From NCBI GenBank assembly GCA_029532415.1, contig JAQOTA010000047.1, forward strand, positions 2,294,001 through 2,358,000: a stretch of 64,000 nucleotides of DNA, written 5' to 3'. Position 1 is the stretch's first letter. Every line of letters begins with the position of its first letter. Below the pieces are notes generated by a model, which was not told the DNA's origin, did not search any database, and saw only the letters and a list, made by a program, of their open reading frames with translations. Source of the stretch: Marasmius tenuissimus (lineage: Eukaryota > Basidiomycota > Agaricomycetes > Agaricales > Marasmiaceae). The position numbers and the translations under genes were made by a program. Below, piece after piece: positions 1 to 64,000 of this stretch.

Positions 1-2
1 GG

Positions 3-1151
3 TATTACCCTATCGAAGTTATCACCTCCAACTCTCCGAAATCTCCCTCCGTGGATCTACTCCTTCCCCCGCTATGTTTTCATTCCCCCAAATGGAGAAA
101 CTTGCGTATCTCTTTGAACGGCCAAGGGGTTTTGCCTCGCATGGCTTCTATAACAGGCCGGCTTCAGTCGTTGTTGTCATTGCACATCAAGTTCATCGGT
201 CCACTGCTCTCCGACTTCGATTGCTTCCAGTTCGCTCCACAGCTCGATACACTCGTGTTCTCGGCTCTCCCCAGTGTGGTGGGCACTGAATTTCCGAATG
301 CTGGTCGATTGAAGTTGCCGTATCACCAGATAACGCAGTACCAGTGGTACGATGAAGAGTACGGAGACGCCGTGACAGAGCGAGACAATATGCACAGGTT
401 TATGCGCCGTACTCTTCTTCTTCTCCCCAACCTCAGGTTCTGTCGACTCTCCCTTCGACCAAGGCCACCCAGGCCCGCCGTTGTAGTACCCCAAGTCCCT
501 GGTATTCTGCAGCGTCGTACGAAGGTGACTCTCAAGCATTTGGTCGAGTTGGATCTCGTATCCATCGATGGCCAGTCTGGGATTCTTTCTGTCCTTCCCG
601 AGTTCGTCGCTCCGTCTTTAAGGAAGTTAAGCACTTTCTCAGCCGGACCGGACCATACGTCCCTGGCCAAGATCCTTGCGCATCCCGCGCAGAGTCTGAC
701 GTTCCTGTGGATTGAGCAGGTCGAGATGTCTCCGGATAGTTTTCATGCGCTCCTTTTGCCCCTTGTGTCTGTAGAAGACCTATCGTTCGGTGTACTAGGT
801 GGTATAACGGATGAATATTTGTCTATCCTCCGTCCTACGTATCCGAACTCTGGGGATTTCGTCGTCGTTCCTGAACTTCGGAATTTGACTTTACTTCCCA
901 GTGTGGGTTCCCAATCGACCTATAGCGAGGAGAATCTCATGGGTGTTTTGGAGGCTAGACGGAGGGGTGGGGTACATATGGATTCTACTACTACTGGTAG
1001 TACCGAGGCGGGATCTCCGGATAACAGATGCTTGGAATCTGTGTTCCTGGACAGGCCGGCAGAATGCGAGCGTTTGGAATCACTTCGTGCTGAGGGCTTG
1101 TCGGTCGATGTGTGGAGAATGGGTGGTGCCGGTGAGGTCGAAGGACTGTGA
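3..1151 (+). CDS. F-box/LRR-like family protein, C-terminal part (cut by window edge)
   Basis: The frame is open from the first bases of the window to a TGA at 1149-1151, so the true start and the F-box lie upstream. Over its whole length it aligns with the F-box paralogue at 7604-9313, sharing for example MASITGRLQSL, DFDCFQFAPQL, RLKLPY and LEDLSFGVLGGIT. The repeated hydrophobic pattern suggests LRR-like repeats, and the end has the family signature (a LLxVLExRRR-like helix, then LRAxGLSV). F-box proteins are substrate adaptors of SCF ubiquitin ligases; that role is inferred from the intact paralogues. A downstream GTG or ATG is not a credible start, because conserved residues continue upstream of it. 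Confidence 0.85.
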   Translation, partial: YYPIEVITSNSPKSPSVDLLLPPLCFHSPKWRNLRISLNGQGVLPRMASITGRLQSLLSLHIKFIGPLLSDFDCFQFAPQLDTLVFSALPSVVGTEFPNAGRLKLPYHQITQYQWYDEEYGDAVTERDNMHRFMRRTLLLLPNLRFCRLSLRPRPPRPAVVVPQVPGILQRRTKVTLKHLVELDLVSIDGQSGILSVLPEFVAPSLRKLSTFSAGPDHTSLAKILAHPAQSLTFLWIEQVEMSPDSFHALLLPLVSVEDLSFGVLGGITDEYLSILRPTYPNSGDFVVVPELRNLTLLPSVGSQSTYSEENLMGVLEARRRGGVHMDSTTTGSTEAGSPDNRCLESVFLDRPAECERLESLRAEGLSVDVWRMGGAGEVEGL

Positions 1152-1767
1152 AGAGTTGGATCCGGAATAAGGTTGTGGTACGACTTTGACTTGGCCCCTA
1201 TGACGTGTCTCGCCTGCTGATACACCCTTCAATGGACTAGACACAACGAGAACAAGACGTACGTAGCCTACAGGTCGCATCATCTATCCTACTATTTCCC
1301 TGTCCGTGCCAGTTTTCCCCGGTCGGTTCGTGATTATTCGCCACCCTCTCTAAAATGGAAGTGAAAGTGTTGAAAGCAAGAATGGAAGACAGCACTTAGC
1401 GTACGTACATGTGATTGGGATGCATCTTATGCAATCTGCCTGATAGTTTGGCCAAAGAGTCCAGACTTGATCATGACGGTCGTGGTGGAGGGGCGTGGGA
1501 ATGATCTGCTGTCAATCTCACGTGCCCGGGCCATCAGGGCCGTGTAACTCCGAATCAAAATCCCAAGCTTGTCCTCCGACCACGACGAGGACGATGCTCT
1601 GCTCGTCATTTGCAACAGTAAGCTCCTTCATTTCTCGAGTTTCTCGTTCTAATCGGTCTCTGTAGCCGTTATAACTCTCTCCAACACATAGAAGTGACCA
1701 GAAAGTATCTATGAACACCTCTTACTGACAGCTCGGTCATTAAAAAATTCTCTACGTGGACGTATCG
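1152..1767. other. Intergenic region between F-box gene 1 and the PH-domain gene
   Basis: This stretch should hold the 3' UTR of the F-box gene and the promoter and leader of the PH-domain gene. Short minus-strand frames at 1427-1718 have no recognisable motif and no convincing exon structure, so I call no gene. Confidence 0.5.
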
Positions 1768-4700
1768 ATGGATGAAAGGCGGAATATTGCTCTTGCCTGT
1801 AGATTCAGTGAGTCATTTTAGTGTGTTTTCTGGCTTCAACTTCAACTCTAACCAAACACAGTTCCTTACGACCAATGGCTCGTCACCCACGTCGACACTA
1901 CATGGACAATTTCACAACTGAAGTCATGGTTTATCGCTAAATGCATCTCGACGTCTGGTTCTACAAACTTTTCTGCCAGCTCGTTATCGCTCGCGTTTCC
2001 TTTCCTTCATGTGCCAGCCAAACCACGCTCGAAACCGCCTCGAAGGCCAACTTCACCTATCGTGTTTGCACCCGAACCCAAAGGACGAGCTATATCACCT
2101 ATACGATTTGCACCCCTAGGCCCTCCAAACCCTTCTTCCTCCGATGTAGGAATGGATGGTAGCTCGGAAGAAGAGGGCACGACCATAGCCATGGGCTACG
2201 AAGAGGATGACGAATTCGGCAATCTGGATTCTGATGGAGAGCTCTCGTTCTCGGGAGGTGGTGGAGGTGGTGGAGGACGAACTAGACTCGGAAGGGCAGC
2301 ATACCTGTCGCACATTGATCATCGACCCAGCACAGCACGTTCCGTCGCCATCGAACAGTCTCAGGACTCGACTAAATCCCATCATGGACATCAGCAACAA
2401 CCAGTGCTCGAACGCCAGCATTATCATCAACAGCAACGACACCACCATCATTCGCGGTCATCTGGAGTCGCAGCTGTGCCCAATCACTCGACGTATGACA
2501 TTCGTCGACTCATGCTTATCCGGTTTTCGACTGGACAGGTCTTGGAGGATCATTTTCGGGTTGATGATTGTTCCTTGTCACCCTACGAGCTCATTGAGAT
2601 TCACCGCGTCGGCGAGGTACTCTCACTACCTCGAACGGTCATTGAACAATACGTTCAACCTTACTGGGAAGGCTGGGTGAAAAGCCTCCGCGTCGTTGCT
2701 AGGGAGCCCACGCATGCGTCGTCCAAGAAGCAGAAGGGGAAGCGGTTGGAGAAGGAGCGGGAGAACGAGGATGGGAGTGGCGCCGCCAACAGGCGGAGAA
2801 GATCAAAACTAGATTGGCGGGATCGTTGGGTATTCGTGAAGGATGGAGTGTTGAATTTGCGGAAGAATCGTCTGGTGCGTTGTCTCCATCTATTTATTTA
2901 TTTTTTCTATTGGAATTCTGATTTTTGGCCATTTTTTCACTTCTCTCTCTTCCATTCCCTTCGCCTCTGTACAGGATCCAAATACAGCACAACTTCTCCC
3001 GTTAGATTCCCTGATCGAAATCAGAGGCTCGGAGCAGATTGGGCGCTCTTTCACTGCTACGAGTGGGAACCCAGCTAGTCAACAACGTATCATATGCGCC
3101 AAGTTTCGGTCACGTACCAGCAGCACGAGGTTTGCCGATCCACCCGACCCTGCCAACGTCGAAGAACTGCAATCTCCTCCGTTCAAGCTCTCGTCACCGT
3201 TCAACCCGACGCATAATGTCTCTTCGTCGTCGAAGGGGAAAGCGAAGATATCAGCTTCTGCGTGGTTGACGGCGTATGATCCGTCTTCGTTTGTTCAACC
3301 ACCTCTTCCTTCTACACATCCTGCGTCGATTCATACGAAGGCTTCGAAACATTCGTTAAATTCGATACCTGTGCCGCCGAAGCACTCGTCATCGTCGGGT
3401 ACGCTTGTGTCGACATCGTCGAAACCGAAGATCAAGTTGGAGATTAACCAGAATACTTCGACTGGTTCGGTGGACGTGCGAGATGACGAACTAGTCTCGT
3501 GGCCTCCTACAAAGGGGAAGGGGAAGGAAAGAGCCAAAGGGAAAGAGAAGGAGAAAGAGTCGAGAAGAGTGAGGGAGAAGGAGAAGGAGAAAGAAGACCG
3601 TGTTCTTTCTGATGATGGACATGTCGCTGTCGACGATCCACGTACACAACCTGGCCCTTCCCGCCACGCAAGCAATTCGTCTACAGATGCCGAACGAGAA
3701 CGAGAGCCCGCTCCCGATGCCAAAGATCACCAACTTCACACTCATCCTGACGTGGATATCCACTCCGACGATAACACCAACACCAACGCCAATACTACCC
3801 CCAAGGACAACCAGGAGACCACATCCTCCGATTCTGGCTCCCTATCCTCCCCCGTGTTCGCACATAGCGACGTCGACAGCGACGCTGACGTTCCTGAGGT
3901 CGGTGTTGGGGGTTTCGGATGGGGTTATAGCTACAGCTACGGTTTCGACCGGGGAGCAGCTGTGAGGAAGAGGAAGGAGAAGGAGGGACAGCAGAAAAGT
4001 GCGGTCTGTGCTCCGCATGCTAGTCTGGGTCGTGCTGGTAGTGGGGGAAAGGACAGTGAGGTGGAAACTGCCGGCGGGGATGAGGTGACGTCGCCTAGTG
4101 TCGCGACTTCGGCAACGGTTGTGGGGAATGACGAGGATGACGGTGGTGGTGCTGCTGATTCGAGTTTTGTGGTGATTGATGCGAATACGGTGGATGACCA
4201 CGAGAGGGAGCGGGAGAAAGAGAGGGATAGTCAGTCGAGGAGATCTGCAAAGAAGAAGGAAAAGAGCAAAGTTTCCTATTCTTACGAAGAAAGACCTGCG
4301 ACAGCGGCTACGGCTTCTACCATTCGTGGCCATACTCCTCGACCTAGTGCTAGTGCTGGTGCCCATACACGCCCGCACCACCAGAAAGCCAGCGACAGTG
4401 AATGGATTGTCTTGGATTTGGGTGATGACCACGGTACGTCTCTTATCCCCTTCCCTCTTTCTACTCAGTTCGCTGACCTGAAGCTTCAACCTAGCCTACA
4501 AATCCTTCCTGAGGATCCTCCACCGCCACGCCCCACACTCAATTTTCTCGTCATTCGTCCAGTCTTTAGCCCTCTCTCTACCCGCTATTCCAGCTTTATC
4601 CTCCGTTTCACCCTCCACACCGAACCCTACACCCATCGGGGACGGCACACCCAGCCCAAGCCCAATCGTATTCGCACCTGCTCCCGCAGATGCAAGAAAC

Positions 4701-6922
4701 CGTCACCGTCATCAAACTTCCCACTCGTACGAGATTGCAGCTGTCGGGAACGGGACTGCCGACGGGGATGAGCACGACCATCCTCATCCTCATACTCATA
4801 CCCAAGACGATTCAGCCGTGACGACGCCTCGCGAATCCGAGATTTTCCCGATGCCCAATAGCGAGGGTACGAAGTTGCTGAACACGTTCGGTGCGTTACC
4901 GTATCCGGAGTGGAGAGTTGAGCTCGTTACGAGGGCGAGGAAGAGCGGTATGGGAGGGGTTAATCGGGCTATGGAGAGGTTCTTGTGGGGGGAGGATTGG
5001 GGATGGAGACGGAGGGTGGATTGCGTGTGGGTACGGGGATGGGAGCTAAACGGACGTCGTCTATCCTTAGCACCGGTACTGGGAGCCAAAGCGGTGGTGG
5101 GGCGTCTGAGGATCCTGGAGATGAAGAGGAGAGTTTGAGAAGGAAGAGGAAGAAGAAGGCCGAGATGAGGAAGACCTTTGAGAGGGAGAATCTCGCTATT
5201 GGGTTGGAGAGAACTGAATCTGGGTCTTCGGTGATTTCGAAGGGGGGAAGGAGCAGTGTCAAGAGCAAGAAGAAGAAGAAGTCGAGGATGTCCTCGTCTA
5301 CCGTGGTGGATGATCCTGAAGATGCAGAGGGCCAGGAGTCGTTTTATTCTGCAGACGAGGGTGAGGGTGATGGATGTGAGACGGATTCAACGACGTCGAA
5401 TTCACTGCAGGGTCTCAACGGAGTTGATAGCGACGATTCTGGGGAGGAAAGCAGCGATGCGGAGTGGACAGGGTGGATGGCTGACTTGTATCGCCAGACT
5501 GTCGTCCACAGGGAGAGCAAGAGGAAGAAGTTGGAAGATGAGGCCGCTAAGGCCGTCGAGAGTCTTCATCATCACCACCACCATCGCATCGAATCCGACG
5601 AACAGAGTTTCTATAGGAGTTGGATTCAAGAGGATGACTACCGGCTCGCACAGCGAGAACGAATGGCATTGGAACCTTCGGGTAGGGTCGTGGGTCCTGA
5701 TTTGTTACCCGCTGCTCCTGTTCGTGTCGCTTCCCCGCCCTATCACGGCCACTACACGCACCCGCATACACCAGCCCTCTCGAACGCCAACACAGAAGAT
5801 TCACACTCTCATCCCTCTCATACATACTCGCATCCACCACGCCTATCCTCCCCCTCGTCGAACGAGAGCCTTGGAAGGGTTCGTGGAAGACGCCTAAGCT
5901 TTGGGATGTCTCCCCTCTCAGACGTATACCCTTCCTCGTCAACATCCGCCACCACCAACACTGCTACCGTTAGCACGGCAGCAACGTCTCCACCGCCTCC
6001 TCAGAGTGCCAGCCCTCGTTCCCAAGGGCATAGTCACAGCAGAACAAGCTCTCAACGACTCGTCGGGGCCATTGGCCTGTCCCATTTCGCATCGAGTGGG
6101 GTCATAGGTGCTGAATTCCGCGAACGCGAGTTTGGAAGTGTCAGTGCGAGGAGGCCTAGCATGCCGACGTTGAACTCTGGATCGGTTTATGCGACTGGTG
6201 ATGGTCCAAGTGTGTCATCGCCACAGCCGTTCGGGAGGGATCGTACGACTACACCGCCCTCTGGGGTCGCAACCGTTGCATCGGAGGTGCAAACGCCTAC
6301 GGAGAAGATGGGTAGGAGGTCAAGTTTGACCATGGGTCTGGGTGCTGGATCTTTGGGGAGGTCGTCTTCGAGGTTGAGGAAGAAGGAGAGGGGGGATGGT
6401 GAGGGCGAGAAGGAGCGAGAGAAGGAGAAGCTGAAGAAAGAGAAAGCCAAAGCGAAGGAGAGGGAGAAGGAGGAGAAGGAGAGAGAGAGGGAACGGAAGG
6501 GCAAGGGCAAAGAAAAAGAGAAGGATGAGGAGCGGGCACAGATAATGTCGACGGGTAGCATTGGTGTTGGTGGTAAACGTCGTCCTCGGCTCTCGCTTTC
6601 TACAGGCTCGAGACAGAACCTCAACAATACCAGCAGCTTTCCGCAACTCACTCATCCCCAGTCGCCACCGCAGAGTCCGCCACCTCCCTCGAGAAATATT
6701 GTTAGGAGGATGAGAAGCAGTTCGAGTTTGATGCTGTCGGCTCCGGAAAACGATGGCGACGGTGCTGGTGCCAGTGTTGGTGGGCCCGTGAGACATGTCA
6801 GCAACCCCAATCCTATCACAACGAAGAAAAAACCGACGTTCGTGAGGGGGGTTTCGAAACGGGCAGAGAAGTGGGTCCAAGGTCTCGAGAACGCCTTGGA
6901 CTTTGTAGATGGGCGGCCATGA
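1768..6922 (+). CDS. Large PH-domain protein with low-complexity C-terminal half
   Basis: The proposed structure is join(1768..1807, 1862..2874, 2975..4433, 4495..5026, 5071..6922), with all phases consistent, giving 1631 aa. The first intron separates the ATG exon from the conserved N-terminal IPYDQWLVTHVDTTW segment, which looks like a small ubiquitin- or RA-like fold (inference). A PH-like domain (LDWRDRWVFVKDGVLNLRK, then LLPLDSLIEIRG) is split by intron 2 at about residue 338. The rest is Ser-, Glu/Lys- and His-rich and probably disordered, with highly charged KEKEKE-type runs and a His6-like stretch. PH domains usually bind phosphoinositides, so a membrane-associated scaffold is plausible; I cannot name an orthologue. 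Intron 4 would be only 44 nt (5027-5070). The alternative is a 1-nt indel in the G-run near 4987-4992, which would join the same two frames. Confidence is high for the gene and lower for that junction. Confidence 0.82.
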
Positions 6923-7603
6923 CTGGCTATTGTATTCCTTAGGTGTTGTATATTTGATTTCGTTTCCTCTCTCCCTTTCTTTCCCTTCTCTCTCCCCTCT
7001 ATTATAGAACTGTTGTATTTATAATCTTTCATTTGCATTTGCATTTCACCTCGTCTTTCGTTCTGCAGCTGTTTATTCGTTCATTGCATTGCTCTCTTCT
7101 GCTTCAGACTTATTTGTTTTTCTGATTTCTCTGTCTCGTTCGTAACACTAATAGCGTTGAACCAAATCACCTGTACCTGTATCTCTACACAGACGCCTAC
7201 CACAGTTTATGCACCATTTTGTGAAGGATTGAAGATCGATTTTGGTGGAGATCATGGCGTAAGGAAAATTGCCCGGAACCACCCATTTGCAGTCAATGAT
7301 GCTTGGGCTATCGCTCTTGAAATTATCGTCAATCGACACGACTTTATTTTCGCGACATTTCCGTGTACTTCTCGCATCGAGTCCACAGTCGATTACGACT
7401 ACGCAGTAGACATGCGTTCAAGTCAAGTGAGTTATGTAAGCCTCGCCGCTCGAGCCTACACCACCACAAGTACTCTAGTATGTGAACGATCTTCGTTCTA
7501 GTTACAGACAGGCACTGACTTGGACTTGCTTTACATTCTACAGACTCCTGTGTCATCCAATATCACTGTTGATAAGAAATCTCCAGCAGTTCTCATTCAA
7601 AGG
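6923..7603. other. Intergenic region: 3' UTR and F-box gene 2 leader
   Basis: After the PH gene the sequence is T/C-rich and then carries short frames without conserved content. The stretch 7500-7603 reads in frame with the next F-box gene but lacks an ATG, so it is treated as leader. Confidence 0.5.
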
Positions 7604-9313
7604 ATGGATAACCTTGGATCAGGACCTGAGCCTGTGACTCTGAGTCATCCGAAGACCTGTCAGGAGTGCTATTTTGACATTGAATCCTTCCGAGATCGGT
7701 TCAGAGAACCCTCGGCTCAGATGTACGCGACTTACGCTGGAGGGAACGCGTATCCACCTTTGGAGATAGAAACGGCCTATCGAGCAGAGATAGTGGGGGC
7801 AAACGCGCAGATGTTCTCAATAGATGACAAGCTTGAGCGTCTGGAGCTGATGGTATCTATGTTGAAGCAGGAGAGGGTTAGGATGGTTGGTATCATTGGG
7901 AAATACCGGCGGATGCTGCGCCCAATCCACAAGCTACCGCCTGAACTTTTGACGAGGATTTTCCTGTTCTCCGTGGACAAATCGGACGTACACAACTACA
8001 CAAGCCTCCCTGTCCAGCTCCCGTCTTCCTTAAACCCTTCTCAGCACCCTTGGGCGCTGTCTCAAGTTTGTCGATCGTGGCGGAAGCTTGCATTAAGTGC
8101 TCCAGCTCTATGGTCTTCCCTCTCGTTCGCCTTAAGCTACCCTGGCAAAGGTGACTCCTCGCCGAAATTCCTATATTCTCAATGTTTTCGCATGCAACTC
8201 CAGCTCAGCCACTGTGGAGATCACCCCGTAGATGTCGTCACCTCAAATCCTCACCCGATCTCCTCCATGATGGAACTATTCCTCCTACCCCTATGTTTCC
8301 ATTCCTCTAAGTGGAGACACTTGCGCATTGACTTGGACAGCCAAAGGCTTTTGCCGCGAATGGCTTCCATCACAGGTCGACTTCAGTCGTTGGCGTCTTT
8401 GCACATAAGACTTATTGGATCAGTACCCTCGGACTTCGATTGCTTTCAGTTTGCTCCACAGCTCGAGACGCTCGCCCTTTCGGTTGACCCCAGTATCGTC
8501 GACATCGGGCTCGCGGACATTGGCCGACTGAAACTACCCTATCGCCAAATAACCCGATATCGCTGGTTTGATGAAGATTGTGGCGGCGCGATCGAATCAC
8601 AGCGCTCCCATCTACGCTCATTGATGTGCCGTACCCTTTGCCTTCTTCCTAATCTCAGGTTCTGTCAACTATCTCTCCGTCTGGGTGGGTCCAGCATTAA
8701 CTCACCGCTATTTCGAACGAGAGTAACTCTCAAGCACTTGATCGAATTAGATCTCGTATTCGGTGATGCTCAGGCGAGGGCCTTTCCTATTCTCCCCCTT
8801 TTGATAGCTCCCTCGCTCAGAAAGCTAACCATCTCCTCATCTGGAACTCACCATTCCTCCATCTCCACAATCCTCATAAATCCCCAGATTTTGACTTTCC
8901 TTTGGGTTGGACGTGTTGAGATCCGTCCGAACGATTTTCACGCCCTTCTTGCTTCCCTCAAGTCTTTGGAAGACCTCTCATTCGGCGTATTGGGCGGGAT
9001 AACAGGCGGCTATCTGACCTTGTTCCGCCCCACGAATCTGGATACCGGCGACTTTGTGATCGTTCCCAATCTCCAGAACTTGGCCCTACTTCCCGTCGCA
9101 GGCTCCGAATCGACGTATAGCGAGGATACCCTTACATCCATTTTGGAGGCTAGACACAGAGGTGCGGTACAACCGGATTCTCGTGATTCCACAGAGCCTC
9201 CGAACAACAGACGTCTGGTTTCCGTGGTGCTAGACAGGCCAGTAAAACACGAACGTCTAGATTCACTTCGTGCCGGAGGCCTGTCGGTAAGTGTGTGGAA
9301 GAGTCCAGCTTAG
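7604..9313 (+). CDS. F-box/LRR-like protein, paralogue 2 (single exon, 569 aa)
   Basis: I start at the ATG at 7604; the open frame reaches further upstream only through a TTG. Residues 19-30 hold the family N-terminal motif CQECYFDIE. A predicted helical segment follows, then the F-box at about 107-165 (LRPIHKLPPELLTRIF, later VCRSWRKLALSAPALW). The remaining ~400 residues look LRR-like and match the partial copy at 3-1151 closely. F-box proteins bind Skp1 and present substrates to a cullin-1 ubiquitin ligase; the substrate is unknown. No introns are needed in the coding part. It is the best complete reference copy for the family in this window. Confidence 0.88.
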   Translation: MDNLGSGPEPVTLSHPKTCQECYFDIESFRDRFREPSAQMYATYAGGNAYPPLEIETAYRAEIVGANAQMFSIDDKLERLELMVSMLKQERVRMVGIIGKYRRMLRPIHKLPPELLTRIFLFSVDKSDVHNYTSLPVQLPSSLNPSQHPWALSQVCRSWRKLALSAPALWSSLSFALSYPGKGDSSPKFLYSQCFRMQLQLSHCGDHPVDVVTSNPHPISSMMELFLLPLCFHSSKWRHLRIDLDSQRLLPRMASITGRLQSLASLHIRLIGSVPSDFDCFQFAPQLETLALSVDPSIVDIGLADIGRLKLPYRQITRYRWFDEDCGGAIESQRSHLRSLMCRTLCLLPNLRFCQLSLRLGGSSINSPLFRTRVTLKHLIELDLVFGDAQARAFPILPLLIAPSLRKLTISSSGTHHSSISTILINPQILTFLWVGRVEIRPNDFHALLASLKSLEDLSFGVLGGITGGYLTLFRPTNLDTGDFVIVPNLQNLALLPVAGSESTYSEDTLTSILEARHRGAVQPDSRDSTEPPNNRRLVSVVLDRPVKHERLDSLRAGGLSVSVWKSPA

Positions 9314-9499
9314 AGTCATGGGGAGTCGACCCGCTGTCTCTTCATGTTTTTGGTACGCCCCACGATTGCCAAGAATCGATAGAGTCGGAACGTATGTAAC
9401 TACCATCTTTTCTACCGTCATCTATCTTCGTCCCAAGTACTACCCAATTGATTTAACATCCTCCACATGTTCTTTTTGTCCCAGACTTACTACCAGGAG

Positions 9500-10280
9500 T
9501 CACGGATGCCCATCCCCATTCTTTCCCGGCCTATACAATACAGCAAGGTCTACTACCGTATCCTTGTATTCGTATCTTAGTGTATCGACTTGCTTGAACC
9601 CGTTTTTGAGGTACAGGGGCAACCCATCGTCCGTCGCGTCGCGTATGTACATTGGGGTTCCAGTCGAGTCTGCTATCTCATTCACACGAGCCATGAGTGC
9701 CATGCCAACTCCCTGTCGTTGAAATCGAGGATGAACGGCCATGAGTTGCCTATAGGTAAAGATGTTAACACGGGTACCACGTGAAAGGGGATCAGACGCA
9801 CAAGTAATAGGTATCATCAATATCCGGATGCCTTTTCGTAACCTCTGCTTGACAAACTCTGAACGTCTGGAGCGCCTCAGCGTTCATACCCGTTGGCTCG
9901 TCGCTGTACTCCTTATTCCGCGCGTCTTCGAGAGCTCTCCTCAGCTCGTCCTCCGAGAAACGTTCCGCGAAGGCAGGCTGCTTCTTGACCTCCTCCAGCA
10001 TTGCGGTTGGCATGTTAAGCTTCGCGTATCCGGCAATCTCGTCTCCGATCTTTGCTGTGAGGAATATGGACCCGTTCTTGTAGTCATCGCTCCTGACTTT
10101 GAGCCAGTAGTTGAAATCTGGCCAGAGCCGAGGGTCTATGCCTGCCTTTGCAAGTCCAGCACGGTCGGGACAGACGATGGTTATGAGGGGGGAGTTGCTG
10201 AATGCTAAATTTTCGCAGGCAATAACGGAGGGAAGCTCGGCTGGCGTGGTGAGGGAGATTTGGGGCTGGGGCTTTGACAT
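9500..10280 (-). CDS. GNAT-family N-acetyltransferase (two exons, 242 aa)
   Basis: Complement(join(9500..9749, 9802..10280)). The start is the ATG at 10280 (MSKPQPQISL), which opens a typical fungal GNAT N-terminus (TPAELPSVIACENLAF). A 52-nt intron (9750-9801) splits the Leu codon just before the core strand. The acetyl-CoA-binding motif A is clear in exon 2: HPRFQRQGVGMALM, matching the R/Q-x-x-G-x-G/A pattern, followed by the C-terminal YLKNGFKQVDTLRYEY strand. Enzymes of this fold move an acetyl group from acetyl-CoA to an amine; small fungal members often act on small molecules, but the substrate cannot be read from sequence. It lies 340 bp downstream of the repeat-peptide gene, on the same strand. 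Confidence 0.88.
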
Positions 10281-10617
10281 TTCGAGTTGTAGATGGTGTT
10301 CGGAAGAGAGTAGGAGTAGGCCGGATGAGATTGGGGTATATGATATATCATCGCGAGCGCAGCATGCATCCGCATGGTTCACACGTTGACTCGAAAAGTA
10401 CAGGGGTCGGCTCCGGAAATTGATCATCCGGGGGCTCAGTGATATGTACCCTGAGTACACCGAATTTAATGGAGTTATTGAGAGTCGAGTGGATCACAAC
10501 TGAGGGCTCGGGACTCGAGAGTTCGATATCAAACGAGTTAATGGCTACGACATAACTGATGGTACCAATATAATACATGCATTCATCACAATATTTGGTG
10601 TGGAAGCCCGTAGAGTT

Positions 10618-11201
10618 TCAATCCTAAGGCCACCGTCATTCAACAATCCATAGACCACCAAAGGTGGACAAACTCACGTCTCTTTTGATCCAAATCTTAT
10701 AGTCGTCCCGGTTGTCGACCTCGTTCTATGGGTACAGATCAGTTGTGCCTCTTGAGATTATCTCGAAGATGTTTGATCGAATTACCTCCCTCTTGAACCA
10801 AGTTTTATTGTCGTCCCGGTTGTCCACCTCGTTCTGGAGGTATCAGTCAGTCTCGTCAACTCTAAACGAAGAGATCGTTAGGAAAGACGAATCGCTCACC
10901 TCCGGGTCTCTCTTGATCCAGATCTTGTAGTCGTCTCGGTTGTCGACCTCATTCTAGAGGTCGGATACGATTATTTGGGTTTGCCACGTCGATTCCGAGA
11001 AAACTGAGGTTCTCACCTCTGGGGTCCTCTTGATCCAAATCTTGTAATCGTCTCTGTTGTCGACTTCGTTCTCCTACAGTAAGTGCGCATCGTCAGGACG
11101 TTTCCCATGTGCTGCAGGTGGCTACTTACGGCAACAGGAGCCGCTAGGACACCGGCAGTGAGAGTGGCGATGAAGAGAATAAAGGCGGAAGTGGCGCGCA
11201 T
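10618..11201 (-). CDS. Secreted repeat-peptide precursor with Kex2 (KR) sites (six exons, ~93 aa)
   Basis: Complement(join(10618..10623, 10678..10725, 10786..10833, 10900..10953, 11017..11073, 11130..11201)). Exon 1 encodes a 24-residue secretion signal ending ...GVLAAPVA. Exons 2-5 each encode one repeat: NEVDNRDDYKIWIKR in exons 2, 3 and 5, and NEVDNRDDNKTWFKR in exon 4. They are linked by short TPE, DPE or E spacers, and the last exon adds Asp and a stop. All five introns (54-66 nt, GT...AG) are phase 0. Every repeat ends in Lys-Arg, the Kex2 cleavage site, predicting release of 13-16-residue peptides ending in IWI or TWF. Exons 2, 3 and 5 differ only at synonymous positions. The closest known concepts are KEX2-processed repeat proteins and fungal RiPP precursors of the epichloecyclin/ustiloxin kind; no homologue is recognised. 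A frame-blind alternative (plain ORFs) gives only exon 1. Confidence 0.8.
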
Positions 11202-11270
11202 CTTGTCAAGCTTTGGGGCGACTCAAAATTGGAAGAGAGGTGGTGGGGTTATCAAGCATTCGTGAACAGT

Positions 11271-11278
11271 CCTTTATA
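11271..11278 (-). promoter_or_regulatory. TATA box of the repeat-peptide gene
   Basis: On the minus strand this reads GTATAAAG, 70 nt upstream of the ATG at 11201, a normal spacing for a fungal TATA promoter with a short leader. Confidence 0.55.
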
Positions 11279-11289
11279 CTCCTCACCTC

Positions 11290-12388
11290 AGACCGCAATG
11301 ATACTCATCACTTCTTGTTTCGATCTTGAGCAGTCTGATTCAAAGTCGTGCCACATGGAACAGAAAACCGCCCTCAGGGAGGTTCGTGATGGGGCCCCTT
11401 GATGCGATGGTGATACCACCACTATGAGACCATCGAAGGTGATGGTAGTAGTACTCTGAGCTCTTCTGAGCTTGTGGTCGGGATTGCGCCAAGTGCGTCG
11501 GGAGTGGTACGGATCATATGCGACCAGATAACGAGGGATAACGCTTATTCTTTAGTAAGCTTGTGCGACTTGTTGCAAGTTAGCGACACCATATATCGGG
11601 TTCGCGCACAATTGAAATGTTTCGGAGAAACGAAAACTCCTCGAACACACACTTTCTGCTAGGAGCCGATTCGAAATGACGCCTCCGAGAACTCTCGAGT
11701 GGGAAAACTCAAAGCCGAGTCCTGAATAGGGAATGAACGAGATTGGGCGACCAAAATCAAGGTTCAACGAGTCCAGAGTACGGACCATCAAGAACTGGTG
11801 TGGGAGGTACATACCATCGTCAGGGCCGGATGGGTCATGGGGCACAGGGAACGAGATAAACCTGGAGATATGTGGTTCTGATGCAGTACGTGAGCGGGCA
11901 CGAACTCAACTTGACAGTGGCACCCTAGGGCACCCTAGCGTGCGAACCCCCGGGGTCCGAACTCAGCGAATCTAGGTGTTGAGAGCCGCCGGTAAGCTGA
12001 CAAGGGCAGATAAGGCGCTCGTTAAGTGGTCATTTATCCATGCATGATATGATGTATGTCGCTTTTGACCCGCTGCACATCTGGGCGTCAGCAACATGCA
12101 TCACGGGAACGATCACGAAAGCTTTGGCGTACCTCAAGGCAAGAGACTAGACGAGTCGGAGGCGACTTGGCTTGCGGAAACGTGTAAAGAGAATTAAGGG
12201 CAAACAGAACTAAAGATACATTTAATTACTAGCGATCACAAAGTAGGTATAGACTAAACGTGCCTGTGTGGCATGTCAGGATTGAGCGGTCCTTACATGT
12301 TCGGGGATCGAATAACACCGCCAATGACCAATTTCACAATGCGCCCATGGGCGCCGTGAGCAGCAGTCGACGCTCCGTCCACCCTCTG
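11290..12388. other. Intergenic region, no gene recognised
   Basis: Open frames here (for example minus 11552-11845) show no domain, no signal peptide and no exon pattern. The 11930-11950 stretch has a short direct duplication, GGCACCCTAGGGCACCCTAG. I see no coding evidence. Confidence 0.4.
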
Positions 12389-13607
12389 TCAATTGGCCGT
12401 ATAATCAGGCGGAAGACTGACAACCTCCGTCGACGGGGAGCTCGCAGTAATACTAGACTGTTCCGCCACTCTCCCGGACCCCGATCCTTCCTGCGTCGTC
12501 CCTCTCGAGCTTCTCGAGCCCCCCGCCCCCTTCCTTCCCATGCCTACTCTCGAAGACCTCGTCCGATTGACGCGATCTCCCCTCCACCCGCTATCAGTAT
12601 GTTTACGTTCCACCGTGCGGGCTCGTCGCGGTGCTTTGCTACCGACTACCGTTTCTTGATCGTCCGAGTCAGATGACGAAGTGGATGAGAAAGATATAAA
12701 TGAAGTAGAAACCGGACGCTGGCGTGTCCTCGTTGACGAGGAACGGTGCTTTCGTGCTTCGGGTGGGAACCTAGAAGAAGTAGGAGAGGAATCGGTAGTC
12801 GAATATGCGAATGGGTGATGATGAGTATCAGATGTTGGGGAATAAGGATCGGTTGTAGGAGATGTGGGTAAGTCTGATATTGAGGAACGAGGGTAACGAT
12901 ATAAAGGAAACGGCGTGAGAATACTGGGGGTCGGTGTCGTTGTGAGGTCCACATTCATAGTCATGGGTGTGTGGTCAGATGACGCATCCAATGGTACGAC
13001 GTGAGCTCCTCGTTGACGTTGTAGGCGACGGTGGCGGCGACATGTGCAGAAGAGAACGGCGCCAAACAAGAGCACGAGGGCCACGACAGCGATGACAACG
13101 CCCAAAACGATAGTTTGGGGGACGCGTTTAGAAGACGATGAAGATGCTGTGGATGGATCGGCTGTTGATGAACTTTGGACTGTCTTTATTTCAATAGTAG
13201 TGGATGTAACGATTTTGCTACGAGGAATATGGGCGGGCGGTCAGACTAGTGGCAGCTTTGGAGGGTACGATAACTCACGTCGTCGTCGTGATGGGGTTTG
13301 GCATAAGAACGTCTCTGTCGTCTCGTTTATCCCTTCCATGTCCGCGATAATTTTCAGCGAGACCTGGCAAATCTTGCATTGCTTTCCCGATACCGACGGA
13401 TCGCTGCGGTCGTCGAACTTGCATTTCAGTCATCGCGAGATTCGTGGTGCATAGAGAAAGGGTTGAGGGAACGGGGAGCACGGGAGGCGGGAGGAAAGAT
13501 GGGTAGTGCTGTCGTTGTGATTCTCCCCAGGGGTCTGGTCTCAAATAATTAATGTCTTGTGATCGTCGACCGATTTGGGTGACATGAAGGGACCACCACG
13601 ACGCCAT
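12389..13607 (-). CDS. Single-pass membrane protein with Thr/Ser-rich ectodomain (function unknown)
   Basis: Complement(join(12389..13217, 13279..13607)). The 61-nt intron at 13218-13278 joins ...NPITTTT to KIVTSTTIEIKTV in frame. A Thr/Ser-rich stretch follows, then a hydrophobic segment (TIVLGVVIAVVALVLLFGAV) and a stop-transfer CTCRRHRRLQRQR. The ~220-residue cytoplasmic tail is rich in Ser, Pro and Arg and probably disordered. The layout resembles fungal Mid2/Wsc-like or mucin-like surface proteins, but no Cys-rich domain is seen. The start is uncertain: the ATG at 13607 is used because it is the first in frame, yet no clear signal peptide precedes the ectodomain, so a further 5' exon may be missing. 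Confidence 0.5.
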
Positions 13608-13619
13608 CGCTGTCACATC

Positions 13620-14480
13620 TTCCCGGCCGGTTGACAGAATTCATGGCGCTCTTCTGAGCCGAAAAATGTTTTTGGAGTAGGAAGTCCGCATAAATACGAA
13701 TTTAATGATCCACGGCGGGTGTTAAAGGGATATCGAGACTGCAGAAAATAGGTTTTGGTCCGACGCTGTGGACTTCGGAGCGAGTTCACTCACCCGAAGA
13801 CTTGCGAATGCAACGTGTCACGCTAACTAAAACCGAAGAGCGCTCTCCGAAAACACTTTCCTATCCCTTCTGGTCTGCCATCTACACCCCTTACGATGAG
13901 TCGAGAAACTAGTTGGCCCAGAGACACTGAAGAGAAACTGACGACCGGACCAATCTACTCGCTCAACTAGACCTTCGCCTAGAGACGTTTTGGAATACTT
14001 CTTGTCTGATATGAGACTCCGCAGACCTGGCATTGAATCCAGCACCCAAGCCCTTAATTAGACTAGTTCGTCAACGAACAGGTCGAATAGGCCCTGAGCA
14101 CTGCAAGATGTACGACCATCCAAAAGATATTTCCGAATGATGGATCTGTCAGTTCGTTCATAAGAGACACAGCAACGACAAGAACGCACTGGTCTATGAT
14201 CACGGTTGTCACCGCTGCCGAAGCCGCTCGCGGTCGTAGCCTCGTCGTATTGAGTCCTCCCAAGTGAGTTTAGTGGAGTAAACCAGGGCTTGTATAGGCA
14301 AATGAGGCGAACTTGTTAATTAGGCAAAGAGTAGGTCGTGGAGGTCGAGAGAAACGAGCAGGCACTTACTCAGCACACAGCCACGACCCCCTTGATTGGG
14401 TCGTCACGTGAGTCTGCTTCTATGAGGAGGACCCACTAGCGCCTACAACTGGTCGAGGAATTCACCAGTTCCCTGCAAAT
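13620..14480. other. Intergenic region, nothing recognised
   Basis: Only short frames without conserved content. Both neighbouring genes are on the minus strand. Confidence 0.4.
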
Positions 14481-14490
14481 ATAAGACTCT

Positions 14491-14955
14491 TTACATCTTA
14501 CATATCTGGACGAAATCAATCCTAAATCTTCTCAAGACATGATCACTCCAATTGCTCGCACGTACGCCTGCCATCGTAAGTCCCAGCTCCGAGGGCGGTA
14601 CAAAGAGTTGCCACGGAGCCGTGCTGCAAGCCATGTATACTTTGAACAAGCTCCAAGCAATGATAACCACGACTAAAAGGAGCAGGCTATAGGAGCTGCA
14701 GAAAAAGATCCTGGTCTGCTCGCCCTTCAGAAGCAAACTTCTCTTTCGTTGATGATAGTACCCTGACGGATTCCGAGCCGGGGAAACCAAACTTTGAAGG
14801 ACGTTACACGTGCACATACTTGTGAAGGACTTGATTCTAGTCTGGTCCTTCGCATGATCTACCAAACCCCTGGGCAACGAAAATTGACCCTGTGAGCCAG
14901 TAAACATCCTTGTGTCTTCTGTCAACGTCGGAAATTCTGGATTCCTCCTCTTCAT
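14491..14955 (-). CDS. Putative small single-pass membrane protein
   Basis: The ATG at 14955 opens a frame with a well-formed 57-nt intron (14763-14819, GTATGT...CAG) that keeps the frame and joins ...KSFT to YYHQRKRSLLLK. A strong hydrophobic segment (SSYSLLLLVVVIIAWSLF) follows a basic region. A second GTACGT...CAG intron near the end (acceptor about 14450) would shorten the tail to ...LTMAGNW. The layout of a basic N-terminus with one membrane helix recalls the start of UstYa/DUF3328 proteins, but the HxxHC-type motifs of that family are absent, so I do not assign it. Function unknown. Confidence 0.33.
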   Translation of the reverse strand: MKRRNPEFPTLTEDTRMFTGSQGQFSLPRGLVDHAKDQTRIKSFTSMCTCNVLQSLVSPARNPSGYYHQRKRSLLLKGEQTRIFFCSSYSLLLLVVVIIAWSLFKVYMACSTAPWQLFVPPSELGLTMAGVRASNWSDHVLRRFRIDFVQICKM

Positions 14956-15133
14956 TCAAACTCGGCAGGTGATTCAAGTGAAGATATTTATCACCTTCAT
15001 ATCCACAACTCAAAGGAAAAACATTTTGATTGTTCCTGGATCGACACGGGCTACTTTCGGTCTGAGACTCACTTCCACCTTCTTCCGCTGACAGGCGTAT
15101 ACCGAGTTTCAGCCATGTCCATCAAGTGAATGA

Positions 15134-15140
15134 GTATAAA
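15134..15140 (+). promoter_or_regulatory. TATA box upstream of the secreted Thr-rich gene
   Basis: GTATAAA lies 70 nt before the ATG at 15210. This supports a real promoter for the small secreted protein that follows. Confidence 0.45.
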
Positions 15141-15209
15141 GAAACATTCCCAATTTTGGCCTTCCTCCAGTGGAGAGCTCCCCCGAGGTCTGAGAAAATT
15201 CGAATTACC

Positions 15210-15636
15210 ATGAAGTTCATCAGCCTCCTCGCCCTCTTTGTCGTCCCGTCGCTTGCTGTAAGCACTTCACCACATTCAAACGTTTCACACGTTAACATCC
15301 ATTCAGTCTCCCCAATTCTGAACCACAAACGCGCTAGGAGATGCTGGAACCACTACATGTATCACTTGGACATTCCCCGATGGATCCGTGACGACCTATA
15401 CCGCTGCAGGCGAGTCGGGAACCACAAAAGCAACCACAACAAAGACTTCTCCGATAGTTACGTGCTCCTGTCCACCCCGTCCGACGGTGACGAAGATAGT
15501 GTATACGTCTGTCTTACCGGGAGGTACCATAACTCATGCGCCGACTACTAGCACGACTACGGATCCGTGTGCGGGATGTGGGGTTCCGATTACGACAACC
15601 ATTTATGTTGGGCCACCAAAGGCGACTACAGCTTAG
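15210..15636 (+). pseudogene. Small secreted Thr-rich protein, possibly broken in exon 2
   Basis: Exon 1 (15210-15257) encodes a 16-residue signal peptide (MKFISLLALFVVPSLA) followed by a good GTAAGC donor. The expected acceptor TTCAG at 15306 enters exon 2 in a frame that meets TGA at 15319-15321. Beyond that stop, the same frame continues as a coherent Thr-rich secreted domain with cysteines (AGTTTCITWTFPDGSVTTYT, later VTCSCPPRPTVTK and DPCAGCGVPITTT), ending with TAG at 15634-15636. Either the gene is disabled by one nonsense codon or the splice site is non-canonical. It could be a small cell-wall or effector-like protein; no family is recognised. Confidence 0.4.
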
Positions 15637-15639
15637 TAT

Positions 15640-16407
15640 GTAGATGGCGAGAGCAAAAGTCGAGCTAGACGTGGCTTACTTGTGGCCAAAGAGTGGGCTG
15701 TTTGGTTGTTCAGAAACGATATTTTGGGTCGTTCGAGAATGATTGGAAAGGATAATTCGAGAAGTTCATATTATGTTCTCGGTTCGCAAATCCGGCGGCC
15801 TTGCCAATTCGTTCAAGTTGACAGCAAAGTTAGCTTTGTCGGATTGTCGTTCGAGCTTAGAGTGTTCGAACCAACCACCCTTCGAACAAATGAGAGTGTC
15901 GAGTACAGAGGAGTCGATCAACTCGGTCAAGTAGAACCAACGGGTTGGCTTCCTTGTGTCTTCATAGCCTGTTCAGTGGTCAAGTATTCTATGAGTAATA
16001 GGTCCATCGACTCCGCCAGATTGAAGGAGCGAATTTGGATTTTTTGTGTCCCAGTGTTGTCCAATGATCGAACGATATTGAGAGGTCGGGCGCAAGTACC
16101 AGTAGGGTATTGTCATTCATATTCCCATCAAAACAGCAAAATAACGAAACCCAACTCGACACTTGTGTTTTGAACGTTCACTGTATGCTTGAGAGAGCGC
16201 TCCCGAAACGTGGGCACATGTGCCATGGAGGTTATGACGGAGACAGGTAAGGCCGAATAAGCGCCCGTCGCGTTCTTTTCAACCACCACCAGTAAACGAC
16301 ACAGGTAAATGTTATTGCCATTTTTCGGTCGCTTAATTCACTTTCCCTCCTTTTTCTGTATACCAGAGCTCTTAGAGACAGATATAAACGGCTTCTCCTC
16401 AGTACGA
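15640..16407. other. Intergenic region before F-box gene 3
   Basis: Short frames only. The stretch 16309-16407 is in frame with the F-box gene but carries no ATG-led conserved residues and is treated as leader. Confidence 0.4.
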
Positions 16408-18105
16408 ATGGCCCCTTCAAAGTCAGCTTGCCCCACTTGTTACTATGACTTGCAAGCGTCTCAAGGCAGAATTCGCGGTCCCTCGGATCATCTTTACAAC
16501 CAGTTCTCGGATAAGAACGTGTATCCATCGCTGCAAGAGGAGATGGTGATCAAATCGGGATTATCAGAGGCGAACGCGCAGATGGCGTTGATAGCTGAGA
16601 AGATCACTGGCATGCAGGAAAGGTTAGGTCTACTGGTGAAAGAGAAGATGAGGATAAGAGAAATTATTGGAAGATATCGGACCATGCTACGCCCAATTCA
16701 TCAGCTTTCACCAGAGATTCTGGCGAGGGTCTTCTCGTTCTCCGTGGATGCTCCGACTGTCAACTTGACCGAAGGATTTCGAGTGCAACCCCCTTCCTCC
16801 TTGGATCCATCCAAACATCCTTGGGCTTTATCCCAAGTGTGTCGATCATGGCGTAGACTTGTGCTCAACACGGCCAACTTGTGGTCATTCGTATCTTTCG
16901 CCTTCCCTTACGATGAACACAGCGCGGCCTTACGGTCACAGTGCTACCGATTGGATTCGCAGCTCAAACGTTCTGCCAGTCGTCCTGTTGAAATCATAAT
17001 CCCCGCTCCCAACCCTTTTCCTTGTTCCATTGAGCGTGTTATTTCCCTTCTGTGCTCTCATTCGCCTCGCTGGAGGCTTCTCCGAATCGACCTACAGGAC
17101 GATACGTTCGCGTCCTGGATGTCTTCCATCCGGGGTCAGCTTCAGTCGCTAGAATCACTGCAAATCAGGTTCTCTTCGGAGCTCATCGAGAAATTCGATT
17201 GCTTTGGATCTGCTCCGCTGTTGAATAGCCTCGTAGGCTCATTGGACGAGGGAAGAGTCCCCCAACATCCCCGGTTCTGGCACCCCCGAAAGCTCAGCTT
17301 ACCATACTCCCAGATCGCGAGTTTCTGCTGGCAAAGTGCGACGGGGTCTTCTTCGGTCTCTGCGCGGAGGCTGTCGATCCTCCACTGCCACTCTTTGATT
17401 CGACTCCTTCGCCATCTCAAATACTGCCGTCTCGAACTGCGGCGTGAGACCATTACTCAATATGGCGAGATGCAAAGTACCGAATTGTTCACTAGCGGCC
17501 AGCTGAAACTGCCGCTCGAGCACCTTGTTGAGTTGGACATCCGCGGGTTCGATGCATGGGCTGGAGCGGGGGCCATACTCCTTCACTTCGAGTTAACCCA
17601 ACCCTCATTGGAGAGACTGTCCATCTTTTCCTCGGGACCCGACCGGACGGCACTCTCCAAACTCCTAAGTCATCCCCAAAGGTTGACGCACCTTTCTATC
17701 TCTCACCTTGAGATGGCCGCAGACGAGTTCTCCGCTGTCTTACTCTCCCTCGAGTCTTTAAGAAATCTTTCATTCGGGGCCAGGAACGGGATAAGTGATA
17801 ATGATTTGCTCATATTTAGTTCTATCACACCCGAAACCAACAATTTTACTATCGTCCCGCATCTGGAGAACCTATCCCTCCTTCATATACCCAACCAAAC
17901 ATCAATCTACAGTGACAATACCCTACTTAACGTACTGGAAAGTAGACGGCGGGCCCCGGTCGAGGGTACGGGTGCATCATCTTACTCGCAGTTACTCTCT
18001 ATTACGCTTGACAAGGGATTGGCGAGTGATTGGGCGATCGAAAGGGTGGAGCAGCTTCGCGCTGGGGGACTCCGAGTTGGCCTCCGGGGAGGGCCGGCAC
18101 GCTGA
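16408..18105 (+). CDS. F-box/LRR-like protein, paralogue 3 (565 aa)
   Basis: The ATG at 16408 (MAPSKSACPTCYYDLQ) puts the conserved CxxC-x-(F/Y)-D motif at the N-terminus as in the other copies. A helical, probably coiled-coil segment (EKITGMQERLGLLVKEKMRI) precedes the F-box at about residues 95-155 (LRPIHQLSPEILARVF, then VCRSWRRLVLNTANLW). The C-terminal 400 residues are LRR-like and end in RLRAGGLRV-type family residues. It is an intact single coding exon. The 3' flank to about 18500 is duplicated near 22.5-23.05 kb, showing that this gene took part in a segmental duplication with the copy at 23136-24856. The likely role is an SCF substrate adaptor, target unknown. Confidence 0.87.
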   Translation: MAPSKSACPTCYYDLQASQGRIRGPSDHLYNQFSDKNVYPSLQEEMVIKSGLSEANAQMALIAEKITGMQERLGLLVKEKMRIREIIGRYRTMLRPIHQLSPEILARVFSFSVDAPTVNLTEGFRVQPPSSLDPSKHPWALSQVCRSWRRLVLNTANLWSFVSFAFPYDEHSAALRSQCYRLDSQLKRSASRPVEIIIPAPNPFPCSIERVISLLCSHSPRWRLLRIDLQDDTFASWMSSIRGQLQSLESLQIRFSSELIEKFDCFGSAPLLNSLVGSLDEGRVPQHPRFWHPRKLSLPYSQIASFCWQSATGSSSVSARRLSILHCHSLIRLLRHLKYCRLELRRETITQYGEMQSTELFTSGQLKLPLEHLVELDIRGFDAWAGAGAILLHFELTQPSLERLSIFSSGPDRTALSKLLSHPQRLTHLSISHLEMAADEFSAVLLSLESLRNLSFGARNGISDNDLLIFSSITPETNNFTIVPHLENLSLLHIPNQTSIYSDNTLLNVLESRRRAPVEGTGASSYSQLLSITLDKGLASDWAIERVEQLRAGGLRVGLRGGPAR

Positions 18106-18119
18106 ACGTTGAGAACTCA

Positions 18120-18440
18120 AGAGGTGACAGTTCAGTATGCATACGCTTCTTTTTGATTATACCAATGCCATTGATGTAGAGTGAAAGAAGGATTACATCA
18201 TTCATGGAAGCACGTACGTGTATCTCAGGTAGTAGTGCCTTGCAATCTTTTGAGTATATATGTTGACTCGAGATGTTGTCCTACAAGCAGGCCGTAAACT
18301 GATCGTTTAGATGCTCTCATTGTGCCGGGCAGACAGGGACAGGTCCGCCTGTCGTGCGCGTGATTGATGAAGAACGAGCGCTTGTCGCTGCACGACTCTT
18401 CACAACAACAACCTTCATTGTCGCCCAGTAGTCCTGCGCA
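18120..18440. repeat. Duplicated F-box 3' flank (partner at about 22735-23060)
   Basis: Segments such as GCCATT...TACGTGTATCTCAGGTAGTAG (18160-18240) and ACAACAACCTTCATTGTCGCCCAG (18402 on) recur, diverged but colinear, at 22770-22830 and 23027-23055. A third, shorter copy of the GTCGCCCAG block lies at about 22331-22370. This marks an old segmental duplication. Confidence 0.55.
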
Positions 18441-19120
18441 TTTTGACCTTTACAGCGCTCTGATGTTTCTGCCTTTGCATCTCGCGATCGCGATCGCACC
18501 ACAGGACCGCCCGTTCAACTTGAAACTTGAAACAACTCATGGGCGGTCTGTCTTGCATCGAACAACTCTGGGATTTCTGTTGAATGACCCAGAATCTTGA
18601 ATTCTCGTCTCTATACCAAGGTCTTGAGTATCACATTCCGCAGCTGGTGGACCACGCTGTGTGGTGATAAGCATTTCTCTCCTTCCGCAGTCTCTTTCGA
18701 GAGCTTGGCGTGGGTTCAAAGCACTGAGCTTGTCGTTCTATGTTCTGGGGAAATAAAATACCAGACACCCTCGTAGATTTGGCCAAGCTCGATGTCAGAT
18801 TTCACAACACCGCCGCAGGACTCTTTTCACTCCCTTCGATGCATAAATCCGGGCAACGGGCAGAAATACTCGAAGAAAGATGTGTACGGAATTCCCGCCC
18901 TGGTATGAATCAGGATTCTTGGAGCTCAGGAACACTGTTCATTTCTCATTGCCACTCACGAACAACGCGGAGCACCAGGCTGCTTCCACGATGGCGAAAG
19001 CGCTCCGCCCCAATACATCCGATAGATCAACTCCTCCTGGACCATACGCTTTCGATTCCGATGCGGGGATACAGATATATTTGCAGTACTCCTTCTAGAG
19101 CCACTAGGGGAGAGGCGAGG
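18441..19120. other. Intergenic region upstream of fungalysin 1
   Basis: No gene is recognised. The last part is the promoter of the protease gene. Confidence 0.4.
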
Positions 19121-19128
19121 GTATAAAT
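19121..19128 (+). promoter_or_regulatory. TATA box of fungalysin 1
   Basis: GTATAAAT occurs 100 nt upstream of the ATG at 19221, directly before the protease gene. Confidence 0.5.
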
Positions 19129-19220
19129 GATCTGTCAGTGTCGTTCCAAAATTTCCAAGATCTCCCGAGTCCTTTTAGCCTGCTTACTGATTGATTGTCC
19201 ACAGAACTCTGGCTCGAATC

Positions 19221-21670
19221 ATGATCACGATCACGTTCAAACAGCTCCTCTCCTCTGTCCTTTTCGTTGTTATGTATGCGTCTCAAAGTCGTGCTGCATT
19301 GAGCTCCGCCGACTCCGAGCACGCCGCAAGCGACCTACCGGGCCTGGGCGATACCTTCCGCCCTACCACTAGTTACGAGGTTCTTCAAGTCTCGATTTAT
19401 GGGTCATCGTGCGATAGTTGACTTCGTAATTATCTAGACCTTTGGTGAAGGCCTCAACCTCCCGACATTGCTTAGTGGTAGCCTCGGCATCAATGATGAT
19501 GCCGTTTCCTTCATGTCCTCGAAGTTGGAGGTGGATCTTTCGAGCGTGGCTTTCAAGTCTGGTTACACCACCAAAGACGGGGTGACCTACGGATATGCTC
19601 GACAATCTCATGTCAGTTTCTGGTTCTCGTATCCAACAGAATTAGTAATCAACGCTGTCCAGAATGGCATCCCTTTCATCAACTCCGTTGCAAACGTTGC
19701 ATTCAAGAGTAACAAGGTCGTTGCGTTTGGCTCTTCCTTCGTACCGGTTGCCGACGGTATGTACCATCCAGAGACTGGTAGCGACTATGCTCATAATCTC
19801 CGGCCTCTCAGACAAGATAGCGGGTTCTACGCCTACTGTCGCGCTCAACGCCGCCGTTTTGAAGGCCGAAGAGATCCTTCAAGGCAAGAAGAACGAAATT
19901 AAGCCCACTCTCGGATATTTTTCTCGCGAGGATGGCTCGATCTCTCTCGTTCACGTCTTTCAGGTTCAGAACGAGGAGGGTAGTCACTGGTATGAGGCCT
20001 ACGTCGATGCTCACACCGGCGAGCTGGTTTCGGCGACTTCTTTCGTTGCTCATGCCGCTGTGAGTGTGAATCCTCTCAAATGTGTATATCAATGCGTTGA
20101 CGGAGAATCAGTACAAAGTTCTTCCCATTTGGAAGCAAGATTTTTTCGAAGGACTTGAGATTTTGACTGACCCTCAGAATTTGACTTCTGCCTCTCCTAT
20201 TGGATGGCACTCCGGTTCTGGAACAACTACCGAGTCAATTCGTCCCTGTAATGAGGCCTGACGAGATGCTAAATCGTGATATTGAGCAGGGGTAACAACG
20301 CAATGTCCTTCAAGCAATTTTGGTCCGATACGACGTCTCAGTCAAGCAGTGGACAAGTCTTCGACTATCCCTATGATCCCGCTCAGGCACCTACCGCTGG
20401 ATCCAACCTAGATGCCGCTCGAACCAATGCATTCTACATTGGAAACACCTTTCACGACGTTCTCTATCTCTATGGCTTCACTGAAGCGGCCTTCAACTTC
20501 CAGAACGATAATTTTGGTAAAGGAGGCGTCGGCAATGATTCTGTTCGCATCACAGTTCATGATACTGTCCGAGGTACAAACGATGCAGCCTTCGGTACTG
20601 GGCCTGAGTTCGTCTTCTCGAGCTTTCTTGATTAGTCTGGAAGTTGAACAGCATCTAATAGTGGCCAGCATCCAGTGTGCATCCTGCTTTTTTGGACTTT
20701 CACAGATGTGAGTCTGTTTCGCTTTCCGACCAACTCCGGTCACACCATACTCACTCATGCCTCTACATAGCCTTTCCGTGACGGCGCTATGCAAAACGAT
20801 ATTCTGATTCACGAGTTTGCTCATGGCCTAACCAACCGAATGACTGGAGGTGGTACTGCCACTTGCTTAAATGCGATGGAGTCAGAAGGGATGGGTGAGG
20901 GGTGGAGTGATGTTCTCGCCGAGTAGGAGGTCGTTTTCATTTAACCCGTGAACAATAGCTCATGAATCACGTCGGCTCACTCAACACAGCTGGTTCTCGC
21001 ACACAGACACCCAAATAGTCTCTGACTTTATACTGGGTCGCTGGGTTACCAACAGCTCCGAAGGAATACGCACATACCCTTACTCCACGTCCGCTATCAC
21101 CAACCCTCTGCGGTACGCTGACCTTGCTACGTTGGACGAAGTGCACAGTAACAGTTCTTGTCTTACTCAATTACATTCACGAATCTGACCTTTGTTAAAT
21201 AGGAATAGGCGAGGTGAGGTATTACCTGAGTTAGAGAAGTCCTCTTTGGGAGTCTTAACGATCTATTTTCTCCCTCTGCTACTTGCGGTTGTAGGTTTGG
21301 TGAGTGTATCAGAATTCCGGCCTTTTGCCGTGCTCACATCTGTCTCGTTTCCGAATTTCCCAGGGCTAACATGCTCCACAACGTCTACGCCCAACTTGTC
21401 TTGACCCACGGGTGGTCGGGCTCCGCTCGCACCGACTCCACTGGTACCCTTGGGAATGTCGTATTCCTCAACATCGTCGTCCAAGGTCTAGCGCTCCAGC
21501 CCTGTAACCCAACCTTCCCCCAGGCTCGCGACGCCATCATTCAGGCCGACAACAATCTCTACGGTGGTACTCATAAGTGCTTACTGTGGAATACCTTCGC
21601 GAGCAGGGGACTCGGTATCGGTGCGACTGGCCACGTCGATTCGACTGAGGTGCCCTTGGAGTGCAAGTAG
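19221..21670 (+). CDS. Fungalysin (M36 extracellular metalloprotease), copy 1
   Basis: Join(19221..19379, 19438..19611, 19663..19756, 19812..20059, 20112..20233, 20290..20607, 20662..20707, 20771..20922, 20990..21147, 21203..21213, 21295..21299, 21364..21670) gives 597 aa with every phase consistent. A signal peptide ([20 protein letters not shown]) is followed by the FTP/propeptide region ([11 protein letters not shown] marks its end) and then the peptidase domain. The zinc site is HEFAH at about residue 401, followed by [11 protein letters not shown], which supplies the glutamate ligand. Secreted fungalysins cleave proteins and self-process their propeptide. Two exons are tiny: 11 nt (21203-21213) and 5 nt (21295-21299), encoding the IGEVW turn. 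The exon structure matches copy 2 at 28215-30701 exactly. It appears intact. Confidence 0.9.
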
Positions 21671-21721
21671 CTCCCGGACCCGTGTCTATGATCTTCAGGA
21701 GTGGTACTAGTCCTGTAACCA

Positions 21722-22305
21722 TTAGTACTTTTGAGACTCTCGTACATACTTGACTCCGATTGATCCAGCATTCATATAAACTGGAACTCCTAAATCTCCC
21801 AATACCTTCTCCAATTTCACCGTATTACAGCCCTTTGCGAAAAAAATGGCACAAGCTGGATAGATGAGATATATAGAAAAATAAATCAAGAAGGGTTGAA
21901 CGAGGGGAAAAGGTACGAGTGGCAGTAAACCCGCTTCATACACCCCCGAGTCCACCCCAAACATCTTCGAATCCACTCCAAACACCTCTGAATCCACATC
22001 AAACATCTCCGAGGCCACAGCTACCTACGACCACCCCTCAAAACGCGCCTCAATCCCTCCCGTAAAATGTCCGAAACATCGACCGAATGGGCGGAGCCGC
22101 CGTCTACGTTCACCAATTTCGATTTTCTATATCTACAACCTGCGAAATGTGTGTCAACCTTTTCGCAAAGGGCTGTAATCACGAGTTTTGTAGGTCACAA
22201 GGTTTACCCGCGCATATTTTTGTTCCTGGCAAGTATGCATGCTACCTTACAACGGGTTCGACCGTGATTTTAACTGCCGGGGGTTCAGTGTTTGAGTGGT
22301 TGTAG
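21722..22305. other. Pair of divergent small related ORFs of unknown family
   Basis: A minus-strand frame (21722-22018) and a plus-strand frame (22087-22305) share an exact 20-nt inverted segment (21824-21843 and 22160-22179) encoding FAKGCN. Both continue with a Gly-(V/L)-Pro stretch (LGVPVYMNAGS versus QGLPAHIFVPG), which suggests duplicated small-protein exons in head-to-head orientation. The minus frame has a plausible acceptor (TATCCAG) just before the shared part; the plus frame has lost it. A short GVDSxxF tandem repeat lies at the start of the minus frame. No known domain. Confidence 0.3.
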
Positions 22306-22496
22306 AGTAAGCCTCAGGCCACAGCGCAACCTTCACAATAACCACTATCATCATCGTCGCCCAGATCAGATCATTGGTACCGTTTTTCCGTACGGTTCAA
22401 AATCATGTTTTTCTTGTACAACAGCTCCGAGTATGACGTTCTCACTATCGTTCCCCGTCCCTACTTCTCACACTGAACTGCGTATTGGCGCACAGT

Positions 22497-22700
22497 GAAG
22501 ATACCCTACTTAACGTGCTGGAAAGCCGACAGAGGGACCCAAAATATGCCGCGGGCTCGTAGTTCGCGTCTAAACAGCTGCTCTCTATCCCACTTGAGTC
22601 TTAACAAGTGAATGGAGAGTGATCGGGCAACTAAACGGTTGATCGGCTTCACCTGAGGGGGCTCCGAGTTGCGTGCCGGGACAAGAACGCGGAGTGCTGA
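22497..22700 (+). pseudogene. F-box gene fragment (C-terminal remnant)
   Basis: The sequence matches the 3' end of the F-box gene at 16408-18105 (ATACCCTACTTAACGT-CTGGAAAG, then the ATTGGGCGATCGAAAGG-like stretch and CTCCGAGTTG). Stops and frame changes show that it is not functional. It is the left end of the duplicated block that leads into F-box gene 4. Confidence 0.7.
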
Positions 22701-23135
22701 TGAATCGGGAGGTGGCCGACGGTGGGCTTCGAACTTTCAACACGTATGTATCTTATTTAATCATACTCATGCCATTCAATTCCTTGTAAGAAGAGTTTAG
22801 TATGTACGTGCATCTCTGGTAGTAGCGTAAGTATCTTGCAATTCTCGAAACATCATGCCAGCTTGGGACTTTATCGTACGTACATCGCGAGCATGAAGCG
22901 TATCCTTAGATGGCCTGAGTCGAACCGAGCGGACATTGATAAGCTCGACTGTTGCGCGTGGTCGAAGAGCCACGAGAAGCTGTACTACTGTAGAACAAGC
23001 GCCGGTCGGAGCGCGGCTCAACCCTTTACAACAACCATCATCATCGCCCAGGTCAGGCTATCAGTGCTATTTTTCTCCTACTAATACCGACTGTTTTATC
23101 ATCTTACAGTGACAGGCCGAAATAGCGATATTGGG

Positions 23136-24856
23136 ATGAACATGGATGAAGCCGTTGGAACTGAAGCGACAAATTCAACTGCATCGGCAACGTGTTCAAA
23201 TTTTGACCATCAGTCTGACATCAATGATTCGCAACTCCCTCGGACTTCTAATGGCATATCATTCGTCAATTTCTTGAACGATGACACGTATCCGTCGCTG
23301 GTAAGAGTAGTGAGTAGATCAGATAGTATAAGTGAATGTGCTGACACACGTTGACTCACCTACAGGCAACAATGGAAGAAACAGAAAGTGTGCAGACGCA
23401 AGGAGTTGTCAAGGAGGATCATTGCATACCACGAACAATTCATCATCTGCCACTAGAGCTCTTGATGAAAATCTTTGCGCTCACTTTGGAGGCTCATATC
23501 CTCGAGTTCCGCTGGGAAGGATCTCGACGACGAGCGCCATCCTCCCTGGATCAGTCAACTCATCCGAACTGGGCACTATCTCAAGTGTGTCGGCTTTGGC
23601 GTGAAATCACGCTGAACATGCCCAGCCTATGGTCTTTCATAACGCTCGCCTTTCCTTCCAGCGAAGACTCTCCCACTTCGGCCAAGCTCCAAAAGTACCT
23701 CTTGGATTTGCAGCTCGAACGCGTTGCGAATCATCCCATCGACATCATTGCGGCTACTCCAGATCCATTCTCTTCACGTATCAAACGACCTCTCCTTCAG
23801 CTGTGCTCACGGTCTCCTATTTGGAGACGTATTTGCATCGAGCTATGGGGTGATCTATTTTGGCTATGGGGCGTTTCCATCCAGGGACGACTCCAGTCAT
23901 TAGAGTCATTGGATCTGAAGTTTATTCTGCCCATCACCAGAGATGTTTATTGTTTCCAATCTGCTCCGCAGCTGAAGAATCTCGCGTTTTCGGCTGGAGA
24001 ACTGGCTTTGCAACAGCTCTGGCATCCCAACAAGCTGAAGCTACCGTATTCCCAGATTACACATTTCTGCTGGAAAGACGAGACAGAGACAAAGTCCGAG
24101 TCAATGGACAATCAGGGATTATCGATATTGTTTTCGCATCGTGCACTTCTCCTACTCCAGAATCTCAAATACTGCCGACTCGAACTTCGTGGCGAAACCT
24201 TGTACCAGTACCGTCTCATACAAGCCAGAGACGCTTTCGTTATGAACCAGCTCAGAGTATCTTTTCAACACCTAGCTGAGCTGGAACTGGGCGGGGTGGA
24301 TGTTCAGAACGGGGCTGACGCCATCTTGGACTTTCTTGAGGTCAGCTCGTCGTTGGAACGCCTGAACATCTTTTCTTCAGGACTCGATCGAACCGCTCTA
24401 TCCAACTTCATAACGCATCCGAAGAACCTCCTTTGCCTCCGGATACCCAATGTCGAAATGCTCTCGAACGAGTTTTCGATTATCCTTCGATCCTTGACAT
24501 CATTGACAGACCTCACGTTCGGGGTGAGAGGTGGGATTACGGACGATTATCTGTCCCTATTTCTCCCCGACGAACTCAATGGCGACGGTTTTGCCGCCGT
24601 TCCGCATCTACAGAACTTATCGCTCCTCCCCGTTCCGCATTTCACGTCGACTTACAGTACAGATATCCTTCTCGATGTATTGGAAAGCAGACGGGAGTCC
24701 TCACCGACAGGCAACTCATTTGAGTCATCTCCATCGTCTTGTTCACGGCTACTCTCCGTGAATCTCGACAAGCAGTTAGATACTCCTCCAGCGCTGCAAC
24801 GATTGAGCCAACTCCAGATTGAAGGACTTCGGGTTGGACTATCATGGGAGAAATGA
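23136..24856 (+). CDS. F-box/LRR-like protein, paralogue 4 (two exons, 551 aa)
   Basis: Join(23136..23300, 23366..24856). Exon 1 (55 codons) corresponds to the family N-terminus, although the CxxC motif is eroded (TCSNFDHQSD). It ends with the conserved DDTYPSL, where paralogues have xNxYPSL. The 65-nt intron (GTAAGA...ACAG) replaces the helical segment present in the other copies, so this paralogue has a shorter linker. The F-box is at about residues 78-140 (IHHLPLELLMKIF, then VCRLWREITLNMPSLW). The LRR-like C-terminus is complete. Starting at the 23351 ATG would drop exon 1. Confidence 0.82.
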
Positions 24857-24970
24857 TATTGTGTCGTTCAGACCCACTACGCTTACACACTTCGGACCCA
24901 CATGTGTCCACAATCAGTAAGGGAGAGCCCCGGATACACGCTTCTTAAAGAAGATAACAGTAGAGAATGT

Positions 24971-25553
24971 TTATGCTTGTATATAGGAATCTGTTCAAAG
25001 ATAATTTGACCAACAACGATACTTTGCTTGTTGCGAGCCGTCAATAATGAGTAGGCAGGTGATGAGAAAGCGCTTACCAGCATGTCTATGCAGCATATTC
25101 ACCTGCATATGCTTATGTGCATGAAGCTCGAACACATCTTCAGTACTTGGTTGAGGAACACATATAGAGCAGAATCGTGAAATCACTCGAGTCGGATTCT
25201 GGGTTGGGATCATCAAACCCGCGACAACGGCACATCCGAGTGAGAAGTCTCCATCGGCGGTCTGCTCACCCTCAGTTTCTATGTACAGAGCTGTTAGCTT
25301 GAGATGTCGCTCGTCGGGATCGCGTTGGTACCCTACCTTCGTCACCTTGAAGAACAAACACCTTTACGCGATCTGAGATGTGTGCGTTGATGGCCAGTTT
25401 TGGGTATTTGATTGGCGATGCGGGAGCTAAACATGCGGAAAGTCTGTCTCGTCGACTATACAGTACGAGTGTAAAGTTGTGAGGTATCAGTCGGCTCTGA
25501 GGACAGCATTGTTTCAATAAAGTTTGGATTACTATGTGGATGGCGGTAGCTTG
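24971..25553 (-). CDS. Hypothetical protein, at least three exons, start unresolved
   Basis: Two minus-strand blocks join well. The frame ending ...RVKVFVLQGDEG (donor at 25337/25336, GTAGGG) joins ETEGEQTADGDFSLGCAVV (acceptor TACATAG, exon start 25278). That exon runs to ...VNMLHRHAG (donor GTAAGC at 25077). A short terminal exon (24971-24990) closes with TAA. The upstream exon is open through 25553, where a TTAG acceptor suggests yet another 5' exon; no in-frame ATG is visible. The product is about 150 residues or more with scattered Cys and His. I do not recognise a family. Confidence 0.4.
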
Positions 25554-25559
25554 GAACTC

Positions 25560-26290
25560 TGGACACTAAGTAGTTCCGTAAGTCAAAGGGCTCTGATAGC
25601 TTTGGGGGAAGACTAGTCACTTACCCTCCGCCGATGTCAGTAGGTCACTATTGAGGTGTCTCGTGCTCTCTTTCTCAAGTCGCTCGGTCAATCCGGAGGC
25701 GAAGGTATCGCATGGCCGAACTGCAGCTTGCAAAAAGATCCGAAGAGTCAACCGCCTAATGGGTAGAAGACGAGGGTGGGCCACTATTAGGGTTCTTTCC
25801 GGACCTAAAAGTGAGAATTGAGTTAAGCATTGTTAGGATTGAACGGCTCCGTTACGCACCCGTTCTCGATAGACACCTCCGACTACAAGCCTGGCTCTCA
25901 ATGACTCGCCATGCTCTACCTCCACAGCCATTACATGCACACTAATGCAGCCTCAACCGATTCTGAGAGACTCGAGTCGTGTATCAGTGTATCCGGCCGT
26001 ATAAATCCACTGCTCTTTCGTTCTTCTACTCCAGGGCTCGTAATTTGTTGGCCATTGTCACAAGCCGGTACTTTCTTCTTTGTTGGTACACTTGAGGTAA
26101 GAAGGAAACTGCCACCCTCACAAAATCCCACTACTCCAGCTACCCCTTCGCTTTTTGTATGCTGAGTCCCGCAGCCTATTCGCAAGTACTGGGTTGGGGT
26201 TACTCTGATGAGATGTGACGGTTTCTCAAACAGAAAGAGAAAAGAAAAACGCACCAGATTCCCGACGTAGCATTCACTATCTCAAAGCCC
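25560..26290. other. Intergenic region, no gene recognised
   Basis: Short frames only. Nothing with conserved motif or exon structure was found on either strand. Confidence 0.35.
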
Positions 26291-26299
26291 GTGCCATTG

Positions 26300-26930
26300 A
26301 ATTTGAGGCGTGCCATTGCAGACGAGAAAGCCCCGGATGAAGGCTGTGGTCGTGGTGACGATGATGATGATGATTGTCCGAGGGGTGAGCCGTGGGAAAT
26401 CGAGCCCTCCGCTGAACCCACGTGGACAATCAATGTTCCTTCCGCTCTTGCTTCACGATTCCTTCGTCTTTTGTCTCGTCCTCGTGTTGTCCGGCAGCTT
26501 CAAAGATGATTGAGGTGAGTTTTATTCTGGAGTTCATCCTGGAACTTGTTAGCTCAGACGCTTTTCTCATACTTAGAGTCACCGATCGCTGGCTGCGTCT
26601 CGACGTTTTTTGCTTGATCAATGATACAGACCGGCCAGTACGATTCGAAACCCTACGATTCCCTGAGCTGCAGGAATGGCGTTGGGAACGAGATGCAAAG
26701 CAGTATAAGCTTCCCAAAGGCTACGATGGACGTTCTGCTCAAGTCCAATGATCTACCCCCACTGTCGACTATACGAGAGACTTTGGCCGTTCTCCTTGCA
26801 TTTGACTCGGAGCCGAACGGCTGCAGAGTAGCGTCAAGTTGCTGGAACGGAAGAAGGTTGCGATGAAAACACTCGCGTACGACTCCCGGGTAGATTTGAC
26901 TGTGCTCGAGCTCCCAGACTAATTGCACTG
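26300..26930 (+). pseudogene. Remnant of a second-type F-box gene with its 5' region
   Basis: KATMDVLLKSNDLPPLSTIRETL (about 26720-26790) matches KATIDVLLKSNHPPPP of the F-box gene at 40598. Upstream blocks such as GTGAGCCGTGGGAAA (26383 on) match GTGAGTCGTGGGAAAA at 40369 on. The frame is broken soon after and the F-box itself is missing, so this is a 5' fragment of a duplicated gene. Confidence 0.6.
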
Positions 26931-27251
26931 TACAATCCAGACAAACGGGAGGCCAGGTCTCGCTCTCAAGTACTAAGAGGTATGTAGCCAGAGAAGTATT
27001 ACATCTGGAACGTTTCGAGCTAATTCGCGCCTACAGAGACTTGGAATCTCGGGTGGTGTTTTGGAAAGGTATTGGAAGAGTAAGGAAGCATTGAATTTGA
27101 AAACAACAAGGCAAGCATCTCTCCAGATCAAGTATAGCTCTAAATGTGACGGTGCAAATGCCGCTAAATCAAATCAATAGATCTCCAAATCCTGTGACTA
27201 GCATTCTTTCAATCCATGATGTATCTCCTTGCAACCTCAGTCGATGTCGTC

Positions 27252-28060
27252 TCAACTAGCGAACCTGCATGTTTTGGCTGGTAGACCCTTTGCCACATCT
27301 AACGTCCTCCCTTCTATGTCGGGATGGAGATCGTACCACGCAAACTTCATGAGCGGTCTATCCTCCATCCAATAACTCGGATTCGTTGCATGACTAGTCT
27401 TCAGTTGCGCGGATTGGAAATTGTAGTCGTGACATTTGAGCGCCATCAAGCATCGTGGAGTAGCTTCCATACCAGTGCCTTCGCATACCTTCCATTCACT
27501 CGGCAGAAGTTCGTTGAGCGCTGGGAATTTCCTTACCGGAGAACGACGCACATAGAAGACGGATCGGAATCAATTTGGGATCGTACAGGGCAAATGCAGG
27601 ACACTTTTATCTACTGCAAGGCATCAGACGACAGGAATACTCCCAGAAACACGTACGCTATCCCCGCTTCGACTTATGAGAACCCAGGCTCACCTTGCCA
27701 CCGTCGCGTGTACACTCCAATCGCAGCTTGCTTTGCATGGTTGGTCCAGCAACGAAAGTCTCAAAGAGATCGACTCTTATGTGTAGTCGCGCCATAGTCA
27801 GGTCGCGTCACCTTTTTCTTCTGAGTTCAACACTTGGTTTCCAAGCTTCCCGCACATCCCGGGGCACTCGTGAATCAACTGAGTCGCCGCAAAGTATTTC
27901 CATACTCGATGTCCCCAAATTCCACGGTACATCCTACAACTTCACCATTCATCAGTATCACGCGCGAAGCTGTCGTGCGGGATACGGCTGCTTGCATGGT
28001 GGCCAAAGTACTTCACTCCAATCGGGCGCACTAGCCAATCCCGTATATTTCCTCTACCAA
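27252..28060 (-). other. Unassigned minus-strand reading frames, possibly a decayed gene
   Basis: Three frames in order (one starting MQAAVSRTTASRV, one starting MARLHIRVDLFETF, and one ending ...GLPAKTCRFAS with TGA at 27252) look protein-like. A GTGAGC...TTGCAG pair lies between the second and third, but no set of splices joins them without a stop. I do not recognise a family; it could be a degenerated gene. Confidence 0.25.
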
Positions 28061-28214
28061 GTTCAATCTGGACACGAACGTGACACTACTCTCCAGACAA
28101 CTAGCACGAAGAAAAAGTTCAAATGATACGTTGGTCTCGCTCTAGAGTCTTCAGGATCCCCTACCATCCTTCTCGTCTGCCTCTTGCTTTGCCTACAGAA
28201 CTCCGACTCGAAAG

Positions 28215-30701
28215 ATGGTCGTGTTGAAACAGTTGCTCCCCTCGGTTCTTCTCGCTGTTCTGTATGCATCTCAAACTCAAGCTGCACCGAGCCCCGTCGA
28301 CTCTGAGAACCTAACACGCGATGTGGCTGTGTTGAGCGATGCCTTCCAGCCAGGCACTAACTACGAGGTCCGTTAAGTTCAAATTTACTAACCATGCCTC
28401 TCAGGTTGACCTTGTGATTCTCTAGACATTTGGTGAAGGCCTCGATATCCCGGCATCGCTCGATGGCAATCTCGGCATCAACAATATAACTCTCTCCTTC
28501 ATGTCCTCGAAGCTGAATGTCGATCTCTCAAACATCGCCTTTAAGTCCGGTTATACCGCCGAAGACGGGGTGACCTACGGGTACGCTCAACAGTCTCATG
28601 TCAGTTCCTCATTGTCAGAATCAAGCCAGAGCCCCAGCACTGATTGAATCTGTTACAGGAAGGCATCCCTTTTGTCAACGCCGTTGCGAACGTCGCCTTC
28701 AAGAACAATAAGGTCGTCGCCTTCGGTTCTTCCTTCGTGCAAGTTGCCGATGGTATGCTTTATCCGGCGACTCGTAGCGAGTATACCTAACCTCTATGGT
28801 ATTGCAGGCGAGATAGCAGATTCCACTCCAACTGTCGAGCTCAGCGACGCTGTTTCAAAGGCCGAGGAGACACTTCAAGGCAAGATGAACGAGATAAAAC
28901 CTACTCTTGGGTATTTCGCTCGCGAGGGCGGCAACATCTCTCTTGTTCATGTCTTTCAAGTTCAGAACGTGGAGGGCAGTACCTGGTATGAGGCATACGT
29001 TGATGCTCATACCGGTGAACTGGTTTCAGCGACGTCTTTCGTCGCTCACGCTGCTGTGAGTGTGGTTCCTCAGCCCTTAGGTCTATTATCGGCTGACGTG
29101 TTTAATAGTACAAAGTTCTTCCAGTTTGGAAGCAAGATTTCCCTGAGGGACTCGAGGTCGTAGTCGACCCTCAGACATTGACTTCTGCTTCTCCCAACGG
29201 ATGGCACTCCGGCGCTGGGACAACAACCGAGTATGCTCATCTCTGTAATCAGACATGAAGAGATATTCAATCTTCACCTCGAACAGGGGTAACAACGTGG
29301 TGTCCTTCAAGGACGATCTGTCCGCTACAACATCTCAATCAAGCAGTGGTCAAGTCTTCAACTATACCTATGACCCCACTCAGGATCCCACCGTCGGATC
29401 TAATCTGGACGCTGCTCGAACTAACGCCTTCTACATTGCGAACTCGTACCACGATAGTCTGTACCTTTATGGCTTCACCGAAGCGGCGTTCAACTTCCAG
29501 AACGATAATTTTGGCAGGGGAGGCACCGGCAATGATGGTGTCCATATGAAAGTCCAAGACGCCACACACGGTACGGATAACGCATTCTTCGCTACTCCGG
29601 CTGAGTACGTTTCCTTGAGCTTTCCTTGTCATGATACTGCTAGAAACTGAATGGTATCTTACAGCGGCGAGCCTGGCATGTGCTACATGCTCCTTTGGAC
29701 TCAAACTAATGTGAGTCCGTGAGTCTGCTAGATAACCCACACTAACGTGCTCACTCGTATTCCTGTCGCCCCTTCCATGTACCATAGCCTTTCCGTGACG
29801 GGGCCATGCAAAATGACCTTCTGATCCACGAGCTTACTCACGGTCTAACAAACCGAATGACCGGAGGTGGTACTGCCACTTGCTTGAGTAGCACGGAGTC
29901 AGCAGGGTTGGGCGAAGGATGGAGTGATGCTCTCGCCGAGTAGGACATCATTTTGCTTTCATTACCCACAGACAACTTATCAATTGCGACGGCTCCCTCG
30001 ACACAGCTGGTTCTCCCACACAGACACACCGATAGTCTCTGATTTTAGACTTTTCCGCTGGGTCAGTGGCAACCCTAGCGGAAGCCGTAGATTCCCTTAC
30101 TCGACATCCACTACCACCAACCCTCTCCGGTACTCTGATCTTGCCACATTGTCGGAACCGCATGGTATGTTTTCACCATCCTTCACCATTGTCTCAAACC
30201 TGATCAATTGATTCTTAGAGGTCGGAGAGGTAAGATGAATGTACAACTTCGAGAGCATCCTTGTATCCTGACGGTCTGTGTCTCCCCTCATGATCCACCT
30301 TTCCAGGTCTGGTGAGTCTTTTGTTGACATTTTCGCTCTCGTCGGCCTTGCTAATCTTTCCTGCCCTATATAGGGCTAACATGTTGCACAACGTCTACGC
30401 TCAGCTCATTCTCAACCACGGGTGGTCTATTTCTGCTCGCACTAACCCCGCCGGTACCCTCGGGAACGTCGTCTTCCTTAACATCGTTGTCAAAGGATTG
30501 GCTCTCCAGCCCTGCAACCCAACCTTCCCTCAAGCCCGTGACGCCATAATCCAGGCCGATGTCAACCTATACGATGGTGCTCATAGGTGCTTGTTGTGGC
30601 GTACCTTCGCGAGCAAGGGTCTTGGCGTCGGTGCGACCGGCCATGTTGACTCGACTGAAGTGCCCCCGGAGTGCAAGTGTCTCTTGGTCTTGTGTCCATG
30701 A
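28215..30701 (+). CDS. Fungalysin (M36 extracellular metalloprotease), copy 2
   Basis: Join(28215..28367, 28426..28599, 28659..28752, 28808..29055, 29109..29230, 29287..29604, 29665..29710, 29788..29939, 30007..30164, 30219..30229, 30307..30311, 30374..30701) gives 602 aa. All 12 exons correspond one to one with copy 1, including the 11-nt and 5-nt microexons. The signal peptide is MVVLKQLLPSVLLAVLYA. The zinc motif is HELTH at about residue 399, with the ESAGLGEGWSD glutamate motif, so catalytic residues are present. It differs from copy 1 by a longer tail (ECKCLLVLCP) and many substitutions, suggesting functional divergence rather than recent copying. It is a secreted protease, probably made as a zymogen. 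Confidence 0.9.
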
Positions 30702-31450
30702 GTCCGATAGGAGAATATCTTTTGAATATCTACGCCCTTTTCAGATCCACGTACATGTTTAGCCTTCCTTCCGTCGGATTCATCACGCTCGTTATACGTA
30801 TATACCGTTCCCTCTTTGTCGTTCCTTCAATCCGAATTTTTGAGATCTTGCGATAAAATGCGGATAATCTTCTCAATTGAGAGACTTCGACCGACTCGTA
30901 CAGACTGCGACATCGAGTATGAACATGGGGAGAGTCCTACGTTTGCCTACTACATAATCGGGCCCACTATAATCCTCCGTTGATTTCATTGTACGACATA
31001 CTTGTTGGACCAATGAGTTTATTTTCGGGTATAACAGATACAACTATGTGAGAGGTCGTCAACTCCAGATGGGTCAAACGAGACCACTGGGGGTTACACA
31101 CCTCATAATCCTAGCTCATCCGTTTTTATTGAGGTTATTCATATCGTCTCTGATTTTTGAGATGGCGTAGTACTTGCCGAATGAGAGGAGACGGGGTGGC
31201 ATTGTCGAGTCTCGACGATCGTGGTTGTGTAAAGGAATAGTTGGGCGCTTAGTCAGCGCTTGCCCTCTCTTCAAACCATCACGTCGACGCGACGACGAAG
31301 CCCTTACGGGGTACGGCATCCTGCCTCAACATTTATCAACAAAAAATGCCGCCCAACGACAACTTTTACACTCCCAAATACTGATATGGAGGGATTCCAA
31401 TGCGTCAAAAAATCTATGAAGAAACTGACAAGCTAATCGACCATTACTGC
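30702..31450. other. Intergenic region, no gene recognised
   Basis: AT-richer sequence with short frames only. Confidence 0.4.
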
Positions 31451-31456
31451 TCCCAG

Positions 31457-32550
31457 ATATGTCCACCAGAGAGCTTCGACACGAGCGACAAGAAAAATCG
31501 AAATCGAAAACCGAAATCGAAAATAGAAAGCGAGATCGAAAGTGAGGTCAAAAATCGAAAACGAGGAGTTTTTTCTCTCACTTTCGATTTCCGTCGGCGC
31601 TTTCGATTTCATTGATGTAGTTCTCCGTCCGCTTCGCTTGGTCTGCCGTATTCAAATAGCATTCTAAACCATACTTGGCGAACAATAAACCACCCCCTTG
31701 TATAAAGGTGTAGTTGGGACCATTGGACAGTCCTTTTCTTCCCTACCTCCCCGTGCGTGTGGGCAGACCCTGTCAACTTATCTACTCCACTACTGTTTTA
31801 TTCATTCATTCCACTACTAGTACTTGTATAGCCTAAAGCCTAGCTTGTATTGTAGTTAGAACAATGCCTTTTCCCATTTTACCCCCCACCAAACTCAAGT
31901 TAATATCAACACTGTACTAAGAACCTAATCCCAACTCGAAAGTAGGACTCTATAGCACATTGTGTGCGGCGTATGTCGCCAATTTACCGATGACTTTACT
32001 GGTGACATGATTAGAGGGGTGTCGGTTTATAATGCCATTGAGAGGACCTTTTAGGCCATTCAAGCATAAAAAACTTACCGAGAAAGGGCTGTTCAAGAGA
32101 GAAACATTACATTGAAAAGCCTTGTATGGCTTTTCTGGAAATTTGCGACAATACATTTTGGAATGCTCAGCGCTCAGTTAAAGCTGAGGGAGATATATAC
32201 TGTGCCAAGCACTTGTAAGTCCACAATGGTAGGCGTATAAAGACAAAAATGGGGTATACAAGCTCGAGGGAAGAGGGTTGTTGAACTTGAATGGACTAGA
32301 TTGAGAGTTCAATAATATTACCCGACTATAGACACGACGCAAGACGGAGTTGCACCTCCGTCATGATACATTATGACACATGATGGCGCAGACAAAGGTC
32401 GGGAAGGAAATCGAAAGCGGAGAGAGGAAATCGAAAGTATCGAAATTGATCCATCACTTTCGATTTTAGGCCCTGACTTTCGATTTTCGATTTCGATTTC
32501 GGTTTTCTTGGGGTCTGTCGCTGGTGTCGAACTACTGGTCCACCAGAGAT
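31457..32550. mobile_element. Foldback-type element with TCGAAA-rich inverted arms
   Basis: Left arm (about 31460-31575) CCACCAGAGAGCTTCGACAC-GAGCGACA, then AAATCGAAATCGAAAACCG, matches the reverse complement of the right arm (about 32440-32545), CCAGTAGTTCGACACCAGCGACAG, then AAAACCGAAATCGAAATCG. Both arms continue into dense TCGAAA/TTTCGA arrays that are also self-complementary locally (31560-31615, 32400-32470). The ~800-bp interior has no open frame of interest. This fits a non-autonomous foldback or MITE-like transposon. Exact ends and target duplication were not resolved. Confidence 0.5.
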
Positions 32551-32635
32551 TCGATAAAATCCCAAATTCCGTGCTGTGGCTGACGATCCCAACTTTGCCC
32601 CATGGCCACTCCTAACTGTTGGCTCTCGAGCTTAG

Positions 32636-33682
32636 AAGGCACAACTACTGAACGACGAGGTAAAGCTAGAGCTTAGGGAGGACATGCACTACGCTTCTCT
32701 CCTTTCCCGCCAGCGCAACAAAGAAGGAGTGTTTAGGCATCTAGACGGTCGGGACAAAGACGAACGTGAACGCGAAAGACGACGGTTCGAAGGGCCACCA
32801 CGAGAAATTGAGGTCATAGATCTCGTGTGTCGTCTGTTTCTTTGTTTCCCTCGCCTTCCTTTCCAACCTACCCGTTTGCTCAATATCAAGACCAATCGCA
32901 TTCCCGCCTCATATGATCATGCCTTTCTCACCACCGATGACAACTTCCGTGTCATGCTTCGCTACGCTGGCGTCTTCGAGGAGCTTCCAGACGTTGCAGA
33001 CGCCTTTCAGGACTATGCGGTCCACACCTTCATTTCCGTTATCAACCCCGTTCGAGTTGCCCGGGATAGCCTTCTTGTGCAAAGGCCAATAGGAATGGGT
33101 CGAGAACCATTGCAACCTTTCAGCTATTCCCGAGAAAAGGGAGAACAGGACCATTTTCTCACCGTATATCAACAATCTCGGGTCAAGTACCGTGATCCGA
33201 GGACGGGACAGTGGCGTTGGACTGAAATGTATACAATACCGCCCAAGTCTGGATAACAAGCAACGCCTCTCAGCCTCCCCGCAGGATTATCACAATTTTT
33301 CCACCAACAGTACCCGCTGCTTCTTCGAACACCTGGTGGCCTGCAAGGAGACGCAGCTTCAGGTTCCAAACGTCGCCATGGTCCTGTTGGTGATAGCAAA
33401 GGAGACGCTGTGGCGGGATTGGCACCAAAAGTAGAGTTATTAGAAATCAGTGACAGTAAAGAAGACGATGACACTGAGGATGATGCGGAGATTCGCGCAT
33501 TGGAGGTCGGTTTCCTGTTGCGACATCGTCTATACATGCTTCACTGACACACCAAGTAAAATCGGATTGTGGCTATCAAAGCGAGGAAGAGGCGAAGGCT
33601 CGACACCAGGGGTGGTGGGCTGCCACACGGTGACTGTGTTGGCAAGAAAGACATCGAAGTCATCTATCCCAGCGATGACTGA
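32636..33682 (+). pseudogene. Unknown tandem family, copy A (nonsense-disabled, 5' incomplete)
   Basis: It aligns with copy C at 37560-38780. HYASLLSRQRNKEGVFRHLDG matches HYLSLVSKYGSEQAVLKYLDG. After an intron (GTGTGT...TCAAG), the second domain follows (YDHAFLTTDDNFRVMLRYAGVFEE...). The frame stops at TAA 33254-33256 after PPKSG, yet the same frame continues as a copy of the C-terminal region: GSKRRHGPVGDSKGD, then VELLEISDSKEDDD, then after intron 2 KARKRRRLD and IEVIYPSDD. The N-terminal ~80 residues of the family are missing, and the last exon also begins with TAA. It is therefore a recent pseudogene. Confidence 0.65.
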
Positions 33683-33689
33683 GTTGCAA

Positions 33690-35000
33690 ATCAGAAGGGC
33701 AATCAGTCGTTTTCTGTTGAACCTCATCAAAACGTTCTGGCCAGGTGAGGCTAGGCGTTTCTTCGAATGAGACCTCGTTCGTCTAATGTTCTCTCAGCAC
33801 ACAAAAAGGACTGAGATGATGGTCCAATCGTTTCTTCTCGATGAAACTGACTGGATTGCACTGGCCTTATACTTGCTTCTTCGCGAGCACAAATACGTCG
33901 GAGCCTCCCGGTCTAGACATGTTGACTCAACATCCGCGGAATCGGAGATTATTGAACTCTTTTTGCCGGTCTCGTTGACACCGAATTTGCCTCGGCTTAG
34001 CTTGTGTACTATTCAACCCAATTTGGCTCCCAGGCTTGTTGTTCTAAAGTTCATGATTTTGTACTCCGTCGAACTCTGTGCTACTGAAAATACACCTTTT
34101 CCTTGTCGCTGTTCGGAAAGACTGGCACACCAAAAAGATCTTTGAACCTGATTGGGAATCCGGAATTTTTAGAACATTGAATGGTTTGTGAATGGGGTAT
34201 TCGCTTTTCTCCGAATGTGGCGTACATCCTAGAGAACACGCCAAACGCGCTAACTCGTGCCAGCAGCCAGACCTGTCAAATTCTGGTATCCAATCAATCC
34301 TGAATGGCTGTGGCTGCAACATAGTATCTCACGAAATCTACCTTCAAGTATCAAGATCTAAAGCCTCTTGTCATGCTCAACTAAACCGCACTCGCATTCT
34401 TTGTTTCTCTTGTTGGATCTGTCGCCGCCGCATTGGATTTCCTCAGATCGCCAAACTCGTGAGACCAGTTCTCAGGGATAACGAATTGTAGGTCGTGGCA
34501 GTTCGTTGTTCTACCTCGACCAGCGGAGTTTTTTTGGCGTGTCGTGACTCTGGCCGGATGATCTTGACTCCCGCCTCATCTTTTCTGCGTTCTCACTGAC
34601 TCGACTTTGGCGGAATACTATCTGGATTCTACAAATACAGGCTTCTGGGCCTGTTGGCCTATTGATTCGGACTATCATACACCACATTGGCACACGAACC
34701 CGAGTTACGTCTGTCAATCAAATAGCTGTGGGTGTTTGTGGGATTATTCCTTCCAGAAGTTCGATCCGAGTAGATACGTACGCCTTTCGGATGAGATACC
34801 GTACTTCACATGCGACAGTAGCTTTATCAGTAGTCCCAGATGGTCAAAAGCCACCTCTCGCCCCGCGCTAACCCGCATTTGAATATATCCGGGTTTCATT
34901 CGAGTCATTTTTGAGCAACTCACACTGCGTTCTTATTCTCAGGCTCACCTACTCGCGAAAATTACAGAGAATCAGGTGCCTGTACTCACTTTAGGGGCCA
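33690..35000. other. Intergenic region with a possible secreted-protein relic
   Basis: Around 34390-34470 the sequence encodes a signal-peptide-like TALAFFVSLVGSVAAALDF preceded by a TAA instead of an in-frame ATG. A Trp/Cys-rich frame (FWACWPIDSDYHTPHWH, CQSNSCGCLWDYSF) follows at 34640-34820. These could be exons of a dead secreted-protein gene. No family is recognised. Confidence 0.25.
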
Positions 35001-35005
35001 TAGGC

Positions 35006-35848
35006 TCATTTTGCAGCGTGATAGACTGGGAGCATCCATTTATATTCTCCGGTCTCGAGTTTGTGGCGTCGGCGCCTAAGTTGAAGAACAACGACAATGA
35101 GAATTATATTCAATGTCATTAAGAGTCCAGGATAGAGAGTGAATAGGGCGATGGAAATACATTCAAAGTAGAAGACATGAGTAGGGATAGAACGCGATCG
35201 ACTTGTGCTGGAGAGATCAAAGGTAGTGGATGGAAATTCGGCAAATTCCGAATGACTACAAGAGCGGTGAATCTATCGAGAATCGGAGACGATTATCAGC
35301 TGCAGCCTTTTTGATGAGTCATGGGGTACTTACCATGGCCACGGCTCATTGGGATTGTTGCAGACCATCCTATAATTCTGTTCTTGTGTTCCGCATTTGA
35401 GAATTGGTTTAGGATCATGACGTTTACCCCCTGGAAGGTACTCATGAAGGTCAGGTCGCACCCGTTTGTGCTCAACGTACTCAAAGCACGCGTGCGGAGG
35501 ATAAAAGGCCGCTGTCGGTTCCTGAGTGGCTCTGAACAATGTCTGAAGTGCATACATCACAACGAAACCATCCAGTATCTCAGGAGCCTGACCGTGCGGA
35601 CCAAAGATGTGAGCCAAAAACCGCTGGTGATTAACTGGGTTCCCTCCATTATTCAGTCTAATGTCGCGGCGTCCATAATGAGTTGACGCGATATCAAACG
35701 GATGAGTAGCGTTGGGTTGGATCATAAACGGCGACCAGCTCAATGGAATCCAGTCAACTCCCCCCTGCCCATTGATCACAGGATGCACGACCTCCAAAGA
35801 GATAAAGCCTAGTCCAAATACACCAAGAGCGGTGTGGCGCATTCGCAT
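35006..35848 (-). CDS. Predicted type I membrane protein, unknown function (254 aa)
   Basis: Complement(join(35006..35255, 35334..35848)). Exon 1 starts at ATG 35848 with a hydrophobic N-terminus (RHTALGVFGLGFISLEVV), a likely signal peptide. The lumenal part contains HYGRRDIRLNNGGNP, HACFEYVEHKRV and KCGTQEQNYRMVCNN. The intron (35256-35333) uses donor GTAAGT and acceptor CTTGTAG; a nearer AG (GATAG) would create an immediate stop. Exon 2 brings a membrane helix (ALFTLYPGLLMTLNIILIVV) and a basic stop-transfer QLRRRRHKLETGEYKW before TGA. I do not recognise the family. Confidence 0.6.
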
Positions 35849-35859
35849 AATGCCTCCGA

Positions 35860-36340
35860 CTCCCAATGGAGGAGGCCCCTAAATTGGGAGAAGCAGAATG
35901 ATGTCGTTGTTACGTTGTCCTGGTGTCCAGGTAGTCCACGATCCTATGAATGGCATGTCGAGCTAGACCGACGTTGCGAGTGGTTATGAGAGGGATGATG
36001 AGAGTTTTGATGAGGGAATACTCCTCCAGCAATCTGAGAAGCACACCTCCTTATATACTTTTGGCATCGTGGCGGAGATGTGAGCTGATGGGCTGATATC
36101 ATGATACGGTGGTGACATACCTTTGTACGTTGGAATTCTCCGAGTTTCCGCGTCAGGTACTCTGAAGCAGTGACAAGATATTGCGAAAAAAAAACAAGTA
36201 CCTGCTACTTCGAGAAACTGCCAAAAGGAGAACAATTGAAACACCAACTGGTTCTGGAGTCAGAAATCTGCGAGTATGCGAAAATGAGGCAAGTCCCACA
36301 TGAGTCACTGTAGAATTCCATTCTGAGACCGATGGTGCCA
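35860..36340. other. Intergenic region between divergent genes
   Basis: It holds the promoters of the minus-strand membrane protein and plus-strand copy B. A minus-strand frame (35984-36247) has a hydrophobic start but no supporting exon structure. Confidence 0.35.
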
Positions 36341-36358
36341 CCAGACCGGGAGCGATTT

Positions 36359-36368
36359 GAGTATATAA
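36359..36368 (+). promoter_or_regulatory. TATA box of tandem-family copy B
   Basis: AGTATATAAG stands about 100 nt upstream of the ATG at 36466. Confidence 0.5.
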
Positions 36369-36465
36369 GTTGTGGCGTGCAAGAGTCGAAACAATTCGCC
36401 TCAAAGCTTGCCTACTTACTGTTTCTCGCACTGTTTCTCGTACCGTCACTTCCCAGCATACAGCC

Positions 36466-37266
36466 ATGCCAACCCATCCCCCAAACTTCAACCTCCCTCC
36501 CACATATAATCATGTAGGAATCCCGCCTCATCTACATGCGTGGGCCGACAACTATGTCAACCGAATCCTCGCCCAATCTTGTCCACGACAAGTCCGTGAA
36601 CACGCCACATTCAGACGCCTCCTAGCCTCTCCTTTGCCCGAGCAGAGAGACTGGCAGGAGAACTTGCACAGATTCAGCTCATCGGCACTCACTTTGTCTC
36701 GCAGCAAATACAACGAGCATGCACTTTACCTCTCGCTTTTTTCCCAGTACGGAAGCGCAGAAGGAGTAATTCGCTATCTGGACGCCACAGCCAATGGTAG
36801 AATTCCTGCTCCATCAAATCTTCCTGCATTCACAGACAGGGTGTGTACAACTCGCTTTTCGTAATTATCTTCGATAGCTAAAACTTCATTCGAGGGATCT
36901 GATGGCTTTGATCGGCCTCATGAACACTTCCGTGTTGCTCAAGAAAACATAGTCGTGTCATACCAATACCTTCCTCTGTTCTACACAGAGCGAAATCAAG
37001 AATATGCTGTCAAGGTTGTTGTTATTGCGGTCAAGAATCGCAAATCCTCACAGATCCAGTTTGACTTGGATCGGCCTATCGGGAGTACCTTCGAGCCACT
37101 GGAGCCACACAGGGAAGAGCAAGATACAGGGGCAGGCTCGCTTGAAAAGATCTACTTTTTTCAAGTGAGCGATAGGTTCAGGATTCGATATAGGTACTTG
37201 AGGCCAGACGGGACACCGAAGAATGGTTATTCCGAGGTGCTCACGATTCCGACCAAGAATGACTGA
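36466..37266 (+). CDS. Unknown tandem family, copy B (two exons, 248 aa)
   Basis: Join(36466..36840, 36895..37266), with a 54-nt phase-0 intron at the same place as intron 1 of copy C. The N-terminal domain shares GIPxxLxxxADxYVxxILxQxCP, the RxHxxFR block, and YLSLxSxYGSxxxVxxYLD with copy C. The second domain (DGFDRPHEHFRVAQENIVV, ending FRIRYRYLRPDGTPKNGYS) aligns with copy C around the KYRDLMTGEWRWTDMH region. It stops shortly after that domain, so it lacks the C-terminal acidic and SIM-like region of copies A and C. No signal peptide or membrane segment. Function unknown. Confidence 0.72.
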
Positions 37267-37559
37267 GTGGCTCTGCGGCAACGAGTCTGAATTCGTGCAT
37301 CGTATATTCTGCTTGATTATGTATCTTCCCTGGTAGTAGAAGAAATCAATAGGATGTTCTGTGACTACATATCCATTGCATCATTTTCGGACAGGAAGTC
37401 GAAGACAAAAGAATTCGAAGTTGTTCTGAGGCCTAAAAAGGCGGAGATTCTCACGATAAAAGACCCTGAGTCCCGTGAGTTGGGACTCGGTATCGGACCC
37501 GAGTCAATTGAACCAGATTTCTTACTCGACTGTCAGTCCCTCAGTTGTCCTTGACAATC

Positions 37560-38780
37560 ATGCCTCCCCGCATCTCCAAATACTCTCATTCTGGGATTCC
37601 GTGCGGACTATATCAACAAGCAGACCGCTACGTTGATTATATACTCTCGCAGACTTGTCCGAGCAGGGTTCGCAACCATCCAGTATTTCGCAAACAAGTG
37701 GAAGATCCTTCGTTCGAGGAGAAATCATCATGGCACCAGAACTTGCAGAAGATCTCGGGACCATTGGTACCATCTACGACCTCAATGACACCTCGCGAGT
37801 ACAGAGAACACACACATTACCTGTCGCTGGTCTCCAAGTATGGCAGCGAGCAAGCCGTTCTCAAATATCTAGACGGAGATTACGAGCCAGAGCATATCAT
37901 GCGAAATTTACCACCACATGTTACGGTCCTAAGACTGGTGTGTTGTGCTTTAAAATTCCATCCGCTTTCCCTTCTCTGACCTTTATTGACTGCTTCCCAA
38001 GAATGATCGCAATCCTGCCTTGTATGATCACATCTTCCTCACCGCCGACGGTGCCATCCGGGTCATGCTTCGCTATGCTGCTATCTTTGAAGGAATCCTC
38101 AATGCTTATCAGGACTATGCGGTCGCCACTGCGATTACTGTTATCAACCCCACCCGAGTTGCCAAGGACAGCTTTGGCACGCATACTCCAATGGGAATGC
38201 ATCGAAAACTGCAAAAACCGTTCATCAATTCCCCCGAAGGGGGAGACCAGCTCTACTTCTTCACCGTCTATACTCAATTTTGGATCAAGTACCGGGATTT
38301 AATGACTGGAGAGTGGCGTTGGACAGATATGCATATGATACCCCCAAAGCCGGTGCAACAGCAAGAACCTGTTCATCCAGCGGTAGCAGACCTACCTGAT
38401 CCTCCTCAAGACCTCCCATTTCCTCCTCGCAGATGCGTCAAACGACAACAAGACGCGAGTTCGAGCTCCAAGCGGCGCCACTCCGATGGCGATGATAAAA
38501 AAAGAGAAGTCGAGATGAAGCAAATGCCTCCGAAGGCCGAGGTCTTAGTTATAAGTGACGACAGCGCGAGCGAAGACAGGGACGATGCAGAGATTCGAGC
38601 TTTGAAGGTCAGTCTCCTGCCTGGACACCGTGTTCGTCTCACTGACGTGCCATAAAGAGTCAGATTGCGGCTGTCAAGGCGAGGAAGAGACGAAGGTTTG
38701 AGAACAAAGATCGAAGATTGTCACATACCGGCGATGGCGACAAGAAAGAAGTTGAAGTTATTTATCTCAGTGACGAATGA
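37560..38780 (+). CDS. Unknown tandem family, copy C, with SUMO-interacting-like motifs (368 aa)
   Basis: Join(37560..37937, 38002..38607, 38658..38780), all phases consistent. Two conserved domains (about 1-126 and 127-250) are shared with copies A and B. The C-terminal third is charged and probably disordered. It carries KRRHSDGDDKKRE, then VLVISDDSASEDRDD at about residue 307, a basic KARKRRRFENKDRR (likely nuclear localisation signal) and a terminal EVEVIYLSDE. Both hydrophobic-acidic patches fit the SUMO-interacting motif pattern, and both are kept in the pseudogene copy A. I infer a nuclear protein that may bind SUMO or SUMOylated partners. No known family name. Confidence 0.75.
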
Positions 38781-38789
38781 CCCACGACT

Positions 38790-39170
38790 TGGTAGGCCAT
38801 ACCTGTCTCCAATCTGTTTCGTGATCTCAATCTTTGGGGTGTTGGTGCCCTCGAGCCTAGTTAATCTGCATTACTTCGCTTCGGACCCAGCTACTCAGTA
38901 CTCATCACCGGACTACGTTCACTCACGCTCTGTCTTAATTTGTTCTGATATCTGCCATGCTTTCGACATCCCAGCTGTATCATATTCTATTGTATCTCGA
39001 ATCGTACGTGCTCAGAGACGCGACTGCTACTCATATTCATATCATCTATTTTGCCCGTTGGTATGCTACTTTGTCCGACCCTGGTGTTATTCTCTCGCCA
39101 TAGGTGCGGTTAACTTGTGCACCTACACCAGCCGAACGACTTCCTGCTGCCGTGTGATCTCCTCCTCCTC
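38790..39170. other. Spacer between copies C and D of the tandem family
   Basis: No coding signal recognised. Confidence 0.35.
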
Positions 39171-39175
39171 CTCCT

Positions 39176-39520
39176 GCCTTGTATGACTGCTCCTTCCTCG
39201 GGGCGGATGGCAACATCTGGTTCATGTTTCCGCTACCCCGGTGTTTTCGAGGTAGCCCCCGGCGTGGAGTCTCAAGACTACGTTGTTTTGGCTTCGGTTT
39301 CTGTTGTCAACCCTGCACGGATCGCTAGGGAAAGCTTATGCATTTACAAGCCCAATGGAATGGCTCGAGATCCGGCGTGACCTATCTCTGACTTCCTGGA
39401 AGGCGGAGACTAGGCCTTGTTTCTACGCGTTTACAACCAGCTTTGTATAAAGTGTCGGGACCTGAGAACGGGGGAGTGGTGTTGGAAGGACATGCATGGC
39501 GTCTCCACCAAACCGTGCGC
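39176..39520 (+). pseudogene. Unknown tandem family, copy D (fragment)
   Basis: LYDCSFLGADGNIWFMF, then after a frame change RYPGVFE, then SVSVVNPARIARESLCIYKPNGMARDP, aligns with the second domain of copy C (LYDHIFLTADGAIRVML, INPTRVAKDSFGTHTPMGM). A decayed KCRDLRTGEWCWKDMHG segment follows at about 39450-39500. The first domain is missing and stops interrupt the frame. Confidence 0.6.
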
Positions 39521-39529
39521 ATCACTAGT

Positions 39530-40590
39530 ATAACCTCATCAACGAGAGCCGCAACCTCCTCGGGCACTTGGTAGCGGAAGGTCATCCAGTTCGTCGGCTC
39601 TTCATTGGCGGTAAGATTCTCTCCTTCATAGAACCACAACCACTCACGTTGACGTTGACCTTCCTTACCCAACCAATTTTACCTCGTTTCCCTACCGCCA
39701 GGCCCCACAACTCGGGACTACTCAAGCTGAGTCTGATGCAGGGACTACGACGTGCTGGACCTAGACTCTGGGCGACGGCATGTAACGACGTATACCGCTC
39801 CTGGACCTAGAGCTACAGATACCTGGAACGGAGGAACGAGCGACGACGCAATTGCCCTGACTACGACGGTAATTCCAGTCATCACAACGACCGTATTGGC
39901 GAGGGTGACTGGTGCTCCTTGAGGCACATACGAGATTGGTAGTGGGATGTAACTTGTTCTCAATATTATTCTATGGAACAGAGAGAAGCGTTCATTGCGG
40001 ACGGTGCATGACCGGCGGTGAGAATCGACACCATACCTTTCACCGTCAGGTCGAGATCTGAATATCTGCAATTGAGAGCTGATGGCTCGCTCAACATGAG
40101 GCTAGCGAGTATGGCGGCGCTATTAGAAACTTGATACATTCGCATTTGTCGAGGAAGAAGCCTAGCGGTATGGTTTCTGGGCCTTTGAAGACTGATGCTC
40201 CGATAAGGATCTGTCGACGCATGGTCACTGTCCTATAGAGTTCAAAGTGTCTGAACCAGGGCCTAAGAGCGTAAAATAAGAGTAACTCACCGTCGATGCC
40301 AATGGACTTGGCTCGAATTCATAGTGTGCTGGTCGTTATTCATAATAGTAGTGGTCAAAGCGCAGGAGGTGAGTCGTGGGAAAATGAACACGTCTTCCGT
40401 TGAATTCCAGTTTCGTTCATCGAGTCATTCTTCGCCTCGCCCTGCTGTGTTCACTATTATCGACGACCTCAAAGCATCACCCTGTGAGTTACCAATTTAT
40501 CTCACATATTGATGTCTTTTGGGCTTGTTTCATACTCATTCATACCTCAATTTTGGCTCTAGGCACGCGTCACCTCAATTCACGAAAATC
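39530..40590. other. Intergenic region with decayed fragments
   Basis: A minus-strand piece (39540-39670; FYEGENLTANEEPTNW) and a hydrophobic minus-strand frame (39745-40071) look like relics but connect to nothing. From about 40300 on, the sequence is the upstream region of the next F-box gene and resembles 26300-26510. Confidence 0.3.
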
Positions 40591-40597
40591 CTGCAGC

Positions 40598-42435
40598 ATG
40601 CCGACGGCCCACGCATCAACGGTTTTGGAACCATACGCTTGCCTTGGATGTGGTCTATCCATTATCAACGACAAACAAGAGGATACGAGGGTGTCGAAGG
40701 CTACCATAGATGTGTTGCTGAAGTCCAATCATCCACCCCCACCTGTCAAAAAGCTCATTCTTCGTCAAGAATATGCCCAGGCCTCGAGAGACGATGCGTC
40801 TCTAAACTCGGCGATTGAACGGCTGAGGTTCAGCCTCAGGTTGCTGGAGCAGAGCCAAGTTGTGTCGGGAGCACGGGTACAGGACCTCAGGACAGTGTTG
40901 AGCCCCGTTCGATACTTGCCGAGCGAAATATTGGCAATGATCTTTCGGGATGCTGTTGATGAAGACACGAATCTGCCGTGCCTTTTTGGTGAGGTGCGAC
41001 ATGACCGCAATGCTTATCCATCCGTGACATTGGACACCACAAAGTCTCCTTGGACGTTGAGTCGGGTCTGCCGAAGGTGGAGGAACTTGGCCCTGGCCCT
41101 TCCTCAGCTCTGGAGTGTTCTCGACATCAATTGGGCACCAGCTCGGATGAGGAATGGGCGTTACCTTGCTTCAGTCAATATTCTAGGTATGGCAACTTCG
41201 GCCTAGCTAACCATTGCGCCTACCTGACCCTACACATTGTATGATATCATTATCCCTTTGCCCTACATTACTCATATACTCCTCCGTACTCCATAACCCT
41301 TTGCCTTACTGATCGTACTTACTCCTACGTACATCATGCACAGTTGGACCTACATCATGCACAGTACATTCTACTCCATTCTACCATATTCTAGCTATCT
41401 AGTACTCTTGTATATAAGCTAGCTAGAAATACTATTCTACCTCAGCAGTTTGTTACCAACACCGCATGAGGCATTCTGCCTACTGTCTTTTCTCTCCTGC
41501 TCCCTGCAGTATTGCAACTAGATCCCAGGAATCTTTTCAATCCTCTGCTCTAGATCGTTTCAGTGGAAAGAAGCGACTCCTCACACAGGGCTGGCTGGCC
41601 TGGAGGCACTCTCTCAATACACGGGAATGTTTCCCCACCTGTCGAAACTGGCATTCCACTTTGAAGAGGAAGAGGTTTGGGATGCTTTGGATGGGTCGAC
41701 AGGCTTGGATGTCAACACAACAATGCCCTTACGAACCTTGCAATCATATCATCTCTTCTTTTGGCATAGCTCCCATGGAAGATAATCACCCATTTCCACT
41801 GGAATTGTGTCTCTTCTTTCGCAGAAGTTGGTCAAGACTATTTTCTAGTACTCGCTCTCCTCAAGAACGTGCAGCATTACAGCCTGGAGGCTGTGCGGAT
41901 CACTTCCAACTCGCAGCTTGGGACCCCCCTCACACTATCTTCTCTGCATACCCTGGTGGTTGACGTTGTCAGCAATTCCATTGGAATTGAGCAGCTGCTA
42001 GATAGGTTAACACTGCCCACACTTTGAAGGCTCCAGAGCGCAGGGCCCTTTGAGGACTCGAGGGTGTTTCCTCAGTTCGCTTCTCGCTCAAATATTTGCC
42101 TGAAACACCTATCCTTCTGAAATGGGTTTCAAGAAAATGAGCAGCTGATTGGTTTACTCCAGATAAAACAACTGGATGGCTTACAGACATTGACTGTATG
42201 GGGATATGATAAAGACGGCCTTCGCCAGTGTGTTGACGGAGAGGTTATTGTTGCGTTGACCCTACCCTCTCCAGAGGAAATGAAGCGGCCTATTCTCCCT
42301 GGGCTGAGGAATCTAATCCTCGCAGGCATCCCCCATTTTACCAAACAGCAGCTACAAACACTCGTCAAATCTTGCTCATTGAATACGCGGAAATTTAAGT
42401 CCAGAGCCGTGTCTTGTTTGAGACTGCTTAAGATA
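40598..42435 (+). pseudogene. Second-type F-box/LRR-like gene, disrupted
   Basis: The ATG at 40598 opens an intact N-terminal part: a Cys pair (YACLGCG), KATIDVLLKSNHPPPP, a coiled coil, then the F-box (LRTVLSPVRYLPSEILAMIF, then VCRRWRNLALALPQLW). After LASVNIL the homology stops at about 41190 and resumes near 41545 (GLEALSQYTGMFPHLSKLAF) with several stops. LRR-like pieces run to about 42400 (LQTLTVWGYDKDGL, PGLRNLILAG). The 41190-41545 gap is AT-richer and may be an insertion. The gene is also interrupted at its 3' end by the MITE at 42436-43065. Confidence 0.7.
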
Positions 42436-43065
42436 CAGTCAATTGGCCGTCCTTGAGACACAAGATAGAATTTTGTGTCCCATAGCCGAACAACACAAAA
42501 TTTCACATGCCAAATTTTTTCCTCAATGCTAGACATACAACCTGCTAGTACACCACATCCGAATACTAACCATGCGGTGAAGTAGTGGAAAATAAATAAA
42601 ATCCTGAGAGGAGTCAGATGTCACGCCATTGGACTCCTTGAGACAGATGTGACACTGTCTCATTTGGCGCGTCCAAATATGTGCGCGTGTCACGCTTTGA
42701 GACATCAAATCCGGTAAATGATTTTTGTGGTTGCTCTAGCCTACTGCATGCCCTCGGAAAGTGGATTATATTTGTGATATAGACCCAAACTATGATGCCA
42801 GAGAGACCTTTGGGCCCAGCACATTCATGAGAGGCCAGGGAAGCCAATCCGAGAATTTTGCATGTCTCATCAAAACATATGTTTCCTTCACCGAGTGTCA
42901 TTGACGTGTCGGGTATACCTATAAAATTGCTGGCATACTCTCTGAACATGTTTTCATAATTTAGAGCCTTACTGTACACAAGACTGAGGTAGGATCAGGC
43001 GGTAGAAGCGATATATAGGCTGTGTCTCAAGGAGTCCAACTGTCTCAAGGAAGGCCAATTGACTG
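42436..43065. mobile_element. TA-flanked MITE (Tc1/mariner-like), 630 bp
   Basis: The ends are inverted repeats: CAGTCAATTGGCC-G-TCCTTGAGACA on the left and its complement, with T for G, on the right. Both ends are flanked by TA (42434-42435 and 43066-43067), the target duplication of the Tc1/mariner superfamily. Further copies of the TCCTTGAGACA motif lie inside near both ends. There is no open frame of note, so it is non-autonomous. It interrupts the tail of the second-type F-box gene. Confidence 0.75.
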
Positions 43066-43352
43066 TACTCAAATTTGATGGGAAGTCTTTAACATGGGTG
43101 GTTATCGGGTGAAAATAATGATGGATGAGTCGAAGAAGGGCTCGTATGTACACTACTTAGTACTTGCTGACGTGATTTGTATGATTACACCAGTGAACCT
43201 ATGGGGATCCGATCAGTGTCTGACGGCAATGATCTGGATACAGCAGTATGGTATCCATAGATCAGATGCTGTACATACACACTCAGTCTCATAGTTGATA
43301 ATCAGCCAGTGAGAACGTACTATTAGGATGAAGTACCGCGGTCAGCTCGCAG

Positions 43353-46300
43353 TCAGGTCAAGGGAGAATGGCAAAGTCTGAATAGATGATGATCAGACGC
43401 TGGCCAACACTCGAAATCCTCTTCATCCTTCACGTACTGTCCCTTGTGAAACTCCTCGTATTTACGTGCCGACGAGTTTGAGGGAAGCAGCTCAGTCGTG
43501 AAATTCCATTCAAAGGCAGGGATTACATGTGAACACCAGATCACGCATGCTGGGTTCACGAAACCAAATGCTTCAGGATCCTTCACATCGAGAAAGCGGA
43601 CTTTTGGTAAGTGCTTCATCTTCCATCCCCAAGTATAGCCCTCCTCAAACTCGAACCACCGAACGAACAGAAACTCCATGCGACACATTCTACGTTTTGT
43701 AGGGTTGGTACCGCCGACATAGAGGACATTGGCGTGGTAGATCCCAATGACCCGAGCGTACAGGTAGGGATGGGAGTCGTCACTATTGCCCAACATCATG
43801 ATGTGTGGCCGCTGCCTGAAACCGATGGTCTCTTGCTTTCGGTGGCAGTCATACGAGGTGTAGTGGACTCGGAAACGAGAATGTTTGTAAAAACGATCGC
43901 CATCGACGTGTAGACAATACAACTTGTTATCCGGAATGGAGGCTGGATCAACATCCAGAATGCGCGATATCAAGTGTCGGTAGAGCTTCGCCTGAAAGCC
44001 CTGGTCATATATAGTCAGCACTCCACAAACAAGATACTTACAGCAATGCACGTACCTGCAGAGCGATGTCGGCCTTGGACATCTTTACTACGTTGTCCAA
44101 CTCCACAGGGAGGTTCTGGTTTCGAGGGAATTGGTGATGTGATGAGATATCTGCTTCTGGTAGCTGCTCGTGGTTACCCGGACGGTGTGGTTGGCTATGT
44201 TCTGCCCTACGGCCAACCCTATGCTGAACCATGACAAGGGACGCTATCTGTCCTTTGGGCTTGTTCTTGTTGGTTATTTGGTACTTATTTTTGACGTGCC
44301 TATGCTCCTGTTCACCCTGTAGTACATCTATTCATACATTTTTGGATTGGAGTGTAGGAGAAACTTACAGCTTGGGTGCTCGTTCCATCGACGGTTCCAT
44401 ATGTGATAATCGAATCGGCTGCGTGCCTGAGCATGTGTGTCTTGTAATTCGTCATGTTGAAGTTCTTTGACCAGGGCTCTTTGTCTCCTCCAGGATCCCT
44501 CTTGAGCCGTGACCGAACTTCATTGTCGGTCTCCTTGGTTTTGATGGAGGCGACTGCCTTCAGGTACCGACAAAGGTAATCTCCTCGTTCTGAAGTTGCA
44601 GTCCTCAAGGACTGAATTGTCGAGTCCGTGCGCTGCCTCAGGTTGTAGTAGCTGTTGTAAGTGGCGAAGACAAATAGAACGTCTTGGATCAGGTCGTTGA
44701 GTTCCGGTGGGAACAGGCCTTGGAAACAGGGAAGAGCACACTGTGAAAGGATGAGTAGACGTTACAGTTTGATTGGGGCCTGTCACGTACCTGTAAAGCG
44801 TCCTGGTAGTCGTGACCGGCGAACTTCGTGAACTGGGAAACTTTGCTCTTGAACCAACGAATTGTACCGTTCCCAAAGGTCGGTACCTGGCGGTATTGTT
44901 GGTCCAGGTATTCGATTTGTTTTTTCCTCTTCAAGGCGCTCAGGATACGGACGTTATGTTTTAAGAAGTCCGAGATCCTCCCTGTGAGGTCGTGAAAGCT
45001 GTCCAGAACGTACAGCTCATAGTGGTTCAATCCAAATGGTTGGAAGACTTTCGAGAATGCGCTCTGAGGAAGATATAAGTAAGAATGGGTGCAGCAAAAG
45101 GTCTCGAGGTTCAGCTTACCTGCATAGGAAGTCCCGAAATCTTCTTTAGACGTTTCTGGACATGATCTTGATTCTCAACCGAGTATCCTTTCTTGAAGAT
45201 CTTCTTGCGGGCCAACTTGATGCTTGCTACAACATCATTGCTGTTGCTGCGAGCAAGAGTAGTGCGCCGATGGGAATCCGACCACATTCCCAGGAAATGT
45301 ACGTCTTTCATCTGCGTCAAGCACAAGGCACAGGGATGTGTTGAAAGGTACTTGATACAAGCCAACATAACCCTAGAAAAGAAAGGTATTGAGACTGGCT
45401 TAACAGTGGACTATAAGAGACAAAGGCTCACTTTTCGACGTAGTCGGCACTGTAGCAGAAGAACCAATAGAATATAAGCCGCATTATCCCATCGGCGCAC
45501 TCTTCTTTGTAGCTGTTCTTGTAGGCATCGACAAAGCGTGGATCCGACAGAAGGAGGTGCCAGACAGCATGTAAAAGTTCGACCTTACAGAAGCAGAGCT
45601 CAGCATCTGTCGCCATCCTGTTGAAGTGGCTTTGGTAATGTTCTTGTGTCGTTTTAGGGAGCTGGTAATATCATCAGATCATGCTGTTGAGAGAGAAAGT
45701 GAAAACTTACTGAAGGAAAATAGATTACATGATTCATAGCCAACGACAATGGCTTGAGGTGTGAATACTTTGACCAGTTTGTGAAGGTCAGATAAGCAGG
45801 CCATAAGCTTGCTTCTCCAAAGTTGGCCAGCTGCGTGGAGTCTGAGTAGAGCATTATGCCCACTATCCCAATCTCGGGGCTTCCTTCTGGACGCAGGTGG
45901 AGTTGAGCCATGATCTCCTCCTGGAAAGAAAGCATCCTATCCGAGGTGTAACCTTCACCATACACACGCTCGATAGGGCAATTCGGATCTGTTGGGTGAT
46001 TCCAGAAAAGTTTGTAGGGCTTGAGACGAAACTCCGCAGAATATGGCTCGCTCATTTCCATCCTGATGACATCGAAAGGTAGTCAATGCCACGCTTCTCT
46101 GATGCACACCATTGGTGTGTCTTCTTTGGCCACCTCAAATCCTGCCTGAGGCAGACTGACTTCAACCTCACCACTTCTCCATACGTCATGATGTTTGAAC
46201 GGAAGTCCAGCTGGTTCTGCGGACTCCAGGTGCTTGTAAACACGTTGCGCCTCGCGTTGCGCACTGAAATCGAGTAAATTGGCCTGGTCAAAGGCGGGTT

Positions 46301-47309
46301 GGAGGATCACATTGTGGACGAGACGATCCAAGTCTGCTTCCGACTTGGTTTGTCCTGATCCATGATACCATTTCATGAGGAGGGCCGTCGTGGCATTGGG
46401 ATGGGGGTGATATGGATTGCCTTCTCCACCTTCTTTGTCCGCTGGCGGTGGTGGCGGTTCGTCCCCTCCTTCAACTCCATTATCCCTGTGTTCGTTGGAT
46501 GATATACCAAACACCCTATCTGGTTGACGAAGTGCTGCATTGGGCAGCATGTCTGCCGTATCCCGAAGAGTGTCGCTCCGGTCAACGTCATTCAGAGGCA
46601 TGAAGTACTGATGTACTCTGAATAGACCAGCATTGTTGGGACTGGACATAAATACAGGAATACGCTCGCACTCACAATCATGAGACGGTGCGCAAGGCTG
46701 TACTTGGGGATGTGGAGGGGAATCTGGACGTGGCGGGGACTCTATACACGTAGGTTCTGTCGGTAGGGGATGCTCAAGACGCTCAATCTCGTGTAGATCT
46801 TCATTCTCAAAGATGATAAAGTTGTCAAACTTTTTGGGGTACCGTCTCTGACATGAAAGACACTCAAGCTGAGACTAAACATAGTAACAATGATGAGTAC
46901 TGGACTGCTTGAGAAGAGAATTTGAAAAAACACATACCCGAGTCGGTTGAACATCTTCCATAGGCTCGCTGAGATCATCAATGGCTTCTCAAAGCACTTT
47001 GGTAGGTCCATCGTCAGGTTCTACAGGACTGTGAGCTGGTTCTTCGAGGTCAACAGATGGCCATGAAAGCCGTTCGTCATGAACCGGGCCTATAGATGAT
47101 TCTGGAGCGCCAATAGAGAGCTCTCCAGATTCGATAGGTGGTCCCAGAGGCGTCAACTCGATAGATGGCCCTGGAAGCGCGACACCAGGCTCAGGTGCAT
47201 GTAGAGTTGGTATGCTTCTGGGAACACGAGGCTTTGCCTTGCAATAATGCAAGTGCATCTTCACAGATTTGAACGTCTGTCGGCAGTATGGACATTGTTG
47301 ATTGGGCAT
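43353..47309 (-). mobile_element. Plavaka-type (CACTA-like) transposase gene, probably inactive
   Basis: Minus-strand exons run in order. An N-terminal zinc finger comes first (CPYCRQTFKSVKMHLHYC, start 47309). A disordered linker and the block SAEFRLKPYKLFWNHP follow, then IVGIMLYSDSTQLANFG and ASLWPAYLTFTNWSKY (about 45650-46060), then FCYSADYVEK and HPCALCLTQ (about 45120-45480). The FTKFAGHDYQDALQ region comes next (about 44790), and the C-terminal DVDPASIPDNKLYCL, RFRVHYTSYD and MEFLFVRWFE lead to a stop at 43353. This order is that of agaricomycete Plavaka transposases. An in-frame TGA at 46083-46085 (probably CGA originally) interrupts REAWH / LPFDVIRM. The element termini were not located. 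Confidence 0.75.
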
Positions 47310-47321
47310 TGCAGAAGCTAC

Positions 47322-47930
47322 AGCAAAAGAGAAAAAGAACTGTCAGCACGCATGCCAACGATCTCAACGTTCATAGACTGAAAGAGAATTTAAACGGGCC
47401 ATCTGCCCTTTATTTCACCTGTATTGTTGCTTAGAACATTGTATTATAATTCTACATAATTATTATATACTGTACTGACCAAAACGTACCTTGGTTGAAC
47501 GACACTCAACCACGATGGTGGTGGTCCAGTGTCAAGAGCAGAGGAAGCGCCCAATTGTTGCCGCGCGTCAGTTAATTCAGGGATTCTCACACGATTTCTG
47601 TGCAAGTGCCTTGAGGTGCTTACCTGACTCAAGCGCCTCAAGGTACTTGCGCAAAAATCGTGTGAGAACTCTGGAATTATCTGACGCGCGCGTGCCTCTG
47701 GCGCTTATGCCTCTCCTGACACTGGACCACCACCATCGTGGTTGAGTGTTGTTCAACCAAGGTAAGAATTTACTCTTACAGTATATAATAATGATGTAGA
47801 ATTATAGTATAACGTTCTAAGCTACAATACGATTGAATTAAAGGGCAGATGGCCCATTTAAATTCTCTTTCAGTCTATGAACGTTGAGACCGTTGGCATG
47901 CGTGCTGACGGTTCTTTTTCTCTTTTGCAG
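47322..47930. repeat. Long palindrome (two ~300-nt arms, 9-nt spacer) between divergent genes
   Basis: Left arm 47322-47621 and right arm 47631-47930 are reverse complements with scattered mismatches, around spacer ACCTGACTC. Example pairs are ACGATTTCTGTGCAAGTGCC against GGTACTTGCGCAAAAATCGT, and CTTTGAACGTTCAT-type ends near GTCAGCACGCATGCCAACG. The outer ends coincide with intron acceptors of the two genes (CTGTAG before the transposase ATG, TTTGCAG before the Spt5-like gene). Each arm therefore seems to hold promoter, leader exon and first intron, including a TATATAA stretch. Confidence 0.85.
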
Positions 47931-47978
47931 GACAGGCGTCACCCGTTCGGACCATACCCCAATTTTGCATACTCCTCG

Positions 47979-49451
47979 ATGGTATGTCTGGTCTTTTCAT
48001 TCACGAAAAATTAGAACTGATATCATTTCTGCAGTCTAGCTCACCGATCAACGAAAACTTGCAGGGTGGAATCAATGGGGAAGAGGAAGAGATGGAAACT
48101 GTAATGCTGTCCCCAGCAGAATCGTACCGACTGTACGAGATGGAAAAGCAACATGCAGCGCAGAAGCAGCAGGCATTGCAGGTGCATATATTTCGCTTGC
48201 CGTGAACTCCAACAACAACTAACAATACCTATAGGATGAAAACAAATATGAAAACAAAGACAAAGACGATGAGAAGGAAGACGAAGAAGGCGACGAGATT
48301 GAGGATGAGGATGAGAATGAGAACGAGAACGAGACAGACGAATGTTGCGCACAAATGATTGCAGACATTATTGCCGCAAGTCTGCGAGCAGACCACTGAA
48401 GATCCCAAACCCGTATTTGGACCTGACTTGGGTCCTGAAGAAACAGGAACCAGGCCGATGTACACCGGATGCGATCCTTGGTTAGGCACCAAGGTCTGGG
48501 TCATTGGTTCGTTCTCCAAAGCATGCTCGAGAACAGTCCAAGGCATCCATATCGACTGGGGGCTGCTGGGAAAGGTTATCAACATGACTCCTGAAGCGGA
48601 CCTCAGCAACGTAAAATCCGGTCTCCTGCTCGACATAGAACTCAATGTCGTGCGAGACAGCCGGGCTCAGCCCATCGAACGCATCGACTACCGACACATT
48701 GTCAAGGAGAGAAGTCTTCTCCATCTAAACCATTGGCGGCCACTCGACCATTACCATGAAGTATGGTACCTCCGACCTGACCTCCCCGATCCAGACGTTC
48801 GACAAGCTACCCGTAAACCTCAATTTGATACCTCGTTCTCGCAGTGCTACACCACCTCCTCAAATTCATCCTACAATGCGAGATTACCATGACACCTGGA
48901 ACCCTCTCTCAGAGCTGGCCCCAACTGAGCAAGACCACTGGATCCTCCATCCAAAATTGGTTGGCTTGCACATCCAGGTCCGAATCGTTGGTGGGCCTCA
49001 TGACTCCGGAGACAAGAGTGTCTACATCAAGCCTGTTTCCCAAACCCGCAGCATTGAAGTCGAATACAAACCGGGGAAAGGGAGATTGGCAGTCGCTCAT
49101 ACCATCCCTCATCACCGCATTGCTCGCTCGCTGGAGGCTATCAAGGCCAGCACGAAAACTTCGTTCATGGTAGTAATGGCCGGCTTGGACTCGAATGTAG
49201 GGAAGCTTGTTCGTCGTATCCATACGCTTTACCTGGGAGAGCAGAAGCCAGAGAATGAGTGGATTGTGGGAGGTGTCATCAAGAGAGAGAAGAAAGAAGA
49301 AAGCCTTACCAAAGAGACTCTCGAGCTCCAACCACACCTTCACGTCGTGAGGGTGAAGGAGTCAGCTCAACGAAAAGCTGCGGCAAAGCAATACATGCAT
49401 GCTGCCAGGGAGGCGGCTAGAATAAAGTACGCTCATAGACCAGAGGTTTGA
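47979..49451 (+). CDS. Spt5/KOW-like agaricomycete protein (five coding exons, ~406 aa)
   Basis: Proposed join(47979..47981, 48035..48181, 48235..48379, 48447..48765, 48845..49451). The first intron (GTATGT...CTGCAG) would follow the start codon directly, giving MSSSPINENLQGG; the alternative start ATG 47984 lies within that intron. An acidic segment (DEIEDEDENENENETDE) precedes a KOW-like part (GTKVWVIGSFSKACSRTVQG). The C-terminus has KLVRRIHTLYLGEQ and LTKETLELQPHLHVV, a pattern I associate with Spt5-related proteins expanded in mushrooms. Spt5 proteins act in transcription elongation; a role here is unproven. Intron 3 uses a weak GTCTGC donor; without it the frame stops at 48400. It is transcribed away from the transposase across the palindrome. 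Confidence 0.5.
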
Positions 49452-49631
49452 CCTTATGCTACTTCTGCATAATTTCTTGTGGTATTTACAATTTTGTCTA
49501 GCTACTGTTTATCGGGAATTCAGCTTCGTTACCTATCACGATCTGTGTGATGTATGTGACGTATGCGACTGACTGACGCAACTTGACCGACACGACTGGC
49601 CTGACGCGATTCAAAACTCCACTGGCTCAGC

Positions 49632-49639
49632 CTATAAAT
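49632..49639 (+). promoter_or_regulatory. TATA box of the DUF6698-like gene
   Basis: CTATAAAT lies about 100 nt before the ATG at 49738, followed by a C/T-rich leader. Confidence 0.45.
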
Positions 49640-49737
49640 CCCCCTCCCAATCCTCCCTTCCCTGTCTCTTGTTCCTCTACCACCACCATCCCTGCATATC
49701 ATCCTCTCTCCTCATGTCTACTGCAGCTCGTTGCTGA

Positions 49738-51550
49738 ATGCAGTGCCTTTCTCGCCTGCCTTTGCCTCCTACTTCTGACCCCGCTACTGGCCTCACCGCC
49801 GCTAAACGTAAAGGTTTTGAGGATGCGATCAGCTCAGAAACAGAAAAGTCTAAATGGCCTCGAGTCAGGTATGTGTTTTCTTCTTTGTGGCGGCTACATA
49901 CTGACATTGTTTACAGGAAGAGTGTGAAGTGCCCTTCTGAGGAAAAATCTCAGAAGGAGCAGCTATATACCTCGGCAAAGTACTTCAAGTGCATGGTCGA
50001 GCCATTCGAAACTATCTACACTGTTGTCGTGGAAGGAATGAAAGCAGACGGACGCGAAAAATGGGCCGGCTTGATCAGTCATCTACCCAACTCAATCCCG
50101 GTTGATGAGGTTCAACCCAATGGTGCTCAACCCGAAGTCGTTCAACCTGAGGCCGGCACATCAGGTACATCTGCTGATGATAACGCTGACGAGGTAGACT
50201 CGGATTTGGACCCAGACCCAGAATATGACGATACAAAGTGAGTTTTACATTTTCTTTGGCGCATATACCTACTGATATTGTCTTCTCAGAGCCCGAGCCG
50301 ACTTCGAAGAACAGTGTACCAAATCGTGGAAGGCGTTGACAAAAGCACACCCCGTTGTACTCGAGTTCGTCAACTACTGCGCCGAGAAGGACAACCTTGA
50401 AGGCCTTCTCACCATGCTCAACCTGGTATATACAACGTTCCATTGTCGACATTCGCTAACCTACATTGAATAGCTGACGGAAAAAGCCAACGCTATGCTC
50501 TACAACGATAACAAGAAGTTGAAGGACAAGGTCTTTGACCTCATCGAGCCCCCCTTCTACGGCGTTGCCCATGATGATGAAGATGCCAACCAGAAGGTGC
50601 TTGGTATCGCTCATCCTACCCTCCTCGAGCTATTCCTGGACTGGAAGGATATACCGAAGTATAGAGATGGCGATGAGGATCATCAAGCCAAGTGAGTAGT
50701 TCTCTTTCTTCGGTCGGATTTGTTGTGACTGATTCTTTCCTCCAGGGTGAATGAGCAGTACCGGTCTGTCACCAAACCCAAGGTGTTCAAAGCTTCAGGC
50801 TTCCCAGCCTTTCTATACAACATCCAGCTGGTCAAGTCTACGCATATGAAGTACGGTTTCCTACTCTCCCCGTGCCTCGCCAATGTATGTCATTCTTTGT
50901 TCCATGTTTTGCACAATCCCTGACTTTTGTTCTTACAGTTCAGGAGGTTTGTTCTTCTATCGGAGCATGGGAGCAACAACGATAAGAAATCTACCAAGGC
51001 GACAAACGCTGACATCATGGAAGTGACGTCTATCACTATTCAGTTCATTGCTTATATCGCCTGCTTGGTAGGTGCTGCTATCCTGAACTGACCCTTTTGC
51101 TCAATGTTGGACACAGATGCGTCACACGCTTTCTCCCGCCAAGCAGTGGTCCAAGAAGGACAAACGCTTTGTATACTCCGACTTCTTCTATCTGATCATC
51201 GACATATACGACAACATGCTCCCCGAGTTCCAGCATCGAATCATGGCATTCTGGAACAAGTATGTCTTTTTCTCTGTTGTTACGACTCTCACTGACGCTG
51301 TGACTCTAGATCAATCTTCGGAAACTCAAAGGGCCGGGTCAAGAAGAGCCATCGCTCAGGAGAGGCCTTCGCTGATCCCAAAGTTGTTGCCTTCTTGAAG
51401 GAGCTCAAGGCAGACCGTGATGCCACTGCTAAGGCCCAGGAAGAGCGCGCTGCAGCTGCAGCTGCCAAGGCTCAACAAGAGCGTGACGCTGCTGCCGCCA
51501 AGGCTCAGGATGGTGCTGTCGGTGATGCCAGTGAAGGTCCAGCTGGTTGA
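49738..51550 (+). CDS. DUF6698-like protein (eight exons, 485 aa)
   Basis: Join(49738..49868, 49917..50237, 50290..50425, 50474..50691, 50746..50884, 50939..51067, 51117..51259, 51310..51550); all phases agree. After a short basic N-terminus and an acidic linker (DSDLDPDPEYDD) comes the conserved domain: GFLLSPCLANFRRFVLL, KATNADIMEVTSITIQF, SDFFYLIIDIYDNMLPEFQ and AFWNKSIF. This arrangement resembles the DUF6698 domain of uncharacterised agaricomycete proteins. The C-terminus is an Ala/Lys/Gln-rich helix (AQEERAAAAAAKAQQERDAA). Function unknown. An upstream ATG (49714) is closed by TGA after seven codons. Confidence 0.75.
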
Positions 51551-51879
51551 GGTGTCAAATCTTTCTTTCTCTCTCCCGCTTTCTCTTTGCTTTTGTTCTG
51601 CTGTTGTGCATTCGTATTGCGTTTCCTATACCCGTTGCTATTGTGTAGTCTGTCATACCTGTTGCTATCTGTATCAGTACTGTGAATGAAATTGTGCCTG
51701 CTTTGTACCACCTATTTTATGATTGAGCGACCATGAGCTGTCTACTGAGGCTTGATGAGGACCTTCCAGGTTGTTGGGTACTAACCTGTTTGTACTAGCC
51801 TGTGCCTGTCTATTCATCCCCGCCCGTTCTGGCTTCGTCTCATTATTGCATGTCATTCCGTGTCTATCTGGTTACTGCG

Positions 51880-52115
51880 CGTCAATCTGACTCTATTTGA
51901 TCACCGCGCATCAAACCGACTCTATCTAATCAATGTGCGTCTATTTAAACTCATCTAATCACCGTGCGTCAAACTAACCTCATCTAATCACGGCGCTTCA
52001 GTCTAGCACAATCTAATCGTGTCGCGTCAATCTGCTGCCATCTAATCAAAGCTCTCAGTCTGGTCCCATCCAATCACGTCGCTTCAGTCTGCGCTCAACT
52101 AGTCACCACGCGTCA
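51880..52115. repeat. Degenerate ~30-bp tandem repeat
   Basis: About eight imperfect units of roughly CATCTAATCACxGCGCxTCA followed by xTCTxxC run through this stretch (ATCTAATCA recurs at about 51930, 51953, 51980, 52008 and 52040). It lies 330 bp after the DUF6698-like gene and contains no gene. Confidence 0.65.
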
Positions 52116-52119
52116 ATTT

Positions 52120-53136
52120 GTTGTATGTTATTCAGGTGTTGATCAGAGGGTACCAATCTGATATGTGCTGATATTTTCTCGACAGTCCTACGGCGCAGAC
52201 CAGACACCATCAAACTTGAGGTGTCTGTGCGAAAAAGCCTTTGCGAATCAGAGACTGACCAGGCCTATCAGGTTGGTAGTCCCTGATTCCAACTGCCGGG
52301 GCTGGTCAGTGACTGACCGGATCCACATAGGTTCGCTGGTGTACGGGGGATGATATTTCTTGGCACGAAATGGAATCTTCCTCCCCATCTACAGCTTTTA
52401 CCTCCCAACCAATACGGATTATGGTTTCTGAGTATGTCACAGTGTTGCGTAGAAAATGGTGTACAAAGCTGACGGTTCGGGTTTGAATTTAGGCACAATT
52501 GTCAATGGTGTCATAAGCGCCCACTACCTTTTCCTCTCTTCAACCACCATGATCCTCGTCGCGCCAATCCACGTTCTGTCATTACTGGGTTCTGCCCGTT
52601 CCTTTACACCAAATAACGAGCTAAAGGACTATGAAAGGCCGTCTATGTCCTCCTTTCAAAGCACAATGGGTTACGAACTAGGTTCAAGGTGCGGTTTTCA
52701 TACTTTCCTGCTGAAGGCCGCTCATAGTCGACGAAAAGATCCCAATACGACTCATCTGCCTCGACCAAAACATCCCTTGAGCGCCCATGCCGTGAAGCTA
52801 GCTTGCTAACACGGAGCCATTACCTTGCGCCATTATACAAAATCGACTAGCAAGTTGAGTACTAGCGTTATCAACTATATTGGCCTTCAGGTGCGTTTGT
52901 TTTCCTGAATTCTTTGGTATTATTCCCATGCCAAATCTCTCTTATATACATATCTGAAGTTCTCTGTATAGACCGAGCTGCAAATACGCTAAAACGTACT
53001 GGCCATTATACTAACTGGAGATTAGCAACTGCCAGGCAAGTGCCTACGATCGAGCAATTTCACTTTATGAGGCTCAGCTCGCACGCAGAATCTGTGTCTC
53101 AAACGGTCGCCTAGCAAGACTTTTCACTCGCACATC
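52120..53136. other. Intergenic region, no gene recognised
   Basis: One plus-strand frame (52456-52809) has no conserved content or exon signals. Confidence 0.35.
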
Positions 53137-54229
53137 ATGGAAGGTGACCTATCGTTCCCCAGTCTCCCCGCCCATCAAGATCATCTACAAGGCGAGGAAA
53201 CCGTCTTCTACGATACTAGCGAGGACCGTAGTTCTCTGGTAATGGTTTTACTCAATGGCAAAGAAGATTCCGGTACTGGCAGCGACACGTTTCAATCGTG
53301 CTGGGCGAGTTCTACGGATGGGATTGGAGACGAGTCTGCGAGCGATACTCCCTGTTCTGAGAAGTCTGAGTATTTTTTCCGTCCTTGCTTACTCTCGGTG
53401 CTAATGGAACTCTCGCTTTCAGCTGGCTCCTAGGAACCTGGGTCATGATGAAGGCCTAGAGAAAGGAGAATGTCCGACCCGTGGTTGTCACGTAGGTGAA
53501 GCAGCTTGCGACAATGGGAACGGACCAGAGAAGAGCGAGATGGAGGAAATCAGAGAGAAGGGTGGTATTGTGAATAAGTGAATAACCCTGGAACGGTGAG
53601 CTGTAGTACTTCGTTCCTCTCATTCAGGCTTGCTGATTTTCTATGCACCGCTCAGGAGGATGAACCTGGTCTCGCCATCGAAGACATCAAGAGCACCAAT
53701 GGCCCGGGATTGGTGAGCTTTCCCTTTGTTTCGTCAAAGTTTTGCCTCGCTAATGCATACTCCTCCATAGCCCTCGCTCACAAACGACAACGCGTCGGGT
53801 ATCGGCGAGCTCGATGCCAAACTCGACCTGCTGCTTGCTGCGGTCACACCCTCTTCACCACCTAATTGTACCCAAGCCCTCGAACACCTCTAAATCCTCC
53901 TCGTCACCGAGAAAGCCCTGTCAGCTAAACTCGCCGTGAATCTCGAAGATGCCCGTCGTTCGCAAGAACGCTTCGATACGACTAGTTTAGAGCTCAGAGC
54001 ACGTCTCTCGGAGGCTGGGGCCGCAAGCGAGTCGTTGAAGAAGGACCTTCGTGGACTACAGACGATAATAGGTCAGAACGAGAGGAATGCACAGGAGGAA
54101 CGAGACTGATTGCTGGCGCGGGTTGCAGACATGGCAGATACTCTTCAAGTCAAGGACCTCGCTATCAAGGAGCGTGCTTCGCGTATTTTGAAGCTGGCTT
54201 TGGATTCATATCCGACATATGAAATATAG
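53137..54229 (+). pseudogene. Decayed coiled-coil protein gene
   Basis: The ATG at 53137 opens MEGDLSFPSLPAHQDHLQ. An intron ending CTCCTAG joins to ENLGHDEGLEKGEC, then EDEPGLAIEDIKSTNGPGL and a long helical part (LDAKLDLLLAAVTP, LEDARRSQERFDTTSLELR, LKKDLRGLQTIIGQNERN). That helical frame has two in-frame stops, TAA after LEHL (about 53890) and TGA after EERD (about 54106), and the middle junction also needs a stop to be skipped. It ends at TAG 54227-54229. The parent gene is not in this window. Confidence 0.5.
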
Positions 54230-54284
54230 AGATGGCTCGAAGTTGCTATTCGCCCGGAATCTCAGTAGGTTGCATCAACTATGG

Positions 54285-54345
54285 CTTTGATTTCGATACG
54301 ACAACGAAGTTGACGTTTGCTCGCCTACAAGAATTGGAGCTCTCC
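54285..54345 (+). pseudogene. Short F-box gene fragment
   Basis: TCGATACGACAACGAAGTTG, then ACGTTTGCTCGCCTACAAGA and ATTGGAGCT, is almost identical to 63221-63272 inside F-box gene 7 (KLTFPRLQELEL). It is a small isolated remnant. Confidence 0.6.
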
Positions 54346-54738
54346 TTGGCAATTCCTTTTGCGTCACCAACTTGTAAGGACTATCCCTAGCCTACGTTGA
54401 ACTTAACCTATACATTTAACCAACCCAACAAGAAGGCTTCCGCGAGTAACTAGAATTGAATAATCTTCCACTTTCGCCTGCTATTTGTCAATACATTCAC
54501 TCCAAAGTTACATCATGGACTTCTGGTTGACCAGTAGCCAAAGTCACGCTCTTAACAAAAAGAAACAAAAAGAAACAGAAGACGCGACGTATTACACACG
54601 GAGGTGAATATGATGTAAATGAAGAATAACATAACTGCATGAAGTAAGATGAAAGATCAAGCTCAGTAGTCCTATACTCTAAGCCGCTGATCTCTTCTCG
54701 CCGGGGGATGAAGCAGAAGAAATAAATTCCCCGCTGCT

Positions 54739-57465
54739 CTAGATACCCAGCTTCTTGAATTTTCGGTATCTCACGGGCACAGAACAAGAAAACGCCGTCA
54801 ATGGTGTAGGCTGGCCTCCGTCAAGGCCGGGAATGCACGGTTCCCCATCGATTATGACTGGCTTCACGTCGATGATTTCATCATTTAGTATTGGGGAAGC
54901 AGGACGAGGAGCTGATGAAGGCATGTCGCCTTCGACTACAGGTTTTCGTTCCAGAATCTCCTGATCCAAGACGATAATGTCGGGGCTCATGAGCATCGGA
55001 GTTCCACTGTAGCTACGTGCCCTCATGCCGGGTTCCAAGCCTTCCGGTACCAGACCATGATCGAGTGAGCCGTCATCCTTCTCGTTTGATTTTGGTTCTT
55101 CGAGAAGATGTGCCAATGGGTGTGAAGACAACACGAGCGGGGCGACTGCAGACCCCATATTCACGTCGTTTGATGTCGCGGTCCCTACCACGCTTCGAGC
55201 TCCTCCCACACCCCCACCGTTTCGTGGGGCCTCCTGCTCAACTCGTGCCTGAGTGAGGCTGTTATTCGACTCCCTCTGCCTCTCCTGCAATTCCGATACG
55301 ACCTTTTTTATCTCCTTGAGTACGCCTTCCATAACATGTGTTAACATCACCAAGGAATCGATCAGCCTCGCGATGTTGTCTGCATTTGTCGACGCAGGTC
55401 GTAAGGTTGATTGGGAGTTCATAGAAGCTGATGTTGATGGGGAAGGTAGCGAGGGGAAAGTTACACCTTCAGAACCAAGTTTCGACTGTGATTGAGTTCG
55501 TATGTACTCCTGGATGGCTTGGATCGGGGACGGAGAAGAATGAATATGGGAAGAAGTTTGTGGGCATGCATCGCTCCCGGTCGATGTCGACCGCAATATG
55601 GGATGGATAGGTCCGGGAGTTGAAGCTGCGGTCGACAATACGGAGCGAGTCGGCGGTGGAAGAGCGACGGCCTTGAGCTGTCGAGTCGGAATTGTCGTCT
55701 GGGAGGAATCGGCAGCTGTAAACTACGTAGAGGGTGTTTGTGAGCTTAATCACCACATGTAACAGACGAGAAACATTTACACTATCGATAGTCATAGGAT
55801 CGTCACTTGTGTTCTGCAAACTCGAATCACTAGTAGCGATGATACAGTGCACGTTTTCATTGACTGGCAAAGGCCAAGCCGCTTGCCCGGAGGTGGACTT
55901 CGGTTGAAATGACTCCGAGAGGTTCGTACTATTCTCGGAGGTATGCGAGTCTCTCTGATTGATGCCCTGTGGTTGTATCAGACTCGTGAGGCGCCCAAGA
56001 TGCGAAGGAGTAGGTTCAGGAGCGCCAACATCAGGTTCACGTGGTGTTGGAACGGCTAGATACATAGGAGAATAGGGTGGAGCTTCAGGGTCTGGGAGAT
56101 GGTCGTTCGCGGTTTTTCTCGGCTTCAGAGAAGTTTCCTTCTCCAACGGAGATCCAGGTCGCTTACCGGCTCGTTGTGTCTGAATGTTTCTGAAACCTGA
56201 GGGTGGCCCACTGGTAGTAGAGGTATTGCGCTCCATTGCTACCAAATTAGCATCTTCGTTGTCAGTCGGGATTTCCACCCTAGCCGACTGAGGGATTCGG
56301 ATCATGTCCGTGTAAGGTCGAATACTCCTCGGCTCAACTGCCTCAACGGATGTGTTGGATCTCGGAAGCGATGGGGCCTGCTGAAATTCGGCATTGTTGC
56401 TTGGTGAGGAATTGGAAGCTTGATCAGTCGAAATGTTGGAGGATCGAGTGGAAGTAGAAACGGGAGGAGTATGCGACAGTTTCGATGGGGTGAGGGGTGT
56501 GCAAGGGATAATTTTCGGAGGTAGAGAAGGAACGGTGGCAGACATTGCTGCCAATGCTGCATGCCTCAATGACCAAGCATCCGCCCCCTCCGCCGGCAAT
56601 CCTTCCGCTTCCCAATACCATTGACCATCTCTTTCCTTCAGCCCCTGCATAAGCTGCTGTGCAGTGATACCATTCTCTATCTCGTCAAGAGTCAAAGAAA
56701 ACCCACAGTGCCCTTTAAGAGCCCACCCACGCCAGGCTAAGAGAAAATTAGCGAGAAACCTACGACCAGGCAAAGAAGAGGTCTACCGAAGGTAACAACA
56801 TCGTCTTTGAACTCGCCCTCCCCGTATTCCTCCCAAAACGATTGTACCTCTTTTGGCTTCGAGATGAACCACTTGAGCTTGTAGCGTACTAATGCTCTAT
56901 CGAATGTCGGACATCGCCATTTCCTATCCACGCCGTGTTTAAATCGTGTTTCCAGCGCAGCCTGTGCTGAATCTAGAAGCCTCTTACACAACCTGGAGAC
57001 ATGCAAAATCCCAAACTTGTATTCCTCCCACTCAGCTTCTCTGTCCTCCGCCATTAACACGAGCTGCAGCGACAACCACTGGAATCTGGCGAGGAACATA
57101 AGAGGAATCCTGTAGCCTCCTGGTAGCACGGTTTTCACGCCGTTGGCGCTTATGATATGACAGAACGGTTGACCGGTTTTCGCGGAGATATTGAAAGAAT
57201 GGGCGATTAGATGATAGATAATTTGCGTGTCGTTCCAACTGTGTGGCATGAAGTAGTCGAGTTCTGCGGGATGATTCCACCCATGGTCCTCCTCCGGAGA
57301 AGTAGAGAATAAAGCCGCCTCCTCTTTCTTGACAACATCGAACCCGGGAGGGGATAAATCATCATGTAAGTTCCCCGCGCGATTTTCACTCTTGTTGGAC
57401 TTGAGAGAAGGCCTCGATTGTCGAGAAGACTTCCTTCGTTTAGCGGTAGCATTAGTAGAGCCCAT
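54739..57465 (-). CDS. Conserved-looking protein of unknown function (three exons, 872 aa)
   Basis: Complement(join(54739..55722, 55781..56736, 56787..57465)), with phases consistent and introns of 50 and 58 nt. The first exon (MGSTNATAKRRKSSRQ) has a basic N-terminus and then a folded region: ELDYFMPHSWNDTQIIYHLI, LPGGYRIPLMFLARFQWLSL and FKHGVDRKWRCPTFDRALV. It continues across intron 1 into AWRGWALKGHCGFSLTLDEI. The remaining ~550 residues are Ser/Pro/Thr-rich with a helical stretch near NIARLIDSLVMLTHVMEGVL. No signal peptide, membrane helix or known domain. It sits between decayed loci yet has intact frames and tidy introns, so it is probably functional. Confidence 0.78.
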
Positions 57466-57944
57466 TTGACGTCACCTGTTCCTCAAGATTGGATATTCAG
57501 AGTTAGAAGAAAACGAATTGGTCTTCAGGAGAGTTATCATGTATGCTTGAAAATTGACGCACCTCTCTGTAACGGCAGCAAAAGAATTCCCCGTTCAGTT
57601 ATTCTCCCTTGGATTCCAAGAAGCTCGCGGAGTCAACCTATCGTGGAGGGAAAAGATGTGTTGAAAGGATAGAAAAAGAGGAGAAGCACCGTCCAAGGTC
57701 CAATCGGCCACGTGGATTGTTTATCACAATTTCCAATTCCGACTCCGAAATTTTCGTTGCGAGTCAGATTAAATAATTCTCATTCTCAGGTCTGGACCAC
57801 CGACTTCGTACAGCGTTTCTTTCGCATTAACACAATTTTGGCCAATCTTACTCTCTTTCAACGACTAGAATATCATGAACGCGCCAGAATCAGAATCAGA
57901 AAGCAGAGCGACTCCGACTCAATGACGTTAACACAGCTCCCTCG

Positions 57945-59628
57945 GAACTCCAGGTTGTGCCAATCCTTGCTTCGATGTTGAAGCATCTCAGAGGAAGATA
58001 CAAGGGCCTGTAGACGTGCTTTACCAGCACTATCTACGCAATAACTTTTATCCTTCTTCTCACAAAGCCGCGTCTATCATAGAAGATATCATAGAAGCGA
58101 CAACGCAGGAACCGAGCATAACAGATACAATCGCGTGTCTTCAGGTGTCCACTGCATCTCTCGGAGGAGAACAGAGTCGCATTGATGTGGTTTTCAGGTA
58201 TAAGTTGGTGCTTCGTCCAGTACACCGTCTTCCCGCCGAGCTACTTGTCACAATAGGCAGTTTGCGTGACACGGTTGGCGTGCGAAAAGCATTGCGTCAT
58301 ACGAACGATTCGATATTTTTCAGGATTTTGTGTTGCGTGAGGCAACCTTGAAACTCATATGATTCCTCTCACTCTGTGGTAATCCCCTTAGAATAAAGTC
58401 CTTGAAAGTGTTGTTTCAAAACACTCAGCCATCAGATATATCACGAATGCTCGTTGAACCGGCCAGGAGGGGCTGTAGACTGGCAAGAAATTACTGGCCA
58501 GCTGCCGTGATGGCATCAGCCGGTATCGTTCGTGCCGAACATGTGTTGAGCAAGCATTGATGGTGAAGCCAGCAAGAAAAAGGGATGAATTTTCAATGTT
58601 AAGAAGGGCACTCGTGCCTATCTAAGCCATACACTGCTTGTTCAGCTCAGTTTTCTAGAGAGAGGCACGTAAAATTTTCAGGTGGTAGTGGCCTCACGCA
58701 ACGCAAAATCCCGAAAAATATCGAACCGTTCGTATGACGCAATGCTTTTCGCACGCCAACCGTGTCACGCAAACTACCTAATATGATTCCACTTTTGTGT
58801 GGATGCTCCAGCGACGTCACATCCGTCACTATATACCCTTCTCTCAGATACTGGAGTATTCCTGGTATGATGCCGGTGCTCCTTTCTCCTCTGGCCGCTT
58901 GCTGGCACGGCATAATATGCTCACGCGCCTGTGCAACCTCGAGAAACTTAAACCCATCGTGCATCCGAAAATGGCTTAGGTGTACTAAGTAGTGTCTACT
59001 TCTCCCCCGTTCAGTAGCACCAGTCTTATTCTAACCCTTGCAAAATTGACAGAGCTCGAGCTTTATGGCATAAATCCAGCAGCTTGTACGGAAGAGATGC
59101 TTTCTCCAACTTTCTTGAATTAAGGCCCCCTCCTTAGAGAAACTATCAGTCTCTTCGTTGGGTCCGAACCGTACGTGCCTCTCAAATGTCTTTGCACATC
59201 CCTAGAACCTCAACTCCCCCGTAATACACGGAGTTGCAATGCCCGTGCCCGAGTTCATAGCAGTGCTTTCCCGTTTGGAATGTCTTCGAAGCCTCTCATT
59301 CGGCGTAGCCATTTCGGGAAGTATCCAAAATTGCTTCCTGAAGTGCTTCACCACCAAACTTCCCGGAACCAACCTTCTCTCCCTCGTTCCGCATTTACAG
59401 GACCTATCCCCCGTCCCACGCTTAGACATCCCGTCGACCTATGATAACAGTTTGCTTTTGGACGTGCTCGAAGTGAGGTGCCGTATACCAGTCTCTGCAG
59501 AGCCATCACAATCGCGACTGTTGTCGGTCCAGTTGGATCAGATCATAGAGAATGCTCATGCGAGTGCACACTCGGACAAGCTTGTGAACGAGGGCCTTTG
59601 TGTCACTTTTGAAACCTACGAATTCTGA
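57945..59628 (+). pseudogene. F-box/LRR-like paralogue 5, split by a MITE
   Basis: The N-terminal family block is present: CFDVEASQRKIQGPVDVLYQ, then YLRNNFYPSS, a helical segment and the F-box start LRPVHRLPAELLVTI. It is cut at 58255 by a 523-bp inverted-repeat element. Beyond the element only broken LRR pieces remain until a clean tail at 59239-59628 (FIAVLSRLECLRSLSFGVAI, LLLDVLEVRCRIP, LLSVQLDQ). Stops in all frames of the middle show it is dead. The surviving head and tail match F-box gene 7 best. Confidence 0.75.
58256..58778. mobile_element. 523-bp MITE with ~95-bp terminal inverted repeats
   Basis: The left end GGCAGTTTGCGTGACACGG continues through TTGGCGTGCGAAAAGCATTG and CGTCATACGAACG. 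It is repeated inverted at 58685-58778 with a few mismatches (GGTAGTTTGCGTGACACGG). TA dinucleotides flank both ends (58254-58255, 58779-58780). The interior encodes nothing. It sits inside the F-box domain of the dead paralogue 5. Confidence 0.78.
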
Positions 59629-59867
59629 GAGGCGAAAAATGGTGAGTACTTTTCTAAATGATCCAGGTTCATTGCGACTGAGATCCTCTGTTTCAGAGAA
59701 GGAGAGGGAAGGATTGGTAGCGATGCAAATTGCGCTGCGACAAGTATGCAAGTTATCTAGAAATCTAGAGGGGCCTTGTGTACCAAGATACGTTCAATGA
59801 TGTCCGAAAATGTTTTGTATGTAAGTAACCATACCAGGCGAAGGTTTATATCATTCCTCTTTTCCTA

Positions 59868-61604
59868 TCAAAGTTCCAGAACCTGAAGTCCCTCCTCTCG
59901 AAGTCGATCCAGGCGTGCAATTGCCGATCTGTCCGCCAACCTCCGATCCAGATTAACTGAGCTCAGCCAGGGCCCTGATGAAGATGAATCAGAGGTCAAC
60001 TCATATATTCTCCATCGATCCTCCAACACGTTGACGAGCATTGCATCACTGTAAGACGACTCCGCGTTCAGAACGGGGAGAAGAGTCAAGTTCTGCAACC
60101 TGGGGACGACACGAACTCGACTTCTTTTCGATCCCTCGGGCGAATAGAACAAAATGAGGTCGTCGTTGCTTATCCCCTTGTCGACTCCGAACGCGAGATG
60201 CGTCAGAGACTTCAACTGTGCCAGGACCTCCAGGAACTCTTCCGACGGCATTTTTACTCGGTGGATGGTAAGGGAAGTCAATGGCTTGTCAGGTCGTGAG
60301 AGAAATCTCACAAGAGCCCGACAATCCGTTCCCGAAGTCGAGATTGTAAGCTTGTTCAGTGACGAAGCCACCATCGAGCATAGCACCTCGTCGACCTCAG
60401 TGCATTCGAGATCGTAGCCGTATAACTCGAGATCCGTCAGTCGATGCAATTGCGGCTTTGCGGCCCAAACGGGTACGTTGGACCTCAGACGGCGATAGGT
60501 AGAGACAGATCGTTGACTCAAGAATAAGGTGAGCCTTTCCAAGGCCACAAAGCGAGGAAGGAAAGCAATGAGTTGGAAGATGTCGCTGCCGTCGAGTCTA
60601 TCACTATCGTTATCATCAAAGTGGCACAAGTCGGTGATCTGACGAAAGGGAAGTTTCAGAGCACTCGACCAGCCGTGTTGCCCATCTCCAATCAAACCGT
60701 GAGCTCCTGATAGTATGAGCTTCTTCAACCGCGGTGCGAACTCAAGAAAATCCAGCTCCCCCTTGAAGCCCGTTCCAAGGCAGTGAATATCCAAGGACTC
60801 GAGCTCGGGGAGTAAGCCTCGAATGTGAGATAGCTCCTCGGCGACGGCATTATTGAGCTCAATTCGAAGGCTCCTCCAGCGATGCGTATGCGAGCACAAC
60901 AAAAAGAGTGATTGATCCAACAAGCTCATGGTATCCTCCGGCATGTGAGTGACGATCGTGAGTGGACGGTTCTGTGAGCGCTGAAGTTGAACGCGTAAAA
61001 GATGGTTGTGAGACCGCACTCTTGCGACAGATTCTGCGCCCGCAGTGCTATCAGCGCCCGGAAAGCCGAATGAAACGGACGACCACAAGTTCGGCGTAGC
61101 CAATGCAAGGTTCCGGAATGATTGACATACTTGTGCGACAGACCAGGGCGAGTGACGAGGGTTGATGGAAGAAAGGGGACGTTTCCGGTATCCCGATGAG
61201 GCGTACGTCTCGGGAATTTCTACGCAGAACGAAAATATTCTTGCGAGGAGCTTGGGCGGGAGACGGTGGATTGGACGAAGGATGCTTTGATACTTGGCCA
61301 TTACCTGATTGATACGGCCCTTCTCTGCCTCTAACGCATCTATTCTCTTTTTCAGGCGTGTTACAATGTCTGTTATGACCGACACCGTCGAGGTAGCCTT
61401 CTTCAAATCTGCCCTGATCGACCTCGCTTCCAGTGGCGATGGATACGTGTTTCTGTGCAAGTAATACTGGTAAAGGGTTTGAGAAGGTCCCCAGATTTCT
61501 TCTTGAGAGGTCTCGATGTCGAAAGTGGAACCTACGCATCCCCCAGGGCAGTGGATCACTCTGAGTTCCTTGTTGGCAGGGCTTGTCGGACTGGCATACG
61601 TCAT
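59868..61604 (-). CDS. F-box/LRR-like protein, paralogue 6 (578 aa)
   Basis: I start at ATG 61604 (MTYASPTSPANKELRV). The open frame upstream is a GTGAGT...CCCAG intron in the leader whose acceptor ends 4 nt before this ATG. The N-terminal block reads FDIETSQEEIWGPSQTLYQ with YLHRNTYPS; one of the usual cysteines is displaced. A coiled coil (VTRLKKRIDALEAEKGRI) leads to the F-box at about residue 110 (LRPIHRLPPKLLARIF, then VCQSFRNLALATPNLW). The LRR-like C-terminus is complete. It is the only F-box paralogue on the minus strand here and converges on pseudogene 5. Confidence 0.86.
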   Translation of the reverse strand: MTYASPTSPANKELRVIHCPGGCVGSTFDIETSQEEIWGPSQTLYQYYLHRNTYPSPLEARSIRADLKKATSTVSVITDIVTRLKKRIDALEAEKGRINQVMAKYQSILRPIHRLPPKLLARIFSFCVEIPETYASSGYRKRPLSSINPRHSPWSVAQVCQSFRNLALATPNLWSSVSFGFPGADSTAGAESVARVRSHNHLLRVQLQRSQNRPLTIVTHMPEDTMSLLDQSLFLLCSHTHRWRSLRIELNNAVAEELSHIRGLLPELESLDIHCLGTGFKGELDFLEFAPRLKKLILSGAHGLIGDGQHGWSSALKLPFRQITDLCHFDDNDSDRLDGSDIFQLIAFLPRFVALERLTLFLSQRSVSTYRRLRSNVPVWAAKPQLHRLTDLELYGYDLECTEVDEVLCSMVASSLNKLTISTSGTDCRALVRFLSRPDKPLTSLTIHRVKMPSEEFLEVLAQLKSLTHLAFGVDKGISNDDLILFYSPEGSKRSRVRVVPRLQNLTLLPVLNAESSYSDAMLVNVLEDRWRIYELTSDSSSSGPWLSSVNLDRRLADRSAIARLDRLREEGLQVLEL

Positions 61605-61639
61605 TATCTGGGCACAAAACCAAAGCCATGAGAAATATG

Positions 61640-62163
61640 AAGTGAAGATGACCGCAAAACTCACCTCGAGAGATTTTGTACCTTGTAGAGTCTTCAGTCG
61701 TCAGTTCGAGTTTGGTCGATGGTGAGCGTAAGAACCAAAGTATTCTTGAAGGATCCTCTTCAACACGAGGCGGCCGCGTTTCTTGGGTCTTCCCACGCCC
61801 GTTGAACTTGGCAATAAACTTGCCATCTCGATCAAAGGTCGATCTAGCAAGTGACCTGGAGTTGATTGAACAGAAATGAACGGGATTCTGTACCATTCCG
61901 ATTTGTAACTTTGTGAATCACCAGAGATCGTCACTATGGGCCCTGGCGGGCCGGAGCGCGGGGCTTGCTCCGAACCTACCGGAGTCAGGCGTTTTCCCAC
62001 CCTATCAATTTGTCTCAAACCATCACCATCGTGCCGCCCTCCAGAGTCAAAAACATATTAGTGCGTCTTTACAAACCCCTTCTAGCCACTCAGGCACTTA
62101 ACCAAGCTATCGCGCTTCATCGATTACCTCTAGCTGCAACTTACTCGACTCAGTTTAACGCCC
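61640..62163. other. Divergent promoter region between F-box genes 6 and 7
   Basis: The two F-box genes are transcribed away from each other across about 560 bp. The gene 6 side contains a leader intron; no other feature is recognised. Confidence 0.4.
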
Positions 62164-63826
62164 ATGGAACATCAGTGCGAGGACTGTAAATTCGATATCG
62201 AGTGCTCGCGCACAAAAATCCACGGACCTCTCGATGCCTTGTATCAACATCACCTTCGAAATAACGGCTATCCTCCACTAGATCAGGCCAACACTCGTAG
62301 CTGGATTGGATGCAGCAAAAGCACAATCAAGGCTTATCCACAGTACAATCGCACGCCTCCAAACGGTCATTGCATCGTTAGAAGGGGAGGACTCCCGAAT
62401 TACAGATATAATTGCGAGATACAGAACAATCATTCGCCCAGTTTACAAACTCCCGCCAGAACTACTTGCAAAAATCTTCCTCTTATCACTCGAACCCCCA
62501 GTAGTCCTGGAGAGTGCCATCGCCCGTACACATCCACCCCATTCGTTAGATACCTCAAAACTTCCCTGGCTCCTAGGATATGTGTGCAAGCTGTGGCGGC
62601 GCGTCGCCCTTGCGACTCCTGGTCTCTGGGCATCCGTATATTTTTCCTTTCGGGGCGGCGATGTAACCACCGCAGCTTCCCAAATTCATGCACATCGCCT
62701 ACGTCTGCAACTGCAACGTTCTGCGAATCATCCACTAACCGTCATCACATCCACACCTTTGGGCCTCCCCCCCATCGTCACCACTCCTATGGTGGTTCTT
62801 CTCACTTCTCATACAAATCATATAAAGCATTTGCGTATTGACCTGGACGGCAATAACATCCCAATCACCCACCTTTCTCAGGGCCTTTTCCAAGCACTCG
62901 AAACGCTAGATATTCGAATTATCGTACGCCGATCATCTTCCACGTTGGGGACCAACTCCGCCACCCTAGACTTTGCTGAGTTTGCTTCGCGTCTGAACAC
63001 ACTCATCTTGTCAGGGGATTTGAGTTACCTGAGACTCAAATTTCCCATCCTCCAGATCACCAGGTTCCACTGGTGCGACGACGAAAGTCCAACCAACTCA
63101 TTGCTCTCACATCTACGCAGTTTTCTTAGCAGCCTCTACAACCTCCAGAATTGTCGATTGTCATTTCATCCCCAAACGATAGCATCCTACCGTGCCACTC
63201 CTGTAGTCCCCGCGTTCGTTTTCAATACGATATCGAAGTTGACGTTTCCTCGCCTACAAGAATTGGAGCTAACATGCTCGACGTCAGAAAAGCCTGGTCC
63301 CAACAGGGGGATCTTGACCTGGATAACATCCTCCAACCTCACCTCTATGACTCTCTTTGCGTCAGGACAGGACCCGGCAATCTTCTCTACCCTCTTTCCG
63401 GACCCCCAGAGAATCGTCTACCTCGTCATACACCAAGTCGAAATGTCAGCAAGCAAGTTCACAGACGTTGTATCTAAGCTCACTTCATTGCAAACTCTCG
63501 GATTTGGGGTAGGGAATGGGATCACGGACGAATATATTTCCCCTCTGCAACTCACCCTTCACGAGTCCGAAACGTTTTGGGTCGCTCCAAAACTTCGGCG
63601 GCTATCTTTGCTCGCCACTCCCGATTTAATGTCCTTGTATTCCAACGAGAAAATTGTTGGGGTCTTGGAAACCAGGCGGCGGGAAGTCTCTGCTTCATCG
63701 GGGAACGCACAACTCGTTTCAGTTGTTCTCGATAGGAATGTTACGGACTGGTCGGCTGAGGAAAGGCTGAACCGTCTGATCAGCAATGGGTTGCGAGTAC
63801 AGGTGACGGAGGGAACAAGGAAGTAG
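62164..63826 (+). pseudogene. F-box/LRR-like paralogue 7 with a 1-nt frameshift
   Basis: The ATG at 62164 gives the best-preserved family N-terminus (MEHQCEDCKFDIECSRTKI, then HHLRNNGYPPLDQAN). The frame must then move by one base near 62290-62295 to continue as LVAGLDAAKAQSRL, a coiled coil (STIARLQTVIASLEGED), the F-box (IRPVYKLPPELLAKIF, VCKLWRRVALATPGLW) and a complete LRR-like part to TAG at 63824-63826. No intron can explain the shift. It is either a very young pseudogene, since the rest is intact, or an error of one base in the assembly. Confidence 0.8.
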
Positions 63827-64000
63827 TTCATGCTCTTGGCTCTGGAACAAAGGTTGCAGAACACGACGGTGTTTTCCGAATATTTCTTCGCGAATGAAAG
63901 GAACCCAAAATATTGTATTGTATCCTATGTATATCGTGTATATCAATCCAAGTAGGTACTGTCTTCATTACTACTCCAATGACTAGGACACACCATTGAC

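Follow-up and report, generated by a model that had tools for sequence, protein, structure and literature searches.

Does the minus strand of this stretch of DNA, between positions 10,618 and 11,201, encode a secreted precursor of several short peptides, or does it hold a repeat that is gene-like in looks only? The window, by which we mean the whole stretch of 64,000 nucleotides that was analyzed, comes from Marasmius tenuissimus, a member of the family Marasmiaceae. Six minus-strand exons and five introns had been placed at this locus in a first-pass annotation, and all of them were reproduced exactly, base for base.

Exon 1 (11130..11201, minus strand as for all parts of the gene, 72 nt) carries the start codon, a signal-peptide-like leader, MRATSAFILFIATLTAGVLA, and an APVA spacer. 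Exon 2 (11017..11073, 57 nt) encodes ENEVDNRDDYKIWI-KR-TP and then residue 1 (E) of copy 2; exon 3 (10900..10953, 54 nt) encodes NEVDNRDDYKIWI-KR-DP and then residue 1 (E) of copy 3; and exon 4 (10786..10833, 48 nt) encodes NEVDNRDDNKTWF-KR and then residue 1 (E) of copy 4. Exon 5 (10678..10725, 48 nt) contributes NEVDNRDDYKIWI-KR-D, and exon 6 (10618..10623, 6 nt) a single D and the stop codon (TGA). This last exon is the least certain of the six, because it is too short for a test by sequence alone. Since every exon length is a multiple of three, all five introns are in phase 0. They measure 54-66 nt, and each begins with GT and ends with AG. Intron 1 (11074..11129, 56 nt), which contains a branch-point-like CTGAC, would shift the frame if retained. 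The other four have lengths that are multiples of three and would each bring in an in-frame stop upon retention: intron 2 (10954..11016, 63 nt), intron 3 (10834..10899, 66 nt, with branch-point-like CTAAC and CTGAC/CTGAT), intron 4 (10726..10785, 60 nt, with branch-point-like CTGAT), and intron 5 (10624..10677, 54 nt). The branch-point-like sequence CTRAY is present in three of the five introns.

The spliced product is a protein of 94 residues, MRATSAFILFIATLTAGVLAAPVAENEVDNRDDYKIWIKRTPENEVDNRDDYKIWIKRDPENEVDNRDDNKTWFKRENEVDNRDDYKIWIKRDD, whose C-terminus is KRDD. Its translation bears out the earlier proposal of four near-identical repeats, each with KR after it, and three of the copies are identical. 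Every copy has its own phase-0 mini-exon, the junctions of copies 2-4 falling after the first core residue, and at the DNA level the repeat unit is one exon plus one intron, with a period of 108-120 bases. As judged by eye, the leader has a hydrophobic start and a small-residue cleavage site; it is a putative signal peptide, and its residues would place the cleavage after VLA. A TATA-box-like TATAAA (11273..11278, minus strand) lies 72 bases upstream of the start codon. A bacterial promoter scan, of a type unsuited to a fungus, returned nothing.

The rest of the window holds several other predicted genes. F-box-like proteins are encoded on the plus strand at 7502-9310, 23345-24853, and also 16309-18102 (two above the Pfam cut-off, one below), and the frames at 59868-61700 (minus strand) and 62282-63826 (plus strand) are similar to them by eye. 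A Ser/Thr-rich, probably single-pass membrane protein at 12392-13240 (minus strand) is weakly Psg1/Mid2-like, with both matches below cut-off. A possible small secreted protein at 15066-15551 (plus strand), which contains MKFISLLALFVVPSLAVS and a KRARR stretch, has no Pfam match. Two further plus-strand frames, at approximately 19438-20158 and 28648-29163, are similar to each other; the only Pfam match was PepSY, in the second frame and below cut-off, and the first had none. They are reminiscent of the propeptide region of M36 fungalysin metallopeptidases.

The repeats stand out from the background of the window. All six frames of the 64 kb were scanned for pairs of 14-residue segments with at least 11 of 14 positions identical, at most 600 bases apart and with at least seven different residues. 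The 31 matches all fell at this locus (some in other frames of the same DNA, including three antisense), and none was found in any of eight shuffled windows, in which a shuffle of two-base blocks kept dinucleotides only roughly. Repeats 1, 2, and 4 share one 16-residue translation but vary at nine nucleotide sites, all nine synonymously, against about 20% expected for single changes; the naive chance of this is approximately 5 in ten million, a figure to be read with the three identical copies having been chosen after they were seen. When all four repeats are taken together, 14 sites vary, 11 of them synonymously, and the three amino-acid-changing sites are all in repeat 3 (naive chance of at least 11 of 14 being synonymous, 4e-6). 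The introns, on the other hand, can hardly be aligned: compared with shuffles, nine of the ten intron pairs scored z values of at most 1.4 and the tenth 2.5. Synonymous-only differences between copies that are separated by such introns argue that it is the peptide, rather than the DNA, that has been kept.

We then asked whether relatives of the gene exist. In the protein database, the precursor found no homolog among 366 candidates (proteins of approximately 52-164 residues, E up to 10), and the gene appears to have been missed by annotation. The search covered annotated proteins whose length is 0.55-1.75 times that of the query and which have 5-residue words in common with it, and among annotated proteins of similar length no relative was found outside this genome. 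A search of the M. tenuissimus genome itself (71 Mb, 70 contigs) with the precursor as a query returned four matches in the window gene and a fifth elsewhere on its contig, at a distance of 1.28 Mb (E = 0.037). This match led to a second gene, on the same strand (G000:C23:3588843-3589230), with four phase-0 exons of 75, 21, 63, and 42 nt and three GT-AG introns measuring 60, 68, and 59 nt. Its product reads, exon by exon, MFSFSTILLLVTYASSVFAAPIAAP, DVAVRSE, ENHVDAVDHWKVWIKREPEPE, and NEVDVVDHWKVWI followed by the stop codon. The first exon is signal-peptide-like, with AAPIAAP at its end, and the 21-nt second exon encodes only the DVAVRSE. The design is that of the window gene, with a diverged core, ENxVDxxDxxKxWI, in two copies: the internal one is followed by KR, and the last ends in WI directly before the stop, without KR. 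An EP-EP spacer of the STE13 type precedes the last copy, and a TATAAAA lies approximately 49 bases upstream of the start codon. Reciprocally, with the second precursor as the query, matches in the window gene had E values of 0.010 and 0.058. Neither precursor had a Pfam match above cut-off, and a structure database gave one match, at E = 1.3.

Across both genes, E1, N2, V4, D5, D8, K11, and W13 of the core are invariant in all six copies (the E of four copies coming from the preceding exon). The pattern VDxxDxxKxW plus one residue occurs at eight places in the genome, six of which are the six repeats of the two genes; a reversed control gave one place. One of the remaining two has an in-frame stop, and the other, on contig 19, lacks the rest of the core. 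Other patterns yielded only candidates that were rejected. The pattern GACGAYTAYAARATHTGGATHAAR, with up to two mismatches, was found at five places, three in the window gene and two on contig 55; the latter are two similar copies of a stretch in which the matching frame is open for only about ten residues, and no second repeat was seen there. ENxVDxxD was found at 21 places (controls, 7), two of them being the two genes, and none of the other 19 continues like the core. The closest of these, ENSVDVVDHRK on contig 7, is antisense to what looks by eye like an F-box-like frame and has no preceding splice acceptor, and we judged it to be a chance match.

The second gene is not a recent segmental copy of the first: when 30 kb around it were compared with the window (frames of at least 25 residues, E up to 1e-3), nothing was common to the two regions except the repeats and a single further short match, which is far from both genes. 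This other match pairs window positions 41245-41419 with G000:C23:3601627-3602002 (three rows in overlapping frames, with 29-41 residues at 59-69% identity). Reading frames whose motifs look like those of a Ty1/copia-type retroelement lie at G000:C23:3574316-3579541, at a distance of about 9 kb from this gene's locus on the contig, that of the second gene.

A public protein model exists for the second gene. PM082_014959, a 65-aa hypothetical protein of Marasmius tenuissimus with a single repeat, was the only protein returned by the second precursor (four candidates) and by a two-sequence profile of both precursors (445 candidates). It is identical to our product over the first 53 residues, i.e., exons 1-3, the 21-nt exon included, and then continues through the third intron, so that the last repeat, NEVDVVDHWKVWI, is lost. 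Although it is itself a prediction by others, this model supports the mini-exons of the second gene. Its read-through of the intron is either an annotation error, by which the last repeat is lost, or a real intron-retention form.

These results bear on the opening question. If the locus were a decayed or never-translated repeat, its absence from the annotated proteins searched would be accounted for, but we would not expect differences between three copies to be synonymous only, nor five intact pairs of splice sites, an intact frame, and a conserved second gene; we therefore regard this reading as extremely unlikely. The locus has the structure of a gene and is conserved within its genome, and it is very likely a real protein-coding gene for a secreted, multi-copy precursor of linear, signaling-type peptides, that is, a KEX2-processed repeat protein (KEP) with a layout of the alpha-pheromone type.

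This assignment draws on the spacers as well as on the dibasic sites. KR, the dibasic KEX2 site between repeats, follows all four copies of the window gene, and dipeptides of the STE13 type, XA or XP, precede three of them: AP-VA before copy 1, TP before copy 2, and DP before copy 3, with none before copy 4. The STE13 signature is known in basidiomycete KEPs, and in alpha-pheromone precursors such dipeptides are described as being removed by STE13 (PMC6339444). These dipeptides, which went unremarked in the first reading, would explain the unequal distances between copies, and together with the KEX2 sites they make the alpha-pheromone-type layout the closest match as judged from the sequence. 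With the spacers trimmed, all four copies would share a single 14-residue register, ENEVDNRDDYKIWI.

We infer the following route from these features. A signal peptidase would cleave the precursor after VLA, and a KEX2 protease would cut after every KR in the Golgi. A KEX1-type carboxypeptidase would then take off the KR, and a STE13-type dipeptidyl aminopeptidase would take off AP-VA, TP, and DP. Copy 4 directly follows a KR (KR-ENEVDN) without a spacer and would require no trimming, so STE13 would act on only three of the four copies. The predicted products would be three molecules of ENEVDNRDDYKIWI (calculated monoisotopic mass 1807.84 Da) and one of ENEVDNRDDNKTWF. Acidic peptides of 13-16 residues with an aromatic C-terminus had been predicted earlier. 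Their acidic nature stands, the calculated charge being approximately -3; a single 14-residue register replaces the range of lengths; and the aromatic end applies to one product in four, since after removal of KR the C-terminus is Ile in three and Phe in the variant only, Trp being the penultimate residue. The second gene supports a mature C-terminus at Ile, since in its last copy a stop codon stands where the others have KR. As a counterpoint, the first copy of the second gene fits the route poorly: DVAVRSE would stay in front of it after the action of STE13 alone.

Candidate genes for KEX2-type and STE13-type proteases are present in the genome. Domain matches revealed KEX2-type genes at two places on contig 21, each with a P domain after the subtilase domain, and DPPIV_N genes, which are STE13-type candidates, on contigs 19 and 18. 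Two DPPIV_N genes (G000:C19:1395362-1396499 and 1406048-1407185) lie 10.7 kb apart with nearly equal scores, and this pair reflects either a recent tandem duplication or an assembly artefact. In other fungi, processing of KEPs by KEX2 and STE13-type enzymes was observed by mass spectrometry in Pichia and was inferred from detected peptides in Pleurotus (PMC9769878).

Cleavage at KR need not, however, define the active peptide. A repetitive secreted or surface protein could work uncut or as longer pieces, as with Rep1, whose 37-residue peptides have the hyphal wall as their site of action (PMC6339444), and repetitive fungal effectors such as Rsp3 exist (PMC5923269). Against this, KR has a constant position in all four copies, shared by the internal copy of the second gene, and is missing only where a stop codon takes its place; furthermore, the products of the window gene are short, acidic, and without cysteines. 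Given the strict placement of KR, we consider an uncut repeat protein highly improbable, and the preference remains for short linear peptides released by KEX2.

The locus had also been described as having the layout of both KEPs and fungal RiPP precursors. The KEP half of that description gained from the second gene, the conservation of the peptide, and the protease genes, while the RiPP half is not favored. In a dikaritin-type RiPP, cores freed by KEX2 would be cross-linked from Tyr to Ile by UstYa-type oxidases. The precursors of dikaritins (ustiloxin, phomopsin) and epichloecyclins (GigA) are likewise multi-core and secreted, with KEX2 sites, and the DDYKI of our core recalls EDYXI; RDDYKIWI fits the EDYXI-like motif of ustiloxins and phomopsins if D replaces E (PMC6339444). 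The genome has UstYa genes (at least 26 matched stretches), and 17 of 76 KEPs (22%) akin to putative basidiomycete pheromones are reported to lie near a DUF3328 (UstYa) gene, but for basidiomycetes overall the figure is 103 of 1680 KEP genes (PMC7329392). No UstYa (DUF3328) gene adjoins the window gene: an exon-by-exon search, which weak matches could escape, found none in the window, and the only match on the contig (C23:2488629) is 183 kb from the window gene and 1.1 Mb from the second gene. The residues to be cross-linked are not conserved among the copies either, as Y and I are replaced by N and T in repeat 3 and by W and V in the second gene. Because of this distance and of the missing Tyr/Ile pair, a cross-linked product is very unlikely, and an unmodified, linear peptide remains the preferred product.

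Among known systems, the closest are the KEPs of other mushrooms. In the pipeline of Le Marquer, a KEP requires at least three near-identical repeats (PMC6339444); the window gene has four, and the second gene, with two, is below this minimum. Mushroom KEPs of the STE13 type (Le Marquer et al. 2019, PMC6339444), including Pleurotus 1091723 and 1439342 (Vogt et al. 2022, PMC9769878), have a signal peptide, which is putative in the window precursor, and share with it the repeats ended by KEX2 sites and the XA/XP dipeptides, and the Pleurotus proteins, like the core described here, have Trp at or next to the C-terminus (SGVAADW; PMC9769878). The window core is, however, unrelated to theirs by eye, comprises 14 residues of acidic character that mostly end in WI, and has its own mini-exon for each copy. 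In ascomycete alpha-pheromone precursors, a signal peptide, again only putative in the window precursor, the KR sites, the STE13 dipeptides, and the short cores come in the order seen here (PMC6339444), but the cores are unrelated by eye to that of the window gene.

As for the function of the peptides, the most likely role would be to carry messages outside the cell, from hypha to hypha or between the fungus and what surrounds it, rather than one in mating; this is a guess by class. Basidiomycete mating pheromones have a C-terminal CaaX motif and are linked to STE3 receptor genes. The window precursor has no CaaX end, and STE3-type receptor matches were found on contigs 37, 10, 30, and 11 only, none being on contig 23, which holds both precursor genes; for these two reasons, a mating pheromone of this type is disfavored. 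A search of the genome for STE2-type receptors, run without a positive control, gave no match. Peptides derived from KEPs have been found by mass spectrometry in Pleurotus, Lentinula, and Coprinopsis, and knock-outs of six Coprinopsis KEP genes were described as having no visible phenotype (PMC9769878). In view of the latter result, a signaling role is unproved for this class of proteins in mushrooms.

The same kind of secreted peptide might instead be aimed at a host plant, a reading that differs in the addressee only. There are reports of M. tenuissimus in cacao thread blight (PMC11053350, PMC8581569), and peptides from KEPs can be directed at hosts, those characterized being mostly involved in biotic interactions (PMC9769878). 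No feature of the sequence points to a plant, however, and cultivated mushrooms that live as saprotrophs have KEPs of this design too (PMC9769878). It should also be noted that the identity of the strains from cacao thread blight is debated (PMC8581569, PMC11053350) and that West African strains named M. tenuissimus may be another species (PMC11053350). We therefore consider a host plant an unlikely addressee, and a message among hyphae or to the surroundings is retained as the preferred role.

The precursor had been called unrecognized in the first-pass annotation. This holds for the core and the gene (four core strings had no match in 5.39 million open-access papers) but not for the kind, as STE13-type KEPs have been described in mushrooms (PMC6339444, PMC7329392, PMC9769878). 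A new core alone is ordinary, since KEP cores are frequently unrelated to one another; of 7878 KEPs in one survey, 2560 stood alone, with no homolog (PMC7329392). What is new is the core family and, as far as we have seen, the allotment of a separate mini-exon to each peptide, the junctions coming after core residue 1; this less ordinary structure is a lead rather than a proven first. A literature search for exon-per-repeat precursors yielded no fitting case among the matches listed; surface proteins of glomeromycetes matched the search but did not fit. GigA may have introns among its repeats. In the part of PMC9233826 that deals with it, GigA is described without its exons. The word "exon" is absent from the main text of PMC6339444, PMC7329392, and PMC9769878 alike, and "intron" occurs zero, zero, and one times, respectively, the single instance being in a cloning method; the novelty of the exon structure is thus judged by the wording of three KEP papers, not by the gene structures of published KEPs.

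The exon structure has consequences for how such genes may evolve, be regulated, and be found. With one phase-0 mini-exon per copy, whole exons, and copies with them, could be gained or lost without a break of the frame. In the window gene, all introns but the first have lengths divisible by three and contain an in-frame stop, so that retention of one of them would give a protein with one to four copies and another tail. Two surveys of KEPs begin from predicted proteins (PMC6339444, PMC9769878) and would be expected to miss both genes, because no annotated protein was found for one and the public model of the other contains just one repeat. We offer, as a tentative and rather doubtful generalization, that mushrooms hold a class of exon-modular peptide precursors in which splicing could set the peptide dose; the class would be invisible to surveys of protein catalogs because gene callers lose the mini-exons. 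Both genes supply defined 14-residue peptides that can be sought in spectra of Marasmius cultures, with calculated monoisotopic masses of 1807.84, 1780.77, 1746.85, and 1766.86 Da. If losses of this kind are common, mushrooms secrete more peptides than present counts suggest, and a design with one exon per peptide would provide a simple handle with which to search for them in raw DNA.
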